This document shows positions 1 through 62,722 of a stretch of DNA of 62,722 nt, piece by piece. This stretch comes from Acidobacteriota bacterium (lineage in GTDB: Bacteria > Acidobacteriota > Terriglobia > Versatilivoradales > Versatilivoraceae): contig JAJDUG010000038.1 in assembly GCA_022826755.1 (NCBI GenBank), positions 1 to 62,722 on the forward strand. The letters run 5' to 3'. Made by a program: the position numbers and the translations under genes. Positions within the stretch are counted from its first letter, which is position 1. The number at the start of each line of letters is the position of its first letter. Below the pieces are notes generated by a model. It was not told the DNA's origin and did no database searches. It saw nothing but the letters and a program-made list of their open reading frames with translations.

Positions 1-74
1 CCAGCCTTTGGATCCGGGTGTTCCCATTCAAAACGGTCTTTGCTGTCGGCGATTCATCAGCAGAACATCACCTT

Positions 75-118
75 CACCAGTCCAAAGCCCTGCCCCCACC
101 AGTCCAAAGCCCTGCCCC
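75..118. repeat. 22-bp perfect tandem duplication
   Basis: Two identical adjacent 22-bp copies (75-96 and 97-118) containing ccagtccaaagccctgcccc lie upstream of the first gene. No reading frame uses them. They look like a recent slippage or duplication event. Confidence 0.85.
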
Positions 119-160
119 GCTCCGAGTTTTGCAAAAGGCTCAATCGTCTTGTAATTTCGG

Positions 161-187
161 GTGCGGCCTGGTGAGAAATGCGGGCTA
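161..187 (+). repeat. Dispersed 27-bp repeat, copy 1
   Basis: The core cctggtgagaaatgcgggc (167-185) is identical to 39526-39544 and to the reverse complement of 39303-39321. With flanks, 161-187 matches 39520-39546 at all but one of 27 positions. Here it sits between the window edge and the dehydratase gene. It is a small interspersed repeat of unknown nature. Confidence 0.7.
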
Positions 188-249
188 AAATGGCGGCGTT
201 TTTCCTGAAACTTCCGACCTGAAGCCGTCCCTGCCAGGGAGATGGGACC

Positions 250-1582
250 TTGAAGAAACATTCGCCTGACGACCAAAAACTGCCGCGGCGGTCTCTGCTC
301 AAGGGCACTGCCGGAATGATCGGGCTGGGTGCGGCCCAGGCGGCCGGATCGGGAGGCCCGCCCTCAACGGCCGCCGCTTCGCCCCCGCAGCCCCAAAGAG
401 CCCGCGCCCGGGAACTCATGCGCATCACCAAGTTGGAGACCTTTCTGGTGAAGCCCCGCTGGCTGTTCCTGAAGATCCATACCAACGCGGGAATTACCGG
501 CTGGGGAGAGCCGATCCTGGAAGGCCGGGCCCGGACCTGCGCCACCGCCGTCCAGGAGCTGGAATCCTACCTGATCGGCAAGGATCCGCGGGCGGTGGCC
601 CACCACTGGCAGGCCATCTACCGTCACGCCTTCTATCGCGGAGGCCCGATTCTCACCAGCGCACTGAGCGGCATCGATCAGGCGCTTTGGGACATCAAGG
701 GCAAGGCTCTGCAGGTTCCCGTCTACGAGTTGCTGGGAGGTCCGACCCGGGAGCGGATCCGAGTGTATGCCCATGCCGGGTCGCCAGAGGCAGTGAAGGA
801 CAAGATGCAGCAGGGGTTTACGGCCTTCAAGACGGGACCGGCCAAGAAACGCCCCGCCCGCCCGGTGGAAACGGTTCAACGGCCAGGATTTCACCGGGAT
901 GGACTAGAAACGCCCCGCCCGCCCGGTGGAAACCCCGCAATTCGTGGACCACGCGGCCGAGAAATTCGCCGAGTTGCGCCAGGCTGCCGGACCGGAAGGA
1001 GATATCGGCATCGACTTTCACGGGGCCGTTTCCCCCCAGACGGCCAAACTGCTCATCAAGGCCCTGGAACCCTACCAGCCCATGTTCATCGAGGAGCCGG
1101 TCAATTGCCAGAACGTGGAAGTCATGGCCGATATCGCCAGGGGCACCCACCTGCCCATCGCCACCGGGGAGCGCATTTTCACCAAGTGGGGCTTCAGAGA
1201 AATTCTGGAGAAGGGGGCGGCCTCGATCCTGCAACCCGACCTGTGCCACGCCGGCGGCATAACCGAGGTTCGCCTGATCGCGGGAATGGCGGAGGCCCAC
1301 TATGCCACGCTGGCCCCTCACAATCCCCTGGGACCCATTTCCCTGGCCGCCGGGCTGCAGATCGCGGCCTCGATTCCCAATTTTCTTTGCCAGGAGCAGG
1401 TGAGCCTGGGAGAGGGCTATCTCAAGAAACCCTTCCAGGTCAAGGAGGGCTACATCGATCTGCCGACGGGGGCGGGGCTGGGGATCGAAATCGACGAGGA
1501 CGCCCTGGCCTCAAAGATCGGCCACGACTGGCACAATCCCGAAACCTACGATGCCGACGACGGCTCGGTAGTGGATTGGTAG
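250..1582 (+). pseudogene. Galactonate dehydratase-like enolase-superfamily protein, Tat signal, frameshifted
   Basis: The protein resembles D-galactonate dehydratase (DgoD) of the mandelate racemase/enolase superfamily, which dehydrates sugar acids with Mg2+. Both halves read well: the N-terminal capping part (MRITKLETFLV from 418) and, in another frame from about 907, the barrel with metal and catalytic residues in IDFHG, FIEEPV, GERIF and APHNPLGP. They are separated by a 61-bp duplication (second copy of a 27-bp repeat plus 34 bp), which shifts the frame. Removing 846-906 joins the frames as AKKRPARPVETPQFVDH, ending at 1582. The TTG start at 250 follows gggagatgggacc and adds a twin-arginine leader (PRRSLLKG); ATG 418 is the non-exported alternative. 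As sequenced the gene is broken. The family call is sound, the exact substrate less so. Confidence 0.75.
846..933. repeat. 27-bp direct repeat with 34-bp insert (61-bp duplication)
   Basis: A 27-bp sequence starting gaaacgccccgcccgcccgg occurs at 846-872 and again at 907-933, with 34 unrelated bases between. The period is 61 bp, so it shifts the frame by +1 inside the dehydratase gene. Confidence 0.9.
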
Positions 1583-1592
1583 GGAAACCCGC

Positions 1593-3770
1593 CTATCTCA
1601 CGAACAGCATGTCCCGATAGCTGGGCAGCGGCCAGAGATCGTCCGGAATCACCTTTTCCATCCGGTCGGCCACTTCACGCACCGCGTTCATCGCGGGAAT
1701 CACGTTGTTGCGCATGTGGACCACCTTCGACGACACCTCGTCGCCCCCGAGCTCCTCGTTCTGAGCGTCGAGCTCGCCCAGCGCTTCCGTCAGTTCGTCA
1801 ATGAGACCGGAAACACGCTCGATGTTGTTGTCGAGGCCACCCGTTCCAACCTGCGCCGCCTGCGTTCCCCCGCGAGCCGAAACCAGCTGGTTCAGGTAGG
1901 CGACCGCCGCCGGCAGGATCATGCAGCGTGCCATGTGCGCGGCTGTCTCGCCCTCGATGTTGATCTTGATGAAGTACTGCTCGGTCAGCACCTCCAGCCG
2001 AGCCTCGAGCTCTCGGGGCGTCATGACCCCGAAGTTGTCGAAGAGCCTCTCGTTCTTGGGCGAAGCGAGCGCGGGAAGCGCCTGCACGGTATTCCCCGTA
2101 TTGAGCAATCCGCGCCTCTCGGCCTCCTCCACCCACTCGGGAGCGTAGTTGTCGCCGTTGAAGATGATCCGCTTGAACGACGGGATTTCGTTGGAGAGCA
2201 GCTTCCAAAGCGCGGTCTCGACCGACGCCCCGGACTCGACCACCGCTTCAAGCACATCCGCCCAGAGGTCGATAGACTCGGCCACGATCGTGTTCAGTAC
2301 CGTTGCCGGCAGCGAAATGCTCGCCGACGAACCCACCGCGCGGAACTCGAACTTGTTTCCGGTGAAGGCGAAGGGCGACGTGCGGTTGCGGTCGCCGAAG
2401 TGGCGCGGCAGGTCGGGCAGCACCGAGGCGCCCAGGCCGACCAGGCCTTCCCGTTCCTTCTCCTCAGCCGAGCCCGACTCCTCGATCTGCTCGAATATGT
2501 CCTGCAACTGGTCGCCCAGGAAGACCGAGATGATCGACGGCGGGGCTTCGTTGGCGCCCAGACGGTGGTCGTTCCCCGCGCTCGAAACGCAGGCCAGCAG
2601 CAGATCCTGGTGCTTCTCCACCGCGCTCATGACCGCGGTGCAGAAGAAGAGGAACATCAGGTTGTCGTGGGGAGTGTCGCCCGGGTCCATCAGGTTTCGG
2701 TCCGCAGTCCCGAAGGACCAGTTGAGGTGCTTGCCGCTCCCATTGATCCCCTGGAAGGGTTTCTCGTGCAGCAGGCACACCAGGCCATAGTCGCGCGCGT
2801 TCCGCTCCAGGATCCGCATCATCAACTGTTGATGGTCGGAGGCCACGTTGGCGTTCTCGTAAACCGGCGCCACCTCGTACTGACCCGGCGCCACCTCGTT
2901 GTGGCGCGTCTTCATCGGGACACCCAGCCGGTAGAGGTCCATCTCGACGGACTGGATGTAGGCCATGACCCGATCGTGGATTGAACCGAAGTAGTGGTCG
3001 TCGAGTTCCTGTCCCCTCGGCGGCTTGGCCCCGAAGAGGCTGCGGCCGCAAGTCATCAGGTCCGGGCGCCGGTAATAGAACTCGCGGTCCACCAGGAAGA
3101 ACTCCTGCTCGGGACCCAGGCTGGCCGTGATCCGTCCGGCCTCCACGCCGAAGATCTTGAGCGCCCGGCGAGTGACCCGGTCAAGCGCGTCCATCGACCG
3201 CAGCAGGGGAATCTTGGCATCGAGACTCTCACCCGCCCAACTGGAGAAGGCAGTCGGAATGCAGAGGTAGGTGGCCGACTCCCCGCCCAGAATGAAGGCC
3301 GGCGAGGTCGGATCCCAAGCCGTATAGCCGCGGGCCTCGAAGGTGGCGCGCAGCCCCCCGGAGGGGAACGAAGATGCGTCGGGCTCGCCCTGAACGAGCT
3401 CGTCGCCCCCGAATTCGGTGATGGCGCGCCCGTCGCGATCGACCTTCAGAAAGGAGTCGTGCTTCTCCGCGGTGCTCCCCGTAAGCGGCTGGAACCAGTG
3501 CGAGTAGTGGGTCGCGCCCCGCGAGAGTGCCCAGTCCTTCATGGCGGCGGCGATTGTGTCGGCACTCTTTATATCGAGCTTTTCCGCGTGCTCAATGGTC
3601 CTCAATAGCTGTTTGAAGACGTTGTCCGGCAGCCGCGCGCGCATCTCCTTCACCCCGAAGGTGTCTTCCCCGAAAATTCGCGGGAGAAGATCGCGGTCGC
3701 CCGAGCGGGATTCCGATCTGCCGGTCCAGGTATTCACTGCGCTGACTGAGTCGAAGCGTTTCTGTGCCAT
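1593..3770 (-). CDS. glnN: Glutamine synthetase type III
   Basis: ATP-dependent amination of glutamate to glutamine, the central ammonia-assimilation step. The 725-residue product fits the GSIII (GlnN) family, far longer than the roughly 470 residues of GSI. It shows the family N-terminal region (FGVKEMRARLPDNVFKQLL), a GPEQEFFLVDREFYYRRPDL catalytic segment, the KTRHNEVAPGQYE block and the GSGKHLNWSFGT ATP/glutamate block, plus a C-terminal helical region. The ATG at 3770 was chosen because it follows an aaaagga ribosome site; upstream codons lack family character. It converges on the dehydratase with a 10-bp gap. The leader of about 200 nt upstream is A+T-rich, with a TAAAAT-like -10 near 3977-3982, which is only suggestive. 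Confidence 0.93.
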   Translation of the reverse strand: MAQKRFDSVSAVNTWTGRSESRSGDRDLLPRIFGEDTFGVKEMRARLPDNVFKQLLRTIEHAEKLDIKSADTIAAAMKDWALSRGATHYSHWFQPLTGSTAEKHDSFLKVDRDGRAITEFGGDELVQGEPDASSFPSGGLRATFEARGYTAWDPTSPAFILGGESATYLCIPTAFSSWAGESLDAKIPLLRSMDALDRVTRRALKIFGVEAGRITASLGPEQEFFLVDREFYYRRPDLMTCGRSLFGAKPPRGQELDDHYFGSIHDRVMAYIQSVEMDLYRLGVPMKTRHNEVAPGQYEVAPVYENANVASDHQQLMMRILERNARDYGLVCLLHEKPFQGINGSGKHLNWSFGTADRNLMDPGDTPHDNLMFLFFCTAVMSAVEKHQDLLLACVSSAGNDHRLGANEAPPSIISVFLGDQLQDIFEQIEESGSAEEKEREGLVGLGASVLPDLPRHFGDRNRTSPFAFTGNKFEFRAVGSSASISLPATVLNTIVAESIDLWADVLEAVVESGASVETALWKLLSNEIPSFKRIIFNGDNYAPEWVEEAERRGLLNTGNTVQALPALASPKNERLFDNFGVMTPRELEARLEVLTEQYFIKINIEGETAAHMARCMILPAAVAYLNQLVSARGGTQAAQVGTGGLDNNIERVSGLIDELTEALGELDAQNEELGGDEVSSKVVHMRNNVIPAMNAVREVADRMEKVIPDDLWPLPSYRDMLFVR

Positions 3771-4086
3771 CGCGGGGTATCCTTTTCTTTCGAGGCTGGG
3801 GCTATCCGCGGCGGCGGGGACACTCCGGACGGCGAACCCATCCGGCCGCACCCGCCTAACCCGCACAGGTGATGCTGGCGGTTGGCTGCTTCTTGAGCGA
3901 CTCCAGGGAAAGACCACACGCTGTCCCAATCGACTGAAAGACTCCGCCCCTGGTCTTTGAACCGCAGCACGAAAAAATTTTACCGCATCACGGTCGTATT
4001 TTCGACTTTTGTGAAAAATCAGAGGTCTTTAGGGAAATGCCGCGCCCATAATTGTCACCGAAAGGTCCCGATCCCCCTGATCCACT
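3771..4086. other. Intergenic region upstream of glnN
   Basis: About 316 bp without a supportable gene. The part at 3965-4030 is A+T-rich compared with its surroundings and probably carries the glnN promoter, as a minus-strand TAAAAT lies at 3982-3977. No riboswitch or hairpin was recognised. Confidence 0.4.
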
Positions 4087-5469
4087 TCAACCCGAACGCG
4101 AACCTTCCTCTTTTCCCGGCCGGCGGAGCCTGGCGATCTTCTCCCGCCAGGTCCGAAGCCGCTGTCGGATGACCTCCTCGAATCCCTCCCCCGAAGGCCG
4201 GAAGTATCTTCGGTCCTTCAGCGATTCCGGAAGGCAGCTCATGGCGGTCAACCGATCGGCAAAATCGTGGGCGTACTGGTAGCCCCTGCCATAGCCCAGA
4301 GTCTTCATGAGCCGGGTGGGGGCATTGCGCAGGTGCAGGGGGACCGGCTCGGCAAGGGTGTGCTTCACATCCGCGACGGCCGCGGCGTAGGCCTTGTCCA
4401 GAGCATTGGACTTGGGAGCGGTGGCCAGGTAGACCGCAGCCTGAGCCAAGGCCAGGGTCCCCTCCGGAAGACCGATGAAGTGGAAGGCTTCCTTGGCTTG
4501 CACGGCCACGGTCAGGGCGTGAGGGTCGGCCATGCCCACGTCCTCGGAGGCAAAGCGTACCAGTCGCCTGGCGACGTAAAGCGGGTCCTCTCCGGCCTCC
4601 AGCATGCGGGCCAGCCAGTAGATCGCAGCGTCCGGGTCGCTGTTGCGAAGCGATTTGTGCAGCGCCGAGATGAGATTGTAGTGTTCCTCGCCGGCCTTGT
4701 CGTAGAGAAGCACACGGCGCTGCATCGCGTCTCTGACCAGTGGCTCGCTGATCCGTTTGGGGCCGGCTTCCTCGGCCGGAGCCATCTGAACGGCAATCTC
4801 CAGGGTGTTGTAGGCCACCCGGGCGTCTCCATTGGCGAAGTCGGCGATGATGCCCAGGTGGGCGTCCTCGATCTCGATCGGGTCGGCTCCCATCCCACGT
4901 TCCCGGTCCCTCAGAGACCGCCGAAGCAGTTGAACCACCTCCTTGGACGACAGCGGTTCCAGTTGGTAGACCTTGCAACGGGAAAGCAGGGCGGGGTTCA
5001 CCTCGAAGGAGGGATTCTCGGTGGTGGCGCCGATCAGGACAATGGCCCCGGTTTCGACGAAGGGGAGAAAGGCATCCTGCTGAGCCTTGTTGAAACGGTG
5101 AATCTCGTCGATGAACAGCAAGGTCCGGCGTCCGGAACGCCGGTTCCGTTCCGCCTCCTGCATCACCGAGCGGATCTCCTTGATCCCCGAAAGGACCGCG
5201 CTGAAGGGGACGAAGTCCATCCGGGTGCCCTGGGCGATGATGCGGGCCAACGTGGTCTTGCCGGTACCGGGAGGACCCCAGAGTATGAGAGAACCGATGC
5301 GGTCCCTTGCCAGAAGCAGGCGCACCGGCTTGCCGGGCCCGACCAGGTGTTGCTGGCCCACGAAGCCCTCCAGCCGGGTGGGCCGCATCCTGTCCGCCAG
5401 AGGGGCCCCCTCGCCCCCCGAGCCCTGCCGGGGCGAGGCGAATTCGGGAAAGAGATTCATGGTGCTCAT
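4087..5469 (-). CDS. rarA: Replication-associated recombination protein A (RarA/MgsA AAA+ ATPase)
   Basis: Clamp-loader-like AAA+ ATPase acting at stalled replication forks. Numbered from the start at 5469, Walker [10 protein letters not shown] is at residues 65-73, Walker B is [10 protein letters not shown], and a sensor region reads [13 protein letters not shown]. The C-terminal half is the MgsA tetramerisation domain ([22 protein letters not shown]). The 460-residue length is typical. The ATG at 5469 (or 5460) lies 2 bp beyond the stop of the upstream methyltransferase gene, so the two are probably cotranscribed. In-frame codons before 5469 would overlap that gene and carry no family sequence. 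Confidence 0.93.
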
Positions 5470-5470
5470 G

Positions 5471-6304
5471 CTACAACGGCTGACCCGGACCTGTCGATTG
5501 GGTGGAGTCTCCGCGACAATCTCTCTGCCTGGCGGCTTCGCACAGGACGATGGCGGCCGCAGCAGCCACATTGAGAGAATCGACTCCTTTGGCAGTGGGC
5601 ACGCGGATCTCGTCATGAAAGGGGCCCAAACCCGGCGGGATTCCCCCGCCCTCGCTCCCTACCACCAGGGCCAGACCTCCCCGATAGTCGGCCTCCCGGA
5701 AGTCGGTTGTCCCGTCGGGCGTGGCCGCCGTCAAGCGGAGCCGGTTACGGCGCAGTCGTGGGGCAAGAAACGCAGGGTCCAACGGGCCGGCGACGGGAAG
5801 TCGGAAGAGGGATCCGGCGGACGCACGAACGGCCTTCGGGTTGAGAGGACTGACGGTGCGGGTGGTGAGCAACAGCGCGCCGGCCCCGAAGGCCTCGGCC
5901 GAGCGGGCCAGAGTTCCCAGGTTGCCGGGGTCCTGCACCTGGTGGGCCACCAGCAGCAACGGCTCGCCGGTCAACAGGGGCTCCAGGGGAGCAGCGGGTA
6001 TGCGCACCACGGCCAGGATCCCCTGGCTGGTCACGGTATCGGACAAGGAGCGAAACAGCCTGTCCGAGACCCCGCAGAGCTCGGTCCCCGCCGTTCCGGG
6101 CCAGTCGTCTTTCCCGAAGGCAGCCAGCTTGCTGGAGGCTACCAGGATCTCCTCGACATCGAGACCGCTGCGGCAGGCTTCACGCACCAGCTTGGGTCCC
6201 TCCACCACGGCCAGAGCGTCACCATCCACGGGGGAGCGGCGCATCAGCGCCCTCAACCGCTGGATCCTTCGATTCGAGGACGAGGTGATGGTTTCCGGCC
6301 TCAT
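5471..6304 (-). CDS. TrmH/SpoU-family RNA 2'-O-methyltransferase
   Basis: AdoMet-dependent 2'-O-ribose methyltransferase of the SPOUT class, acting on rRNA or tRNA. The three family motifs are in order: [27 protein letters not shown] and [12 protein letters not shown]. An N-terminal substrate-binding domain ([26 protein letters not shown]) precedes them. The 277-residue length from ATG 6304 is normal, while upstream in-frame codons are Pro/Ala-rich filler. The gene leads directly into rarA with a 2-bp gap. Which nucleotide it modifies cannot be read from the sequence. Confidence 0.9.
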
Positions 6305-6476
6305 CGATGTTTCTCGCCAGAGCGTTATCCGGGACACCGGAGGAGCAGGTGGAGCAGGTGATCCGAGGGCGCCGCCGGTGGGGTTTCCGGACCTTGCCGC
6401 CCGCGTCGCCTTGCGGCCGTTGCACACCCTCCCGGCCGCGTTGACCCACCAGGGTGTTTATGTTAGTTTCAGCTTG

Positions 6477-7115
6477 ATGCTAACGCAAAGAATCAGACTT
6501 CAGGGAGCAGGTGCCGACCAGACCGCGCTCGAAACCGCCTCGGCAGCCATTCTCGACGGCAACCTGATCGCCCTCCCGACCGAAACCTTCTATGCGCTGT
6601 CCGCGGACCCCTATAACCTGCGAGCCGTAGAGCGAATCTTTCAAATCAAGGGAAGGCCGGACTGGAAAGCCCTGCTGGTGCTGATCGATTCAGTGGATCA
6701 GGCCGAAGTCATCAGCGACAACATTCCGCCGGTATTCTACGAAATTGCGGCCCGCTATTGGCCCGGGCCGCTCACCCTCATCCTTCCGGCAGCCAAGAGG
6801 GTTCCCCTGAAGGTGACCGGGGGAACGGGAACGGTGGGAATGCGGATTCCAAACCAAACCTTCACCCGGAGTGTCATCGACAAGGTTCGCCTGCCTATCA
6901 TCGGCACCAGCGCCAACCTGTCCGGACATCCCTCCTGTTCCACGGCGGAGGACGTCTTGAGCCAGCTTGGGGGCAAGATCGAACTGGTGGTGGACGGCGG
7001 CGACTCTCCGGGAACGGCTGCTTCGACCGTTCTCGACCTGACCTCGAAACCGGCCCGGGTGGTTCGGGAAGGGGCCATCCCCAATGAAGTTCTGGCGGAA
7101 TACCTCTCCCAATAG
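6477..7115 (+). CDS. L-threonylcarbamoyladenylate synthase (Sua5/YrdC/YciO family)
   Basis: Likely makes threonylcarbamoyl-AMP from threonine, bicarbonate and ATP for tRNA t6A modification. The 212-residue protein has the YrdC signatures ALPTETFYALSAD, IFQIKGRPDWKALLVLI, YWPGPLTLILP, VGMRIPN and the SANLSG block. Its length is that of a YrdC-only protein without the Sua5 C-terminal domain. ATG 6477 is the first good start, as the long upstream extension in this frame overlaps the minus-strand methyltransferase. One substitution is notable: FYALSAD replaces the usual YGLGCD, so a YciO-like paralogue is possible. The next gene starts 4 bp after the stop. Confidence 0.85.
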   Translation: MLTQRIRLQGAGADQTALETASAAILDGNLIALPTETFYALSADPYNLRAVERIFQIKGRPDWKALLVLIDSVDQAEVISDNIPPVFYEIAARYWPGPLTLILPAAKRVPLKVTGGTGTVGMRIPNQTFTRSVIDKVRLPIIGTSANLSGHPSCSTAEDVLSQLGGKIELVVDGGDSPGTAASTVLDLTSKPARVVREGAIPNEVLAEYLSQ

Positions 7116-7119
7116 AGTC

Positions 7120-7752
7120 ATGAAACCCCGACGGAAGCGGTTTGCGTTCAAGGTCGTTGCCGTTTATCTGCCCTCCGCCATCCTGGTCTATGCTCTCGCG
7201 ATCTACGCTCTGGTCCGGATAGAGGCCAACCGGGACGAGGCCCGGCCGGCCGAGCGCATCATCGTCTTCGGCGCCGCCCAGTATAACGGCCGGCCCTCAC
7301 CGGTCTTCAGGGCGCGGCTGGATCATGGCGTGGAGCTCTTCAAGAGGAAGCTCTCAAGCCGGATCATCACCACGGGCGGATACGGAATGGACCCTCGCTT
7401 TACCGAAGCCGAGGTCGGCAAGGCCTATCTCATCCAGCACGGAGTCCCCGAGGACAGTATCGAAATGGAAGCCAGAGGGCTGACCACGCTGGCCAGCATT
7501 CGGCAGATCGTGGAAGTCTTGCGTCGTCAGGGAATCCGGCAGGTCGTCGTGGTCAGCGACGGGTTCCACCTCTTTCGGATCAAGCAGATCTTCCAGGACC
7601 GCCAGGTCATCGTCTTCGGATCCCCGGCTCCCGGCAGTCCCATCGAGTCGAACTGGAAGCGCCGCCTGCAGGCTTCGCTGCGAGAGGTGGTGGGATACAC
7701 CGTCTATGCGGCCCGCGAAAAGCTCCATCTGCCCATACCGGCCGGGGCCTGA
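7120..7752 (+). CDS. YdcF/ElyC/SanA-like membrane protein (DUF218)
   Basis: The product is 210 residues with one N-terminal membrane segment (FKVVAVYLPSAILVYALAIY) and a DUF218 domain: IIVFGAAQYNGRPSPVFRARLDHG, ITTGGYG, ARGLTTLASI and VVVSDGFHLFR. Members act at the envelope (E. coli SanA and ElyC affect barrier function and peptidoglycan or lipid-carrier recycling), but the reaction is not settled. ATG 7120 lies 4 bp after the YrdC gene, suggesting an operon. An earlier ATG at 7084 would overlap that gene by 32 bp. Confidence 0.85.
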   Translation: MKPRRKRFAFKVVAVYLPSAILVYALAIYALVRIEANRDEARPAERIIVFGAAQYNGRPSPVFRARLDHGVELFKRKLSSRIITTGGYGMDPRFTEAEVGKAYLIQHGVPEDSIEMEARGLTTLASIRQIVEVLRRQGIRQVVVVSDGFHLFRIKQIFQDRQVIVFGSPAPGSPIESNWKRRLQASLREVVGYTVYAAREKLHLPIPAGA

Positions 7753-7832
7753 TCTGAAACACCCCTGTTTCACCCTGCATCAGCGGCCCCGTCATATGGA
7801 GGGACAGCGGCACGGCTAGGTGAAAAGTGAAT

Positions 7833-7995
7833 AGTGGAGAGTGGAGAGTGAAGAGCTTGTTGATCGGCACGCAAAGCTACTTGTAGGTCTCGGCGCGGTC
7901 CTTAACAATAAGCGCAGTCAGTTCATCAGGCGCCTGCCCGGTCCCAAAACCCTCGGCTGACCACTCTCCACTCTTTTCACTCTCCACTCTCCACT
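7833..7995. repeat. Perfect 20-bp inverted repeat, arms 123 bp apart
   Basis: The arm agtggagagtggagagtgaa (7833-7852) is repeated in reverse complement at 7976-7995. The right arm supplies the last codons and stop of the minus-strand gene ending at 7977. Between the arms there is no gene. The distance is too long for a terminator, and the purine-rich gagagtgg motif is itself internally repeated. Confidence 0.85.
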
Positions 7996-8855
7996 GAATT
8001 GCCGTCAGCCGGAGGATCCGCCGGCGTTATCCGCACGCTGGTTCCGAAACGGCGGTAGTCGGAGAACTCGCCGGTCATCCTCATGTTGAGTCCCTTGATC
8101 AGAAAAATCCGGCCGTTCATGGTGAGCTCGAACCGCCGCGGAAACCAGACGTCGTCCCGCACTTTCTCCTGCCGCACCCACAGGGTCGATCCCTTGTACA
8201 GCCTGGCCACCAGGCCGCCGGCAACCTTCACCGGCTTGACGAACTCCATCTCGACCTGACTCAACTGCAGGTCCTGCCTGTCGATCCAGACCCGGCCCTG
8301 AAGCTTGTCGAGAATCCACAAATCCTTCTCGGCGGGCCGGTATTTCTCGTGGGGCAGCAGATCCACCACGGCCACCGGTCTGCCATTCAGCACCTCCTCG
8401 CCCCGATAGTGAAAATGAAAGGCCCGGACCGCTTCCTCCCAGAAGAGGGCTTCCTTGCGGCGCCGTTCGGCGTTCTTGCGCTCCAACCTGGACCGGCCCG
8501 CGGGGGAAAGGTTCCGCTGGCGGCGCAGCCGAGCTTCGGCCTTCTTCTCCTGCTTCCGGGCCTCCTTCGCTGACAGGGGTTCACCGTTCCTGAGGATCAG
8601 TTTTCGGTAAACTCCGTCGTCGAGGGGAATCACCTCGTAGGTGGAAGAGGTTCTTTTCTTTTCGCGGCCCCCGCGGTCGAGTATGATTCTGTGCCTTTGC
8701 AGCCGGTAGAGATAACCCATCTCCCGGAACCTGTTCCTGCGCTCGTTCTCGGCCACCTGGGCGACGAACCGGCGCAGGTCGGCCTCCCGGTTCAAGTCCA
8801 CCGCTGCAAGCAGGATCGGGTTGGCCAGCAGGACCACCAGAACGGTTTTGAACAC
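7977..8855 (-). CDS. Exported hypothetical protein, outer-membrane-lipoprotein-sorting-like
   Basis: The protein is 292 residues with a signal sequence (MFKTVLVVLLANPILLAAVDLN), a charged, coiled, Lys/Arg/Glu-rich stretch (residues about 100-145) and a C-terminal beta-rich half. That half has LQGRVWIDRQDLQLSQVEMEFVK and WFPRRFELTMNGRIFLIKGLN, reminiscent of LolA/LolB-type or outer-membrane-lipoprotein-sorting folds found in Acidobacteriota. The GTG at 8855 is preceded by ggagggcaac. The last residues (NSVESGE) come from the inverted repeat at 7976-7995, so the 3' end may have been replaced by repeat insertion. Family assignment is tentative. Confidence 0.65.
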   Translation of the reverse strand: MFKTVLVVLLANPILLAAVDLNREADLRRFVAQVAENERRNRFREMGYLYRLQRHRIILDRGGREKKRTSSTYEVIPLDDGVYRKLILRNGEPLSAKEARKQEKKAEARLRRQRNLSPAGRSRLERKNAERRRKEALFWEEAVRAFHFHYRGEEVLNGRPVAVVDLLPHEKYRPAEKDLWILDKLQGRVWIDRQDLQLSQVEMEFVKPVKVAGGLVARLYKGSTLWVRQEKVRDDVWFPRRFELTMNGRIFLIKGLNMRMTGEFSDYRRFGTSVRITPADPPADGNSVESGE

Positions 8856-8954
8856 GTTGCCCTCCACGGATCGTCCAACCCCATTATGCCACGGTCGGCT
8901 CACCCCGGATGAGCCTCCTGCCATCCGGCAACCCGGCCCGGCGGAACCCCTTCC

Positions 8955-9872
8955 ATGAGCCAACCGACCTTGATCCTCGATGTGCCGTCGGACTTCAGTT
9001 TTTGGCGGACCGTGCTGAGCCACGGCTGGTGCACCCTGCCGCCCTTCTTTCTGGATCGTCCCGCGCGTCGGCTGCTGCGGGTTCTGCAGCTTGCCTCTCA
9101 GCCGGCCCTGGCCGAGATGCGCGAACAGAGGGATGGCAGAGTCCGAGTGCGGCTGTGCTCCTCCAGCCCGCTCGACGGCCGGGACCTGAGAGCAGCCAGG
9201 GCGGCCGTGGCTCACATGCTGCGGTTGGAAGAGTCCATGGCGGAATTCCACCGGGAGCTGGCCCGGCGGGACCGTCGGGGCCGGTTTGCCTGGGTGCCCC
9301 GGGCCGGGGCGGGGCGGTTGCTGCGGGCCCCCTCCTTTTTCGAGGACATGGTCAAGATGATCTGCACCACCAACTGCTCCTGGAAGGCCACCCAGCGCAT
9401 GGTGACCGGGATGGTTCAGAAGCTGGGGACACGACTGGATGCCGACTACTGCTGCTTTCCCAGTCCCGAGCAACTGGCGGGGACCACGGACCAGTTCCTG
9501 AGACGGGAGATTGGCTGCGGGTACCGTGGCGGCTATCTCATCGAGCTGGCCGAGGGGGTAGCCGCCGGCCGGCTACCGAGCGGGGAATGGGCCGATCTGA
9601 CCGGGGAGGAAGCCCACCGCCGCCTGTTGGCCACCAAGGGAATCGGCCCCTACGCCGCCGGAAATCTGCTGAAGCTGCTGGGGCACTACGACCATCTTGG
9701 CCTTGACAGTTGGGTCCGCCCCAAGTTCGCGGCCGTCCACGGACTGAAGAAGGCTCCCAAGGACGCTGCCATCGAGAGACACTACCGGCGTTTCGGCCGA
9801 TGGCGGGGACTGGTGCTCTGGCTCGATCTGACCCGTGACTGGTTCGAGGAGGAGGATCCGCGGTCTCACTGA
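8955..9872 (+). CDS. HhH-GPD DNA glycosylase-like protein
   Basis: Base-excision-repair glycosylase fold. The protein is 305 residues, with an N-terminal domain like AlkA/OGG (residues 1-120) and then the helix-hairpin-helix LLATKGIGPYAAGNLLKLLG. The catalytic GPD region follows as LGLDSWVR, where the Asp is the expected catalytic residue. No Lys is visible at the bifunctional (lyase) position, which suggests a monofunctional alkylbase glycosylase. It is divergent from the exported hypothetical gene. Substrate is unknown. Confidence 0.85.
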   Translation: MSQPTLILDVPSDFSFWRTVLSHGWCTLPPFFLDRPARRLLRVLQLASQPALAEMREQRDGRVRVRLCSSSPLDGRDLRAARAAVAHMLRLEESMAEFHRELARRDRRGRFAWVPRAGAGRLLRAPSFFEDMVKMICTTNCSWKATQRMVTGMVQKLGTRLDADYCCFPSPEQLAGTTDQFLRREIGCGYRGGYLIELAEGVAAGRLPSGEWADLTGEEAHRRLLATKGIGPYAAGNLLKLLGHYDHLGLDSWVRPKFAAVHGLKKAPKDAAIERHYRRFGRWRGLVLWLDLTRDWFEEEDPRSH

Positions 9873-9950
9873 TGCAGGGCTTGCCCGGAAGCCGGCTAGC
9901 GGGACCCCGGCCCGGGAATTGCCCGGTGTGGCGCCCCGGGTATAATGGAG

Positions 9951-9956
9951 CATTCC
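9951..9956 (+). promoter_or_regulatory. Possible -10 box before the kinase-isomerase gene
   Basis: A perfect TATAAT stands out in G+C-rich DNA 75 bp upstream of ATG 10031. There is no good -35 hexamer at the usual spacing, so support is weak. Confidence 0.3.
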
Positions 9957-10030
9957 GCAGAGGACACTGGCGGCTCGATGGGCGGCTCACCCGCCAGAGG
10001 ACGCCGGAGCCCGGGATTCTCCGAGGGAAC

Positions 10031-11629
10031 ATGCTGCCTTTGTCACTGGTAAGTCAATTCAAGGACCAATGCGTCCTGATCGCCGGCGACACCCACATCG
10101 ACCGTGAGATCTACGGGAACGTGCACCGCCTGGCTCCCGAGGGCCCCGTTCCGGTGCTTCAGATCACCTCGAAGCGGTCCATCCCGGGAGGGGCCGCCAA
10201 CGTCGCCAGGAACATCTCCAGGCTGGGCGGCCGGGCGGCCCTCTACGGCTTCTTCGAAGGGGATGAGGCCAGCCGGAAGATTCTGAGTGAACTGCGGGCG
10301 GAGGGCGTCCAGGTGCTGAGCGCCCCACCGACTTCTCCCTTCCGCCTGCCGGAGCGGAGTCGATTTTTCGCCTCGAACCACCAGCTCATTCAGATCCTTC
10401 AGCGGCCAGGCATCGACCGTTACGCCGACTCGCTGGCACCCCTTGGCGAGTTCGCGGCCGGACTTCCCAGCCGGCCCCGGACGGTGGTGGTCTACGATCA
10501 GGGCTACGGCCTGGTGACCCGGGCGCTACTGGACTCGGTGGAAGCCCTGGCTCGGGACCAGGGGCTGAAGGTCGTCATCGACGCCCATCCCGAGCATGTC
10601 TCCTGGTATCCCCGGGCCGATCTTTTCACCTTCAACGCCAGGGAAATCGAGGCAGCCGCCTCTCGACTGGGGGAGCCCGAGTGCAGCCTGGAGCGGGCGG
10701 GCCTGCGGGTGGCCGAAAGGCTGGGCTCGGATGTCCTGGTGACCCGGGGAAGCCGGGGGATGACCCTCTTCCCCGCTGCGGGCACCCGGCACACCCTTCC
10801 CGCCGACCCGGTGCCTCTGGCCGACCGCGCCGGAGCCGGCGACAGCGTGACCGCGGTCCTGTCCCTGTGCCTTTCGGCCGGCACCGATCTGAAATCGGCG
10901 GCGGCCCTGGCCAACAAGGCCGCGGCCACCGTCGTCTCCAAGCCCGGCATCGCCTACTTGAATCCGGAAGAGCTGCTGAATGTCTTTCACCCCCAGATCA
11001 GCAGCCTGCTGCGCGAGAGCGTTACGGTGAAGCAGCGCCTGATCACCGAACAGCTTCCGGAGATCGAAAGAGTGGTGAGGGCCATCATTCAGACCTACCG
11101 CGACCACAAGACCGTCTATGCCTTCGGCAACGGGGGGAGCGCCGCCGACGCCAACCACTTCATTACCGAGCTGGTGGGGCGCTTCCGCATCGAGCGCAAG
11201 GGGCTCCCGGCCTTCTCCTTCTCCACCAACGAGATCCTGATGACCTCCATCGCCAATGACTACGGCTACGAAAGCACCTTCACCCGCCAGGTGGACACCT
11301 TCGTCAAGCCCGGAGACCTGGTGTCGGCCTTTTCGACCAGCGGAAAATCGGAGAACGTGGTGCGGGCCATCCAGTTGGCCAAGGAAAAGGGAGCCACCAC
11401 CGTGGGCTTTACGGGGTCCTCCGCCGGGAGCTTTCCGGGACTCTGCGATCTCTGCATTCGCGTGCCTTCGGACAACACCCCCCGAATCCAGGAATCCCAC
11501 CTGGTGGTCGTCCATATCATCTGTGAACTACTGGAGAAGGAGCTGGCCCTGACCGAATCGATGGAAGACCCCTCGGTTCCGGCCCGGTCTTCGGTCCAAA
11601 GCACCCATGGAAGCACAAGCCAAGAGTAG
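10031..11629 (+). CDS. PfkB/HldE-type sugar kinase fused to GmhA-like phosphosugar isomerase
   Basis: The protein is 532 residues. Residues 1-320 are a ribokinase-fold kinase of the HldE/RfaE1 type (GDTHIDREIYGNVHRLAPEG, PGGAANVARNISRLGG, DRAGAGDSVTAV). From about residue 325 a SIS domain matches sedoheptulose-7-phosphate isomerase GmhA (FGNGGSAADANHFITELVGR, TSIANDYGYE, STSGKSENVV, RIQESHLVVVH). Bacterial HldE normally fuses the kinase to a nucleotidyltransferase; here the partner is the preceding enzyme of ADP-heptose synthesis. The next gene, overlapping by 23 bp, is a second HldE-like kinase. Two consecutive steps, isomerisation and 7-phosphate-heptose phosphorylation, could be joined. 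ATG 10031 follows gaggga. Family calls are firm; the substrate is inferred. Confidence 0.88.
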   Translation: MLPLSLVSQFKDQCVLIAGDTHIDREIYGNVHRLAPEGPVPVLQITSKRSIPGGAANVARNISRLGGRAALYGFFEGDEASRKILSELRAEGVQVLSAPPTSPFRLPERSRFFASNHQLIQILQRPGIDRYADSLAPLGEFAAGLPSRPRTVVVYDQGYGLVTRALLDSVEALARDQGLKVVIDAHPEHVSWYPRADLFTFNAREIEAAASRLGEPECSLERAGLRVAERLGSDVLVTRGSRGMTLFPAAGTRHTLPADPVPLADRAGAGDSVTAVLSLCLSAGTDLKSAAALANKAAATVVSKPGIAYLNPEELLNVFHPQISSLLRESVTVKQRLITEQLPEIERVVRAIIQTYRDHKTVYAFGNGGSAADANHFITELVGRFRIERKGLPAFSFSTNEILMTSIANDYGYESTFTRQVDTFVKPGDLVSAFSTSGKSENVVRAIQLAKEKGATTVGFTGSSAGSFPGLCDLCIRVPSDNTPRIQESHLVVVHIICELLEKELALTESMEDPSVPARSSVQSTHGSTSQE

Positions 11630-12605
11630 CCTGGAGCGCATTCGGCGGATCTCCGGCGTACGGGTGCTGGTGGTCGGCGACGTCATGCTGGACACCTATC
11701 TCGGCTGCCGGGCCCTGGGTGTGGCCGACGAAGCCCCCGTCCCCCTGCTGGAGATCCACAGCCGGTCCGATGCCTTGGGGGGAGCCGCCAACGTGGCCCG
11801 CAACCTGGCCCGACTGGGCGCCGGCACCGCGTTGGTGGGGCTGGTAGGGGCCGATTCCCAGGGAGATGTCGTCAGAGAGCTGCTGCGGGAATCGGGTGTG
11901 GACGGGCTTCTACTGGAGACTCGACGGCCGACCACTCTCAAGACCCGGGTGCTGTCGGGAGACCACTACTACCTTCGTCTGGACGAGGAGCAGACCTCGC
12001 CTCCAACCGAAGCCGAACAGGCTGCCCTGGCCTCCACAATCGAAGCTCGATTGAGCGAAGCCGATCTACTGGTGGTCTCCGACTACGACAAGGGGTTGCT
12101 CTCCCCGGGCCTGGCCGAGCGCATCGAGGGATTGGCCGATGACCGCGGCTGCAGGATCGTGGCCGACCTCAAGCCCGCAAACGCCCTGACCTGGCGCCAC
12201 CTGCACCTGATCACCCCCAACTGGAGCGAAGCCCGCTCGATATGTGGCCTGCTCGATCCCGGAAGGGAGCCAGGCGAGAACGCCCAGACCATCGCCGCAG
12301 CCCTCAGATCCCGGCTGGACTGTGGAGTGGTCCTGAAGATGGGACCTCAGGGCATGCTGATCGCGCCATCCTCCGGCGCCCCGACCCGGCTGGAAGCCCT
12401 CTGCCGCTCCCCGGTGGAGGTCTCGGGCGCCGGAGACACGGTGCTGGCAACGCTGGCCGCCGCCCTGGCCGGGGGCGCCGATCTACATGAGGCCGCCTGG
12501 CTGGCCAACCTGGCCGCGTCCGTCTCCGTCTCCAAACCCGGCACCCACGCCGTATCTGCGGCCGAGCTGGCAGAGGCGATCACTCGATCGACCTCACCTT
12601 CCTGA
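11607..12605 (+). CDS. HldE/RfaE1-like heptose-7-phosphate kinase, stand-alone
   Basis: A 332-residue PfkB-family kinase with GDVMLDTYLGCRALGVADEA, LGGAANVARNLARLG, LVVSDYDKGLLSPGLAERI, VADLKP and the anion-hole motif SGAGDTVLATLAAALAGG. These match the kinase domain of HldE (D-glycero-beta-D-manno-heptose-7-phosphate to 1,7-bisphosphate). No adenylyltransferase domain is attached, so the ADP-transfer step must be encoded elsewhere. Its start lies inside the 3' end of the kinase-isomerase gene, implying translational coupling. Two HldE-like kinases in tandem suggest either different sugars or different anomers. Confidence 0.88.
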   Translation: MEAQAKSSLERIRRISGVRVLVVGDVMLDTYLGCRALGVADEAPVPLLEIHSRSDALGGAANVARNLARLGAGTALVGLVGADSQGDVVRELLRESGVDGLLLETRRPTTLKTRVLSGDHYYLRLDEEQTSPPTEAEQAALASTIEARLSEADLLVVSDYDKGLLSPGLAERIEGLADDRGCRIVADLKPANALTWRHLHLITPNWSEARSICGLLDPGREPGENAQTIAAALRSRLDCGVVLKMGPQGMLIAPSSGAPTRLEALCRSPVEVSGAGDTVLATLAAALAGGADLHEAAWLANLAASVSVSKPGTHAVSAAELAEAITRSTSPS

Positions 12606-12631
12606 GCCTCCAAGAGGCCAAACCCGGGGCC

Positions 12632-13348
12632 TCAAAAAAGGCACAAGGTGCCTGAGACCAGCAGGAAGACGGCCACCCACCTCCGAAACACCTTCTCCCC
12701 AACCCGAAGATGGACAAAGTGACCCAACAGGGTCGCCGCCACCAGAGCCGGCAGCAGGCCCAGAGCCAACTGCAACCCCTGAACGTCCAGCAGTCCCTGG
12801 TGGGCATACAATCCGAGCCTCCAGGCGTATTCGACGGCAAACAGCACGATCAGCGTCGCCCGAAATGCCGCCTTGTCCAGGGCCTGGCTTGAGAGGAAGG
12901 CCACGTAGGCCGGACCGCTGGTGCCGAACATGCCTCCCAGCAATCCTCCCGCAAACCCCGCCGCCAGCCCCCATCGGGCGGACAAGACCGCCCGCGAGGG
13001 CGTATTTCGCAGGAAGAACAAGCCGACTCCGATGACGGCTGCGCCCAGGATGATTTCCATAGGCCGGTTGGCCCAGGAGGCCAGCAAAAAGACTCCCACA
13101 AGGCTGCCCGGAACCGCCCCGCCCAACAGCCGCAGCAGGTTGGCCCGGTCGACCTTGCGAACAGCGCCGGGAACCAGCAGCAGGCTGAGCGCCACCTCCA
13201 GAACCGATTCGACCGGAACGATGAACTTCAGCGGAAAAAACAGAGCCAGCAGGGGGATGCTGAGCAACGCCCCGCCGAACCCGGAAAAGGACCGGAAGAA
13301 AAAGGCAAACAGGATGATGGCCTGAGCAGCCAGCAGGGATGGATTCAT
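12632..13348 (-). CDS. TauE/SafE-family membrane permease
   Basis: A 238-residue integral membrane protein with about seven to eight hydrophobic segments. The two family repeats show FRSFSGFGGALLSIPLLALFF near the N-terminus and GGLLGGMFGTSGPAYVAFLSS in the middle. The family exports or takes up sulfite, sulfonates and similar organic anions. ATG 13348 was preferred over an earlier in-frame start because the earlier residues are basic non-membrane filler. It converges on the kinase gene, with a small hairpin (12614-12633) between the stops but no U-tract. Confidence 0.85.
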   Translation of the reverse strand: MNPSLLAAQAIILFAFFFRSFSGFGGALLSIPLLALFFPLKFIVPVESVLEVALSLLLVPGAVRKVDRANLLRLLGGAVPGSLVGVFLLASWANRPMEIILGAAVIGVGLFFLRNTPSRAVLSARWGLAAGFAGGLLGGMFGTSGPAYVAFLSSQALDKAAFRATLIVLFAVEYAWRLGLYAHQGLLDVQGLQLALGLLPALVAATLLGHFVHLRVGEKVFRRWVAVFLLVSGTLCLF

Positions 13349-13442
13349 AGAATTGCGGGTTTTACGCCCTCTTCGACCGAGCGGCACCTCACAAGTACTA
13401 CCAACGGAAAGTTATAGCCGCTCGCGTCATCCCTGTCTTCGT

Positions 13443-13448
13443 TATAAT
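13443..13448 (+). promoter_or_regulatory. Possible -10 box upstream of the restriction-modification gene
   Basis: TATAAT lies 120 bp upstream of ATG 13569 in the 220-bp gap between divergent genes. No convincing -35 hexamer is seen. Confidence 0.3.
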
Positions 13449-13568
13449 TCGCCGTTGTGCGGACACTGCTGAGCAAAATTACTTGCCATCCAGCGGCAAA
13501 TCCTTGCGGAAACGCAACGACCACACGACAGCTACCCTCTCCACAGGTCTAGGCGCTGAGAGCTCGAC

Positions 13569-16500
13569 ATGGCCGGCCAACTGTTCACTCATTACTTCCT
13601 CAGCGAGGGGATCCGGTCCACGAGCGATTGGCAGAGCCTCATCGGTCAATCGGACACGTTCGAAGCCTTCAGGGGCGGGGTTCAACAGTTTTACGAGGGA
13701 CTGAGCCATGCCCAAGACCCCAACGAGGCCCAAACAGAGCAAGATTTAATCCGTCCCGTTCTTGGCCTGTTGGGATGGACCGATTACCTGCCGCAACAAG
13801 CTACAACCGGTCACGAGGACATCCCTGATCACCTGCTATTCCTGGATGCCGCCTCCAAGGGACGCGCTACCGCAACAAGCAATGCCAAAGACCGATTCCG
13901 ATACGCGGCTGTGATCGAAGAAAGCAAGCGCTTAGGCGTGCCGTTGGACACACGTGACAAGGACGGAACCACCGGAACCGGTACCCCCCACGGTCAAATA
14001 CTCCGCTATCTCTCAACGGCGGACAATGTTGCCGATGGCCGCCTCCGATGGGGAATACTCACCAACGGAGGGGTTTGGCGCCTTTACGACCACCGCGCCC
14101 GGCCTCGCGCCAGCGGCTATTTTGAAGCTGACTTGGCTCAATTGCTCCGGCCCGGAAATGAACACGGCCTCAGACTGTTCTACCTGTTGTTCCGCCGAGA
14201 TTCTTTAACTCTCAAGGACGGTTCGACTACAACCTTCCTGGAACAGGCTTTGGCGGAGGGGAAGCGTTACGAAGAGCAGGTGGCCCAGGACCTCTCAGGC
14301 GTCGTCTTCGAGAGAGCCTTTCCCAGACTCGTGGATGCGCTGGCGAATGGCACGGGCGCAACCCTGCCTCAGGTTCGCCAGGCGGCGCTGATTTTCCTCT
14401 ATCGGCTGCTTTTTCTCCTTTACGCCGAGGACCGAGACCTGCTGCCGGTCAATGACTCGCGCTACGACGACTACGGCCTGCGCAAGCGCGTGCGGGACGA
14501 CGTCGCGCGCAGGATGAGGGACGCCGACACCTTCTCATCCAATGCCACCGACTACTACGACCGCCTGATGACGCTATTCAGGCTCGTCGACCAGGGCGAT
14601 CCTTCCATCGGGCTCCCACCCTATAACGGCGGCTTGTTCGGTTCGGCCGCCGCGCCCCTGCTGGAGCAGGTACGCCTGTCGGACGCGACCATCGCTCCCA
14701 TCCTCTACGACCTCAGCCACACCAAGGAGCCGGGCGGCGACGGACGACGCTTTGTCAACTATCGAGACATGTCGGTCCAGCAGCTCGGCTCAATCTACGA
14801 GCGCCTCCTGGAGCGCGAGCCGGTTCGTGCCAGCGACGGCAAGATCGTCATCCGCCCCAACCCCTACGCACGCAAGGACAGCGGCAGCTTCTTCACTCCC
14901 CAGGAACTGGTGGACCTGATTGTCGACCGGACCCTGAAGCCCCTGGCGGAAGAACGTCTCAAGGTCTTCGAGGACAAGGCTGCCGAACTCGAGAACGACC
15001 GCCGGCACAAGTCTCAGAGGAAAGTCGAGCTACTCGAGCTGGACCCGGCCGAGGCGGTCTTGAATCTGAAAGTGCTGGATCCGGCCATGGGAAGCGGCCA
15101 TTTCCTGGTTACGGCGGTGGACTTCCTGTCCGACTACATCGCCGACTTGATCGAATTCGTTCCCGTGGTGCCCGAGTGGCTCGACGGCGACTACGTTTCG
15201 CCTCTGGTGAATCGCGTGGCGACCATTCGAAGCGAAATCCTTCAACGAGCCAAGGATTCGAACTGGGTCCTGGACGAGGCCCAGATCACCGACCAGGCCA
15301 TCATCCGACGCATGGTGCTCAAGCGCTGCATCTACGGCGTCGACAAGAATCCCCTGACCGTCGAGCTGGCCAAGGTGGCGTTGTGGCTGCACAGCTTCAC
15401 CGCGGGCGCGCCGCTGTCCTTCCTGGACCACCACCTGCGATGCGGCGATGCTCTGATCGGCTTGAGAGTGTTGGAGGCCTCCAACTATTTGCGGGAGATT
15501 GCCGGTCTGTATTTGTCCAGCGCCATCACCGGAGCCGAGCAGGCCGCCAAGGGAATGCAACTCATCGAGGAAAAATCCGACGCCGACATTGGTGAGGTAC
15601 GGGAGTCGACCGAGCTTTTCCAGGGTGTTGACGAGATGACCGCGGAGCTGCGCCGCTTGCTCGATTTCCTCTGCAGTATCCGGTGGTTGACGGCAGGAAT
15701 GAAAAAGAAAGAGCGCATTGCGTTCGAGACAACCCAATTGATCGAACCCCTCGGTCGGGCACCCGATCAAGCCTATAAGCTTCTCTCCAACGGCCCGAAC
15801 GCCGTCGATGCGCCGCCGTCCGGTGACGGAGAAGACCCTTATTCCGGGTTTCAGGAGTTATGGAACCAAGCCTCCTCAATTGCCGTTCGGGAACGCTTTC
15901 TGCACTGGGAGGCAGCCTTTCCAGGCGTATGGCGCGATTGGCAAGACATCCACCCGAAAGGAGGTTTTGATGCCGTCATCGGCAACCCGCCCTGGGATCG
16001 CATCAAGCTGCAAGAGGTGGAGTGGTTTGCGTCCCGATCCCCCGATCTCGCCCTGGCTTCAACTGCGGCCGCACGGAGGGCAGGCATACAGAAACTGAGA
16101 GACCTGGGAGTGCCTCTCGCAGCCGAATTCGACGCGGCCAAGGATCGGGCGGACACGCTGGCCCAGTTGATTCGTGCGTCCGGTCACTACCGCCTGCTCG
16201 GCGGCGGCGACATCAACCTCTACTCGCTGTTCGTGGAGCGGGCGATGAGCCTAATCAAACCCGACGGCTTCGTGGGGCTGCTGACACCGTCCGGGATCTA
16301 CGCCGACAAGACAGCAGCCCGCTTCTTCCAGTCCGTCTCCACCAGCGGACGGGTGGCTGGCCTGTTTGATTTTGAAAACCGCCGCCTCGGAACCAATCTG
16401 ACGCCGTTCTTCCCGGATGTGGACTCACGATTCAAATTCTGCGCCCTCATCTTCGGCGGAGAGAGACGACGTTTCGATGAGACCCGGTGCGCCTTCTTCC

Positions 16501-17633
16501 TTCACGATACCAAGACCATTAGCGACCCCGAACGCTGCTTCCCGCTGGCGCCTGAAGACTTCGCCCGTGTCAACCCCAACACCGGCACGGCACCCGTCTT
16601 CCGCACCCAGCGGGACGCCGATATCACCCGCCGCATCTACGAACGCCATCCAGTTTTGGTGGACCGCTCGGGGAGTGAGGAGCGCCACGTCTGGTCAGTC
16701 CGACATCACCGTCAGTTTGATATGACGAACGACTCTCACCTCTTCCGCACTGCTGTGCAGCTTGAATCTGAAGGCTATTACCCTGTCAAGTTCAACCGCT
16801 GGAGGAAGGGAGATAAATTGTATCTACCCCTCTACCAAGGACTAATGGTAGGAAACTTTGATCACCGCGCAGGCTCAGTCTTAGTCAATCCCGGAAACGT
16901 ACACAACCCCTATGTGAGCAAGCGCACAACCAGCAAAGAGCACGCAGAGCCCGACTTCTTACCGAGTGTTGTGTACTGGGTACCTGCGGATAGGGTGTCA
17001 CGCACGTTCCCTCAACTGATGGGGTGGACGTTGGTCTACCGGCGCATTACACGCCCAACCGATGTGCGTACCACCGTGGCCACCATCATCCCGTGGAGCG
17101 GCGTAAGCTATACGCTACCCATATTGTTGCCAATCAAGGATCTCTTCTCTGCGTTGGCGGCGGCTTGCTTGCTTTCAACACTCACCAGTTTCTGTTTCGA
17201 CTATGTTGCGAGACAAAAGCTGCAGGGGGCAAGTATGAGCCTCGCTTCGTTGGAGCAACTCCCTGTAATCACCCCTAGCGCCTACGATCACTGCCTCGGT
17301 TCCACCTCCGCCCGCGATCTCGTCCGCGACCACGTCCTCCGTCTAACCTACACCGCCCACGACATGGCTCCGTTTGCCGGCGACCTCGGCTACCACGGAC
17401 CGCCCTATGCCTGGAACCAAGAGGAGCGTCGCCACCTGCGCGCCCGCCTCGACGCCCTTTACTTCCACCTCTATGGGCTCTCCCGTGAGGACGCCAGCTA
17501 CGTGCTGGACACCTTCCCCATCGTCCGCAAGCAGGACGAAGCCGCCTTCGGCCGCTACCGCACCCGCGACCTCATCCTGGCCTACATGAACGCCCTCGCC
17601 GCCGGGGATACGGAGACCGTTGTGGCCCTGTAG
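13569..17633 (+). CDS. Type IIG-like restriction enzyme: N-terminal PD-ExK nuclease fused to N6-adenine methyltransferase
   Basis: The protein is 1354 residues. The N-terminus resembles HSDR_N-type nucleases (EAQTEQDLIRPVLGLLGW, then D87 and E118-S-K120, a PD-(D/E)xK spacing). The middle holds a gamma-class adenine methyltransferase of Eco57I type: AdoMet motif DPAMGSGHFL with D504 and catalytic N806PPW. The long C-terminal part probably contains target recognition (LYLPLYQGLMVGNFDHRAGSV onward). Cutting, modification and specificity in one chain is the type IIG/IIL plan; no separate S or R subunit is adjacent. A BREX PglX-like methylase was considered, but no other BREX genes are present. 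It opens an accessory island. Confidence 0.85.
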   Translation: MAGQLFTHYFLSEGIRSTSDWQSLIGQSDTFEAFRGGVQQFYEGLSHAQDPNEAQTEQDLIRPVLGLLGWTDYLPQQATTGHEDIPDHLLFLDAASKGRATATSNAKDRFRYAAVIEESKRLGVPLDTRDKDGTTGTGTPHGQILRYLSTADNVADGRLRWGILTNGGVWRLYDHRARPRASGYFEADLAQLLRPGNEHGLRLFYLLFRRDSLTLKDGSTTTFLEQALAEGKRYEEQVAQDLSGVVFERAFPRLVDALANGTGATLPQVRQAALIFLYRLLFLLYAEDRDLLPVNDSRYDDYGLRKRVRDDVARRMRDADTFSSNATDYYDRLMTLFRLVDQGDPSIGLPPYNGGLFGSAAAPLLEQVRLSDATIAPILYDLSHTKEPGGDGRRFVNYRDMSVQQLGSIYERLLEREPVRASDGKIVIRPNPYARKDSGSFFTPQELVDLIVDRTLKPLAEERLKVFEDKAAELENDRRHKSQRKVELLELDPAEAVLNLKVLDPAMGSGHFLVTAVDFLSDYIADLIEFVPVVPEWLDGDYVSPLVNRVATIRSEILQRAKDSNWVLDEAQITDQAIIRRMVLKRCIYGVDKNPLTVELAKVALWLHSFTAGAPLSFLDHHLRCGDALIGLRVLEASNYLREIAGLYLSSAITGAEQAAKGMQLIEEKSDADIGEVRESTELFQGVDEMTAELRRLLDFLCSIRWLTAGMKKKERIAFETTQLIEPLGRAPDQAYKLLSNGPNAVDAPPSGDGEDPYSGFQELWNQASSIAVRERFLHWEAAFPGVWRDWQDIHPKGGFDAVIGNPPWDRIKLQEVEWFASRSPDLALASTAAARRAGIQKLRDLGVPLAAEFDAAKDRADTLAQLIRASGHYRLLGGGDINLYSLFVERAMSLIKPDGFVGLLTPSGIYADKTAARFFQSVSTSGRVAGLFDFENRRLGTNLTPFFPDVDSRFKFCALIFGGERRRFDETRCAFFLHDTKTISDPERCFPLAPEDFARVNPNTGTAPVFRTQRDADITRRIYERHPVLVDRSGSEERHVWSVRHHRQFDMTNDSHLFRTAVQLESEGYYPVKFNRWRKGDKLYLPLYQGLMVGNFDHRAGSVLVNPGNVHNPYVSKRTTSKEHAEPDFLPSVVYWVPADRVSRTFPQLMGWTLVYRRITRPTDVRTTVATIIPWSGVSYTLPILLPIKDLFSALAAACLLSTLTSFCFDYVARQKLQGASMSLASLEQLPVITPSAYDHCLGSTSARDLVRDHVLRLTYTAHDMAPFAGDLGYHGPPYAWNQEERRHLRARLDALYFHLYGLSREDASYVLDTFPIVRKQDEAAFGRYRTRDLILAYMNALAAGDTETVVAL

Positions 17634-17838
17634 AGGGGAAGACATTCAGCCGGAAGCCGGTACACAGCGTTTGGGCTTATCATTAGGAGACCTGGTGGGC
17701 GGTGCTGATTACCCTGTACCATCGTGACGCTTTGGGAGACAGCCCGGCTGAGGTTGGAAAACTGATTGAGATAGACCGAAAGATGGCAAAAAAGCTATTT
17801 TGTGGCAATCTGCAGGGAGCGATGTGGAAGAGAAGCTT
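17634..17838. other. Gap between R-M gene and MNT gene, possible gene remnant
   Basis: No full gene. A 19-codon frame (17783-17842) starts MAKKLFCGNL, resembling the first strand (RNP2) of bacterial RRM proteins, then diverges. It is either a decayed fragment or chance. Confidence 0.25.
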
Positions 17839-18183
17839 ATGAATACCATGGATGCCCCGATCGACAGAGCCACAATCCAGGCCATAGCACAATTGATTGT
17901 CGAACGCTTTGATCCGGAACAGGTCATTCTCTTCGGCAGCCAAGCTCGCGGGGAGGTCGGAGAGCACAGCGACGTGGACCTGCTGGTCGTGCTTCGAGGG
18001 GATGCGGGAAAGCCACGGCCCGGCAATCCCATCCGCCGGGTGATCGCGGAGCGTTTCGTACTGCCCGTTGATGTGATTATCCGCTCTCCGGAAGCCCTCT
18101 CCGAGCAGCGCAATGACCCGTATTCCTTCATCCACAAGGTGCTGGAAGAGGGAGAAGTGTTGTATGAGCGACAGGCGGCCTGA
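17839..18183 (+). CDS. MNT-type minimal nucleotidyltransferase (antitoxin)
   Basis: A 114-residue protein with the polymerase-beta-like signature LFGSQARGEVGEHSDVDLLVV: G33-S34 and metal-binding D45 and D47. In HEPN/MNT modules this protein neutralises the HEPN toxin, in characterised cases by AMPylating it. The HEPN partner starts 20 bp before this gene's stop. ATG 17839 is chosen over GTG 17800; a second ATG three codons later is also possible. Metal-ligand residues are intact, so the antitoxin appears functional. Confidence 0.88.
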   Translation: MNTMDAPIDRATIQAIAQLIVERFDPEQVILFGSQARGEVGEHSDVDLLVVLRGDAGKPRPGNPIRRVIAERFVLPVDVIIRSPEALSEQRNDPYSFIHKVLEEGEVLYERQAA

Positions 18184-18547
18184 ACGGAACTGGTTCGAGA
18201 AGGCGGATCAGGATCTGGAGTTGGCTCGTCGGGCGTTGGGGCCAGGAAAACCCTTGCCCGCGATGGCCTGCTTTCACGCCCAGCAATGCGCCGAGAAATA
18301 TCTGAAGGGCTATCTGATCGCTCACTCGGTACCCTTCCGCTTCGTGCACGATCTCGTTTATCTTACGCAGCTCTGCACGGCACGAGAACCGGCCTTTGCG
18401 AAACTGATGTCGGCTGCCGAAGTATTAGGCGAATATGGGACGACAGTGCGCTATCCGATGGAAGGCTCAGAAGAGCCCGATATGGAAGCTGCCAGGGAGG
18501 CCATCCGGCTGGCCGAAAAAGTTGCTGCTTTAGTCGTGAAGAGTTAG
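18164..18547 (+). CDS. HEPN-domain protein (toxin partner of MNT)
   Basis: A 127-residue all-helical protein with the HEPN signature CFHAQQCAEKYLKGYLI and a C-terminal VRYPMEGSE segment. HEPN toxins are RNases with an Rx4-6H motif. Here the segment after R (YPMEGSE) contains no His, so the canonical nuclease motif appears absent, as in a subset of HEPN/MNT proteins. It overlaps the MNT gene by 20 bp and reads in another frame, the usual coupled arrangement. Confidence 0.85.
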   Translation: MSDRRPERNWFEKADQDLELARRALGPGKPLPAMACFHAQQCAEKYLKGYLIAHSVPFRFVHDLVYLTQLCTAREPAFAKLMSAAEVLGEYGTTVRYPMEGSEEPDMEAAREAIRLAEKVAALVVKS

Positions 18548-18627
18548 ACGAAAAAAAGATCAACTTAACGCCCAGATGCGCCATTCCTTCCTCTGGACAT
18601 ATCGCGGTCCTCCTTTCCTGTAGTTTC

Positions 18628-19014
18628 TTAATTCCCTGTCCAAAGAAATCGTGGGGCGGGGGAGACCCCGGACCAGTCGACCGATACCGAAGGGCCAAGG
18701 GTCTTCTGGGCGGCGATCTCAAAATCACCACGGTGGTCCTGGATCCATGCAAGGTAGAAAAGGCTCTGGTTGATCAAGTCGGACGACTCAACCTTCTTGT
18801 ACTCGACGATAACCGGATTGTTGTCCTCTGACAGGGCAAGCGTATCAATGCGCCCCGCGTGCTGAGCCCCGGTCGAAAACTCCGAAGCCACCAACCGACA
18901 ACCAAATACCGTTTGGAGGTTTTTCTCGATCAGTGTCTGCAAGTGTTTCTCGGAATCGAAGTTGGTTTGATCAACGGTTGCAAGATTCGTTTTACTGACT
19001 GAGAAGAGCGGCAT
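18628..19014 (-). CDS. NucS/DUF5655-like nuclease-fold protein, C-terminally shortened
   Basis: A 128-residue protein whose residues 1-110 resemble the N-terminal half of a widespread family of about 300 residues: MPLFSVSKTNLATV, the nuclease-fold core GRIDTLALSEDNNPVIVEYKK (D, then E-x-K), and SVDWSGV. After SVDWSGV the sequence turns unrelated and stops, and the usual C-terminal domain is not found in any downstream frame. It may be a truncated pseudogene or a minimal variant. It converges on the HEPN gene with an 80-bp gap. Confidence 0.6.
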   Translation of the reverse strand: MPLFSVSKTNLATVDQTNFDSEKHLQTLIEKNLQTVFGCRLVASEFSTGAQHAGRIDTLALSEDNNPVIVEYKKVESSDLINQSLFYLAWIQDHRGDFEIAAQKTLGPSVSVDWSGVSPAPRFLWTGN

Positions 19015-19263
19015 CTGATGTCTGTCTCCCTGCGCAAGCCTTTGGGAGGCTATTCCATTTGTTGAAGAATAGATGGTGGTTCAATTCACCCACCCCTGTC
19101 TTGAGGAGGGAAAAGCCCGGCTGCGCGCCTGCGATTCTGGAACTTTTCAGTACGTTAATGGACACCCTTTCAGAATGCAAACGCTAACCCACGATCGGTA
19201 ACGGTGAGCCCTCTGCCCGGTGTCGGCTGTGCCGCAGTCGCCCACTGAAGTAGCGGTTGAGCT
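19015..19263. other. Intergenic region between divergent genes, no gene seen
   Basis: Several short frames on both strands show no codon bias or family features. The right edge runs into the palindromic promoter of the BrnA-like gene. Confidence 0.4.
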
Positions 19264-19303
19264 TTGACGAAAGGTGTTAAAGTATGCATAATAATATGCA
19301 TAC
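19264..19303 (+). promoter_or_regulatory. Promoter overlapped by a perfect palindromic operator
   Basis: A -35 TTGACG (19264-19269) and -10 CATAAT (19287-19292) are separated by 17 bp. The -10 lies within an inverted repeat with 8-bp arms gtatgcat (19282-19289) and atgcatac (19296-19303) and a 6-bp centre. A dimeric repressor there would block RNA polymerase. The next gene encodes a BrnA-like antitoxin of a class known to autorepress, so it is the obvious candidate. Confidence 0.7.
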
Positions 19304-19352
19304 TGAAATTGAAGACGAAATCCAGGTAATTCCGATGCGGCAGGCAGGCTAA
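19296..19352 (+). CDS. Possible 18-residue leader peptide
   Basis: The frame MHTEIEDEIQVIPMRQAG starts inside the palindrome and stops 2 bp before the ATG of the BrnA-like gene, in a different frame. It could be a leader peptide or chance. No ribosome-binding site is evident. Confidence 0.2.
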   Translation: MHTEIEDEIQVIPMRQAG

Positions 19353-19354
19353 CG

Positions 19355-19660
19355 ATGAAAAGCTTCTCGTCTCCATCAACCCTTGATGATCGCGATGAAT
19401 ATCCCAACGTGACTCAAGCGGATCTGGACCGTGCGACATTCCGTGTCGGACTCAAGCCTGCCCCGCGCAAGCAACGCATCACGATCTCACTGGACACAAA
19501 CCTCGTCGAATATTTCAAGGCGAAGGCCGGGAAGCGCGGGTACCAGACCCTGATTAACGAGACCTTGCGGCAGGCGAAGGAACGAGAAGAGTTGGTCAGC
19601 ACATTACGCCGAGTCATTCGTGAGGAATTGCATCACGAAAAGCGCTACGGCGGCTCCTGA
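19355..19660 (+). CDS. BrnA-like antitoxin (orphan)
   Basis: A 101-residue protein with a flexible N-terminus (NVTQADLDRATFRVGLKP) and a ribbon-helix-helix-type DNA-binding part KQRITISLDTNLVEYFKAKAGKRGYQTLINETLRQ, written here in overlapping parts: KQRITISLDTNLVEYF and GYQTLINETLRQ. These match the BrnA antitoxin family, which binds the BrnT RNase toxin and represses its own operon. No BrnT gene lies upstream (its usual place) or downstream; an HD-domain gene follows 13 bp later. The promoter carries a palindrome, as expected for autoregulation. Confidence 0.75.
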   Translation: MKSFSSPSTLDDRDEYPNVTQADLDRATFRVGLKPAPRKQRITISLDTNLVEYFKAKAGKRGYQTLINETLRQAKEREELVSTLRRVIREELHHEKRYGGS

Positions 19661-19673
19661 AAAAAGCATCCAT

Positions 19674-21002
19674 ATGCCAGGAAATTTTCATGAGGTCAGA
19701 GATCCCATTCACGTATTTGTCCGCTTGGATAGCGAAGAGCGTAGAGTTCTGGATTCTGCTTCGTTTCAGCGGTTGCGCCATATCCACCAACTGGCGTTGA
19801 CCTACCTGGTTTACCCTGGTGCAACACACAAGAGATTCGAACACTCGCTCGGAGTCATGGAACTTGCAAGCCGGGTTTTCGATGTCATCACACACTCGGA
19901 GAGCATATCGGATCGGATCCGGAGCCTGCTGGAGCCGCTCGTTTCTTCTGACAAACTGCGATATTGGCGTCGGGTACTACGGATGGCTGCTCTTTGTCAC
20001 GACGTCGGCCACCTGCCGTTTTCACACGCAGCCGAGAAAGAGCTCTTGCCGAACGGTTGGGATCACGAGAAACTTACGCGGCAGGTAATTTCCAGCAATG
20101 CTATGAAGAGCATCTGGAACTCCATCACCCCGCCACTCCGCCATGTTGACATCGAAAAACTGGCAGTTGGCCCGAAGAATGCAACGGACCTGGAGTTTAC
20201 GGACTGGGAAACAATTCTGGCCGAAATCATCGGCGGCGATGCTTTCGGCGTTGACCGCATGGATTACCTTCTCCGCGACTCTCACCACACGGGAGTTGCT
20301 TACGGAAAGTTCGAACACTACCGATTGATTGACACTCTGCGCATCTTACCGCAGTCGAATGAGAGCGAACGCCTACAAGAACCCGCACTCGGGGTGGACG
20401 AAGGCGGCATTCATTCTGCCGAAGCGCTGATGCTGGCACGTTACTTCATGTACTCTCAGGTCTACTTCCATCCTGTCCGTCGAATTTACGACATCCACCT
20501 GATGGATTTTCTCAAAGAATGGCTTGACGACAGTGTCTTCTCGACGGACCTGGAAGGTCATTTGAGAATGACCGACAATGAGGTTTCCGCGGCGCTACGG
20601 GAAGCGGCAGATGCCGAGGACAAAGCCGGTCATTTACATGCACGTCGAATCCTAGGTCGTGAGCACTTCAAGCGCCTGTACGAGTGGAATCCCGACGACG
20701 TCCAATTAAACCCGGAATCCGGAAGAGCCGTCTTTCGCGCCCTGAGTGAAAGGTACGATAAGGATCAAATTCGTCATGACCGCTACCGCCAGGGAAGCGG
20801 CGCACCGGATTTCCCAATTCAGATGCGCGACGGTCGGATTGTTTCTTCCCTTGATATTTCTAAAACGTTGAGAACCCTGCCAGTCGTCTCGGTCGATCGT
20901 GTATTCGCAGATCGATCGATTTTCGATAATGCAATCAAATGGGTTAATGAGAATCGCGACGAAATTATCGCACCCGAGAGAGAGGAGGCCGGGAATGGAT
21001 AG
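19674..21002 (+). CDS. HD-domain phosphohydrolase, dGTPase/YwfO-like
   Basis: A 442-residue HD hydrolase. The N-terminus IHVFVRLDSEERRVLDSASFQRLRHIHQL and KRFEHSLGVMEL is typical of dNTP triphosphohydrolase-like HD proteins (SAMHD1/YwfO type). Metal ligands are H at RFEHS, H109-D110 in CHDVGHLPFSH, and D in DAFGVDRMDYLLRDS. The substrate is probably a nucleotide, by family. It follows the BrnA-like gene by 13 bp and overlaps the next gene by 8 bp, so all three may form one operon under the palindromic promoter. HD dNTPases can act in phage defence by nucleotide depletion; that role here is inference. Confidence 0.85.
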   Translation: MPGNFHEVRDPIHVFVRLDSEERRVLDSASFQRLRHIHQLALTYLVYPGATHKRFEHSLGVMELASRVFDVITHSESISDRIRSLLEPLVSSDKLRYWRRVLRMAALCHDVGHLPFSHAAEKELLPNGWDHEKLTRQVISSNAMKSIWNSITPPLRHVDIEKLAVGPKNATDLEFTDWETILAEIIGGDAFGVDRMDYLLRDSHHTGVAYGKFEHYRLIDTLRILPQSNESERLQEPALGVDEGGIHSAEALMLARYFMYSQVYFHPVRRIYDIHLMDFLKEWLDDSVFSTDLEGHLRMTDNEVSAALREAADAEDKAGHLHARRILGREHFKRLYEWNPDDVQLNPESGRAVFRALSERYDKDQIRHDRYRQGSGAPDFPIQMRDGRIVSSLDISKTLRTLPVVSVDRVFADRSIFDNAIKWVNENRDEIIAPEREEAGNG

Positions 21003-21603
21003 ACTGAGAAATGCTGCTTTGCTGACGCGGCTGATAGAGGGATTGTGCCGCAAAGGAGATTGGTGCGGCGAAACTCACGTTCAGAAAACGGCATTCTTCG
21101 TGCAGGAACTCATGGGTGTCCCCCTGGGATTTCAATTCATCCTGTATAAGCACGGTCCCTTTTCATTCGACTTGAGGGATGAACTCACTGCCTTGCGCGC
21201 GGATGGTATGCTGGAACTTGAGCCGCGAACATATGGCGCACAGCTTGTTCCCACGAAGCAATGTGTGTACATCCAAGGACTCTATCCGAAGACCATGGCG
21301 AAGTACGAACGAAGCATCGGTTTCGTTGTCGAGAAGCTCGGCGGAAAACGGGTTGTTGAACTTGAGCGTCTCGGAACCGCATTCTTTGTCAGCAATCGCC
21401 TGGAAGAAGGGAAGCCGGTTTACATCAGGGCAAATAAGGTCACGGCACTCAAACCCCATATCCCAACAGAGAAGGCTCGTGACGCGGTACGGGAAGTGGA
21501 CCGGATTGCCAGCGCGGCAGTCGCCCAGAAACAGGCGGCCATCAGTTCTGGTGAACATGGCGTAGTCACGAGTGTGAGAACGGAGCAGCAACGTCAACAA
21601 TAG
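20995..21603 (+). CDS. YwgA-like uncharacterised protein
   Basis: A 202-residue protein starting at ATG 20995 behind agaggagg, within the last codons of the HD gene. The segment HVQKTAFFVQELMGVPLGFQ followed by YKHGPFSFDLRDEL resembles YwgA of Bacillus and, more distantly, the Panacea/SocA-like (DUF4065) fold. In B. subtilis ywgA is, from memory, next to the HD gene ywfO, so the pair looks conserved over a long distance. The C-terminus is charged and probably disordered. Function unknown; an accessory or regulator of the HD hydrolase is plausible. Confidence 0.65.
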   Translation: MDRLRNAALLTRLIEGLCRKGDWCGETHVQKTAFFVQELMGVPLGFQFILYKHGPFSFDLRDELTALRADGMLELEPRTYGAQLVPTKQCVYIQGLYPKTMAKYERSIGFVVEKLGGKRVVELERLGTAFFVSNRLEEGKPVYIRANKVTALKPHIPTEKARDAVREVDRIASAAVAQKQAAISSGEHGVVTSVRTEQQRQQ

Positions 21604-21704
21604 ACGTATCGCGGCTCGGCAGGGGGCCCAAAGCCGCTCCGGCGTTTTGCAATCATCAGGATACCTTGTTCTAAGCTATCTCAAGCAGCCAGCCACCCTC
21701 CCCA

Positions 21705-22688
21705 TCAGCGGAAAAATCCTCGCCAGACGACATCGACCAGGGTGTGGAGCAGGGCCGGGGCCATCAGGTTGCGGGTTTTGGCGTAGGCTCGGCCGTACAC
21801 CAGCCCGGCCAGGGTGGCCAGCAGGAAGTAGCGCCAGTCGGGGCTGGGGCCGTTGTTGAGATGGGCGGCGCCGAAGATGACCGAGGCCACCCCCAGGGCC
21901 AGGGCGGGGCGGCCGATCGCTTTCTCCAGCAGGTTCTGAATGATGCCTCGGAACAGCAGCTCCTCGGGAATGCCGATGAAAATGAAAATCCCCAGCGCCA
22001 TCGGCAGGAGGGCGCCGGGAGAGGCGAACGTCTCGGCGGGCTGGAGGAACCCGGTCAGAAGACCCAGCCCGATGGCCACCGGGGCGTAGAGAGCAAAATA
22101 CCCCGCGGCTACCCGCCAATCCACCGCCCGCCAGCGCCAGCGGTAGCCCACTCCATCCAGACCCCGCAGGCAGACCAGGCAGAACACACCCAGGCAGGTG
22201 CCGACCAGCGCGTTCATTCCATAAGCCAGCCCCCCACCGGGCCAGGTCCAGACTCCCGTCATCAAGCCGAAGTCCAGGGGAAGCCACAAGACCAGGGCCA
22301 CCAGCCACTCCTGCCAGTGGAATCGATTGGGAAGGGTTCGAGTGAACAGGACAATCAGGATTGGGACCAACAGATAGAGCGCCAGCGTGAGACGCGGCAG
22401 GGCTCGCAGGTTATCGGTGGCCACGCCGTAAATGGAGTAGGGTATCCAGAGAACGGGGACAGCGGCCAGCGTCTGGCCGGCGCTCCTTCCAAACCAGTCC
22501 CCGAGAGCTTTTTGAAGGGGTGGGTAACCCAAGAGCAGAAAGAGGAAGAAGTAGCTGTTCAGGCAGAGGGCCGCCAGCCCGGTTCGCAGGTCGATAGCGA
22601 CCTGCCCGCCGGAGAGTCCCCAAGCCATCAGGTTGATCCCCGCGAGGACCAGAACGATCGTCAGGACCGCACGCTTCATCGATTGCAT
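21705..22688 (-). CDS. CPBP-family intramembrane metalloprotease (Abi/CAAX-like)
   Basis: A 327-residue protein with about eight membrane segments. The CPBP catalytic motifs lie in the C-terminal half: EELLFRG (EExxxR), FGAAHLNN (FxxxH) and HTLVDV (HxxxD/N position). The family includes Rce1-type CAAX proteases and bacterial proteins with immunity or signalling roles. ATG 22688 or 22679 are both possible. It is divergent from the phosphodiesterase cluster with 150 bp between starts. Confidence 0.88.
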   Translation of the reverse strand: MQSMKRAVLTIVLVLAGINLMAWGLSGGQVAIDLRTGLAALCLNSYFFLFLLLGYPPLQKALGDWFGRSAGQTLAAVPVLWIPYSIYGVATDNLRALPRLTLALYLLVPILIVLFTRTLPNRFHWQEWLVALVLWLPLDFGLMTGVWTWPGGGLAYGMNALVGTCLGVFCLVCLRGLDGVGYRWRWRAVDWRVAAGYFALYAPVAIGLGLLTGFLQPAETFASPGALLPMALGIFIFIGIPEELLFRGIIQNLLEKAIGRPALALGVASVIFGAAHLNNGPSPDWRYFLLATLAGLVYGRAYAKTRNLMAPALLHTLVDVVWRGFFR

Positions 22689-22838
22689 TCTCCTGGAGGC
22701 GTACCGGACCGGGGATGGGCGGGGAAAGCGGCTCCACGCCCCGATCCGCGGCGCCCTGCCCGCTGTTCCGGGACCTCAAACCAAGGGGTTGATGTATTAT
22801 GCCCTGACTCCAAGAGGGGAGGCGGCGGCTTTTCTTCA

Positions 22839-24944
22839 ATGATCCTGAAGTCCAAGACCCTGTGGCCGACCATCGCCTGGACCCTGATCCTGGGGATCGC
22901 CTGTCCCCTGACCCTGCAGGCCTACATCGGCCCTGGCGCGGGATTTGCCTTCGTTTCCTCGTTCCTGGTGCTGCTGCTGGCCGTCCTGCTGGCCGTCTTT
23001 TCCCTGCTGTCCTGGCCCCTGCGGCTCCTGTTCGGCCTCGTCTTCAAACGCAAGCGAAGGGGGCGGCGCAAGACCGACATTTCCAGGGTGGTGGTGGTGG
23101 GCCTGGACGGCATGGACCCCAAGCTGGCCGAGGGCTTCATGAAGGACGGTCTGTTGCCCAACTTCCGGAGGCTGAAGGAACGGGGCGACTACACCTCACT
23201 GGCCACCAGCGAGCCGGCCATTTCCCCGGTGGCCTGGTCCTCCTTCACCACCGGAGTGGACGCCTCCCATCACAACATCTACGACTTCCTCACCCGGGAC
23301 CCCTGCACCTACGCTCCCATTCTGTCCTCGGCCGACATCGCCGCCGCTTCCCGGGTATTCTCGGTGGGCAAGTACCTGGTCCCGCTGGGAAGGCCCCGGG
23401 CCACCCTGAAGCAGAAGAGCAAGCCCTTCTGGAAGATTCTGGGCGAGAGGGGCATCTTCAGCTCCATCATTCGCGTCCCGGTCACCTTCCCGCCGGAGAA
23501 GTTCAACGGGGTGCTGCTTTCCGGCATGTGCGCTCCCGACCTGAAGGGTTCTCAGGGAACCTTCTCGTTCTATACCAGCAACAGCGACCCCTCCGGGTCC
23601 AGGATCGGAGGGATGCGCTACCCGGTTTCCCCCAGCGGCAACCGCATCCGGACCGATCTCCATGGGCCCGAGAACCCGTTGCGCCGCGAGGGGGGGGAGT
23701 TGACCCTTCCCATGGAGATCCGGCTGGACCCCTCCCGGGACCGGGTTCGCATCGCCGTCTCGGGCCAGGAGTTCGAACTGGACAGGGGCGGTTACTCTCC
23801 CTGGATACGAGTGGTCTTTCGGCCCGGCCTGGGAATGAAGATCCATGGGATCTGCCTCTTCCACCTGGTTCGAACCTCTCCCCACTTCGAGCTCTACGTC
23901 TCCCCCATTCACATCGATCCCGAGCACCCCAGCCTGCCGATCTCCCACCCCTCCATCTACTCGGTCTATCTGGCCAAGCTGATCGGGCCCTACGGCACCC
24001 TGGGGCTGGCGGAAGACACCTGGGCTCTGAACGAGGGGGCGATTGACGAAGAGGCTTTCCTGAAGCAGGCCTACCTGCTCTACGAAGAGCGGGAGAAGAT
24101 GTTTTTCAAGGTGCTGGAGCGTACCCCGAGCGGACTCTGCGCCTGCGTCTTCGACACCACCGACCGCGTTCAGCACATGTTTTTCAGGTGCCTGGACCCC
24201 GATCACCCCTCCAACCGCGACAAGGAAACCGAAAAGTACCGCCACGTGATCCGGGACCTCTACGTTCGAATGGATGGCCTGGTGGGACGGCTGCTCGAGG
24301 TCATCGACGAAGAGACGCTGCTGCTGGTCATCTCCGACCACGGGTTTACCCAGTTCAAGCGGGGGCTCAATCTGAATTCCTGGCTGCGGGACAACGGCTA
24401 TCTCTTCCTGGAGGAGGGCCGCGACGAGAGCGGCGATTGGCTGAAGGGAGTCGACTGGCAGCGGACCCGGGCCTTTGCCCTGGGATTGACCGGGGTGTTC
24501 ATCAACCGAAGGGGACGCGAGGCCAAGGGAATCGTGGAAGAGGGCGAACCGCTGGCGGCCTTGAGACGGGAGATCTCCGTCAAGCTGACCCGCCTGGTCG
24601 ACCCCGAGACGGGCAAGAACGCCATTCGGAGCGTGGTCGAGACCGAAAGCGCCTTTGCCGGACCCTACACCTATGACGCCCCCGATCTGCTGGTAGGATA
24701 CAATGCCGGCTACCGGACCTCTTGGGACGGCGCCACGGGACGGGTCACCCCGGCGCAGTTCGAGGACAACACCCGCCACTGGAGCGGCGACCACTGCGTG
24801 GACCCGGCCCTGGTCCCCGGCGTCCTGTTCAGCAATCGAAAGGTCCGGAGGAACGACCCCGGGCTGACCGATATCGCCCCGACCGTTCTCGAGGCGCTTG
24901 GCGTGGAGCAGCCGACCTACATGAAGGGCCGGCCTTTGATTTAA
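22839..24944 (+). CDS. Membrane-anchored type I phosphodiesterase/nucleotide pyrophosphatase family protein (AP superfamily)
   Basis: The protein is 701 residues. Residues 1-70 contain two hydrophobic segments (TIAWTLILGIACPLTLQAY; FVSSFLVLLLAVLLAVFSLL) and a basic stop-transfer KRKRRGRRK. The catalytic domain has the first metal Asp in VVVGLDGMDP, the nucleophile region SEPAISPVAWSSFTTGVD, metal ligands DTTDRVQHMFF and LVISDHGF, and a late His in HWSGDHCVDP. These define the alkaline-phosphatase superfamily, NPP branch. The substrate is not readable; envelope phosphodiesters or activated lipids are possible. ATG 22839 precedes the hydrophobic segment. A small RHH-like gene, an Oxa1-like gene and a second AP enzyme follow in the same direction. 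Confidence 0.88.
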   Translation: MILKSKTLWPTIAWTLILGIACPLTLQAYIGPGAGFAFVSSFLVLLLAVLLAVFSLLSWPLRLLFGLVFKRKRRGRRKTDISRVVVVGLDGMDPKLAEGFMKDGLLPNFRRLKERGDYTSLATSEPAISPVAWSSFTTGVDASHHNIYDFLTRDPCTYAPILSSADIAAASRVFSVGKYLVPLGRPRATLKQKSKPFWKILGERGIFSSIIRVPVTFPPEKFNGVLLSGMCAPDLKGSQGTFSFYTSNSDPSGSRIGGMRYPVSPSGNRIRTDLHGPENPLRREGGELTLPMEIRLDPSRDRVRIAVSGQEFELDRGGYSPWIRVVFRPGLGMKIHGICLFHLVRTSPHFELYVSPIHIDPEHPSLPISHPSIYSVYLAKLIGPYGTLGLAEDTWALNEGAIDEEAFLKQAYLLYEEREKMFFKVLERTPSGLCACVFDTTDRVQHMFFRCLDPDHPSNRDKETEKYRHVIRDLYVRMDGLVGRLLEVIDEETLLLVISDHGFTQFKRGLNLNSWLRDNGYLFLEEGRDESGDWLKGVDWQRTRAFALGLTGVFINRRGREAKGIVEEGEPLAALRREISVKLTRLVDPETGKNAIRSVVETESAFAGPYTYDAPDLLVGYNAGYRTSWDGATGRVTPAQFEDNTRHWSGDHCVDPALVPGVLFSNRKVRRNDPGLTDIAPTVLEALGVEQPTYMKGRPLI

Positions 24945-24992
24945 ACCCCGGGAGCCGGGAGCGGCACCCCCTCATCACATGGAGAGAGAGTC

Positions 24993-25199
24993 ATGTTTGG
25001 CAGTCGGATCAAGCTGGACGGCGAGTTGCTGAGTCGATGCCGGAAGCAGGCGGAGCAGCTCGGCTACAGCTCGGTGGAGGAGTTCGTCACCCACGTCCTG
25101 GAACGGGAGTTGAGGTCCATGGAAAGCAGCGGGGGCGGAACCGCGGCAGACGAAGAGGAGATCGCCAACCGCCTGAAGGGGCTCGGCTACATTGAATGA
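24993..25199 (+). CDS. Small RHH/CopG-like protein with GLGYIE tail
   Basis: A 68-residue protein: residues 1-40 (SRIKLDGELLSRCRKQAEQL, YSSVEEFVTHVLERELR) resemble a ribbon-helix-helix fold. An acidic linker leads to the C-terminal ANRLKGLGYIE. A similar [RL]xxLGY[IV] ending is common at the C-terminus of sulfatase and AP-superfamily proteins in such genomes, which may be a clue to interaction. An ATG behind gagagag lies 48 bp after the phosphodiesterase gene. It is too small and charged to be an enzyme. Role unknown. Confidence 0.75.
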   Translation: MFGSRIKLDGELLSRCRKQAEQLGYSSVEEFVTHVLERELRSMESSGGGTAADEEEIANRLKGLGYIE

Positions 25200-25204
25200 C
25201 GGTG

Positions 25205-25237
25205 GCCCGCGTTTCTCACCGGGGGGCGTGACCATGG
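25205..25237. repeat. Dispersed repeat relative at the start of the Oxa1-like gene
   Basis: These 33 bases match 39303-39335 at 29 positions, and all four differences are transitions. Here the sequence includes the likely ribosome site (gggggg) and the ATG of the next gene. Confidence 0.6.
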
Positions 25238-26058
25238 AGCTGTTCAACCGCACAATGGGCCTGGCGACGGACCTGGTGATGCAGCCCTTGCAGGGGCTTT
25301 CGCCCTCAACCTCCCTGCTGCTGCTGTCGGCCGCCATGGGCCTGCTGTTACTGCTGGTCTTCCGGCTCACCTCCAACCAGGCGGCCATCGGCAGCCTGCG
25401 CCGGCAAATGGCGGCCCACCTGTTGGAGTTCCGTCTGTTTCAGCACAGCCTGGGCATCCAGTGGTCGTCTCTTTCCCGCATGCTGCTGGCCAACCTGATT
25501 TACTTGAAGTATGCGGCCCGGCCTCTGTTGCTGATGCTGGTCCCACTCGCCCTGTTGCTGGTCCAGTTCAACCAGTGGTACGGATACCAGCCCCTCAAAC
25601 CGGAGCAGACGGTCCTGGTGGCCCTGAAGCTGGCGGGAGGGCAACGCGATCTCTCCAAGGTGCGCCTGAAGATCGGGGACGGCCTGGAACTGGTGGGGAG
25701 ACCCTTGCGCATCCCCCAGGCCGGCGAGGTGAACTGGAGCGTCCGACCCCGGAGACAGGGAACCCACCTGCTCACTTTCCAGTTCGAAAGCCGGCAGGTG
25801 CAGAAGGAGATCATCACCTCCGGCCAGGGAATGGCGCGAGTCTCGGCGGTCACTCCGGCCCAGGATTTCTGGGACCTCCTGCAGCACCCGGGAGAGCCGC
25901 CGCTGCCGCCGGACTCCTTCGCAGAACGCATCTCGGTGAATTATCCCGCCCGCAGAATCAACCTGCTGGGATGGGAAACCCACTGGGTGGTCTTCCTGCT
26001 GATCGTCTCCACGCTTACCGCGCTGGCCTTCAAGCGGCTTCTCCGGGTTCAAATCTAG
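25234..26058 (+). CDS. Oxa1/EMC3-superfamily-like membrane protein
   Basis: A 274-residue membrane protein. A hydrophobic segment near residues 17-43 (SLLLLSAAMGLLLLLVFRL) is followed by a charged amphipathic stretch (NQAAIGSLRRQMAAHLLEFR) and a pair of membrane segments around LANLIYLKYAARPLLLMLVP. Next come a soluble beta-rich domain (residues 100-235) and a last membrane helix (WVVFLLIVSTLTALAF). The helix, basic hairpin, then two-helix pattern with an Arg in the first helix resembles the YidC/Oxa1/EMC3 insertase core; this is pattern similarity only. ATG 25234 (or GTG 25228) is preferred to TTG 25192, which overlaps the upstream gene. Position between two AP enzymes suggests a shared envelope task. 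Confidence 0.55.
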   Translation: MELFNRTMGLATDLVMQPLQGLSPSTSLLLLSAAMGLLLLLVFRLTSNQAAIGSLRRQMAAHLLEFRLFQHSLGIQWSSLSRMLLANLIYLKYAARPLLLMLVPLALLLVQFNQWYGYQPLKPEQTVLVALKLAGGQRDLSKVRLKIGDGLELVGRPLRIPQAGEVNWSVRPRRQGTHLLTFQFESRQVQKEIITSGQGMARVSAVTPAQDFWDLLQHPGEPPLPPDSFAERISVNYPARRINLLGWETHWVVFLLIVSTLTALAFKRLLRVQI

Positions 26059-26071
26059 GAGTTTCCACCCC

Positions 26072-27448
26072 ATGACCAAGATCCTGGTGATCGGGCTCGA
26101 CTGCGCGGCACCGGAGATTCTTTTCGGCGACGAGAGACTGACCCACTTTCGCCGGCTCATGGCCGCCGGCTGCTACGGCAAGCTGGAGAGCGTGATCCCT
26201 CCCATCACCGTTCCCGCCTGGATGTGCCTGGCCACCAGCCAGGACCCCGGCTCGCTGGGCGTCTACGGCTTCCGCAACCGGGCGGACCATTCCTACGAGG
26301 GTCTGCGTTTCGCCAACTCCCGGTCCATCCTGGAGCCGGCCATCTGGGACCAGGTGTCCCGGCAGGGGGGGCGCTCCAACATCATCGGCGTGCCCCCGTC
26401 CTACCCCGCCAGGAGAGTGGACGGCATAAGCGTCGGGTGTTTCCTGACTCCCGACACCCGGCACAGCCGGTACACCCATCCGGCCCTCATCCAGGAGCGC
26501 ATCGCCCAGTTGGTCGGCGACTATCCGGTCGACGTGAAGGGGTTTCGCACCCACCGCAAGGACTGGTTGAAGCAGCAGATCCACTCCATGACCCACAAGC
26601 ACTTCGAAGTGGTTCGCCACTTCCTGAGCCGCTCCAAGTGGGACTACTTCCAGTTCGTGGAGATCGGTCTGGACCGGATCCACCACGGCTTCTGGCAGTA
26701 CCACGACCCCCGCCACCGGCTCTTTGAGGCGGACAACCCCTACAGGGAGGTGGTCGGCGACTACTATCGATTGCTGGACGCCGAAGTGGGGGAACTGCTG
26801 GAGCTGCTGGACGAGGAGACGATCGTCCTGGTGGTCTCGGACCACGGAGCCAAGCCTCTGGACGGCGGGTTCTGCGTCAACGAGTGGCTCATCCGCCAGG
26901 GCTGGCTGGTCTTGAATCGCTATCCCGGCGAGGTCACGCCCTTCGGCCAACTGGCGGTCGACTGGGACCGGACCCGGGCCTGGAGCGAGGGAGGCTACTA
27001 CGCCCGGGTCTTCCTGAACGTCAAGGGCCGGGAGCCTCGCGGGACCATTGCCCCCGGGGACTATGAGCCCTTCCGCGACGAGGTGGCCGCCAGGCTGGAA
27101 GCCCTCCCGGACGACCTGGGCCGTCCCATGGGCACCCGGGTCTTCAAGCCCGAGCGGATTTATCGCTCGGTCCGCAAGGTGGCCCCCGACCTCATCGCCC
27201 ACTTCGGCGGACTGGCCTGGCGCTCCATCGGATCGGTTGGGCGGCCGGAACTGTACTTGCAGGAGAACGACACCGGTCCCGACGGCTGCAACCACGCCCA
27301 GCACGGCGCCTTCATCCTCAACGCCCCCGGACTCTCGCGGCGCGGAGAAGTCCGGGGAGCCCGCCTGCTGGACGTGGCGCCGACGCTGCTCCGGCTAGGC
27401 GGCTACGACCTGCCCGCCTCCATGCAGGGAACCCCGCTCCCTACCTAA
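26072..27448 (+). CDS. Alkaline-phosphatase-superfamily phosphodiesterase-like protein, soluble
   Basis: A 458-residue protein without a signal peptide or membrane segment: MTKILVIGLDCAAPE gives the first metal Asp. The nucleophile region is PPITVPAWMCLATSQDPG, with TS instead of the usual TG. Ligands appear in GLDRIHHGFWQYHD and LVVSDHGAKPLDGGF, with a final His in QHGAFIL. It is homologous in plan to the membrane-anchored enzyme 4 kb upstream but lacks the anchor, so it would act in the cytoplasm. It starts 13 bp after the Oxa1-like gene. Family is sure; substrate unknown. Confidence 0.87.
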   Translation: MTKILVIGLDCAAPEILFGDERLTHFRRLMAAGCYGKLESVIPPITVPAWMCLATSQDPGSLGVYGFRNRADHSYEGLRFANSRSILEPAIWDQVSRQGGRSNIIGVPPSYPARRVDGISVGCFLTPDTRHSRYTHPALIQERIAQLVGDYPVDVKGFRTHRKDWLKQQIHSMTHKHFEVVRHFLSRSKWDYFQFVEIGLDRIHHGFWQYHDPRHRLFEADNPYREVVGDYYRLLDAEVGELLELLDEETIVLVVSDHGAKPLDGGFCVNEWLIRQGWLVLNRYPGEVTPFGQLAVDWDRTRAWSEGGYYARVFLNVKGREPRGTIAPGDYEPFRDEVAARLEALPDDLGRPMGTRVFKPERIYRSVRKVAPDLIAHFGGLAWRSIGSVGRPELYLQENDTGPDGCNHAQHGAFILNAPGLSRRGEVRGARLLDVAPTLLRLGGYDLPASMQGTPLPT

Positions 27449-27470
27449 AACAACGACAAAAAAGAGTTAT

Positions 27471-27499
27471 CCACGAAGGGACACGAAGGACGACGAAGG
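27471..27499. repeat. Dispersed ccacgaagg-type repeat
   Basis: The sequence ccacgaagggacacgaagga is followed by a further cgacgaagg. It is related in reverse complement to 42196-42233 and lies in the gap between convergent genes. Confidence 0.5.
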
Positions 27500-27568
27500 G
27501 CCCCTAAGAAAGACTGTGGGGCAGGGGCGGGACTTGCCTGAATACCGCCAGCCGACAGGCGTCCAACC

Positions 27569-28627
27569 TCACCGCAGCCACTCGTCCCGGTGTTCCCGCA
27601 CGAAGTCGTCGTCGTTGAGGTGGGGGTAGGCCCGGTAGACGCGGTCGATCTCTTCCAGTTGCCCCGGCCCCAGGGTTTCTTGCGGATCCAGGCACCAGAT
27701 GCCCTCCAGCAGGCCCTGGCGGCGCAGCACGTCGTGCAACCCCGGGACGCAGCCCCGAAAATCGTTGGCGGCGTCGAAAAAGGCCGCGTTGCTGTCGGTC
27801 ACCTCGATGGCCAGCCTCAGCACGGATTCCGGCAGCGTCCCGTCGCCGTTCCGGTAGCCATGGCACTCCTCCAGGATCTCGACCGCCCGCCGGGTCCACA
27901 CGGCCCAGTGCCCCAGCAGGCCCCCGACGATCCGCAGCTCCACTTCTCGCCCCCCGATCCGAAAGCGGTGGGGCGTGATGAGGTCCATCACGATGTTGTC
28001 GTCGTTGCCGGTATAGAGGGCGATGTCCTCCCGTCCCGCCTCGGCCACCGCGCGCAGCACATCCAGCGTGTGGTAGCGGTTGAAGGGCGCCAGCTTGATG
28101 GCCACCACCTCCGGAAGCTCCACGAAGCGCCGCCAGAACCCGTAGGACAGCTCCCGGCCGCCGATGGTCGACTGCAGGTAGAAACCGAACACCGGAGTGA
28201 CCCGGGCCACTTCCCGGCAGTGGTCCAGCAGTTCCCGGTCGTCGGCCTCGCTCAAAGCAGCCAGGTTCAGAAGACCGGCATGGTATCCCAGTTCCTGAAT
28301 CAGTCCCGCCTCGGCCACCGCCTGAGAAGTGGGGCCGCAGATGCCAGCAATCCTCAGCAGGGGCTCGGGCCGGTTGGCGTCGGCCCGGTCCATCTCTTCC
28401 CGGGTCAGCTCCAGGACGGGTCGAAACAGGTCATGCCTGGGATCCCGAATGGAGAACTGGGTCATGTGAACGCCCAGGGCCAAGCCTCCCGAACCGGCCG
28501 CGATGTAGTAGCGGGACAGGGCCCGCTGCCGCCGCTCGTCCAGCTTGCGGCCGGCGGTCAGGGCCAGGGGATGGGCGGGGATGACCACTCCCCGGGAAAG
28601 CTGGGATTGCAAGGATTGACTCAACAC
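27569..28627 (-). CDS. DapA/N-acetylneuraminate lyase-family aldolase
   Basis: A 352-residue TIM-barrel aldolase of the dihydrodipicolinate synthase family, which forms a Schiff base on a Lys. VVAIKLAPFNRYHT provides the Lys, and FGFYLQSTIGG the catalytic Tyr region. The N-terminus HPLALTAGRKLDERRQRAL and IAAGSGGLALGVHMTQ fit the family. It is longer than DapA (about 290) and unlikely to serve lysine synthesis; a catabolic sugar-acid or keto-acid aldolase is more plausible. GTG 28627 follows an excellent aggaggt site. It ends a minus-strand run GNAT, SDR, aldolase. Confidence 0.82.
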   Translation of the reverse strand: MLSQSLQSQLSRGVVIPAHPLALTAGRKLDERRQRALSRYYIAAGSGGLALGVHMTQFSIRDPRHDLFRPVLELTREEMDRADANRPEPLLRIAGICGPTSQAVAEAGLIQELGYHAGLLNLAALSEADDRELLDHCREVARVTPVFGFYLQSTIGGRELSYGFWRRFVELPEVVAIKLAPFNRYHTLDVLRAVAEAGREDIALYTGNDDNIVMDLITPHRFRIGGREVELRIVGGLLGHWAVWTRRAVEILEECHGYRNGDGTLPESVLRLAIEVTDSNAAFFDAANDFRGCVPGLHDVLRRQGLLEGIWCLDPQETLGPGQLEEIDRVYRAYPHLNDDDFVREHRDEWLR

Positions 28628-28655
28628 GGCTACCTCCTGACAGGCGCGCCGGCTT

Positions 28656-29684
28656 CTAGAATCGGCCGTCACGCACCTGGAAATGGGTGGGCTTGTCGAG
28701 GCTGGGGCCGCCGCCCATGACCCAGTCGGCAATCCAGCCCAGGAGCCGTTCAATGGCCACCCGGGGCCTGCCAAGCCTCTCATGGCCGCGGCTCCCGTCG
28801 CTCAGCAGGGCGTCGGGGGCTTCCTCTCCCACCAGGTTGAGGGGACGGTTCATCAGCCGCCCCAACTCGTGGCAGATTCGGCGAACCGAGAGGCGCTCGG
28901 GTCCGGCGATATTCACTACGAAGGGCGGGGTAGCGCAGTACTCGACGGCCCGCAGGGCCATGGCGTTGGCGTCACCCTGCCAGATCACGTTCACGTGGCC
29001 CATGGTCAGGTCGATGGGTTGCCGCTCCCAGACCTTGCGCGCCAGGTCGACCAGGACTCCGTAGCGCAGCTCGCAGGCATAGTTGAGCCGCAGCAGCGAC
29101 ACCCGGGTTCCCCGGGTCCGGCTGAAATACTCGAACATCCGCTCCCTGCCCAGGCAGCTCATGGCGTATTCGCCTTCCGGCCCGGGAGGATCCTCCTCGC
29201 TGGAGCCGACGCCGCAAACCGGGGTCATGGGGTAGACGTTGCCGGTCGAGAAGGCCACGATCCGGCTCCGGCTGAAGCGCCGGCAGACCATTGCCGGCAG
29301 GTAGGCGTTGACCGCCCAGGTGCGGGCCTCGTTGCCGGTGGAGCCGAACTTCATGCCGACCATGTAAATCACGGTGGGAACCTCGGGCAGCTCCCCCAGC
29401 GCCTGCAGGTCCAGCAGGTCACAGCCGATGGTTTCGACCCCCCGCGATTCCAGCCGTTCCCGCTCTCTCCGGTTGGAGAAGCGGGAGACGGCAATCACCC
29501 TTCCGCAGCACGAGCCCGCATCCAGCGCCCGGCTGGCCATCCGGGCCAGGGTGGGACCCATCTTCCCTCCTGCTCCCAGGACCAGAATGTCCCCCGACAG
29601 GCGGCCCAGGCTGCCGATGACCTCGGGGGTCGGTTCGCTCAGCAGGTCCTCGAGCCGATCGACGTCGTCAATGCGTTCCATCAT
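28656..29684 (-). CDS. NAD-dependent epimerase/dehydratase-like protein (extended SDR)
   Basis: A 342-residue Rossmann protein with nucleotide motif VLGAGGKMGPTLARM, a VNAYLPAMVCRRF segment and FSTGNVYP. The usual YxxxK active site reads YAMSCLGRE, so the catalytic Lys is missing or displaced. The C-terminal region (FVVNIAGPERLSVRRICHEL) is typical of epimerases. It starts 20 bp after the GNAT gene and ends 28 bp before the aldolase, suggesting one operon. Substrate unknown. Confidence 0.82.
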   Translation of the reverse strand: MMERIDDVDRLEDLLSEPTPEVIGSLGRLSGDILVLGAGGKMGPTLARMASRALDAGSCCGRVIAVSRFSNRRERERLESRGVETIGCDLLDLQALGELPEVPTVIYMVGMKFGSTGNEARTWAVNAYLPAMVCRRFSRSRIVAFSTGNVYPMTPVCGVGSSEEDPPGPEGEYAMSCLGRERMFEYFSRTRGTRVSLLRLNYACELRYGVLVDLARKVWERQPIDLTMGHVNVIWQGDANAMALRAVEYCATPPFVVNIAGPERLSVRRICHELGRLMNRPLNLVGEEAPDALLSDGSRGHERLGRPRVAIERLLGWIADWVMGGGPSLDKPTHFQVRDGRF

Positions 29685-29704
29685 CGTGCTCGGCTTGGAT
29701 TGCC

Positions 29705-30727
29705 TCAGCTCAGGTGGCCCTGCAGCAGGGTCACGTCCACCGGCCGGCCATTGAGTCGAATCGCCTCCGGCAGGTTCGCCACCGGTGTCAGGCCGACAGC
29801 CCGGAAATGCTCGACTTTGCCGCTGTCGGTAGCGGCGGCATAGGCTTGCAGCAGTGAAATGCCCTTCCGCCTGGCCGTTTCCACCAACCGGTCCAGCAGA
29901 CTCCTTACACCTTGGGGATAGTTGTCATGGGCCAGGGCGTCGATCACGGCGCCGTGGCCTCGCAGGGGAGCCGGACCCGGTGTGATGGAGCCCAGGCCCA
30001 GCACCCGGTGGGGATCTTCGCCCTCCAGAGTGAGCATCGAGCCGCCCAGGGCCTCCACCCCGTACCAGAGCGAGGTGAAGTTCGACACGCAGCGGAGGGG
30101 CGGTGCGTACCGGGGAGACACCAGGCCGCGAAGGAAGTCCAGGCAGAGACTCTCCATCGGTTGGGCCATCAGGCAGGCGACCCCGGGCAGGTCGCCCCAG
30201 TTGGCCGGTCGGACGGAAGTTTGTTGGCCGGGAGCGAAGAAATCCTTTTCGGGGTTGGTCTCACCTGGAGCCGGCCTGCGCATGACAGCCCCGAAGAGTC
30301 GCCGGAAACCGATTTTCTCGTAGACCGAAACCTCCCTCGGCGAATTGCCCAGGTAGACGACCCGGCACCCTGCTTCCCAGGCCTGTCGAACCAGCCGCTC
30401 GGTCAGGGTGGCGGCAATTCCCAACCCCCGGAAGTCCTCCCGGGTCATCACGTCCTCAACTACCCCGACCCGGGGGCGCTCGCAGGCAAAGGCAATCGAG
30501 GCCGTCCCCACGGCAACGCCCCCAACCCTTGCCAGAGCCACCCGCGTTCGCAAGGTCTGGCTGTAAGCGCCCCGCATGGACTGCAGCCAGTCCACGTCGG
30601 TGCGGGCCCACTCCTGCTGAAGAAGCTCGATGATGCCCATGCGGTCGGCAGGCGCGATGGGATAGGCGTGTTGGACTACCTCCATCTGCCGGCCGTCCTT
30701 AAGCGGTACGGTTCCACTCCGGCTCAT
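29705..30727 (-). CDS. Tandem-GNAT acetyltransferase
   Basis: A 340-residue protein. The first GNAT domain has the acetyl-CoA loop EDVMTREDFRGLGIAATLTERLV and VVYLGNSPREVSVYEKIGFRR. A second, more divergent GNAT-like domain follows, with HDNYPQGVRSLLDRLVETARR and YAAATDSGKVEHFRAVGL. ATG 30727 was chosen because earlier in-frame codons run into the EgtD region without family similarity. It heads the SDR and aldolase genes, so it may acetylate a substrate of that pathway. Confidence 0.8.
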   Translation of the reverse strand: MSRSGTVPLKDGRQMEVVQHAYPIAPADRMGIIELLQQEWARTDVDWLQSMRGAYSQTLRTRVALARVGGVAVGTASIAFACERPRVGVVEDVMTREDFRGLGIAATLTERLVRQAWEAGCRVVYLGNSPREVSVYEKIGFRRLFGAVMRRPAPGETNPEKDFFAPGQQTSVRPANWGDLPGVACLMAQPMESLCLDFLRGLVSPRYAPPLRCVSNFTSLWYGVEALGGSMLTLEGEDPHRVLGLGSITPGPAPLRGHGAVIDALAHDNYPQGVRSLLDRLVETARRKGISLLQAYAAATDSGKVEHFRAVGLTPVANLPEAIRLNGRPVDVTLLQGHLS

Positions 30728-30816
30728 GAGTCTGTGCCCCCGTTTCCGACCGATTCGCTCGAGCTGTCTGCCGCCTCCCCAGGCCGGCGCCGCTGGCCGC
30801 ACAACTCCCTGAAGCC

Positions 30817-31884
30817 TCAAAACCGGCCCTCGGAACCCAGGGGCTGGGCCACGGCTTCCCCCTCAGCACCCGGCCGAACCGATTCCGCCTTGTCCACGCT
30901 CCAGATGGAATCGGTGAAGAAACGGCAGGAATCGAACAGGTGTTCCCGGACCTTGAACCCGGACTGCCGGGCGAACCATTCGATATCCGAAATCGAGTAC
31001 TTGCAGGAGTGCTCGGTGTGGATCGGCTCCCAGGCTTCAAAGGCGAAGGAGCGGCCGATCTGCTCGATGAAGACCGACTGCCGCTCCTGGCTGACCAAGT
31101 AGCTCTCCATGGAGCTGGAAAAGACATCGTAGGTGCCGAAGTGCCGAAACTTGGCCACATCGAAGCACCCCCCCAGTTCGCGGTTGATGCGCTCCAGCAG
31201 ATTCAGGTTGAACCGGCTGGTCAATCCCAGCGAGTCGTTGTAGGCCCGGAGCAGGACGTCAATGTCCTTTTTGAGGTCGAAGCCTGTCAGCATCAGATCG
31301 TCGTGATTCAGGCACTTCCAGGCGCTGCGCAGAAAGAAACAGGACTCCTCCGAGGTGAAATTACCGATGGAGGACCCCAGAAACAGCACCAGGTTTCGCC
31401 GCCGGTAGCGATGGTTCAACCACTTCAGGCCATGGAAGTAGTCCCCCACCAGCCCCTGGGTGTTCAGGTCGGGGAACCGGGCGTCGACCGTGTCGACCAG
31501 CCCCTCCATGGAGGATGCCGAGATGTCGATGGGCACGTACTGAAAGTCCAGCCCGGATTCCGTAAAGCGTTCCAGGAAGAGAGTGGTCTTCCGGCTGAGT
31601 CCGGGACCGAGCTCCACCAGGTTGAAGGGCTGCCCCGCCAAGCTGGCGGCGATCCTCTCCCATCGGCTCTCCAGGATCTCCAGTTCGCACCCGGTCAGGT
31701 AGTATTCCGGCAACCGTGTGATCCGGCGGAACAGCTCACTGCCTTGCCGATCATAGAAATACTTGGAGGGGATGGACTTGCGCGCCGCCGCCAGGCCCGA
31801 CAGGACGTCCAGGGCAAAGGCATCCCTCTCGTCGAAGGAATCGGCGTAGTCACTCGCCCCCAGAATCCTGATGCTGGCCGACAC
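30817..31884 (-). CDS. egtD: L-histidine N-alpha-methyltransferase
   Basis: Trimethylates histidine to hercynine, the first step of ergothioneine synthesis. The 355 residues show the EgtD family sequence IPSKYFYDRQGSELFRRITR, LPEYYLTGCELEIL, AdoMet motif LVELGPGLSRKT, LFLGSSIGNFTSEES, and FNLNLLERINRELGG. Late residues HTEHSCKYS match the substrate-binding segment. GTG 31884 lies 11 bp after the EgtB stop. The C-terminal extension (VRPGAEGEAVAQ) is not conserved. Gene-pair context makes the assignment firm. Confidence 0.92.
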   Translation of the reverse strand: MSASIRILGASDYADSFDERDAFALDVLSGLAAARKSIPSKYFYDRQGSELFRRITRLPEYYLTGCELEILESRWERIAASLAGQPFNLVELGPGLSRKTTLFLERFTESGLDFQYVPIDISASSMEGLVDTVDARFPDLNTQGLVGDYFHGLKWLNHRYRRRNLVLFLGSSIGNFTSEESCFFLRSAWKCLNHDDLMLTGFDLKKDIDVLLRAYNDSLGLTSRFNLNLLERINRELGGCFDVAKFRHFGTYDVFSSSMESYLVSQERQSVFIEQIGRSFAFEAWEPIHTEHSCKYSISDIEWFARQSGFKVREHLFDSCRFFTDSIWSVDKAESVRPGAEGEAVAQPLGSEGRF

Positions 31885-31895
31885 GGTCGCCTCCC

Positions 31896-33176
31896 TTAAC
31901 TCAGGTCTTTCGCCAGTCGAACGCCCGTGAACTGCCAGCGCTTGTCGCACGGAAAGAAGTTGCGGTAGCTTGGGCGGATGTGGCTCCCGGGCGTGGCGCA
32001 GGACCCACCTCTCAGAACCATCTGGTTGCTCATGAACTTTCCGTTGTACTCGCCGAGCGGCCCCCGATCCTGCCGGTATCCGGGATAGGGCAGATAGGCG
32101 CTTCCCGTCCATTCCCACACGTCCCCGAACAGTTGGCGCACCTTCGGCTGCTCCTCCGCTGACCCGCACCCACAGGGCGCCGGATGGAAGCGGCCGTTCT
32201 CCAGAAAGTTGCCCTGTAGCGGGTTCCCCTGCTGCCGGGCGGCCCTTTCCCATTCCGCCTCGGTCGGCAAGCGCCGATTCTCCCAACGGGCATAGGCGTC
32301 CGCTTCATAGAAGCTGACGTGGGCTACCGGCTCCGCCGGATCCAGGGGCCGGGATCCTCTGAGGGTGACGATCTCCCAATCGCCGTCACGCCGGTCCCAG
32401 TAGAGGGGCGACCGCCATCCGTTCTCACTGACGGCGTCCCAACCATCGGAGAGCCACAGCAAGGGTTCCCGGTACCCGCCGTCCTTCATGAAATCGAGAT
32501 ACTCCCCGCACGTCACCGGGCGATCCATCAGCCCGTAGTCGGAAAGCCAGGTCTTGTGACGGGGCCGCTCGTTGTCCCAGGCGAATCCCCGGTCGGGAGC
32601 CCCCATCTCGAACATCCCGGCTTCGAACTCGTGAAATGTCGGTGGAGAGGGCTCGGTGGCGCCTCGGATTCCATCCCCGTCACAGCCCCGATAGGTCGGC
32701 CTCAAGGGATTGCTGGCCAGGATGTGCTTGACATCGGTGACCAGCAGCTCCTGATGCTGCTGTTCGTGGTGCAACCCCAGCTCCACCAGGTCCGCGAACT
32801 CGGCATAACGACCCTGCTCCAGCCCACCGATCAAGCCCACCAGCTTCTCGTCGACCTCGGCGCGGTAGGCATAGACCTCCTCCACCGTCGGCCGGGACAG
32901 GGTCCCTCGAATGTCCCGGGCCACCCGCTGTCCAAAGCTCTGGTAGTAGGAGTTGAAGACGAAGTAATAGCGGGGATGACAGGCCCGATAGTTGTCGGCA
33001 AATTCTTCCAGGATCATGCGCTCGAAGAACCAGGTGGTGTGACCCAGGTGCCACTTGGGAGGACTGACGTCGGGCATGGACTGAATCACGTAGTCCTCGG
33101 TGCAGAGGGGCCGGCAGAGATCCCGGGTGGTTCGCCTGACCGTCTGAAAGGCGCTTAAAAGCTCGGATCGATTCAT
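31896..33176 (-). CDS. egtB: Ergothioneine biosynthesis sulfoxide synthase
   Basis: Non-haem iron enzyme joining hercynine with a thiol donor through C-S bond formation. The 426 residues have an N-terminal DinB-like domain with iron ligands in KWHLGHTTWFFE and HHEQQHQELL, and a C-terminal formylglycine-generating-enzyme-like domain (RLPTEAEWERAARQ, VWEWTGSAY, LRGGSCATPGSHIRPSYRNF). ATG 33176 fits family length. It lies just upstream of egtD. No EgtA, EgtC or EgtE is adjacent; the remaining steps may use cysteine directly and unlinked enzymes. Confidence 0.92.
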   Translation of the reverse strand: MNRSELLSAFQTVRRTTRDLCRPLCTEDYVIQSMPDVSPPKWHLGHTTWFFERMILEEFADNYRACHPRYYFVFNSYYQSFGQRVARDIRGTLSRPTVEEVYAYRAEVDEKLVGLIGGLEQGRYAEFADLVELGLHHEQQHQELLVTDVKHILASNPLRPTYRGCDGDGIRGATEPSPPTFHEFEAGMFEMGAPDRGFAWDNERPRHKTWLSDYGLMDRPVTCGEYLDFMKDGGYREPLLWLSDGWDAVSENGWRSPLYWDRRDGDWEIVTLRGSRPLDPAEPVAHVSFYEADAYARWENRRLPTEAEWERAARQQGNPLQGNFLENGRFHPAPCGCGSAEEQPKVRQLFGDVWEWTGSAYLPYPGYRQDRGPLGEYNGKFMSNQMVLRGGSCATPGSHIRPSYRNFFPCDKRWQFTGVRLAKDLS

Positions 33177-33446
33177 GGGATGGGAATCAAGTCTGGCGGT
33201 AATCGATGGGCTGCCGGCCGGCTCGTAGCAGGCGAGGCAGTGAACGCGGCAAACTCTTGCCCCAACCTCGGGCCAAGTCCGGTGACGTACTGAATGGCCG
33301 AGCCTGCAACCGGCCCTTGCCCGAACATTTCCCGCAATCGCAAGAGGGCAGATCAGCCTACCACACAAGCTATCCACGGTCGAGGGACGCAAAAAGCGTT
33401 ATCCCCGAATGCCCCCTGCGAGCGCTTGCCGTCGACTCTCGCCTGA
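33177..33446. other. Divergent intergenic region, no gene
   Basis: It holds the upstream region of egtB and the point where the photolyase reading frame begins abruptly. In-frame codons before 33447 show no photolyase sequence. Confidence 0.4.
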
Positions 33447-34073
33447 ATGGGCAAGCAGCGTTTCGGTTATCACACCCTGTGGAACCGCCCGGACCTGCTC
33501 CACCGGCCATTCCGATCCGACTTCCTCGGCTTTCCCTGGGAATTCGATGAAGAGCTCTGGACCGCCTGGACCGAAGGCCGCACCGGCTTTCCCCTGGTGG
33601 ACGCCTCGGCACGGCAGTTGCTTCGGGAAGGCTGGATCCCCAACCGAGCGCGGATGGTATCGGCCGGCTTTCTGACCAAGCACCTGCTCATCGACTATCG
33701 GCGGGGCGAGGCCCATTACATGAAGTACCTGGCGGACGGCGACCCGGCCCAGAACAACCTGGGCTGGCAGTGGTCGGCCGGCTGCGGATGCGACGCCCAA
33801 CCCTACTTCCGGGTGTTCAACCCCGTCCGCCAGGGGAATCGATTCGACCCGGACGGCCTGTACGTAAGGCGATGGATCCCCCGGTTGGAGCGGCTCCCCA
33901 ACCGTTATCTTCACCGTCCCTGGGAGGCGCCCGACAAAGTCCTCAGGGAAGCAGGCGTCCGCCTGGGACAGGATTATCCCTATCCCGCGGTGGACCATTC
34001 CCGGGCCCGCGACCGGTTCCTCGAGGTGGCGCGGGACTACCTGAGCGGCCGTGGCGGCGATGCCGAAGGATAA
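33447..34073 (+). pseudogene. Deoxyribodipyrimidine photolyase, C-terminal FAD-binding part only
   Basis: The 208 residues match only the C-terminal FAD-binding half of class I photolyase/cryptochrome: GYHTLWNRPDLLHRPFRSDF, AWTEGRTGFPLVDASARQL, NRARMVSAGFLTKHLLIDYR, NLGWQWSAGCGCDAQPYFR and FNPVRQGNRFDPDGLYVRRW. A full enzyme has about 470 residues; the antenna domain and first part of the helical domain are missing, and similarity begins at once after the ATG. This is a 5'-truncated gene, almost certainly inactive as a photolyase. Confidence 0.85.
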
Positions 34074-34192
34074 GCTTCCGGGCACCTGTCATCGTAGATC
34101 GCCAGTAGATGAGCCGCACGACGGGTGGCCCTTTATGGGCGTCGTTCGATCAAAGGCTGTTGAAATTTGCATACTGGGAGAAAAAGTTCCTA

Positions 34193-34222
34193 TTGACAAG
34201 TACTACTAATGTGGGTTTTAAT
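34193..34222 (+). promoter_or_regulatory. Promoter upstream of the BlaI/M56 operon, possible BlaI operator
   Basis: Consensus -35 TTGACA (34193-34198) is followed at 17-18 bp by TTTAAT (34217-34222). The spacer contains tactactaatgt, which resembles half of a BlaI/MecI-type dyad. The region around 34160-34260 is A+T-rich against a G+C-rich background. Repression by the BlaI gene 385 bp downstream is inferred. Confidence 0.55.
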
Positions 34223-34328
34223 ACTTCCATAATATTTTCCTGTTTCGAGAAAACCATTTCCCCGTCGGCCGATGTTGTGACCATGGATCACACCCTGCCG
34301 GGAATACTGGAGACGTGGAGTTGACACG

Positions 34329-34588
34329 ATGATAAGAATGGCAACGAGCAGGCATCTGGCGGCGTGCCTCACACTTGTTCTCGGGTTGACCCTTCCCCTG
34401 CTGCTGCAAGGTCAATGGCTCCCCTTTACCGGCCAATACAAAGAGCTTACTTGTTTCCCGGTGGCGCCCGTCGAGTCGTGGAATTCTTTGACTTCCGGCA
34501 GGGGGAGCCGAATGCGTCGGTCTTTGCGATTCCGGAGAACTACACAATCGAGAAGCACCCAACGATTGATACAAGACCTCGTCAGTGA
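34329..34588 (+). pseudogene. Small exported-protein gene, probably frameshifted
   Basis: The frame from 34329 gives a signal peptide (SRHLAACLTLVLGLTLPLLL) and WLPFTGQYKELT. A sensible continuation, GGARRVVEFFDFRQGEPNAS then VFAIPENYTIEKHPTI, is in another frame ending at 34588. The two would join if a frame change lay near 34450-34475. It is immediately upstream of blaI and downstream of the strong promoter. Family not recognised. Confidence 0.35.
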
Positions 34589-34606
34589 ACCGTAAAGGAG
34601 ATCTTC

Positions 34607-35026
34607 TTGACACAGAAGAACCAGATCAAACTGTCACCGCTTGAGCTCAAGGCCATGGAAGCGCTCTGGAAACTCGGCAGGGCCTCCATCAGGGAGATTC
34701 TCGAGCAGATCCCTGTAAGCAAGACGCTTGCCTACACGACCGTCCAAACCCTGGTCTTTCGCCTGGAGGCCAAGGGAGCCGTACGGAAATTGCGGAAGAT
34801 CGGGAATGCCTATGTCTTTGTCCCGGTCATCACCCGCAGGCAGGCCTACCGCCGCCTGGTGAGCGATTTTCTGGAGCTGTTCAGCGGTTCCCCCCTGCCT
34901 GTGATGTCCCATCTGGCCGACACAGGCAAACTGACTCTCGACGACCTGCGGGACCTGGAAAGGATCCTCAAGGAAAGAAAGACCCGTCGAAAAGAGCCCG
35001 CAACCGCCGACCCGGAACCCGAGTAA
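34607..35026 (+). CDS. BlaI/MecI/CopY-family transcriptional repressor
   Basis: A 139-residue winged-helix repressor: LSPLELKAMEALWKLGRASI, SKTLAYTTVQTLVFRLEAKG and a C-terminal dimerisation part. The TTG start follows aaaggagatc. BlaI dimers bind dyads at their own promoter and are cleaved when the cognate M56 sensor is activated. That sensor gene starts 45 bp downstream. The inducer need not be a beta-lactam, as the sensor lacks a penicillin-binding domain. Confidence 0.9.
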   Translation: MTQKNQIKLSPLELKAMEALWKLGRASIREILEQIPVSKTLAYTTVQTLVFRLEAKGAVRKLRKIGNAYVFVPVITRRQAYRRLVSDFLELFSGSPLPVMSHLADTGKLTLDDLRDLERILKERKTRRKEPATADPEPE

Positions 35027-35071
35027 GTCCTGAGTACGGGATCGGAGACCAGGGAAGGAGGATAACTTCTC

Positions 35072-37774
35072 ATGAACATACATTCATGGCTGTCAACGTG
35101 GTCTTCCTGGCTGTGGCCTAACGTTTGGGCCCATCTTTGGGAGACCACCCTCTTTATTGGACTGCTGGCTCTGGCCGTCTGGTTTCTCAGGCGAGCGCCG
35201 GCAAGGGTCCGTTACTGGTTCTGGCTCCTGGCCGCAGTCAAGCTGCTCGTGCCCTCTCTACTGTTGGCATGGCTGGCATCGGAAATGACTCCTGGGCCAG
35301 GAGCTTCATCCCCTCCCCCGCTGGAACCATCAACCCACGGAGCTCCAGCTTCCGCCCTGGCCGTGCCCTCCTATGAACTTCTCAAGCCGTTGCTCCCCAG
35401 CCCGCCCGTTGCGGCCCAGCCTGTATCCGCTGCCGCCCACAACGAACTCTACTGGGCGCTCACGCTGGCTTGGCTCGCGGGGTTCGGGTTCTTTGTTGTT
35501 CGCTGGGTGAAAGGCTCTGTAAGTTTAGCCCGGGCTGTCAGGACCAGCCGCAGGATCGTCTCTTCCAGAGAAACGGAGATCCTGAAGCGAGTCCGCTCCT
35601 GGATTGGGTTGAAACAGGACGTTGACATCCTGGTTTCAGGCCATGTCACCGAAGCAGGACTTTGGGGTATTTGGAGACCCAAGGTCTTGCTTCCCGAAGG
35701 GGCCGCAAGCCGCTTGAGCGACGAGGAACTGGAAACGGTCATCCTCCACGAGCTGATTCATGTCCGGCGCAGAGACAACCTGGCTGTCGTGCTCCAAAAG
35801 GCCATTTTTGCTTTGCTGTGGTTTTGTCCCCTGGTGTGGCTCGTCGACAGGAAGTTGTTCGAGGAAAGAGAGCGGGCCTGCGATGAAGAGGTCGTGCGCC
35901 TCAGGCAATCCCCGGAAACCTACATCTCCGGTATTTTGAAGGTGGCCCGGGCCTGTGTGGAGCAGCGTTTGGTTGGAACGTCTTCCATTGGCGGTTCAAG
36001 CCTCAAAGGCCGGATAGTCCACCTCCTGTCAACCGGGCTCCCACGCAAGCTCGGCCTCCGGGAATGCGCCTTGATCATTGGATTTGTGGCGGGTCTGGCC
36101 ACTTTCTCCGTGGGCGTCGTCTATGTGAACCGCGACGCCTACGCTGCCTGGAGCTCACCGGCCAGTCAGGGGCCTGCGGACCGAAACCCCGGTGTGATCC
36201 AGGGACGGGTAATCGCTGAGGACGGGGGATCTCCGTTGGCTAGAGCGACTCTCTCGCTTCGCTCAAGGGCCGCAAGTCCCTACGATCCACCCCGAACCGT
36301 CCGGACCAATACGCAAGGAGAATACAGTTTCAGAGATCTTGAGGCCGGTCAGTATACCCTGAGGGCAACCCGACACGGCTACGTTCCCCGGAACTACGGC
36401 CAAAAGACCGCCTATAGTTTGAGAATAGACAGTGTCGGTACAGCGCTGACCGTCGGTCCCGGACAAGTCCTGGAGAACATTGACTTCCGTCTCATCCGCG
36501 GCGGCGTCGTGGAAGGCAGGGTGGTGGACCAGGACAAGGAACCTGTGGAGCGGGTTGCCGTCCGTTTGAGGGTTTATCGGAGCCTAGGAGGCAATGCCCG
36601 CCTGCTACCGTCCGGACAAGACGAGACCGATGATCGGGGGTACTTTCGCATCTTCGGTGTCCCTCCTGGCGACTACTACCTGAGGGTGTCCCCTCGTCCC
36701 TTGTTTGGAGACTCGCGAAGACCGATGCGGTCCTTCGCGCCGACCTACTATCCTGGAGTCCTGAGCGTCGAGGAAGCGGCCACCATCAAGATGACTGCAG
36801 GAAAAGAAGCGGGAGGCTTCAATATCACCGTGATCGAGGCTTCCAGTTTCAGCGTCAGCGGCCGGGTGCTGACGCCGGAAGGCAAGCCGGCTCACTCGGT
36901 TTGGATCGTTTCCATGAAGCAATCAGGCAAGGAACTCCCCACCGGGATGGGACGAAACACGAACACCGACCTGCAGGGCCAATTCAAGGTGTCGGGCCTT
37001 CTTCCCGGCGGACATCGTCTCTACGCCCGTTCCGGGAGCGGAGAGGGCCAGCAGCTGGCGACTGCGGACGTGGAGGTGGTGGACAAGGATCTGAGCGGCT
37101 TGACCCTGGTTCTTGCCAAGGGCGCCGAGATCACCGGCAGGATCGTCGTCGAAGGTGAAGCCTCCGCCGTGGATTGGCGCCGGATCTTCTTGGATATGTC
37201 CCCGTCCAAGGACAACCCCAATCGACTGTCCTTTGGTGGCACTAGAGCCTCTGTCGAACAGGATCTCACCTTCAGGATTGCGAACCATCCAGAGGGCTCC
37301 CATCACCTCATCGTCAGGCTCCCGCCGGGGAATCATTATGTCTCGTCGATCCGGCTCAAGGGTCAGGACATTGCGGATCACCCAATAGAGTTGAAAAGCA
37401 ATGACCAACTGGAGGGAGTGGCGATTTACATTGCATCGGACGGGGCTCAGCTCAGCGGCGTCGTCGAGCAGGCTGAGGGGCAGGAAGTGGTGGAAGGGGC
37501 AACCGTCCTGGCTTTTGCCACCGATCCGCAACACAGGGAATTCCCCTCGCGCTTCACGAAGACGACCCAAACGGACCAGAGCGGACAGTTTTCTCTGGAG
37601 GGACTGGCCCCCGGGAAATACCTGGTTTGCGCCCTGCTCGATCACCAAAGCGGAAATGAGTGGGATGCCGACTACCTGAAGGGCCTGGAAAAGGATTCAG
37701 AGGAGATCGATCTTTCATCCGGGCAGACTATAGAGAAATCGTTGGTGGCGTTGCCGGCACCGGAGACAAATTGA
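35072..37774 (+). CDS. BlaR1-like M56 metalloprotease with C-terminal carboxypeptidase-regulatory-like repeats
   Basis: The protein is 900 residues. Hydrophobic helices near residues 22-42, 49-68 and 125-146 precede the cytoplasmic M56 protease. Its zinc motif HELIH is at 226-230, with ERACDEEVV supplying the third ligand, and a further helix (CALIIGFVAGLATFSVGVVY) follows at about 332-353. The remaining 540 residues are repeated beta domains of carboxypeptidase-regulatory/Cna-B type (GVIQGRVIAEDGGSPLARAT, GVVEGRVVDQDKEPVERVAV, FSVSGRVLTPEGKPAHSVWI). They replace the beta-lactam sensor of BlaR1. Such fusions are frequent in Acidobacteriota. It probably senses an envelope ligand and inactivates the adjacent BlaI. 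Confidence 0.9.
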   Translation: MNIHSWLSTWSSWLWPNVWAHLWETTLFIGLLALAVWFLRRAPARVRYWFWLLAAVKLLVPSLLLAWLASEMTPGPGASSPPPLEPSTHGAPASALAVPSYELLKPLLPSPPVAAQPVSAAAHNELYWALTLAWLAGFGFFVVRWVKGSVSLARAVRTSRRIVSSRETEILKRVRSWIGLKQDVDILVSGHVTEAGLWGIWRPKVLLPEGAASRLSDEELETVILHELIHVRRRDNLAVVLQKAIFALLWFCPLVWLVDRKLFEERERACDEEVVRLRQSPETYISGILKVARACVEQRLVGTSSIGGSSLKGRIVHLLSTGLPRKLGLRECALIIGFVAGLATFSVGVVYVNRDAYAAWSSPASQGPADRNPGVIQGRVIAEDGGSPLARATLSLRSRAASPYDPPRTVRTNTQGEYSFRDLEAGQYTLRATRHGYVPRNYGQKTAYSLRIDSVGTALTVGPGQVLENIDFRLIRGGVVEGRVVDQDKEPVERVAVRLRVYRSLGGNARLLPSGQDETDDRGYFRIFGVPPGDYYLRVSPRPLFGDSRRPMRSFAPTYYPGVLSVEEAATIKMTAGKEAGGFNITVIEASSFSVSGRVLTPEGKPAHSVWIVSMKQSGKELPTGMGRNTNTDLQGQFKVSGLLPGGHRLYARSGSGEGQQLATADVEVVDKDLSGLTLVLAKGAEITGRIVVEGEASAVDWRRIFLDMSPSKDNPNRLSFGGTRASVEQDLTFRIANHPEGSHHLIVRLPPGNHYVSSIRLKGQDIADHPIELKSNDQLEGVAIYIASDGAQLSGVVEQAEGQEVVEGATVLAFATDPQHREFPSRFTKTTQTDQSGQFSLEGLAPGKYLVCALLDHQSGNEWDADYLKGLEKDSEEIDLSSGQTIEKSLVALPAPETN

Positions 37775-37789
37775 GCTTAAGCAAGGTGC

Positions 37790-39058
37790 ATGCGATTAAT
37801 GTCTGTTGTTTCCACGACATCAAATGGAAGTAGACCCTGTGGAAGTAATGGGACCGGACCGCATCGAGGACGGCGAGCAAGTCTCCTGCCGCGCTCAGTC
37901 GTTCTTTGGCTTTTGATTGTGGCTGTTGCTCCTATGGCAGCGTACGTCGCAGCATCTCCCAAGCCCTCCAACGCTTGGGCTGAGCCAAAATCGGGTTGGC
38001 TCTACGTTCTGGATCCGAGAGTTGCGAGTGGGAAGTCCATGGTGTGGCTGGTAGATCCAAGAGAGGGGATCAAAGGAAGACTGGAAGCCGGCTACGCTCC
38101 GTTCTTTGCTCTGTCTCCCGATGGGACCCGTCTCTATGTTTCGTCGCAACCCCCCGGTGCTCCCGGCTCGGGTGTGTCCTCCGACGAGCTCTGGACAATC
38201 GATACTGCAACCGGGGATGTGCTTCAGCAAGTCAAGCTTTCCGATAGGGTTACTTACACGTTGCCCGCACCCGGGGGACTGGCGGTGTCGCCGGATGGCC
38301 GTTATGTCTATGTAGCCAAAAGCCGCACGATTCGTCCAGGTGTGCACGAGCAGGCAATACAAACCTTTGACACCATCAGGAAAAGATTCTTGTCGGAAGA
38401 GGCTGTGTTGCCACGTTGCGGTTTCCCCGAGATCGTTCCGGTCTCCGGGACATGGCAGTTGGTCGTGATGTGCGGCTCCAGGGGAGCCCGTTGCATCAAC
38501 CTGGCTTCCGATGGTTCTGTGAAGCAATCTCAGTTTGTGGAGGTGCCGATCAGCTTATCCGCAGTTACGTCAGGCAGGAGGGTATTGAAGAGACCCCTGG
38601 CGCAGACCTCGCCTTCAGCCGACGCTCGGAAACTCGGACTGATTATGAACAACGGAGAGATATTCGAGGCGGAGATTGGAGACAGTCCGTTTCGGATCAA
38701 TCCAACGCTGGCTCCTCCATTGGATCCGCCGCACACAGTACTTCAGGTCGGGGGTTCACGCCGTTCCCCCAACGGCGCCAAAGCATTCGTCAGCTGCGCC
38801 TCGAAGGAGCTTGTACACACGTCGCTCACAGCCGATGAGATCCACATCTATGACACCACAAACTCTTGGACCCGTGAGGCGATTATCAGGACCCCAGTCC
38901 CGTGTAGCGACCTAGTGTTGAGTGGCGACGGCCGGTATGTCTATGGCATCAGCCCGCAGACGAGGACCCTGCTGACAATTAATTTAGGCACCGGACAAGT
39001 GGAAACGAGCGTTGGAGGAATCGGAGTACAACCCAGGCTCCTGGCCATTGCACCATAA
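37790..39058 (+). CDS. Exported beta-propeller (YVTN-like) protein
   Basis: A 422-residue protein with an N-terminal basic stretch and membrane or signal segment (SVVLWLLIVAVAPMAAYVAA). Propeller blades follow (SPDGTRLYVSSQPPG, AVSPDGRYVYVAKSRT, LVLSGDGRYVYGISPQ). The fold is like YVTN/methylamine-dehydrogenase heavy chain propellers, but no enzyme activity can be assigned. It starts 15 bp after the M56 gene, probably in the same operon, so it may be the regulated or ligand-binding output. Confidence 0.75.
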   Translation: MRLMSVVSTTSNGSRPCGSNGTGPHRGRRASLLPRSVVLWLLIVAVAPMAAYVAASPKPSNAWAEPKSGWLYVLDPRVASGKSMVWLVDPREGIKGRLEAGYAPFFALSPDGTRLYVSSQPPGAPGSGVSSDELWTIDTATGDVLQQVKLSDRVTYTLPAPGGLAVSPDGRYVYVAKSRTIRPGVHEQAIQTFDTIRKRFLSEEAVLPRCGFPEIVPVSGTWQLVVMCGSRGARCINLASDGSVKQSQFVEVPISLSAVTSGRRVLKRPLAQTSPSADARKLGLIMNNGEIFEAEIGDSPFRINPTLAPPLDPPHTVLQVGGSRRSPNGAKAFVSCASKELVHTSLTADEIHIYDTTNSWTREAIIRTPVPCSDLVLSGDGRYVYGISPQTRTLLTINLGTGQVETSVGGIGVQPRLLAIAP

Positions 39059-39302
39059 TCTATCGCACACCAACCAGAACATTTCGACACACCAGTGCAT
39101 CGCCGCTTTCCCAGTTAACCTCCGACTTGCGGATAGGCTTCAATCATCTTCCCTTCGACTCCAGGTCATTTCGCCGCAACGAACAGGCGATGGATTCTCC
39201 CCTGGTTGACATTCTGGCCGTTATCGGCCCCCTGGAGCCTGGCGCCGGCGGGCCTCGATCTTCTTGCGAAGCTCGGTGGTTAGCTGCAGGGTTGATATCC
39301 TC
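39059..39302. other. Intergenic region, no gene
   Basis: No supportable gene. A 29-codon minus-strand frame begins in the repeat (MRARISTLQLTTELRKKIEA) and stops near 39230; it could be a remnant of a larger gene or chance. Confidence 0.3.
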
Positions 39303-39544
39303 GCCCGCATTTCTCACCAGGGGGCATGATCATGGCGCAGGATTTTTTTCTCCAGGGCGTGCTCGCGACCGAAGAGCGTAGCGGTTTCTACGGTCGAGGG
39401 AGCCTGTGCGCGCTGGAGGAAAAAAGACCAGCCAGGGCATGCCCAGCACCGTCTGTTTTGTTGCCATCCCCCAAAAGGACCCATAACGGTTTGAAACTAC
39501 ACAGTCTCTACCAATACAGGTGCGTCCTGGTGAGAAATGCGGGC
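39303..39544. repeat. Putative miniature element with perfect 19-bp terminal inverted repeats
   Basis: The left end gcccgcatttctcaccagg (39303-39321) is the exact reverse complement of the right end (39526-39544). The 242-bp unit contains no transposase; a 73-codon frame inside has no recognisable family. The right end with flank recurs at 161-187 and the left end with flank, at 29 of 33 positions, at 25205-25237. No target duplication is evident, so transposition is a hypothesis. Confidence 0.55.
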
Positions 39545-39584
39545 TAGTGCCGCCGCGGCTTCACCGCTCTCAAGCAAGCCGGCT

Positions 39585-40055
39585 TCAGGGGTTCAACCTC
39601 CAGATGCCGTAGTTCAGGTAGGTGGCGTAACCCACCCAGGCGAGGTAGGGCAGCAGAAGCAGAGCCGCCGCCAGGCTGTGGGATTTGAAGGCCAGGAAGG
39701 TGATCAGGACCGCGACCCAGAGCAGCAGGATCTCAACCAGGGCGGCGCCGGGCTGTCGCATTCCGAAAAAGAGGAAGGACCAGGCGATGTTCAGCAGCAA
39801 CTGCAGCCCGAACAGGACAAGGGCCAGCCGGGCCCCGTCGAACCCCGACCGGGCCCAGACCTGCCAGGCCGCCACCGCCATCAGCACGAAAAGAGCGGTC
39901 CAGACCGGTCCGAAGACGCTGTCCGGAGGCGTCCCGGGCGGCTTGATGAGGCCGGGATACCAGTCTTTGACCGATTCCGCCGTCGCCAGCGAGCCGAGAT
40001 AGCCGGCTCCCAGACACACCAGGAGCAGCGCAGCCAGGACACCCAGAGATTGCAT
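39585..40055 (-). CDS. TspO/MBR-family membrane protein
   Basis: A 156-residue, five-helix tryptophan-rich sensory protein: LIKPPGTPPDSVFGPVWTAL, LNIAWSFLFFGMRQPG, and WVGYATYLNYGIWRLNP. TspO proteins bind porphyrins and related tetrapyrroles and function in stress or light-oxygen signalling. It starts 3 bp beyond the stop of the SDR/DUF2867 gene, so the two are cotranscribed. Confidence 0.92.
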   Translation of the reverse strand: MQSLGVLAALLLVCLGAGYLGSLATAESVKDWYPGLIKPPGTPPDSVFGPVWTALFVLMAVAAWQVWARSGFDGARLALVLFGLQLLLNIAWSFLFFGMRQPGAALVEILLLWVAVLITFLAFKSHSLAAALLLLPYLAWVGYATYLNYGIWRLNP

Positions 40056-40058
40056 CGG

Positions 40059-41537
40059 TTAAACCTCCTCGCGGCATGGCGCCGCTGCCCGCCGCCCAGC
40101 CGAGAGCCGGGCGATGCGTCCGAGCATGCGCTCGAAGATCAGCCGGTGGAGAGGGTAGAGCCCGTACCAGTAGGCCAGGCCCGCCAGCCCCAGGGGTTCG
40201 AACTCCGCCGTCTGGCGGATGACGCAGCCGGACCCGGAGGACTCCACCTCGAACTGCAGCCAGGCTCGACCGGGCAGCCGCATTTCCGCCGACAGCCGCA
40301 GCAGCCGATCGGGCTGGTAGGCCTCAACCCGCCAGAAGTCGATGGTCTCCCCCACCGCCGGACGCTCCGGATCCCTACGGCCGCGCCTCAGGCCCGGCCC
40401 GCCGGCCACCAGATCCAGCCATCCCCGCAGCCTCCAGAGCCAGTTGAAGGCGTACCATCCGGCTTCTCCTCCAATCTTGCGGATCGGTGCAAAGGCGGCG
40501 CCGGCTCCGACTTCGACTCTTCGCACCCGGGAGTCGACCAACCGGGCGCCGTAGCGCACGCCGGCCATTCCTCGGACTGTCCCGGACGAGGAGAGGGCGT
40601 CGGACCAGCGGGTCTGGGCGAATTGACGATCTTCGTTCACCAGGGCGCGGGCAATCGCATCCCGGAGCGAGCGCGGCCGGATGTCGAACCGGTCGAGCGC
40701 CTCCGGCTTCTTGACGACCGTCTCGTTTCTGAGGCTGTCCACCAGCTTGCGTCCCACGCGGGCATAGAGCGGGGTGACCAGGCCGAGCCAAAGGCCTGAC
40801 AGCCGCGGGGACAGAAAGGGAACCGGTATCATCACACGGCGGAGTCCGCGCTGCCGGGCGTATTCCTTCATGATGTCGGCGTAGGAGCCCCGGTTCCGCC
40901 CGCCGATCTCGAAGACGCGACTCTCGGCGCTGGGAAGCTCCAGCGCAGCCGCCAGGTATGCGATCACATCCTCGACGGCGATTGGCTGAGACTGCGTTCG
41001 CACCCATTGCGGCGTGATCATCACCGGCAGCCGGTCCACCAGGGCGCGAATCATCTCAAACGACAGGCTGCCCGATCCAATAATGATGGAGGCGCGAAAC
41101 TCGATCGTGGGAACGCCGGAGTGCCTGAGGATGCGACCCACCTCCTGCCGGCTGGACAGGTGGCTGGAAAGATCTTCCGGGCCGCCCAGTCCTCCCAGGT
41201 AAACGATCCTCCCCACCCCAGCCCCGCGGGCCGCCTCCGCGAAGGCTCTGGCGGCCAGGCGGTCTTCTTCGGCGAAGCTGCCCCCGGACGCCATGGAATG
41301 GACCAGGTAATAGGCCGTCGAGACGCCTCGCATGGCGGCCGGAAGCGTCTCCGGCCGCGTCAGGTCCCCCCCCACCACCTCGGTGCCGGGGTCGACCCGC
41401 CTCCGGAGAAAATCCGGTCGCCGCGCCAGGCAGCGAACCGATCGGGACTCCTGCCCGAGCCTCGCCAACAGCCTGCCGCCGATGTATCCGGTGGCCCCCG
41501 TAACCAGTATCCGTCCTCCGGATTCTACCGAACGCAA
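40059..41537 (-). CDS. NAD(P)-binding SDR fused to DUF2867
   Basis: A 492-residue protein. The N-terminal atypical SDR has ILVTGATGYIGGRLLARL, DLTRPETLPAAMRGVSTAYY and VGRIVYLGGLGG. The C-terminal about 160 residues match DUF2867 (GETIDFWRVEAYQPDRLLRL, MRLPGRAWLQFEVE, LAYWYGLYPLHRLIFERML). The combination is common and often found with TspO, SRPBCC and photolyase genes. The reaction is unknown. It leads the TspO gene with only 3 bp between them. Confidence 0.88.
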   Translation of the reverse strand: MRSVESGGRILVTGATGYIGGRLLARLGQESRSVRCLARRPDFLRRRVDPGTEVVGGDLTRPETLPAAMRGVSTAYYLVHSMASGGSFAEEDRLAARAFAEAARGAGVGRIVYLGGLGGPEDLSSHLSSRQEVGRILRHSGVPTIEFRASIIIGSGSLSFEMIRALVDRLPVMITPQWVRTQSQPIAVEDVIAYLAAALELPSAESRVFEIGGRNRGSYADIMKEYARQRGLRRVMIPVPFLSPRLSGLWLGLVTPLYARVGRKLVDSLRNETVVKKPEALDRFDIRPRSLRDAIARALVNEDRQFAQTRWSDALSSSGTVRGMAGVRYGARLVDSRVRRVEVGAGAAFAPIRKIGGEAGWYAFNWLWRLRGWLDLVAGGPGLRRGRRDPERPAVGETIDFWRVEAYQPDRLLRLSAEMRLPGRAWLQFEVESSGSGCVIRQTAEFEPLGLAGLAYWYGLYPLHRLIFERMLGRIARLSAGRRAAAPCREEV

Positions 41538-41580
41538 TCCTGGCTCCCCGACTCGAACAACGGCGATTTCAGTTGCTGCC

Positions 41581-42051
41581 TTATTGTTTGCAAGGCACTC
41601 CCTTCGATTCCGGAAACCGCTCCATCAGCCGTTCCCGGCGATAGCGGAAGATTCGGGACAGATCCGGCGCCACCAGCCACCGGTCGACCAGCCGGCCTCC
41701 CCAGACCGCGTACCGCACATGATCCTCCACCAGCGTGCCGCCCTCCACCGCGCGGAAGCGGTGCTGGTGAGTCCACCGGCGGTAGGGACCCCGGACCTGC
41801 TCGTCCACAAAGAAACCGGGAGGATTCCAGGCGGTGATGCGGCTTCGCCACCGCAGGGGAATTCCCCGGAGCCGGAGCCGGTAGTCGATTTCCGTGCCTC
41901 GCTGCATGGCAGTCGGTGCGGGATCGAGGATTTGAAAGTGCAGCCAGGGCGGCGTGAGCAGATCCAGGTTCCGCGCGTCCGCGAAGAAGGGGAAAATCTC
42001 CTCCGGCGTGCGCCGGATCAGGACTGCGCTGTGCAATTCGAAGGTTCTCAC
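41581..42051 (-). CDS. SRPBCC-family (START-like) protein
   Basis: A 156-residue protein starting at GTG 42051, with FELHSAVLIRRTPEEIFPFF, LTPPWLHFQIL, DEQVRGPYRRWTHQHRFRAV and VEDHVRYAVWGG. These are typical of cyclase/dehydrase-like SRPBCC proteins, which bind hydrophobic ligands. It lies 44 bp upstream of the SDR/DUF2867 gene and 5' in the same presumed operon with TspO. Upstream in-frame codons are repeat-rich and non-conserved, hence this start. Confidence 0.85.
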   Translation of the reverse strand: MRTFELHSAVLIRRTPEEIFPFFADARNLDLLTPPWLHFQILDPAPTAMQRGTEIDYRLRLRGIPLRWRSRITAWNPPGFFVDEQVRGPYRRWTHQHRFRAVEGGTLVEDHVRYAVWGGRLVDRWLVAPDLSRIFRYRRERLMERFPESKGVPCKQ

Positions 42052-42146
42052 GCCGCTCGTCCCCGGTTCGGAAATGCAGTGGGACACGAAGTTGCACTTC
42101 GGGATTCCAACGTCTGGTCTCGGCGTCCGGCACCGGTAGACTTTTC

Positions 42147-42233
42147 GATCAACATCGATGCACAGGATCAACAGGATTTATTGTTGATGGCCTGGATTCG
42201 TGTCCTTTCGTGTCCATTCGTGGTTCGTCTTTA
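42147..42233. repeat. Dispersed repeat: acaggatcaacagg and cgtgtcctttcgtgtcc motifs
   Basis: This stretch joins atcgatgcacaggatcaaca to a cgtgtcc/ttcgtgg-type sequence. The second part is related in reverse complement to 27471-27499. Similar intergenic phrases are familiar from several bacterial phyla. No gene is here. Confidence 0.45.
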
Positions 42234-42294
42234 TTGGCGATCAGCCGTTTGTCCTGGAATGATCCGCGTGGCAGGTCGGGAGGCGCGAAACCGA

Positions 42295-43836
42295 TCAGGA
42301 ATCGCTCCCCTCGCCACCTTTGGCCGGAGACGATAGCCCAACGGCCTCCAGGAGAAAGCGGGCGGCCTGGGCGGGAGACTCTCCGTCCACGTCCACCCGC
42401 TTGTTGGCGGCTCTCATGGTTTCATCATCGATGATCCCGTCAAAAACCTCCAGCGCACTCACCAGCTCGGCCCGCCGGGCGGCCGCGGGCGAAAGCACCA
42501 GCACGGCGTCATAGGGCGGCAGCGCCTGTAGCGGATCGGCCAGCACCGCCAGATCGTACTCGATGATGCGGCCGTCGGTGGTATAGGCGGAGATGACATC
42601 CACCACTCCCTCGCGGGCGGCGGCGTACATGAGACTGGGATCGAAGGTCCGCTTCTCCTTGAAGTCAAGACGGTAAGCGTCTCGCAGCGCTGCCCATTCG
42701 GGCCGCACGAAGAACTCGAAGTCGGACCCGATCGTCATTTGAGGGGCGTGCCTGGTCAGGTCCTGTATGGAGGCAAGCTTCAACGTCTCCGCCCTGTGTC
42801 TGGCGACTGCCAGGCCGTAGTTGTTCTCGAACCCCAGCGCCCCCAGGACCCGGACCTGGTGTTCCCGCTGGAGCCAGTCCTTCATCTGGTCCAGCAGATC
42901 CCTCCGTGGGGGCAGGTCCTGCCGCTTCATGACGTTGGCCCAGATGGTTCCCGAGTAGTCCACGTAGCAATCGATGTGCCCGGCGGTCAGGGCGTCGAAC
43001 ACGATCATGGAGCCCATGCTGGATCGGTTCTCCACTCGAAGGCCGGCTTGGGTCAATCTCCGGGTCAGGGCTTCCGCCAGGATGTACTGCTCGGTGAAGG
43101 GTTTGGCCCCGACCACCACCTGGGAGGATCCCTTCGCGGTGGGAATCTGCAGAGTCAGGGTCGAGAGCAGGATGAACAGCAGACCGGCCCCCGCCAGCCA
43201 ACCCTTGGTTCGGCTGCGGCCGGCCACGGCCAGTTCCCCCAGACGAATGAGCTGGTCCAGCACGATCGCCAGGGCGGCCGCGGCCGCGCAGCCGACCAGG
43301 ACCGCGGTGGAGTTCTGGGTCTGCAGGCCGCTGAAGATATAGTTGCCCAGGCTGGTGGCGCCGACCGGAGTGGAAAGGGTGGCCGATCCCACCACCCAGA
43401 CCGTGGCCGTGCGGATGCCGGCGATGATCACCGGGGCCGCCAGCGGCAGCTCCACCCGGAAGAGTCTCTGGCGGGAGGTCATGCCCAGGCCCTCGGCGGC
43501 TTCCAGGATCTCCGGGGCCACCCCCATGATACCGGTGACGGTATTGCGCAGGATCGGCAGCATGCTGTAGAGCAGCAGGGCGATGAAGGCGGGCAGAAAG
43601 CCGATCCGGCCCAGCAGGGGAACCATCAGGGCCAGCAGGGCCAGCCCGGGGATAGTCTGGGCCACGCTGGCAACCGTGAGCACCGGCCATTGCAGCGATT
43701 TTACCCGGGTCACCAATATGGCCAGGGGCAGGCACAGGGCGATTCCGCTGGACAGGGCCACCAGGGTCAGGGCCAGGTGATGCCCCAGGTAGTCGGGAAG
43801 GAGCCTCAACTGGTCCGCCAGCGCCGTCTCGGTCAT
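42295..43836 (-). CDS. Glycine betaine/choline-type ABC transporter, permease fused to substrate-binding protein
   Basis: The protein is 513 residues. Residues 1-235 form a permease with five or six helices and the coupling segment (EILEAAEGLGMTSRQRLFRVELPLAAPVII). After a further helix near 238-255, residues 260-500 are an OpuAC/ProX-type binding domain (VVVGAKPFTEQYILAEALTR, CYVDYSGTIWANVMKRQDLP, TIGSDFEFFVRPEWAALRD, VDVISAYTTDGRI). Fused OpuC-like transporters import quaternary amines for osmoprotection. The start overlaps the stop of the ATPase gene by 4 bp. Ligand is inferred from family. Confidence 0.9.
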   Translation of the reverse strand: MTETALADQLRLLPDYLGHHLALTLVALSSGIALCLPLAILVTRVKSLQWPVLTVASVAQTIPGLALLALMVPLLGRIGFLPAFIALLLYSMLPILRNTVTGIMGVAPEILEAAEGLGMTSRQRLFRVELPLAAPVIIAGIRTATVWVVGSATLSTPVGATSLGNYIFSGLQTQNSTAVLVGCAAAAALAIVLDQLIRLGELAVAGRSRTKGWLAGAGLLFILLSTLTLQIPTAKGSSQVVVGAKPFTEQYILAEALTRRLTQAGLRVENRSSMGSMIVFDALTAGHIDCYVDYSGTIWANVMKRQDLPPRRDLLDQMKDWLQREHQVRVLGALGFENNYGLAVARHRAETLKLASIQDLTRHAPQMTIGSDFEFFVRPEWAALRDAYRLDFKEKRTFDPSLMYAAAREGVVDVISAYTTDGRIIEYDLAVLADPLQALPPYDAVLVLSPAAARRAELVSALEVFDGIIDDETMRAANKRVDVDGESPAQAARFLLEAVGLSSPAKGGEGSDS

Positions 43837-44612
43837 TTCCCCTCCCCTCCGGAGCGCAGCATCGATTCCACCTGGTCTGCCTGGCGCCTGGGGGTCTCCA
43901 TCAGGGCGGCGATATAGGGGTGGCTCGGGTTGCGCAGGATCTGCCTGGGAGTGCCCGTTCCCACCAGAACACCCTGTTTCATCACGGCAATGCGATCGGC
44001 CAGCAGCAGGGCCTCGGTCATGTCGTGGGTGACCATCACCACCGTCAGGTTCAGCGCCTGCTGCAGGCGCTTGAACTCCCGTTGCAGGCCGTCGCGGGTT
44101 ATGGGGTCCAGGGCGCCGAAGGGTTCGTCCATCAGCATGATCCTGGGTCGGGCCGCCAGCGCCCGCGCCAGCCCTACCCTCTGGCGTTGCCCCCCCGACA
44201 GCTCGTCGGGCTTACGGTCGCGATGGGTCCGCGGAGACAGCCCGGTCAGGCGCAGCAGTTCGTCCACGCGTTCCCGGCAGGCAGCGGGTTCCCAGTTGAG
44301 AAGCCTCGGCACCACCGCCACGTTCTCGGCCACGGTCATGTGGGGAAAGAGGCCGACCCCCTGAAAGACGTAACCGATTCCGCGGCGCAGAGCCACGGGA
44401 TCGACCTGGGAGACATCCCGATCCTCCACCAGGATCCGCCCCTGGGTGGGCTCCACCAGGCGGTTGATCATCTTGAGCAGGGTCGTCTTTCCGCAGCCCG
44501 AGTCGCCCAGCAGCACCAGCAGCTCCCCGGCTCCAACCTCCAGGTCGACTCCCTGAACGGCGAAGCTCCGGCCCCCGTCGTAGGTCTTGGATGCTTGCTG
44601 AATGCGAATCAT
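43833..44612 (-). CDS. ABC transporter ATP-binding protein, OpuCA/ProV type
   Basis: A 259-residue ATPase with Walker A GDSGCGKTT, signature LSGGQRQRVGLARALAARP, Walker B IMLMDEPFGALDP and H-loop VTHDM. It lacks the C-terminal CBS domains found in ProV/OpuCA, so ionic-strength sensing by that route is absent. It overlaps the permease gene by 4 bp and the upstream isomerase gene by 4 bp. Start ATG 44612 has the family N-terminus IRIQQASKTYDGGRS. Confidence 0.93.
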   Translation of the reverse strand: MIRIQQASKTYDGGRSFAVQGVDLEVGAGELLVLLGDSGCGKTTLLKMINRLVEPTQGRILVEDRDVSQVDPVALRRGIGYVFQGVGLFPHMTVAENVAVVPRLLNWEPAACRERVDELLRLTGLSPRTHRDRKPDELSGGQRQRVGLARALAARPRIMLMDEPFGALDPITRDGLQREFKRLQQALNLTVVMVTHDMTEALLLADRIAVMKQGVLVGTGTPRQILRNPSHPYIAALMETPRRQADQVESMLRSGGEGK

Positions 44613-45466
44613 GACGGTGCGGTCCTGCTGTCGAGGCCGGTTTCCCCGGCCGAGCGGATGACGGCTTCCGTCTTTCTCCTGCCGGTCCCGGCCACTTCCG
44701 CCAAATCCTGCGTCCAGTATCGCGGATTGAAAAGCTCCAGGGAAAGAAAGCCCCCGTAGCCGATGGCATCCAGATCTCTCAGGAAGGACTCCAGGGGGAG
44801 AACGCCGTCTCCGGGATAGACGCGGTCGGCGTCGGTCTGCTCGAACCGGGGAGGGGAAGCGGGAGCATCGTTGAAGTGGCACACGGCAATCGTGCTGGAG
44901 GACAGGTCCCTGATGCCGCCGAAGCCGGAACCGCCCCGGTAGAGGTGAAAGGGATCCAGCACCAGGCAGCCGTGGGGATGGTCGGCCTGCAGCACCACGG
45001 CCAGGGCCTGTTCCATCTGAAAGACGTTGTGCTGGAATCCCAGGAACTCCATGGCCGGACGAACACCGAAGGCTTGGCCCTCCTCCAGCAGCTCGCGATA
45101 GCGGGCCGCCGCCAGGGGGATATCCAGGTGAGGAGCGTCGGGGACCGGCGAGGCCACCATGCGGGCCGCACCCACGGCCTCCGCCTGCCCCAGCCGCCTG
45201 CGTGCCTCCCGGAAGGCGGCTTCCTTGTGGAACCCGCGGCTCTGCATCCAGTCCGTCAGGGTAATGACGCTGGCCACCGCCAGGCCCGAGTCCTCCAGGA
45301 TCCGGCGCAACTCGGCCAGGGAACGCCCCGACTGCTCGAATCGGGTCAGCTCCTCGGTCCAGAGCTCGATGGCCGAGTAGCCGGTCCGGGCCGCGATGTC
45401 GATCTTCTCCAGAAGGCCCGCCGGCCGGATGGTGCTGGTATTCAGGCAGAGAGACCACTGGCGCAT
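44609..45466 (-). CDS. Sugar phosphate isomerase/epimerase-like TIM-barrel protein
   Basis: A 285-residue AP-endonuclease-2-like TIM barrel: WSLCLNTSTIRPAGLLEKID, YSAIELWTEEL, PAMEFLGFQHNVFQ, LVLDPFHLYRGG, HFNDAP and GGFLSLELFNPRYW. Glu, Asp, His and Glu residues at the strand ends give the usual metal site. The family includes xylose isomerase-like, inosose dehydratase and hydroxypyruvate isomerase enzymes. Coupling to a transporter (4-bp overlap) suggests it acts on the imported compound or is simply in the operon. Confidence 0.85.
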   Translation of the reverse strand: MRQWSLCLNTSTIRPAGLLEKIDIAARTGYSAIELWTEELTRFEQSGRSLAELRRILEDSGLAVASVITLTDWMQSRGFHKEAAFREARRRLGQAEAVGAARMVASPVPDAPHLDIPLAAARYRELLEEGQAFGVRPAMEFLGFQHNVFQMEQALAVVLQADHPHGCLVLDPFHLYRGGSGFGGIRDLSSSTIAVCHFNDAPASPPRFEQTDADRVYPGDGVLPLESFLRDLDAIGYGGFLSLELFNPRYWTQDLAEVAGTGRRKTEAVIRSAGETGLDSRTAPS

Positions 45467-45532
45467 GGCGTTTTCCTCGGGGGAGTGCGGCACCGAGCTG
45501 CGGTCAGCTTCCGGCGTCCGGCAGATCTCGGT

Positions 45533-47764
45533 TCACCGCCGCGCCCACCGATCCAGTTCGCCGAAAAGGGAGTCTGCACCCAGCTCGGCTTTCCATCCAT
45601 CGCAAAGACAGGCGATGGGAGCCTTGAGAGCAGGCAGCGGGTCCGCTCCCGGGGTCATGCCGGCGGCCTGGCCGCGCAACCAGTCCAGAAGCTCCTGCAG
45701 ACTGCCCTTGCCTGAACGGGCCAGCTCCGAACGCAGTTGCGGCTTGATGACTTGCTCGAATTCCCGTTTACGGTCCACGTCCACGATGTCGGGAAGCAGC
45801 AGGCCGGCCGGACCCAGTTCCAGGTCCAGGCGGGCCAGCAGTTCCCCGTACACCCGTCGGGCCAGTCTTTCGGCCGTGCTGCTTACCTCGGTCAACAGAT
45901 CCATTCCCTTCCGGGAGGAGCGTCCCCGTGGCGCAAGCTGGCAGTAGAACTTCAGCTTGGGCTCGGTTCCGGAGGGGCGGACCGTGACCACGAAGTCGTC
46001 CATGGACACCCGGATCACGTTTCTGGGAAGCTTGTCCGACTCGCTGACGAAGGGTCCGAACCGTTCCTGATCCCAGTAATCGACGATGTGACGCACCGGG
46101 TGGCCCGCCAGGGTCCGCGGGGGCGAGTCTCTCAGCGAGGCCATCAGCCGATCCCTCCGGGACACGCCCCCCGCCCCGGCCATGGCGATGGAGCGGCCCA
46201 CGTCGGCATAGCCTCCCAACCGCTCCAGGATCCCGACGTAGTAGTCCAGGAGGGTGCGCCCCTGCAACCGCAGCCTCTGGTAGAGGGCCGCCAGCATCAT
46301 GCAGGCCGGAGCCGCATCCTTGTCCCGAATGGTGGGAAGCATGATCACCCCGTGGCTCTCCTCGGCGGCCAACACCAGGTCCCGCGGCCTGGCAACCACC
46401 TGGCCGTACCTTCCGGTCCGCTCCAGGGACTTCAGCACGTCGGCGACATATTTGAAGCCGACCAGCAGGTCATCCACGATTTGGGAGCCACCGGCCTCCT
46501 CCACGATTCTGCCCAGGATTCGGGTCGTCACCAGGGTCTCCACCACGAGGCCCCTCCTGCGCGGCCCCTCGGGATCCAGCATCAGGAAATATCCCAGAAT
46601 GGCGGCAATCCGGTTCCCGTCCATGTGCACCCAGGAGCCGTCGGCCTGCCTGACCTCCAGTCCCACGCGGTCGGCATCGGGATCGCTGGAAAGCACCAGG
46701 CCCGAGCCGATCTCGTCGGCGAAATCCCTGGCCGGTGCGGTGGCCTGGGGCACCTCCGGATTGGGGGCCTTGAAGGGGATGACCGAGAAGGAGCCGTCGG
46801 CGTCCTGACGGGGCGGGGTCCGAACCGGAAAGTTCAGCCGGCCCAGCAGGTCGCCCACCGTCTTCAATCCGCAACCGCAGAGGGGCGTGTAGACCACCGG
46901 CAGTTCGGGCCGAGGGATGAAGGTGTCTCCATACAGCTCCAGGTAAGCGTCCAGGTAGTCCTGGTGGAGATCCTCGGGGATGGCCCGCACCAGGCCCTCG
47001 GTAAGCGCCCGGACGAAGGGAATGCTCCGGATGGCGGTGGCCTCCCGCATGGCGTCCATCAGGGTCTGGTCCTCCGGCGCCACCGGCTGGCTGCCGAAGG
47101 AATCATAGACCTTGACCCCGTTGTCGTCGGGGGGGTTGTGGGAGGCCGAGAGATTGATTCCCCCGGCCGCGCCCAGACGGCCGATGACGAACGACAACTC
47201 GGGGGTGCTGATCACCGCCTCCTCGATCCGAGGCCGAGCGAAATAGGCCGTGATGCCGTTGCCGGCATAAATCTCGCAGGCCAGCCGCCCCAGCGAACGC
47301 GAGGAGGCTCCCAGCAGCGGATGATCCTCTCCCAGAAAGCGGTAGGTCCCGGCCAGGTCTCTGAAGACCCGAACATCGTTGGCCACCACCACCGCCAGGT
47401 CGCGGCGGACCGGATAGACGGCCCGCAGGTAGTGGCAATGCCCCTGGACGGTCATGGCCACGGTGGCGGGATTGAGCCGGTTCGACCCATATCCGACCCT
47501 GCCCCTGCGGCCGCCGGTCCCGAAGGGAAGCACCTGCCAGAAGGCGTCGAAGAGCAGGTCCACCTGCCCGGCCCGGAGGTGCCGCCGGAGCACTTCGGGC
47601 TCGGCGTAGGGCACCCGACCCGAAAGCCACTGCTCCAGGTTGTCGCCTGCCTCCCGTCCCCGGTTCCCGTACTTCCGAACCAGCCGGTCAACCGTGGATT
47701 TCAGTGCTTCGGCTACCGCCATTCCCTCGATCCCGAGAGCCCGTTCCCCCGTCACCGGATTCAC
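45533..47764 (-). CDS. Phosphohexomutase (phosphoglucomutase/phosphomannomutase family), long form
   Basis: The protein is 743 residues. The four domain signatures are present: phosphoserine loop INLSASHNPPDDNGVKVY, metal loop SSDPDADRVGLEV, sugar loop LAAEESHGVIMLP and phosphate loop VTVRPSGTEPKLKFY. It is longer than the usual 450-580, with an N-terminal region of about 120 residues and a C-terminal tail. It resembles long PGM2-type or Acidobacteriota mutases. GTG 47764 was selected because of the ggggagg site 8 bp upstream; ATG 47722 is the alternative. It interconverts hexose 1- and 6-phosphates. Confidence 0.88.
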   Translation of the reverse strand: MNPVTGERALGIEGMAVAEALKSTVDRLVRKYGNRGREAGDNLEQWLSGRVPYAEPEVLRRHLRAGQVDLLFDAFWQVLPFGTGGRRGRVGYGSNRLNPATVAMTVQGHCHYLRAVYPVRRDLAVVVANDVRVFRDLAGTYRFLGEDHPLLGASSRSLGRLACEIYAGNGITAYFARPRIEEAVISTPELSFVIGRLGAAGGINLSASHNPPDDNGVKVYDSFGSQPVAPEDQTLMDAMREATAIRSIPFVRALTEGLVRAIPEDLHQDYLDAYLELYGDTFIPRPELPVVYTPLCGCGLKTVGDLLGRLNFPVRTPPRQDADGSFSVIPFKAPNPEVPQATAPARDFADEIGSGLVLSSDPDADRVGLEVRQADGSWVHMDGNRIAAILGYFLMLDPEGPRRRGLVVETLVTTRILGRIVEEAGGSQIVDDLLVGFKYVADVLKSLERTGRYGQVVARPRDLVLAAEESHGVIMLPTIRDKDAAPACMMLAALYQRLRLQGRTLLDYYVGILERLGGYADVGRSIAMAGAGGVSRRDRLMASLRDSPPRTLAGHPVRHIVDYWDQERFGPFVSESDKLPRNVIRVSMDDFVVTVRPSGTEPKLKFYCQLAPRGRSSRKGMDLLTEVSSTAERLARRVYGELLARLDLELGPAGLLLPDIVDVDRKREFEQVIKPQLRSELARSGKGSLQELLDWLRGQAAGMTPGADPLPALKAPIACLCDGWKAELGADSLFGELDRWARR

Positions 47765-47885
47765 CCTTCTGTCCTCCCCGCCGTTCCCGTCACGGCCTGA
47801 ACTGGCGGCTGGCCCATCCCGCCGCCGCAGCCGCCTGAGTATACCGCAACCGGGGTGAGCCCGCATTTGTCACCAGTCCGCCGTC

Positions 47886-47909
47886 AGGCCTGTCCCTTTC
47901 CACAGGCCT
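47886..47909. promoter_or_regulatory. 8-bp-arm inverted repeat between divergent genes, possible operator
   Basis: Arms aggcctgt (47886-47893) and acaggcct (47902-47909) surround an 8-bp loop in the gap between the mutase and ThDP-enzyme genes. No T-tract follows, so a terminator is unlikely. Confidence 0.4.
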
Positions 47910-47930
47910 CCTGGCCGTCCGGGGGTAGGA

Positions 47931-47936
47931 TATAAT
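47931..47936 (+). promoter_or_regulatory. Possible -10 box of the ThDP-enzyme gene
   Basis: TATAAT lies 77 bp upstream of ATG 48013 and just downstream of an inverted repeat. The -35 is not convincing. Confidence 0.35.
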
Positions 47937-48012
47937 TCCCGATCCCGCTTCAGCCGGACCGATACCCGAAGTGGACCGGCAGCGGAAGGCGACCCCTGGA
48001 AAGGAGATTCCC

Positions 48013-49663
48013 ATGACCGGCGGTCAGGCCCTGGTTCGGTCCCTGGAAGCCCACGGAGTCACCACCGTCTTCGGCATCCCGGGCACTCACAACCTGGCGG
48101 TTTACGACGCTCTGCTGGACAGCCCCATCCTCCACGTCAGCGCCCGTCACGAACAGGGGGCGGCCTTCATGGCCGACGGGTACGCCCGGGCCAGTGGAGA
48201 AGTCGGCGTCTGCCTCAGCACCACCGGACCGGCGGCCCTCAACACCCTGACCCCGCTGGGCACCGCCTACAGCGACTCCTCCCGGGTCCTGTGCGTCGCC
48301 AGCCAGATCCAGGCGGAATTCCTCGGCAGGGAAAAAGGCCTGCTGCACGAGTGCGCCGGCCAGTCGGGAGGCTTCCGGGCAGTCACCAAGTGGTGGCAGC
48401 AGGCCACTACGGTGGAATCCATCCCCTGGCTGGTTCGAGAGGCTTTCGCCCAGTTGGGTTCGGGGCGGCCGCGGCCGGCCGCCCTCGAGATTACCTGCGA
48501 CGTGCTGGACTCCGAAGGCCAGCCCGCCCTGCCCGCGCCCCTGGAGACGGAGCCGGAGCAACCCGGGCAGGAAGAACTCTCCAGGGCCTGCCAAATGCTG
48601 GAGAAGGCTCGCCGGCCGGTTATCTGGGCCGGGGGCGGAGTCATCCGCGCCGGCGCCTCGACCGCCCTGACCCTCTTGGCGGAGCGGCTGCAAGCGCCGG
48701 TCTTCACCACCACCCTGGGAAAGGGAGCCATCCCCGAAGACCATCCCCTCTCCGCCGGCAACACCCTGCTCCACCCGGCTGGGCGAGCCTACCTCCGGAC
48801 CTGCGACCTGGTTCTAGCGGTGGGAACCCGGTTGAAGGAGATCGAGACCGAACGCTGGCGCCTGAAGCTGCCGGAGCGGCTGATTCACATCGACATCGAC
48901 CCCGCCGAGATCGGCCGCAACTACGAGGTGAGCGCGGCCGTGGTCGGCCACGCCAGGCCGGCGCTGGAAGGTCTGCTGGAACTGTCCCGAGAGGCGGCGC
49001 GTTCCGGGGACCGCGCCCGGGAGATCGAGGAGCTGGGCGACAGGATATGGAGCGAATGCCGGCAACGGGCGCCGGCGGCGGTGGACCTGGTGGATTGCTT
49101 GAGAGCGGCGCTTCCCCGGGAGAGCATCCTGGTCTGCGACCTGACCGCGGCCGCCACCTGGTGCCACCACCTGCTGGAGGTCTACCAGCCGGCTGCCTTC
49201 CACAGCCCCTGGGGATTCTGCACCCTGGGATTCGGACTGCCCGCGGCCATCGGAGCCGGGCTGGCCCAGCCACGGCGCCCGGTGGTGCTGCTGTCGGCTG
49301 CTGTCGGGGGATGGAGGGTTTCTCTTCAACTGCCAGGAGCTGGCCACGGCGGTCGAGTGCGGACTGCCGTTGGTGATGATGGTCTTCAACGACAAGGGCT
49401 ACGGAGTGCTGCGGCCTCAGCAGATGGCCCGCTATGGCCGCACCCATGGGGTCGACCTGGTCAACCCCGACTTCACGGCCCTGGCCAGGGCCTTTGGAGC
49501 CGCCGCCCTGCGGGTGGAGCGCCTGGAGGATCTGTCCCGAAACCTCTCGGAGGCGCTGCGGCAGCCAGGGCCCTGCCTGGTCGAGGTGACGGCCCAGATT
49601 CCCTGGCCGCCCATAGAGACCACCGCCGGCATGTTCGCCCAGGCGGAAGTGTCCACCCAATGA
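48013..49663 (+). pseudogene. Acetolactate-synthase-like ThDP enzyme, frameshifted at the GDG motif
   Basis: Residues 1-425 read as a thiamine-diphosphate enzyme: FGIPGTHNLAVYDAL, the catalytic Glu in ARHEQGAAFMADGYARASG, a central Rossmann-like domain and PWGFCTLGFGLPAAIGAGLA. At 49288-49307 the 10-mer ctgctgtcgg is tandemly duplicated. Deleting one copy restores VVLLSGDGGFLFNCQELATA and then MMVFNDKGYGVLRPQQ, the cofactor-binding motif, through to the stop at 49663. Without the repair the frame runs on to 49749 without family sequence. ATG 48013 follows aaaggagattccc. Substrate could be pyruvate or another 2-oxoacid. Confidence 0.8.
49288..49307. repeat. 10-bp tandem duplication causing frameshift
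   Basis: The 10-mer ctgctgtcgg occurs twice in a row within the ThDP-enzyme gene. One copy fits the conserved GDG motif, two break it. Confidence 0.9.
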
Positions 49664-49819
49664 GCCCAACTCATGGACGGTCGAGAGGGCCTGAATCAAA
49701 CCCCTTGCGGCCGGTGGCTGGAAGCCGGTTCAAAGTCGAGCTCCAATGAACAGTATTGGGGCCAAGAGAGTTGTCCGATACAAGATGATCCTGAGAACAC
49801 AGCGATCGGAAAGGAACCA

Positions 49820-51670
49820 GTGACCAAGATGCGATCCAGCATTTGCGTAGGGCATTCAATGGCCGGGAAATTGCTCCACATGCTTGGTCCTGCTTTCTGT
49901 ATCGTTTACTTTCTATGGCTTGCAGAGGACGGGTTGAGGTCCTTCTTCACGCGCGACGATGCGCTGAACCTGGCTTATCTGCACGGCTATTTCCATGTTC
50001 CGCTTGTTGAAATCTTTCAGCAGGCTCTGACCGTCGCCACAGAAGGCTTCAGACCGGTCGGCGGACTATTCTACCGTCTGATGTACTCGGTATTCGGTTT
50101 TGATCCTTATCCGTTTCGCGTTGCGGCGTTTACTTTGATGGCGGTAAATCTCTTGTTGGCATACGATCTTGCAGGCATTCTCACCCGCTCGCGTGAAGCA
50201 GCTTTTATTGCAGCGTTTTTGCTTGGCTACAACGCTTCTTTTGCGGAATTGTATCAGAGCACTGGGACCATTTACGACATCTTGTGCTTCGGGTTTTTCG
50301 TAGCCTCGTTTCGCGTCTACGTAGGCGGCCGCCAGAGCCCTGAGAGCCTCGGGCTGAAAAAAATTGCCTGTGTTTCGGTTCTTTATGGCTGCGCTTTAGG
50401 ATCGAAGGAGATGGCTGTCTCTTTCCCCGCCGCGTTGGTCCTGTATGAGTTGATTTATCACCCGAATCAGTTTCGCCGCAGGAACATCCTCACGAACTTG
50501 TTCAAGCCGCACTTTCTGTTGATTGTGGGCCTTGCGGTTCTGACAGCGCTTTACTCGGCCGTCAAGTTATTGTCGGAGAATCCATTGGGCGGACATTCAG
50601 GCTACACTCCCGAGCTTTCTCTTGCCCAGTTCTCAATCGCACTGAATCACTATTTGCCCAGATGGCTATATTGGCCCACTCTTGACCAGACCGGGACGCT
50701 TGTATTGGTATCGGCAGCGGGAGCCATTGCTTTCTTGACTCGTGTGAGGGAACTCAAATTCGGCGCCTGCTTCGTCATCGTGGCTTTGCTGCCGATAGCA
50801 TTTATCCTGCCCCGAGGAGGCTTTGCTTTTTATCTGCCCGCGCTGGGCTGCGGGATATTTCTTGGTGCTGCCGTATCTCACCTGCTAAGGCGAATGTTCA
50901 GCATGGCTGAAGCTGCAGCAGAATCGCTCCGCCGTCAAGACCTGATGTTCATGGCCTTGCGTGCCGTTCCCTTGTTGGGCCTGGTCTTGGCGTTGACTCC
51001 GATTCACAGGGCTGCGGCCAAGGAAACTCCAAGAATGTCCTACGATGATTACTCTCGGCAGATCGTTTCCGATTTACAAGGCATGCACTCTTTTTTCCCC
51101 GATAAATCAATGTTGTATTTCGATAATGATCCTTACCCGGCAAACTACTACAATGCGTTGCTTTACTTAATTCAACTGGCATACGACAATCCAACGCTCC
51201 GCGTACGCCGACGAAAAGTCATTGGCTTCCATCCGTCCGAACTGTCCGAAGACCAACGGTTCTTTCACTTCACATTCCGAGAGGGACGAGTGGAGCCTTT
51301 TCTTGAGCCACTACCGACTATTGATCCTTCCCAAAAAGCTGTGCGGCTAGTATTTCGTCCCGAGGTTGGCAGAGCGGGAGAAAACATTTCGGTTCAAGCC
51401 GAAGAGCTTGCTGAGAACACAATCGATATCTATTGGGGTTGGAATCAAAACATAGTCAACAGTCGATTTAGTGAGAGATACGTGGTTGGCATGTCGCCGA
51501 AATGGTGTTCGTTCGACGAAGAAGGACTCTGCACCGCCCCAAAGTTTTTTGGCAGCGGGACGGCGGTGCCCAAAATCTTCCCGCAGAGCCGCATTGAGAT
51601 TTTATCCATTCGAGAATCTGGGGAAGTGTCATGGCAGGCGGCTACCGGAGTTTTCGAAGTAATGAGATAG
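49820..51670 (+). CDS. Polytopic membrane protein, glycosyltransferase-C-like
   Basis: A 616-residue protein with about ten hydrophobic segments in residues 15-440. An Asp pair after the first helix (FFTRDDALNLAYLHG) and a tetratrico-free soluble C-terminal domain of about 170 residues follow the layout of GT-C/ArnT/PMT-like enzymes or of related uncharacterised membrane proteins. Catalysis is unproven. Its G+C and codon use are visibly lower than those of both neighbours, suggesting a transferred gene. GTG 49820 follows aaagga; ATG 49829 and ATG 49673 are alternatives. No partner genes of surface-glycan synthesis lie beside it. Confidence 0.65.
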   Translation: MTKMRSSICVGHSMAGKLLHMLGPAFCIVYFLWLAEDGLRSFFTRDDALNLAYLHGYFHVPLVEIFQQALTVATEGFRPVGGLFYRLMYSVFGFDPYPFRVAAFTLMAVNLLLAYDLAGILTRSREAAFIAAFLLGYNASFAELYQSTGTIYDILCFGFFVASFRVYVGGRQSPESLGLKKIACVSVLYGCALGSKEMAVSFPAALVLYELIYHPNQFRRRNILTNLFKPHFLLIVGLAVLTALYSAVKLLSENPLGGHSGYTPELSLAQFSIALNHYLPRWLYWPTLDQTGTLVLVSAAGAIAFLTRVRELKFGACFVIVALLPIAFILPRGGFAFYLPALGCGIFLGAAVSHLLRRMFSMAEAAAESLRRQDLMFMALRAVPLLGLVLALTPIHRAAAKETPRMSYDDYSRQIVSDLQGMHSFFPDKSMLYFDNDPYPANYYNALLYLIQLAYDNPTLRVRRRKVIGFHPSELSEDQRFFHFTFREGRVEPFLEPLPTIDPSQKAVRLVFRPEVGRAGENISVQAEELAENTIDIYWGWNQNIVNSRFSERYVVGMSPKWCSFDEEGLCTAPKFFGSGTAVPKIFPQSRIEILSIRESGEVSWQAATGVFEVMR

Positions 51671-51821
51671 CTGAGGGCTTGTGAAGTTACTTGGCGGCTC
51701 CAGCTTTGGATACCCGATTCCTCAAAAGCGGTTCGACCGGACTTGGCCCCTGCTCCCGACAGGCCATGAACCTCCCTTGTTTCACTCTCGTGGGATCCGC
51801 CCGCCGGGGTGGCAGCCCGGA

Positions 51822-52685
51822 TCACTGGGAACCGCCGCTTGCCGGCGCCGGCTTGGCTTTCTTGGGGGGCGTGGCTGAAACTCCTTCCAGGCCGCCGCTG
51901 ACCCTGAGGACTTCTCCCGTGATCCAGCTTGCCGCCGGACTGCAGAGGAAGGCCACTCCCCGAGCGATCTCTTGAGGTTCTCCCCAGCGTCCCAGGGGAA
52001 TCGACCTGGCCACCCGCCGGATGATCTCCTCCTCCGATATATTCAGGCTTAGGGCCCGCTCCGCCATATTCTGCCGGTTGAAGTCGGTGTAGACGGGCCC
52101 GGGACTCACGGCGTTGACCCGCACCCCATAGGGAGCCAGCTCCAGGGCCAGCGTCCGGGTCAGGGCGATCACCCCGGCCTTGGCGGCATTGTAGGCCGCC
52201 ACCAGGGCGGCCGGGCTCTGCCCGTTCACCGAAGCCATGTTGACGATGGCGCCCGACTCCTGCCGCTGCATGGCCGCAGCCGCCGAGCGGCAACAGTAGA
52301 AGGTCCCGGTCAGGGTCACCGCCAGCACCCGGTCCCACTCCCGGTCGCCCAACTCGGCCACCTCGGTGACCGATTGCCGCGAGCCGGCATTGTTGACCAG
52401 GATGTCGATCCTTCCCCGCTTGCCCACAATAACCTCGAAAAACTTCCTGACGGCCCGGCTGTCGGTAATGTCCAGGGCAGCGGGTTCCGCCCGCAGTCCC
52501 TTTTCCCCCAGCCCGGCGGCCGCCTTCCGGACCTTCTCCGCTTGCACGTCGGCCATGGTCACATGGGCGCCCCGCCGGCCCAGCTCCTCGGCGATGGCCA
52601 GACCCAGCCCCTGGGCGGCTCCGGTGACCACGGCATTCAGGCCCTCCAGGCGGCCTTCCGGGAAATCAGCAGCAGTATCGATCAT
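51822..52685 (-). CDS. Classical SDR-family oxidoreductase
   Basis: A 287-residue Rossmann oxidoreductase with cofactor motif VVTGAAQGLGLAIAEEL, DILVNNAGSRQS, catalytic Ser in VNMASVNGQ and YNAAK, and the PGPVYTDFN segment. An acidic residue (ADVQ) after the second strand favours NAD over NADP. C-terminal extension PPKKAKPAPASGGSQ is unusual and probably disordered. Substrate unknown; it is isolated from other metabolic genes by low-G+C and repeat regions. Confidence 0.9.
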   Translation of the reverse strand: MIDTAADFPEGRLEGLNAVVTGAAQGLGLAIAEELGRRGAHVTMADVQAEKVRKAAAGLGEKGLRAEPAALDITDSRAVRKFFEVIVGKRGRIDILVNNAGSRQSVTEVAELGDREWDRVLAVTLTGTFYCCRSAAAAMQRQESGAIVNMASVNGQSPAALVAAYNAAKAGVIALTRTLALELAPYGVRVNAVSPGPVYTDFNRQNMAERALSLNISEEEIIRRVARSIPLGRWGEPQEIARGVAFLCSPAASWITGEVLRVSGGLEGVSATPPKKAKPAPASGGSQ

Positions 52686-53203
52686 GATTCACCCTCAAGT
52701 GGAAAAGTAGACGGAGTATAGCACTGCGGGTGTGACGGCAGGGAAGCCGGCGCCGCCCCCACCGCATTAGCCTGCGGCTAATCACTCTCCCTGAGGGGAG
52801 TCGGCTTTTAACCGGCGCCTTGCCCGATTCCTGGGCGGGGTGTAAACCATGGTCCCGTATTCTTGTGTCGTTGATGGCCCACCCGGGAACGCGGGCGTCC
52901 CGCCCGCACATTAGCCCGGCACAGCCTTGGCCGACTCCGCCACTGGGATGGAACGGTAACGGGGCCTTGCCCTTCATTGGGACTGGCCATCGCAGTTCAC
53001 GCCGGCAGGGTGGCTGCCTGCCGGCAACGTCGCGCTGGCGCTCCACCACCTCCAGCGAGGAATAAGGATGCGGGCGGGACGCCCCGTTCCCGGGTGGGGC
53101 GCAGGACGCAGGACGCCAGCTCGTTACCTGCGCTCGCCTGCTCTTGCCAGTCCCGCCGGATTGCTTTAGTCTCTGCACCGAGTCCGTAAGGCGCGCCCGA
53201 ACC
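52686..53203. other. Long intergenic region with inverted repeats, no gene
   Basis: About 518 bp without a gene. It is dominated by an inverted pair of 32-bp repeats (52877-52908 and 53069-53100) and shorter hairpins such as tgccggcaggg around 53000-53025. Confidence 0.6.
52877..53100. repeat. Imperfect 32-bp inverted repeats (cccgggaacgcgggcgtccc type)
   Basis: The left arm (52877-52908) and reverse complement of the right arm (53069-53100) differ by two small indels. The interior of about 160 bp has no gene. The gggacgcccgcgttccc phrase recurs in many bacterial genomes of this type, so a MITE-like or REP-like origin is plausible. Confidence 0.7.
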
Positions 53204-54628
53204 ATGGCTATCCAGGCCGATTCCCAACCCGCTGCCGGCGCTGCCGGACCGGCACGACCAAGCGGCGTGCGTCACGGCGTGCTGGGTCTGCTGGCGCTGG
53301 CGGCCGCCAGCGCCTACCTCACCCGTCACTGCATCGCCGTCGCCAACACCACCATCCAGAAGGAACTCCAGTTCACCACCGAGCAGATGGGCTGGATACT
53401 GAGCGCATTCATGGTGGGCTACCTGGCCTTTCAGGTCCCGGGAGGCTGGCTGGGAACCCGCCTGGGACCGAGGTGGGCTCTTCCCCTCATCAGCCTGCTC
53501 TGGTCGCTGTTCAACCTCTGGTCGGCCAAGGTGTATTCCTATCTTCCCATGCTGGTGTCGCGAGTGGCCTTCGGCACCGCCCAGGCCGGACTGGTGCCCA
53601 TCGCCACCCTGGTCATCAACGACTGGTTTCCCGAGAGACGGCGCGGTTTCAGCAGCGCCACCGTGGAGACTTCCATGTCGATCGGGGGCATCGTCACCAT
53701 GGGCTTGACGGCCTCCCTGATGGAGCGCTACCCCTGGCGGGAGGTCTTCGGCCTCTATACCTGGGTCGGCGTGGCCTGGGCGGCGGGCTTCTTCTGGTAT
53801 TTCCGCGACCGTCCCCGCCAACACCCCCGGGTGAATGCGGCCGAACGGGATCTGATCAGCGGTCCGCCCTTGTCCGGGCAACCGCGGGCGGCGGCCTCCT
53901 CCGGTCAGGGCCCCCCTGAATCGGCCGAGGGTGGAAATCCCGGGCCTGACCCGAGTCCGGAAGGCCAGGGGACGCTGCTGGCCGGCATGATCAGAAGCCG
54001 CAGCCTGTGGGGAATCTGCTCCCAGCAGTTCCTGCGGGCGGCAGCCTACGCCGTTTTTTTTACCTGGTTTCCCGCCTACCTGGAGAAGAGCTACGGCATC
54101 ACCCCCTCCCAGGCGGGCTGGTTCACCGTATGGCCTCTGGCGGCGGCGGTGGCGGGGTTGATGGCGGGCGGCCTGCTGGTGGACGGGTTGTTCGCGCGGA
54201 CCGGCAGCAAGCGGATCAGCCGCAGCCTGGTGGCCTGTTGCGGCATCGGCGCCGCCGGCCTGCTGACGCTGTCGTCCCTGGGGGCCACCTCGGCTCCGCT
54301 ATTGGTGGCGCTGCTGTCGGCGGGGTCGCTGGCCGGTTCCTTTTCCGGTCCCCCTTCCTGGACGGCAACCATGGACATCGCCGGCCGCTACAGCGCCCTG
54401 CTGATGGCGGTGATGAACATGGCCGGAATCGCCGGCGCCCTGCTGATGCCCATCGCGCTGGGCTACCTGATCGGACACATCGAACGCACCGGCGGCGACT
54501 GGGACCTGGTGCTCTATCTCATTGCCGGCACGCAGTTGACGGCCGCGCTCTGCTGGCTGGCCGTCAGGCCCGACCAACCCCTCATGAGGGAGGCGGACCG
54601 GCAGGGCCCGCGGCCCCTGGAGGCCTGA
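53204..54628 (+). CDS. MFS transporter, anion:cation symporter (ACS)-like
   Basis: A 474-residue, 12-helix major facilitator protein. The N-terminal half has RHCIAVANTTIQKEL, the loop-2/3 motif GGWLGTRLGPRW and NDWFPERRRGFSSA. These are typical of the ACS family, which takes up hexuronates, phthalates and similar organic acids. A hydrophilic central loop of about 60 residues (PLSGQPRAAASSGQG) separates the halves. ATG 53204 fits. It lies 28 bp upstream of the D-aminoacylase gene, suggesting that it imports that enzyme's substrate. Confidence 0.88.
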   Translation: MAIQADSQPAAGAAGPARPSGVRHGVLGLLALAAASAYLTRHCIAVANTTIQKELQFTTEQMGWILSAFMVGYLAFQVPGGWLGTRLGPRWALPLISLLWSLFNLWSAKVYSYLPMLVSRVAFGTAQAGLVPIATLVINDWFPERRRGFSSATVETSMSIGGIVTMGLTASLMERYPWREVFGLYTWVGVAWAAGFFWYFRDRPRQHPRVNAAERDLISGPPLSGQPRAAASSGQGPPESAEGGNPGPDPSPEGQGTLLAGMIRSRSLWGICSQQFLRAAAYAVFFTWFPAYLEKSYGITPSQAGWFTVWPLAAAVAGLMAGGLLVDGLFARTGSKRISRSLVACCGIGAAGLLTLSSLGATSAPLLVALLSAGSLAGSFSGPPSWTATMDIAGRYSALLMAVMNMAGIAGALLMPIALGYLIGHIERTGGDWDLVLYLIAGTQLTAALCWLAVRPDQPLMREADRQGPRPLEA

Positions 54629-54656
54629 CCGGCTCCTGGCACAGTCCTTCGGCGCT

Positions 54657-56240
54657 ATGACCTTCGACCTGATCCTCACCGGAGGACAGCTCCTCGACGG
54701 GACCGGCACTCCGGCCGTTTCCGCCGACATCGGTATCGTGGGGGAAAGGATCGAAGCCATCGGGAACCTCTCCCGGGCCCAGGCCCGGCGAGTCCTTCCA
54801 CTGCGGGGTCTCGCGGTCGCTCCCGGTTTCATCGACACCCACACCCATTCCGAGGGAGTTCTTCTCCACGATCCCCAACACGCCTGCGGATTGCGACAGG
54901 GCATCACCACCGAGATCGTGGGCCTGGACGGGATGTCGTGGGCGCCCCTCTCCCCTCCGAATTTCAGGCTCTACGCCGGCTATCTGGGTGGGATCCTGGG
55001 GGACCCCCCTTGCGAGATGGACACCGGCAGCATCGCCGCCGTTCGAGCTCACTACCACCGCAAGGTGGCGGTGAACCTGGCCTGGCTGGTTCCCCACGGC
55101 GCCATTCGCCTGGAGATCTTGGGTTTTCGGGACCTTCCGCTGCGGGGAGAGGCGCTCCGGGCGGCCGGGCGAATGGTGCGGCAGGGGATCGAGCAGGGTG
55201 CGGTGGGGTTCTCCACCGGCGCCGCCTACTATCCCGGATACTGGGCCGACACCCGGGAGCTGGTGGAGGTGTGCCGGGCGGTGCGCGAGGCCGGGGGCGT
55301 CTACGTCAACGAACCCCGGGTGGGCACACCCGAGCGCGCCTTTGGCGGGGGAGGGATCCTGGAGGGACTGGAGATCGCCCGGCAGTCGGGGGCGCCCATC
55401 CACTTCGCCCACCTGAGGACGACCGAGGAGACCGCCGGCCGACTGAAGGAGCTGACGGACCCCATCGACCGGTCCAAGGATCAAGGGGTGGACTGCACCA
55501 TGGACATCTACCCCTATCCCAGCGGAAGCAGCATCGCCATAAGCTTTCTGCCCGGTGAGATGCAGGAGGGCGGCACCGACGCCATTCTGGAGCGGTTGGC
55601 CGAACCCGGGTGGCGGCGGGCCCTTCGGGACCACCTGGAGAACCGCCTGTTCGCGCCGTTGGATCCGGTCACCTTCTCCTACCTGCCGCGGAACTCCCAC
55701 CTGGAGGGAAAGACCCTGGCCGAAGCCGCCCGCTTGCGGGAGACTTCCCCGGCCCAGACGCTGTGCGACCTCCTGCTGGAGGAGGAACTCAGGGTCGGCT
55801 ACGTCAACGCCCCGCCGGCAATCCCGGCACTGCGGGAAGCCATCGACCGGGATTGCCTGCACTTGCTGGCCCGTCCCGACGCCATGGCCTGCAGCGACAT
55901 CACCCCCCTGGGAAGCGCGCCCCATCCCCGCTGCTACGGGGCCTTCCCCAGGTTCCTGGGACGGCTACGGCGGCAGTTTGGGACCCTGAGCCTGGAGACG
56001 ATGGTTCAACGGATGACGGACGGGCCGGCGCGCCGCTTCGGATTGACCGGACGGGGCCGGCTGCAGCCGGGGTATTTCGCCGACCTGGTGGTCTTCGACC
56101 CGGACACGGTCACGGACACCGCCACCTACGAAGACCCCAGGCAGTTTCCCGTGGGCATCCACTGGGTGGTGGTCAATGGTCAGGTGGCGGTGGAAGGAGG
56201 GCGATGCACTGGTGTCCTGGCCGGCCAGGCGGTCCCGTGA
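54657..56240 (+). CDS. N-acyl-D-amino-acid deacylase family amidohydrolase
   Basis: A 527-residue metal-dependent amidohydrolase (family 3): FDLILTGGQLLDGTG, GFIDTHTHSEG with the HxH metal motif, GITTEIVG, VGFSTGAAYYPGYWADTREL, and IHFAHLRT. The C-terminal reading PARRFGLTGRGRLQPGYFADLVVFDP is diagnostic of the group. It hydrolyses N-acyl D-amino acids or related amides. Position 28 bp downstream of an MFS transporter suggests a small uptake-and-hydrolysis unit. Confidence 0.9.
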   Translation: MTFDLILTGGQLLDGTGTPAVSADIGIVGERIEAIGNLSRAQARRVLPLRGLAVAPGFIDTHTHSEGVLLHDPQHACGLRQGITTEIVGLDGMSWAPLSPPNFRLYAGYLGGILGDPPCEMDTGSIAAVRAHYHRKVAVNLAWLVPHGAIRLEILGFRDLPLRGEALRAAGRMVRQGIEQGAVGFSTGAAYYPGYWADTRELVEVCRAVREAGGVYVNEPRVGTPERAFGGGGILEGLEIARQSGAPIHFAHLRTTEETAGRLKELTDPIDRSKDQGVDCTMDIYPYPSGSSIAISFLPGEMQEGGTDAILERLAEPGWRRALRDHLENRLFAPLDPVTFSYLPRNSHLEGKTLAEAARLRETSPAQTLCDLLLEEELRVGYVNAPPAIPALREAIDRDCLHLLARPDAMACSDITPLGSAPHPRCYGAFPRFLGRLRRQFGTLSLETMVQRMTDGPARRFGLTGRGRLQPGYFADLVVFDPDTVTDTATYEDPRQFPVGIHWVVVNGQVAVEGGRCTGVLAGQAVP

Positions 56241-56326
56241 GCCCTTTGCAACATTCGGCAGGCAGCGGCACTTATTGCCGGGAAGGGTTGTCTCCCCCGG
56301 GGCAAACCCCATGGCCGACTCACGAC

Positions 56327-57325
56327 TCAGCCCTCGGAGGGGTTCTCATTGCGCTTGGGGCGAATGTCCAGACCGGGCACGCCCAGATCCAGTCGGAAGA
56401 GCGCCCCGGGCGTGCCTCCCGTAACAAAAAGCTGATCCAGCCCGGGCCCGCCGAAGGCGCAATTGCTGGTGGTGAGGTTCCCTCCGGGATAGCGTCGGAT
56501 GAGCTGGCCTTCGGGATCCAGCACCTGGACCTGGCGCATCCCGTAGTGGGCCACGTAGAGGTTTCCCGCGGCATCCAGGCAAATCCCGTCGGGCTGGTTG
56601 TCGATCTGCTCTCCCTGCCTGGAAGGCAGATCGGCAAACACCTGCATGGGACCCACCTTCCCCGGCGAGAGCACCTCGTAAAGCAGGATGCGGTTCTTCT
56701 GACTTTCCGCGACCAGCAGCCGCTTGCGATCGGGCGTCAGCACGATGCCGTTGGGGTAGGCCAACCCTCCGGCCACCAGGTGGGTGGCGCCCTCCGGGTC
56801 GACGTAGTGGACGGTTCCGACGGGATTGGACAGGCCCGTGCCCTCCGGGTCGGTGAAGTAGAAGCCCCCCTCCGGAGCCAGGGTCAGGTCGTTGGGTCCC
56901 TTCAGGGGCTTGCCCTCGCATTCGGTGGAGGCCGGTTCCAGCATGTTTCCGTCGGCATCCAGGCGCAGCACCGCGTGATGGCTGGCGTCGCAGACCAGGT
57001 GGGTGCCGTCCGCCAGAATCTTGTGGCCGTTGGGTTCCCCGGTCTCGGCCCAGACCCGGTGCTTTCCGTCGGGGTTTACCACCGTGATCACCCTCTCGTG
57101 GGAGAAGTAGATGTTCCCCTCGTGATCGATCACCACCCCTTCGGAGTAGTCATTGGTGCGGACGATCTCCACCGGTTGCACGGCCTCGGCGTCCGGGAGC
57201 ACCACTGTCCCCGCGGGTGGCACAACCCCGGAATCGGGCTCTCCTGCAGGACTGCAGCCCAGGCTCCAACTCCAGACCATTGCCAATACTACAAAGGGGA
57301 CGCCTGCTGAGTGCTCTCGAATCAT
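56327..57325 (-). CDS. SMP-30/gluconolactonase-like lipoprotein (six-bladed beta-propeller)
   Basis: A 332-residue exported protein. The ATG at 57325 follows ggagatcctc and gives a lipoprotein signal VLAMVWSWSLGCSPAG with the lipobox Cys. Propeller blades carry SEGVVIDHEGNIYFS, GPNDLTLAPEGGFYFTDPEG, YPNGIVLTPDRKRLLVAES and QPDGICLDAAGNLYVAHYG, the Glu/Asn/Asp calcium-site pattern of SMP-30/gluconolactonase. Likely a periplasmic lactonase. It converges on the aminoacylase gene. Confidence 0.87.
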   Translation of the reverse strand: MIREHSAGVPFVVLAMVWSWSLGCSPAGEPDSGVVPPAGTVVLPDAEAVQPVEIVRTNDYSEGVVIDHEGNIYFSHERVITVVNPDGKHRVWAETGEPNGHKILADGTHLVCDASHHAVLRLDADGNMLEPASTECEGKPLKGPNDLTLAPEGGFYFTDPEGTGLSNPVGTVHYVDPEGATHLVAGGLAYPNGIVLTPDRKRLLVAESQKNRILLYEVLSPGKVGPMQVFADLPSRQGEQIDNQPDGICLDAAGNLYVAHYGMRQVQVLDPEGQLIRRYPGGNLTTSNCAFGGPGLDQLFVTGGTPGALFRLDLGVPGLDIRPKRNENPSEG

Positions 57326-57498
57326 GAGGATCTCCAGTCGTTTTCCAAGGGCTCGACTCCGCCGTATACTACTCTTGTCGCAGCAAGGATTTTCGATCCT
57401 ATCGGTTCCCGTTGGCGCGGTCAATGTCGGTGCGTAGCGGTCCGCCGATCCCAATCAGCTGCATGAATTGGACAGCCTGAGCCCCCCTGAGACCCAAA

Positions 57499-57550
57499 GT
57501 GACCTGTTCGCCGGTATCCGGTATATTGGTTCGATATGTGACTCCATATC
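57499..57550 (+). promoter_or_regulatory. Promoter with adjacent inverted repeat before the LRR-subtilase gene
   Basis: GTGACC (57499-57504), 17 bp, then TATATT (57522-57527). Immediately downstream lies the inverted repeat gatatg (57533-57538) and catatc (57545-57550) with a 6-bp loop, about where transcription would start. This is the most A+T-rich part of the region. It is suggestive of a regulated promoter. Confidence 0.4.
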
Positions 57551-57619
57551 AGTTGCGATCGGCGGCGGCTCAGCTCGAACCACCTACTCCCATCCAATTG
57601 GACATATCCGGCTCGTAGA

Positions 57620-60600
57620 TTGGTCTCTTTCACTCCACCTGGCACGAGTTCCCGCGCCAGAACTGTTCTCGCCCTCGCCTGGCTCCTTGCCCTGCCTTGG
57701 ATCTTGCCAACCGTCGCCCGCGGGCAAGGCATCTGCGACCGCACGCCGCAGGTGCGGGACAAGCTGATCGAGCTCACGGGGGCATCAGCTTGCGGGGAGG
57801 TCACCAGTGCGCAACTTGCCGGCATAAGAGAACTGGAACTCTCTGGAGGATCTGTCCGAGAGTTTGTTTGGGAGGTTGGACAATCTGCGAGCCTTGTGGC
57901 TGTTCGACAACCCTCTGAAAGACCTTCCCGAGGGCATCCTGGACGATGTGCTCGATACCCTGGGAGGGGAATACAATGTCGCTTCCGGAACCATCCTGCT
58001 GGGCGGCAATCCAAACGCCGGGCAAGTGCCCTATCGTGGCGATCTGTCCGTTGATTCCGACCTGAAGGCCAAACTTGCTTTTGCCTCGACCGAAACCGAG
58101 GCGCGGGAGGGCGCCAGTGTAAGGGTGCCCGTCACCTTGAGCCGGGAGCTTCCGGTGGCGGTGCGGGTGCCCTATACAGTGGGCTTCGGCGAGGCCACGG
58201 GTGGGTACACCAACCTCTCGCCTGCACCTGACAGCGGACTTCTCTTCCCGGCCGGCGAGACCGAGGGCGAAATTTCCCTCACCCTGTCGCAGGACGCCGC
58301 CGCCCAGGGAGAAAGACACCTGGTGCTGACCCTAGGGAAGCCTGCCGAGATCCGGCTGCGCCGCTCCGAGGGCCAGCCCCCTGACGCTCCCCACTTGCAG
58401 AGCGAGAGTCTCGTCCTGCGGTCCGAGGACCAGGCCGTCCACACCATGACCGTTTCCGACGTCGATCCGGCAGAGCAGGCCCCCTTCTGCCTCTCGCTGT
58501 GGGAGGGCTCGCCCTGCTCCACGGTGGCCATCCTGCCTCATCTCTTCATGGGGCCCCTGGGCGAGCATACGGCCAGAACTGAAGTGGCCATCACCCACAG
58601 GGACCCCGAGGCGGCTCATTGCGAGGTAGCAGTGTTGTTTCACCGAGGCACCTCCCCGGGCTCGGCCGGATCCCAGGACGGCCTGCCCAATCTGAGACCC
58701 GTTCGCCCTGACGGCTGGTCCGACAGCCTGGTGGTCTCCAACCGGCAAGAGACACACACCGACAACCTGCGCCTGATGGCTTACGACCGGCTTTTTGTGG
58801 ACTTCGCCGTCATCAACAGCGTCGGCTCCCCGGCCGCGGCATCGTTCCGGATCGAGCTCTTCCTGAACGGCCGCTTGAGGGAGACCTTCGACGTGTCCTC
58901 TCCCCTGGACCCTCAGGTCTATCGATTTCGCGAGGACTATCCCCTTGGAAGATTGAGCAGCGGCACCCATACGCTGCGCGTCGTCGTCGACGGGGGAGAA
59001 GCGGTTCCGGAAAGCGACGAATCGGACAACCAGTACACCAAGACCTTTTTCGTCAGCGGAGCCTGCTTTCCTTTGACCACCAGGGTTTCGCCACGGGGCG
59101 CCGGGACGGTGATCCCCGGCCGGGAGCCCAACTGCGGCAGCGCCACCCTCGGCGTCAGAACCCCGGGTGCCGACGACCGGGAATCCAACCGGGAACTGGG
59201 CATGGGAGGAGAGCCGGTCCTGAAGGCTCGGCGGGACAGGGCCTTTGACGCTCTGAGGGCCAAGGTCCGGGCGGAAGGCAAGGCCAGGGTGATCGTGGGA
59301 TTGAGGACCGACGGTCAATCGGTGTCGGCGGCGGTCAGCAGCCTCAATGAGGCCCAAGCCCGCTCCCCGCTGATTTCCCGAGTCCAGCAATCGCTGTTGA
59401 CCCGCATGGGCAGCTACAGCCTTTCGTCGGTTCGGCGGTTCAAGTACATGCCCCACCTGGCCATGGAGGTGGACGGGCCCGCCTTGGAGGCTCTGGCCTC
59501 CGACCCGGAGGTGATCACCCTGGAGGAGGACGTCAGGGTCGAGCCTTCGCTGGGGACCAGCACCGCCCTGGTCGGGGCGCCCAATGCCTGGAGTCAAGGC
59601 TATTCCGGAGCGGGCCAGGCGGTGGCCATCCTGGATACGGGGGTGGACGGGGAACATCCTTTTCTGAAGGACAGGGTGGTGTCGGAGGCCTGCTATTCCG
59701 GCGGCGGCGAGGGCTCTGCGCCGCTTTGCCCCGGAGGCGTCAGGGAGGCAATCGGCATGGAGTCGGGAGAGCCCTGCTCCTCGGCGAGCGATTGCTTCCA
59801 CGGCACGGCCGTAGCCGGGGTTGCCGCCGGGGCAGGGACGACCTTTTCGGGGGTCGCCCCCGATTCCGGGATCGTTGCCATAAAGGTGTTTTCCCGGTGC
59901 CGGGGCCCGGTCGACTGCCTGACGTCAACCACCAGTGATTGGGTCGCCGGCCTGGAGCGGGTCCTGGAGCTGAGCGGCGGCTACGACATCGCGGCCGTCA
60001 ACATGAGCTTCGGTGGCGGTCTCTCTTCCGAAGAATGCGACTCCGTTTTCCCCGCGGTGAAGGCCGCCATGGACAATTTGCGGACCTTCGGCATCGCGCC
60101 GGTTGCCTCTTCAGGGAACAACCACTCCTCGACCGGAATCCAGTTCCCCTCCTGCATCTCCAGCGTCATCAGCGTGGGCTCCACCGACACCGGCGCCGAT
60201 GAAACGATTCAGGATGAGGTCTCCGTCTTCTCCAACAACTCTCCCTTGGTGGACCTGCTGGCACCCGGCGGGGGAATCAACACCTCGGTTCCCGGCGACG
60301 GTTTCGCTCGCTTCGATGGAACCTCCCTTGCCGTTCCTCACGTCGCCGGCGCCTGGGCGGTGCGCAAGTCGAAAGCTCCCAACGCTTCGGTTCCGGACCT
60401 GCTTTCCGCCTTGAAAAGCACCGGGGTACCCGTTCTCGATCCCCGGAACAATCTCATCAAGCCTCGAATCCAGGTGGATGCCGCCCTCGACAAGATCGTC
60501 AGGGAACTCCCCTACTCCACCGGCACCCGCATGACGCTGACCGCCCGCCCCAATCCCGGCTTCCGCTTCACGGGCTGGCAGGGGTGCGATTCGCCTTCCG

Positions 60601-60902
60601 GGAATGGCTGTGTGGTCGAGATGGACTCGAGCAGGCAGGTGGTGGCTCTCTTTGAACCGACGTCGGCAGCCCACCCCGATCTGGTCCCCACGTCGCTGGT
60701 GACTCCTCCCATCGCCGAAACCGGTCGCCCGGTCTCGATTTACGCGGCCGTCAGCAATCCGGGCCCGGTGGACGCCGGTCCCTTCCGGATCGGGTTCTAT
60801 CTGTCTGTCGACGACGTCATTACCACCGACGACGCACCGTCAAGGACCTGGGGACCGTGGAGCTGGGCCCCGGAGAGTTCCACCAGTTTTCGCAGGTGCT
60901 GA
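57620..60902 (+). pseudogene. Secreted multidomain protein: LRR, Calx-beta, CARDB, subtilase inside an InlB-type repeat (frame-broken)
   Basis: From TTG 57620 a signal peptide (TVLALAWLLALPWILPTVARG) leads into an LRR cap, QGICDRTPQVRDKLIELTGA, LAGIRELEL. Near 57840 the frame changes; the LRR goes on as SLFGRLDNLRALWLFDNPLK. Then follow a Calx-beta domain (to about 58400), an unassigned part, a CARDB domain (58760-59060), and half of an InlB-type repeat (RVSPRGAGTVIPGREPNCG). An I9-type propeptide and a subtilase come next, with triad Asp at 59634, His at 59799 and Ser at 60324 (GTSLAVPHVAG). The other InlB half (TGTRMTLTARPNPGFRFTGW) and a second, cut-off CARDB follow. The catalytic domain is intact; the export signal is disconnected as sequenced. 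Confidence 0.78.
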
Positions 60903-61807
60903 AGACCTTGGCCAACGGCTACGTCAGGGTGGAGCGGGTCGACCGGAGGGCCCCCTTCTATGCCTACGGCGTCATCAACGACCAGGCCAACTCCGACGGG
61001 TCCTTCGTCTTTCCGGTCGCGGCCGGCTCGCTGGAGGGCAGCCTGCGCCATACCCTGCCGGTGATCGTCGAGATCAACGAGTTCTCCAGCGAGTTGACGG
61101 CAGCCAACTTCTCCGAGGAGGAGAAGACCCTCCACTTCGACTTCGTTGCCGAGGGGCTCACCACTGCCGACCGCACCGCCCGCTTCCGCCTGAGGCTGGA
61201 ACCCGGCCGGCAGCGGATCATTCCCGACGTCATCGACACGGAAATGCGCCGAAAGGGCATCGAGGGCGTGCCCGCGGGGAGGGGCGGGCTGGCCGGGGCC
61301 CTGTTTGCCAGAGTGGAGAGCGGCGACATGAACGGGATCGTGATCGGGGCCCGCACCAGCTCCTCGGACGGCCGCGGCGGTCAGTACGGGGTCTTCTACA
61401 ACGCCGTGCCCGACGGGGCGGCCTTTACCGGCAGCGTCTGGATCGACGCCCTGCAGCAGAACCAGGAAAACCGCAGCAACCTGGCCCTGGTCAATACCGG
61501 TGAAGTCGACGACAGCCCCAGCCTCTTCGAGATCGACATCTACGACGGGGCGGCCGGCATGCTGGTCGAGACCGTCACCATGGACAATGTCGGGCCCGCA
61601 GATGCCGGAGGCCTCAGGCTGGCGGCTAGGCGCTGGCATCAGTTCAACGGCATCCTGAGCAAGTACGCCCGAGGAACCACGCAGGGCTACGTTCGCGTCC
61701 GCCGGATTTCCGGCAACAACCCCTTTCTGGCCTACGGGGTGGTCAACGACGGCGGGGCCCCGGGGCAGCGCAGCGGCGACGGGGCTTATGTTCCGGCGCG
61801 GCGGTAG
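60857..61807 (+). CDS. C-terminal beta-rich domains of the same secreted protein, in another frame
   Basis: A 316-residue frame containing two related parts: GYVRVERVDRRAPFYAYGVI with a NSDGSFVFPV segment, and GYVRVRRISGNNPFLAYGVV with GDGAYVPARR. In secreted proteins of this type the sequence GPGEFHQFSQVL is preceded by more of the same chain, and in-frame codons before 60857 (TVKDLGTVE) also look genuine. There is no signal peptide. It is therefore probably the C-terminus of the upstream subtilase, separated by a frame change or deletion near 60835. The family is unnamed. Confidence 0.6.
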   Translation: MELGPGEFHQFSQVLKTLANGYVRVERVDRRAPFYAYGVINDQANSDGSFVFPVAAGSLEGSLRHTLPVIVEINEFSSELTAANFSEEEKTLHFDFVAEGLTTADRTARFRLRLEPGRQRIIPDVIDTEMRRKGIEGVPAGRGGLAGALFARVESGDMNGIVIGARTSSSDGRGGQYGVFYNAVPDGAAFTGSVWIDALQQNQENRSNLALVNTGEVDDSPSLFEIDIYDGAAGMLVETVTMDNVGPADAGGLRLAARRWHQFNGILSKYARGTTQGYVRVRRISGNNPFLAYGVVNDGGAPGQRSGDGAYVPARR

Positions 61808-61893
61808 GATCGGGGCCAAGATTCTTCCCGGGTTCCCAGGACAGTCTCAGCCCCTTACCCTTCAGGATCAGAAGCGTCGTGCGGTTTATTTAC

Positions 61894-61920
61894 TTGACGA
61901 AACTACCGCATGATATAGAT
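61894..61920 (+). promoter_or_regulatory. Possible promoter of the last gene
   Basis: TTGACG (61894-61899) precedes the A+T-rich tgatatagat in a G+C-rich region, but spacing to TATAGA is only 14 bp. Weak support. Confidence 0.3.
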
Positions 61921-61982
61921 TTATAGCCCCTCATCACAAAATTGTCACAGGCAAAGCTCGAAAGGAACTGGGAGCAACTGTC

Positions 61983-62722
61983 ATGAAATCCAGAACGCTG
62001 ATGATTGTCTTGGGCTGCGCCATTCTGTTGGTCGCCCTCTTTGCCGAAGTGCGCCCCGCCTCGGCCCAGGAAGGGCCGGCTGTCACGGCCCGGGATGTGG
62101 TGGACCGGGATACCCTGAAAGCCTTCGTCCAGGGAGCGATTGCATGGTTGGGAGCGCAATTCGAGAGTGGAGAGGCCGTGGACATTGAAGCCCTGAAGAC
62201 GGTTTTCAGGATGGAACCGGGTCCCTGGAAGCACGGGTCCACCTACTTCGTTGTGCTGGTTAACAACCGTCAAAGTGACGATTTCATTTTAGTATTCTTC
62301 GACGCAGGCAATGAGGACCGTGATTCCAAGTTCGTCGGGGTGCTCCAAGACGCCAATGTGGCAAAGGTCATGAAAGATCTGGCCGCTGCGGCAGTCGAGA
62401 ATGCACCCGAAGGAGGCTTTGTCGAGTATGAAGAGGCAGGCATGAGCAGAATCAGCTACGCTCAGCTCGTCGTAGCGCCGGCGAACGCGGGAAGTATCGC
62501 AAATGCCGAACTGGTCATCAGCGCCGGTTTCAATCCGGGAGATGCTTCAACTCCGCCCGACGCCATGACGACCATGACGACCTTCGTCCCGGTGGTGCTG
62601 GACTCGACGGGGAAGAACAACTCCCACTTCACCTCGGAGCTGGCCCTGACCAACCGGGGTTCCGATGCGGCCATGCTCAACTTCACCTACACGGCCGAAG
62701 CCGGCGGGCCTGAAATGCCCGC
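61983..62722 (+). CDS. Secreted hypothetical protein, cut by the window edge
   Basis: An open frame of at least 246 codons runs from ATG 61983 to the end of the window without a stop. It has a signal peptide (IVLGCAILLVALFAEVRPASAQ), a domain with ARDVVDRDTLKAFVQGAIAW and YFVVLVNNRQSDDFILVFFD, and a start of the beta segment FVPVVLDSTGKNNSHFTSEL. That last motif belongs to the same class of secreted beta domains as those in the preceding gene. The first domain is reminiscent of the Cache-like domain. Function unknown. Confidence 0.75.
   Translation, partial: MKSRTLMIVLGCAILLVALFAEVRPASAQEGPAVTARDVVDRDTLKAFVQGAIAWLGAQFESGEAVDIEALKTVFRMEPGPWKHGSTYFVVLVNNRQSDDFILVFFDAGNEDRDSKFVGVLQDANVAKVMKDLAAAAVENAPEGGFVEYEEAGMSRISYAQLVVAPANAGSIANAELVISAGFNPGDASTPPDAMTTMTTFVPVVLDSTGKNNSHFTSELALTNRGSDAAMLNFTYTAEAGGPEMP

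Follow-up and report, generated by a model that had tools for sequence, protein, structure and literature searches.

A subtilase nested in an InlB-like repeat, a conserved architecture in a small group of Acidobacteriota

The window is the whole stretch of DNA that was analysed, 62,722 nt of an Acidobacteriota bacterium (assembly GCA_022826755.1, contig JAJDUG010000038.1; genome G000 here). Its forward strand carries an open reading frame in which a pro-subtilase lies between two pieces that resemble parts of an InlB B-repeat, with CARDB domains outside them. The features, in window coordinates, are as follows.

57864-60902, + strand: open reading frame that holds the nested protease; it is open from 57828 and codes for 1012 aa when started at a TTG.
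57620-58650, + strand: remains of an upstream signal-peptide/LRR/Calx-beta gene, with a frame break near 57816-57843 and an in-frame fusion to the protease gene near 58651-58668.
58651-58668, + strand: putative deletion junction, at which the upstream gene lacks its end and the protease gene its start and signal peptide.
58683-59042, + strand: CARDB domain 1, whose C-terminal end is complete; Pfam matches CARDB 22-101/101 at aa 311-393 with a score well over the cut-off.
59061-59138, + strand: N-half of the InlB B-repeat, ACFPLTTRVSPRGAGTVIPGREPNCG, Flg_new_2 positions ~2-18, with invariant Cys at 59064 and 59133.
59139-59225, + strand: variable linker of 29 residues, 27-33 aa across the family, in which mean identity is 0.24 and no position is invariant.
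59226-59549, + strand: subtilisin propeptide with I9-like fold (AlphaFold model aligned with pro-subtilisin E, 3whi_A).
59550-60476, + strand: Peptidase S8 catalytic domain (D 59634, H 59799, oxyanion N 60117, S 60324).
60477-60512, + strand: short linker of 12 residues to the C-half (11-14 aa across the family).
60513-60656, + strand: C-half of the same InlB repeat, YSTGTRMTLTARPNPGFRFTGW...QVVALFE, also given as YSTGTRMTLTARPNPGFRFTGWQGCDSPSGNGCVVEMDSSRQVVALFE, Flg_new_2 positions 19-71.
60666-60833, + strand: CARDB domain 2, truncated by a deletion or frame break at ~60830-60835; its complete counterpart is aa 707-816 in relative L033.
60834-61807, + strand: C-terminal region of the ancestral gene, resuming in another frame after a deletion of ~0.73 kb.

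The 458 codons (1374 bp) between ACFPLTTRVSPRGAGTVIPGREPNCG and YSTGTRMTLTARPNPGFRFTGW hold the propeptide and the S8 domain, and the invariant Cys pair of the C-half is C920/C928 of the open frame. In intact relatives the order of parts is signal peptide, CARDB, InlB N-half, propeptide, S8, InlB C-half, CARDB and C-terminal domains; hydrophobic, signal-like N-termini were judged by eye in L033, L005 and L002.

The syntenic locus of a reference genome (G003 contig C53) has an intact 1395-aa LRR/Calx-beta gene (L131:5271-9458) and, after it, a nested-protease gene of 1321 aa that is also intact. Relative to it the window is missing ~2.5, 0.72 and 0.73 kb at 57816-57843, 58651-58668 and 60830-60835, respectively. 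The ~0.72 kb loss (L131 8834-9557) fuses the upstream gene in frame to CARDB and removes the protease start, and the ~0.73 kb loss shifts the frame within CARDB 2, so that the C-terminus is frameshifted. Judged by this comparison, the window's open frame arose from two ancestral genes by fusion and truncation. The missing ~0.72 kb piece was not found elsewhere in the genome, except as a 67% match, and a search of the assembly for the deleted pieces gave only partial paralogues, with the longer matches at ~67-74%. Short similarity at the deletion junctions fits real deletions and assembly errors alike. Because the signal peptide is lost and the frame is shifted, the window copy is probably non-functional, unless the deletions are assembly errors. 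Its nested core (both halves, propeptide and S8) is intact and in frame.

The S8 domain matches Peptidase_S8 (PF00082) over positions 1-272 of 288 at 115.7 bits, exceeding the gathering score. The catalytic tetrad is intact in the window copy, and proteolytic activity is predicted. Across the family the oxyanion N and catalytic S are found in 16/16 members and the D and H in 15; the exception, L055 (G002 contig C350), has an internal in-frame deletion that takes out the catalytic Asp and His, a sign either that deletions are frequent in these genes or that the assembly is at fault. No Pfam I9 match was found at E<=10 in the whole open frame or in the excised stretch. AlphaFold gives the propeptide a helix/strand pattern at model residues 81-162, N-terminal of S8. 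Model residues 79-483 align with unprocessed pro-subtilisin E (3whi_A) at Z 41.8 and rmsd 2.2 Å over 337 residues, the model also aligns to 2zwp_B, and these alignments begin at model residue 77-79. The propeptide is called I9-like by fold only, since the Pfam I9 model has no match. A preliminary description had read the region as an I9 propeptide and a complete S8 protease in ~1.37 kb between the two halves of one repeat. The complete protease with all four catalytic residues, the spacing and the reading frame were borne out, and so were the positions, apart from the first half, which begins slightly earlier and takes in the conserved Cys at 59064; the I9 label stands by fold (AlphaFold and the pro-subtilisin E alignment) but not by Pfam.

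When the whole open frame is compared with Pfam, the repeat family Flg_new_2 (PF18998; gathering cut-off 23.6 bits) is matched over positions 19-71 of 73 only, at 30.1 bits. The repeat is not contiguous in the window copy: positions 2-18 sit 458 residues upstream of 19-71, and such a single-domain annotation hides nested architectures. Taken by itself (38 aa), the N-half falls below the Pfam reporting threshold. Joining the halves by script extends the match to positions 2-71 and raises the window's score from 36.0 to 43.1 bits, above the gathering score. The same operation on three relatives took the scores from 43.6 to 48.0, 46.6 to 53.9 and 45.9 to 56.5 bits (gains of 4.4, 7.3 and 10.6), such that the joined sequence outscored the C-half alone in all four members tested.

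Since picking the N-half piece by eye had to be avoided, a profile was built from the N-terminal part of 31 contiguous repeats and scanned against every 28-column segment of the family alignment. The 12 top segments of 356 all overlap the N-half site (best score 17.7, E 2e-4), and the best score away from that site is 12.2. A simpler joining scan with single sequences ranked the predicted N-half first in 11/16 members, the profile version being the clearer. When a profile of the joined halves is compared with contiguous repeats, 71 columns align at E 7e-20. Matches to the contiguous-repeat model begin at position 27-30 for the C-half of every member and at 1-8 for most contiguous repeats. From these comparisons, residues encoded at 59061-59138 and 60513-60656 are very probably one divergent InlB B-repeat in two pieces, its first third and its last two thirds.

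Searching with the joined-halves profile found contiguous repeats in other Acidobacteriota, which give a view of the site without a protease. One in G437 reads DCYALTILIDPPNSGAVTPKQAPDCG-TK-YTAGAVVVLKASP, with two residues where the window has 458, and one in G557 reads CYTLATAVSPAGVGSVTVGTAQSCT-GG-YTPGTAVSLTANP, again with two residues at the protease site. In other contiguous repeats the same loop is a variable CxxxC loop or is nearly absent, so an insertion there would be tolerated. In the window's own genome a PF18998 search found no contiguous InlB repeat; the sole two matches are the C-halves of its two nested proteases.

The N-half is 26 aa long in 16/16 members, with a mean pairwise identity of 0.56 and four invariant residues, two of them Cys. 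Mean pairwise identity is 0.63 in S8 and in the C-half and 0.24 in the linker that follows the N-half. Among close orthologues dN/dS is 0.05-0.11 for the N-half (26 codons, so approximate) versus 0.23-0.36 for propeptide plus S8, and by this measure the N-half is under strong purifying selection. Each half has one invariant Cys pair, and the start-Cys/loop-Cys pattern of the N-half is that of the contiguous acidobacterial repeats. Nearly all of 80 contiguous repeats have their cysteines in pairs, each pair confined to either the N-terminal or the C-terminal region. This pattern favours disulfide bonds within a half over bonds that would bridge the inserted protease. A disulfide tying the N-half to the C-half was set aside on the same grounds.

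AlphaFold was run with two kinds of alignment. With only protease homologues in it (run 1), the propeptide-protease unit and the C-half were confident, and the N-half, covered by two sequences, had pLDDT 23-29. With contiguous repeats in it (run 2), the N-half rose to pLDDT 52-67, with one strand at 21-25, and the protease collapsed because its homologues were absent from the alignment. The C-half had pLDDT mostly 75-93 in both runs. MAFFT put the N-strands of the repeats on the N-half unaided, but only with protease homologues left out, and the CxxxC loop of the repeats was dispersed over protease columns as well; its placement is compatible with the identity of the N-half and is not independent evidence for it. 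No PDB structure related by sequence to the InlB repeat was found. Going by the AlphaFold runs, joint folding of the halves is plausible, and on our assessment the N-half and C-half quite likely do fold together.

The checks proposed with the preliminary description concerned structure prediction, relatives in which the repeat lacks the protease, and the chance that each half is a domain of its own or that the halves are never contiguous. The joining gain, the segment scan and the contiguous relatives agree that the two pieces are halves of one InlB B-repeat; the halves are contiguous in G437 and G557; and the N-half, 26 residues in every member, is separate from the complete CARDB and matches InlB positions 2-18. 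Structure prediction is the equivocal part, with one N-half strand in run 2 as slight support and an unmodelled N-half in run 1.

The nested arrangement was found in 16 proteins, from six of the seven species of the genus (five besides the window's own), from another genus of the same family (G008) and from another family (G033). A second nested locus, at 57% identity, lies in the window's own genome (contig C34). The arrangement is missing from G001, a member of the genus whose genome is a single contig, and at least one acidobacterial carrier is an uncultured metagenome bin. A protease nested in an InlB-like repeat is a real, conserved architecture in a small group of Acidobacteriota. It is rare in the class (8/399 genomes at E<=1e-40), and the phylum has many protease relatives that lack the N-half (46/396 genomes at E<=1e-25, the window's own genome counted). 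Such relatives often run from signal peptide straight into propeptide, and their C-terminal domains vary.

The window's family contributes 14 nested proteins, which group as one clade of the tree with support 100/98. The placement of L010 (G033 contig C80), the member from the other family, is not fixed by the tree, and one or two origins of the nested architecture are possible. L010 ends in an S-layer homology domain, the only one among nested members, and has no CARDB by Pfam. Its domain content suggests that the propeptide-S8-in-InlB unit either moved between stalk types or arose twice, and its S-layer homology domain may link nested proteases to the cell surface.

Our explanation, which we consider likely, is a nested discontinuous domain: a complete pro-subtilase in the variable loop of one InlB B-repeat, which would tether the protease at both ends. 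A different history could leave similar pieces, if an ancestral InlB-protease-InlB tandem lost the C-terminal part of its upstream repeat and the N-terminal part of its downstream one; two partial repeats would then remain and their joint folding would be optional. Such reciprocal loss is possible in that complete repeats directly follow S8 in L035 (three repeats) and L119 (one). It would, however, have to produce complementary remnants that abut exactly (positions 2-18 and 19-71) and are both kept in 16/16 members, and strong purifying selection on the N-half is unexpected for a useless remnant. No intermediate with two complete repeats occurs among the genomes searched. We rate this history as improbable, and even as a route it would have the present state remain a nested domain.

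Less probable again is that the N-half is a CARDB or linker element whose InlB likeness is due to chance, and that the C-half is a lone truncated repeat. Such a reading draws on the weakness of the N-half alone, which is under the Pfam reporting threshold and unmodelled in AlphaFold run 1. CARDB domain 1, however, is already complete (position 101 of 101) 18 residues ahead of the N-half, and L010 keeps the N-half where Pfam reports no CARDB; the scan of 356 segments selects the N-half site, which also has the cysteine pattern of contiguous acidobacterial repeats. As for an assembly or binning artefact that placed a protease in a repeat protein, the three deletions in the window copy relative to its relatives could raise that suspicion, but the nested region is in frame and intact and the same nesting recurs in separate genomes of several species (including G008 and G033) and at the second locus on contig C34. 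An artefactual origin of the nesting was rejected on this recurrence, its probability being negligible.

How the nested domain might work can be proposed from its anatomy. In subtilases the propeptide aids folding and is then cleaved off autocatalytically. As in other members of the group, the multidomain protein would be exported, and the nested protease may be displayed at the surface. One small beta domain would be formed by the N-half and the C-half, each probably closed by a Cys pair of its own, and this domain would anchor the two ends of the protease unit to a multidomain stalk. Folding of the enzyme would be chaperoned by the propeptide, which would then be removed autocatalytically. 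Because that cut falls between the halves, the InlB domain would keep the stalk-propeptide piece attached to the enzyme piece although no peptide bond would join them any longer; until a further cut, the propeptide would stay close to the active site and the enzyme would remain on the CARDB stalk.

Whether the split InlB domain acts as a tether after propeptide cleavage is a tentative matter; the anatomy makes it possible and we would put it as somewhat doubtful. A role for the nested InlB domain in protease latency could follow the same lines. In its strongest form, which we think rather unlikely, the split repeat would be a non-covalent lock, with the propeptide staying tethered and the enzyme released or activated only when the domain is opened or cut. 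As a guess, the nested proteases may act on host or matrix proteins. If the halves do fold together after cleavage, they would be a natural split-domain tether controlling a protease, a design that protein engineers could borrow.

When one domain is inserted into another, it is usually a small domain that interrupts an enzyme. Insertion is known as a kind, and a complete pro-protease inside a small repeat domain is the reverse, with a zymogen placed in an adhesive-type repeat against the usual direction. The open-access literature searched gave no account of an InlB repeat with a protease nested inside it. With secreted subtilases (PF00082; pro-subtilisin E 3WHI, Tk-subtilisin) the nested proteins have in common the propeptide and the catalytic fold with its D/H/N/S residues, but in those enzymes the propeptide-protease unit is N-terminal after the signal peptide, and here it lies between InlB halves with CARDB outside. 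PF18998 repeats share with the joined halves the match over positions 2-71 and the paired cysteines; their loop is short and variable, whereas the same loop in the nested family holds 458-484 residues. A mixture of these parts is seen in L035 (Alphaproteobacteria), with three complete InlB repeats directly after S8, and L119 (Acidobacteriota, G662), with one: the propeptide-S8 unit is related and the repeat family is the same, but the repeats are complete, C-terminal and not nested. In some subtilases (fungal class I/pyrolysins and the C5a peptidase type) a PA domain is inserted into the S8 protease (PMC2717940), which puts an accessory domain inside the protease, whereas here the whole protease is inside the accessory domain.

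Downstream of the nested core, at 60834-62720, a repeated module (SFVPVVLS..G..NSFFTSELTLTNRG-like) occurs both in the C-terminal part of this gene and in the next open reading frame (at 61983), and paralogues of this module at ~67-74% are found elsewhere in the same genome.
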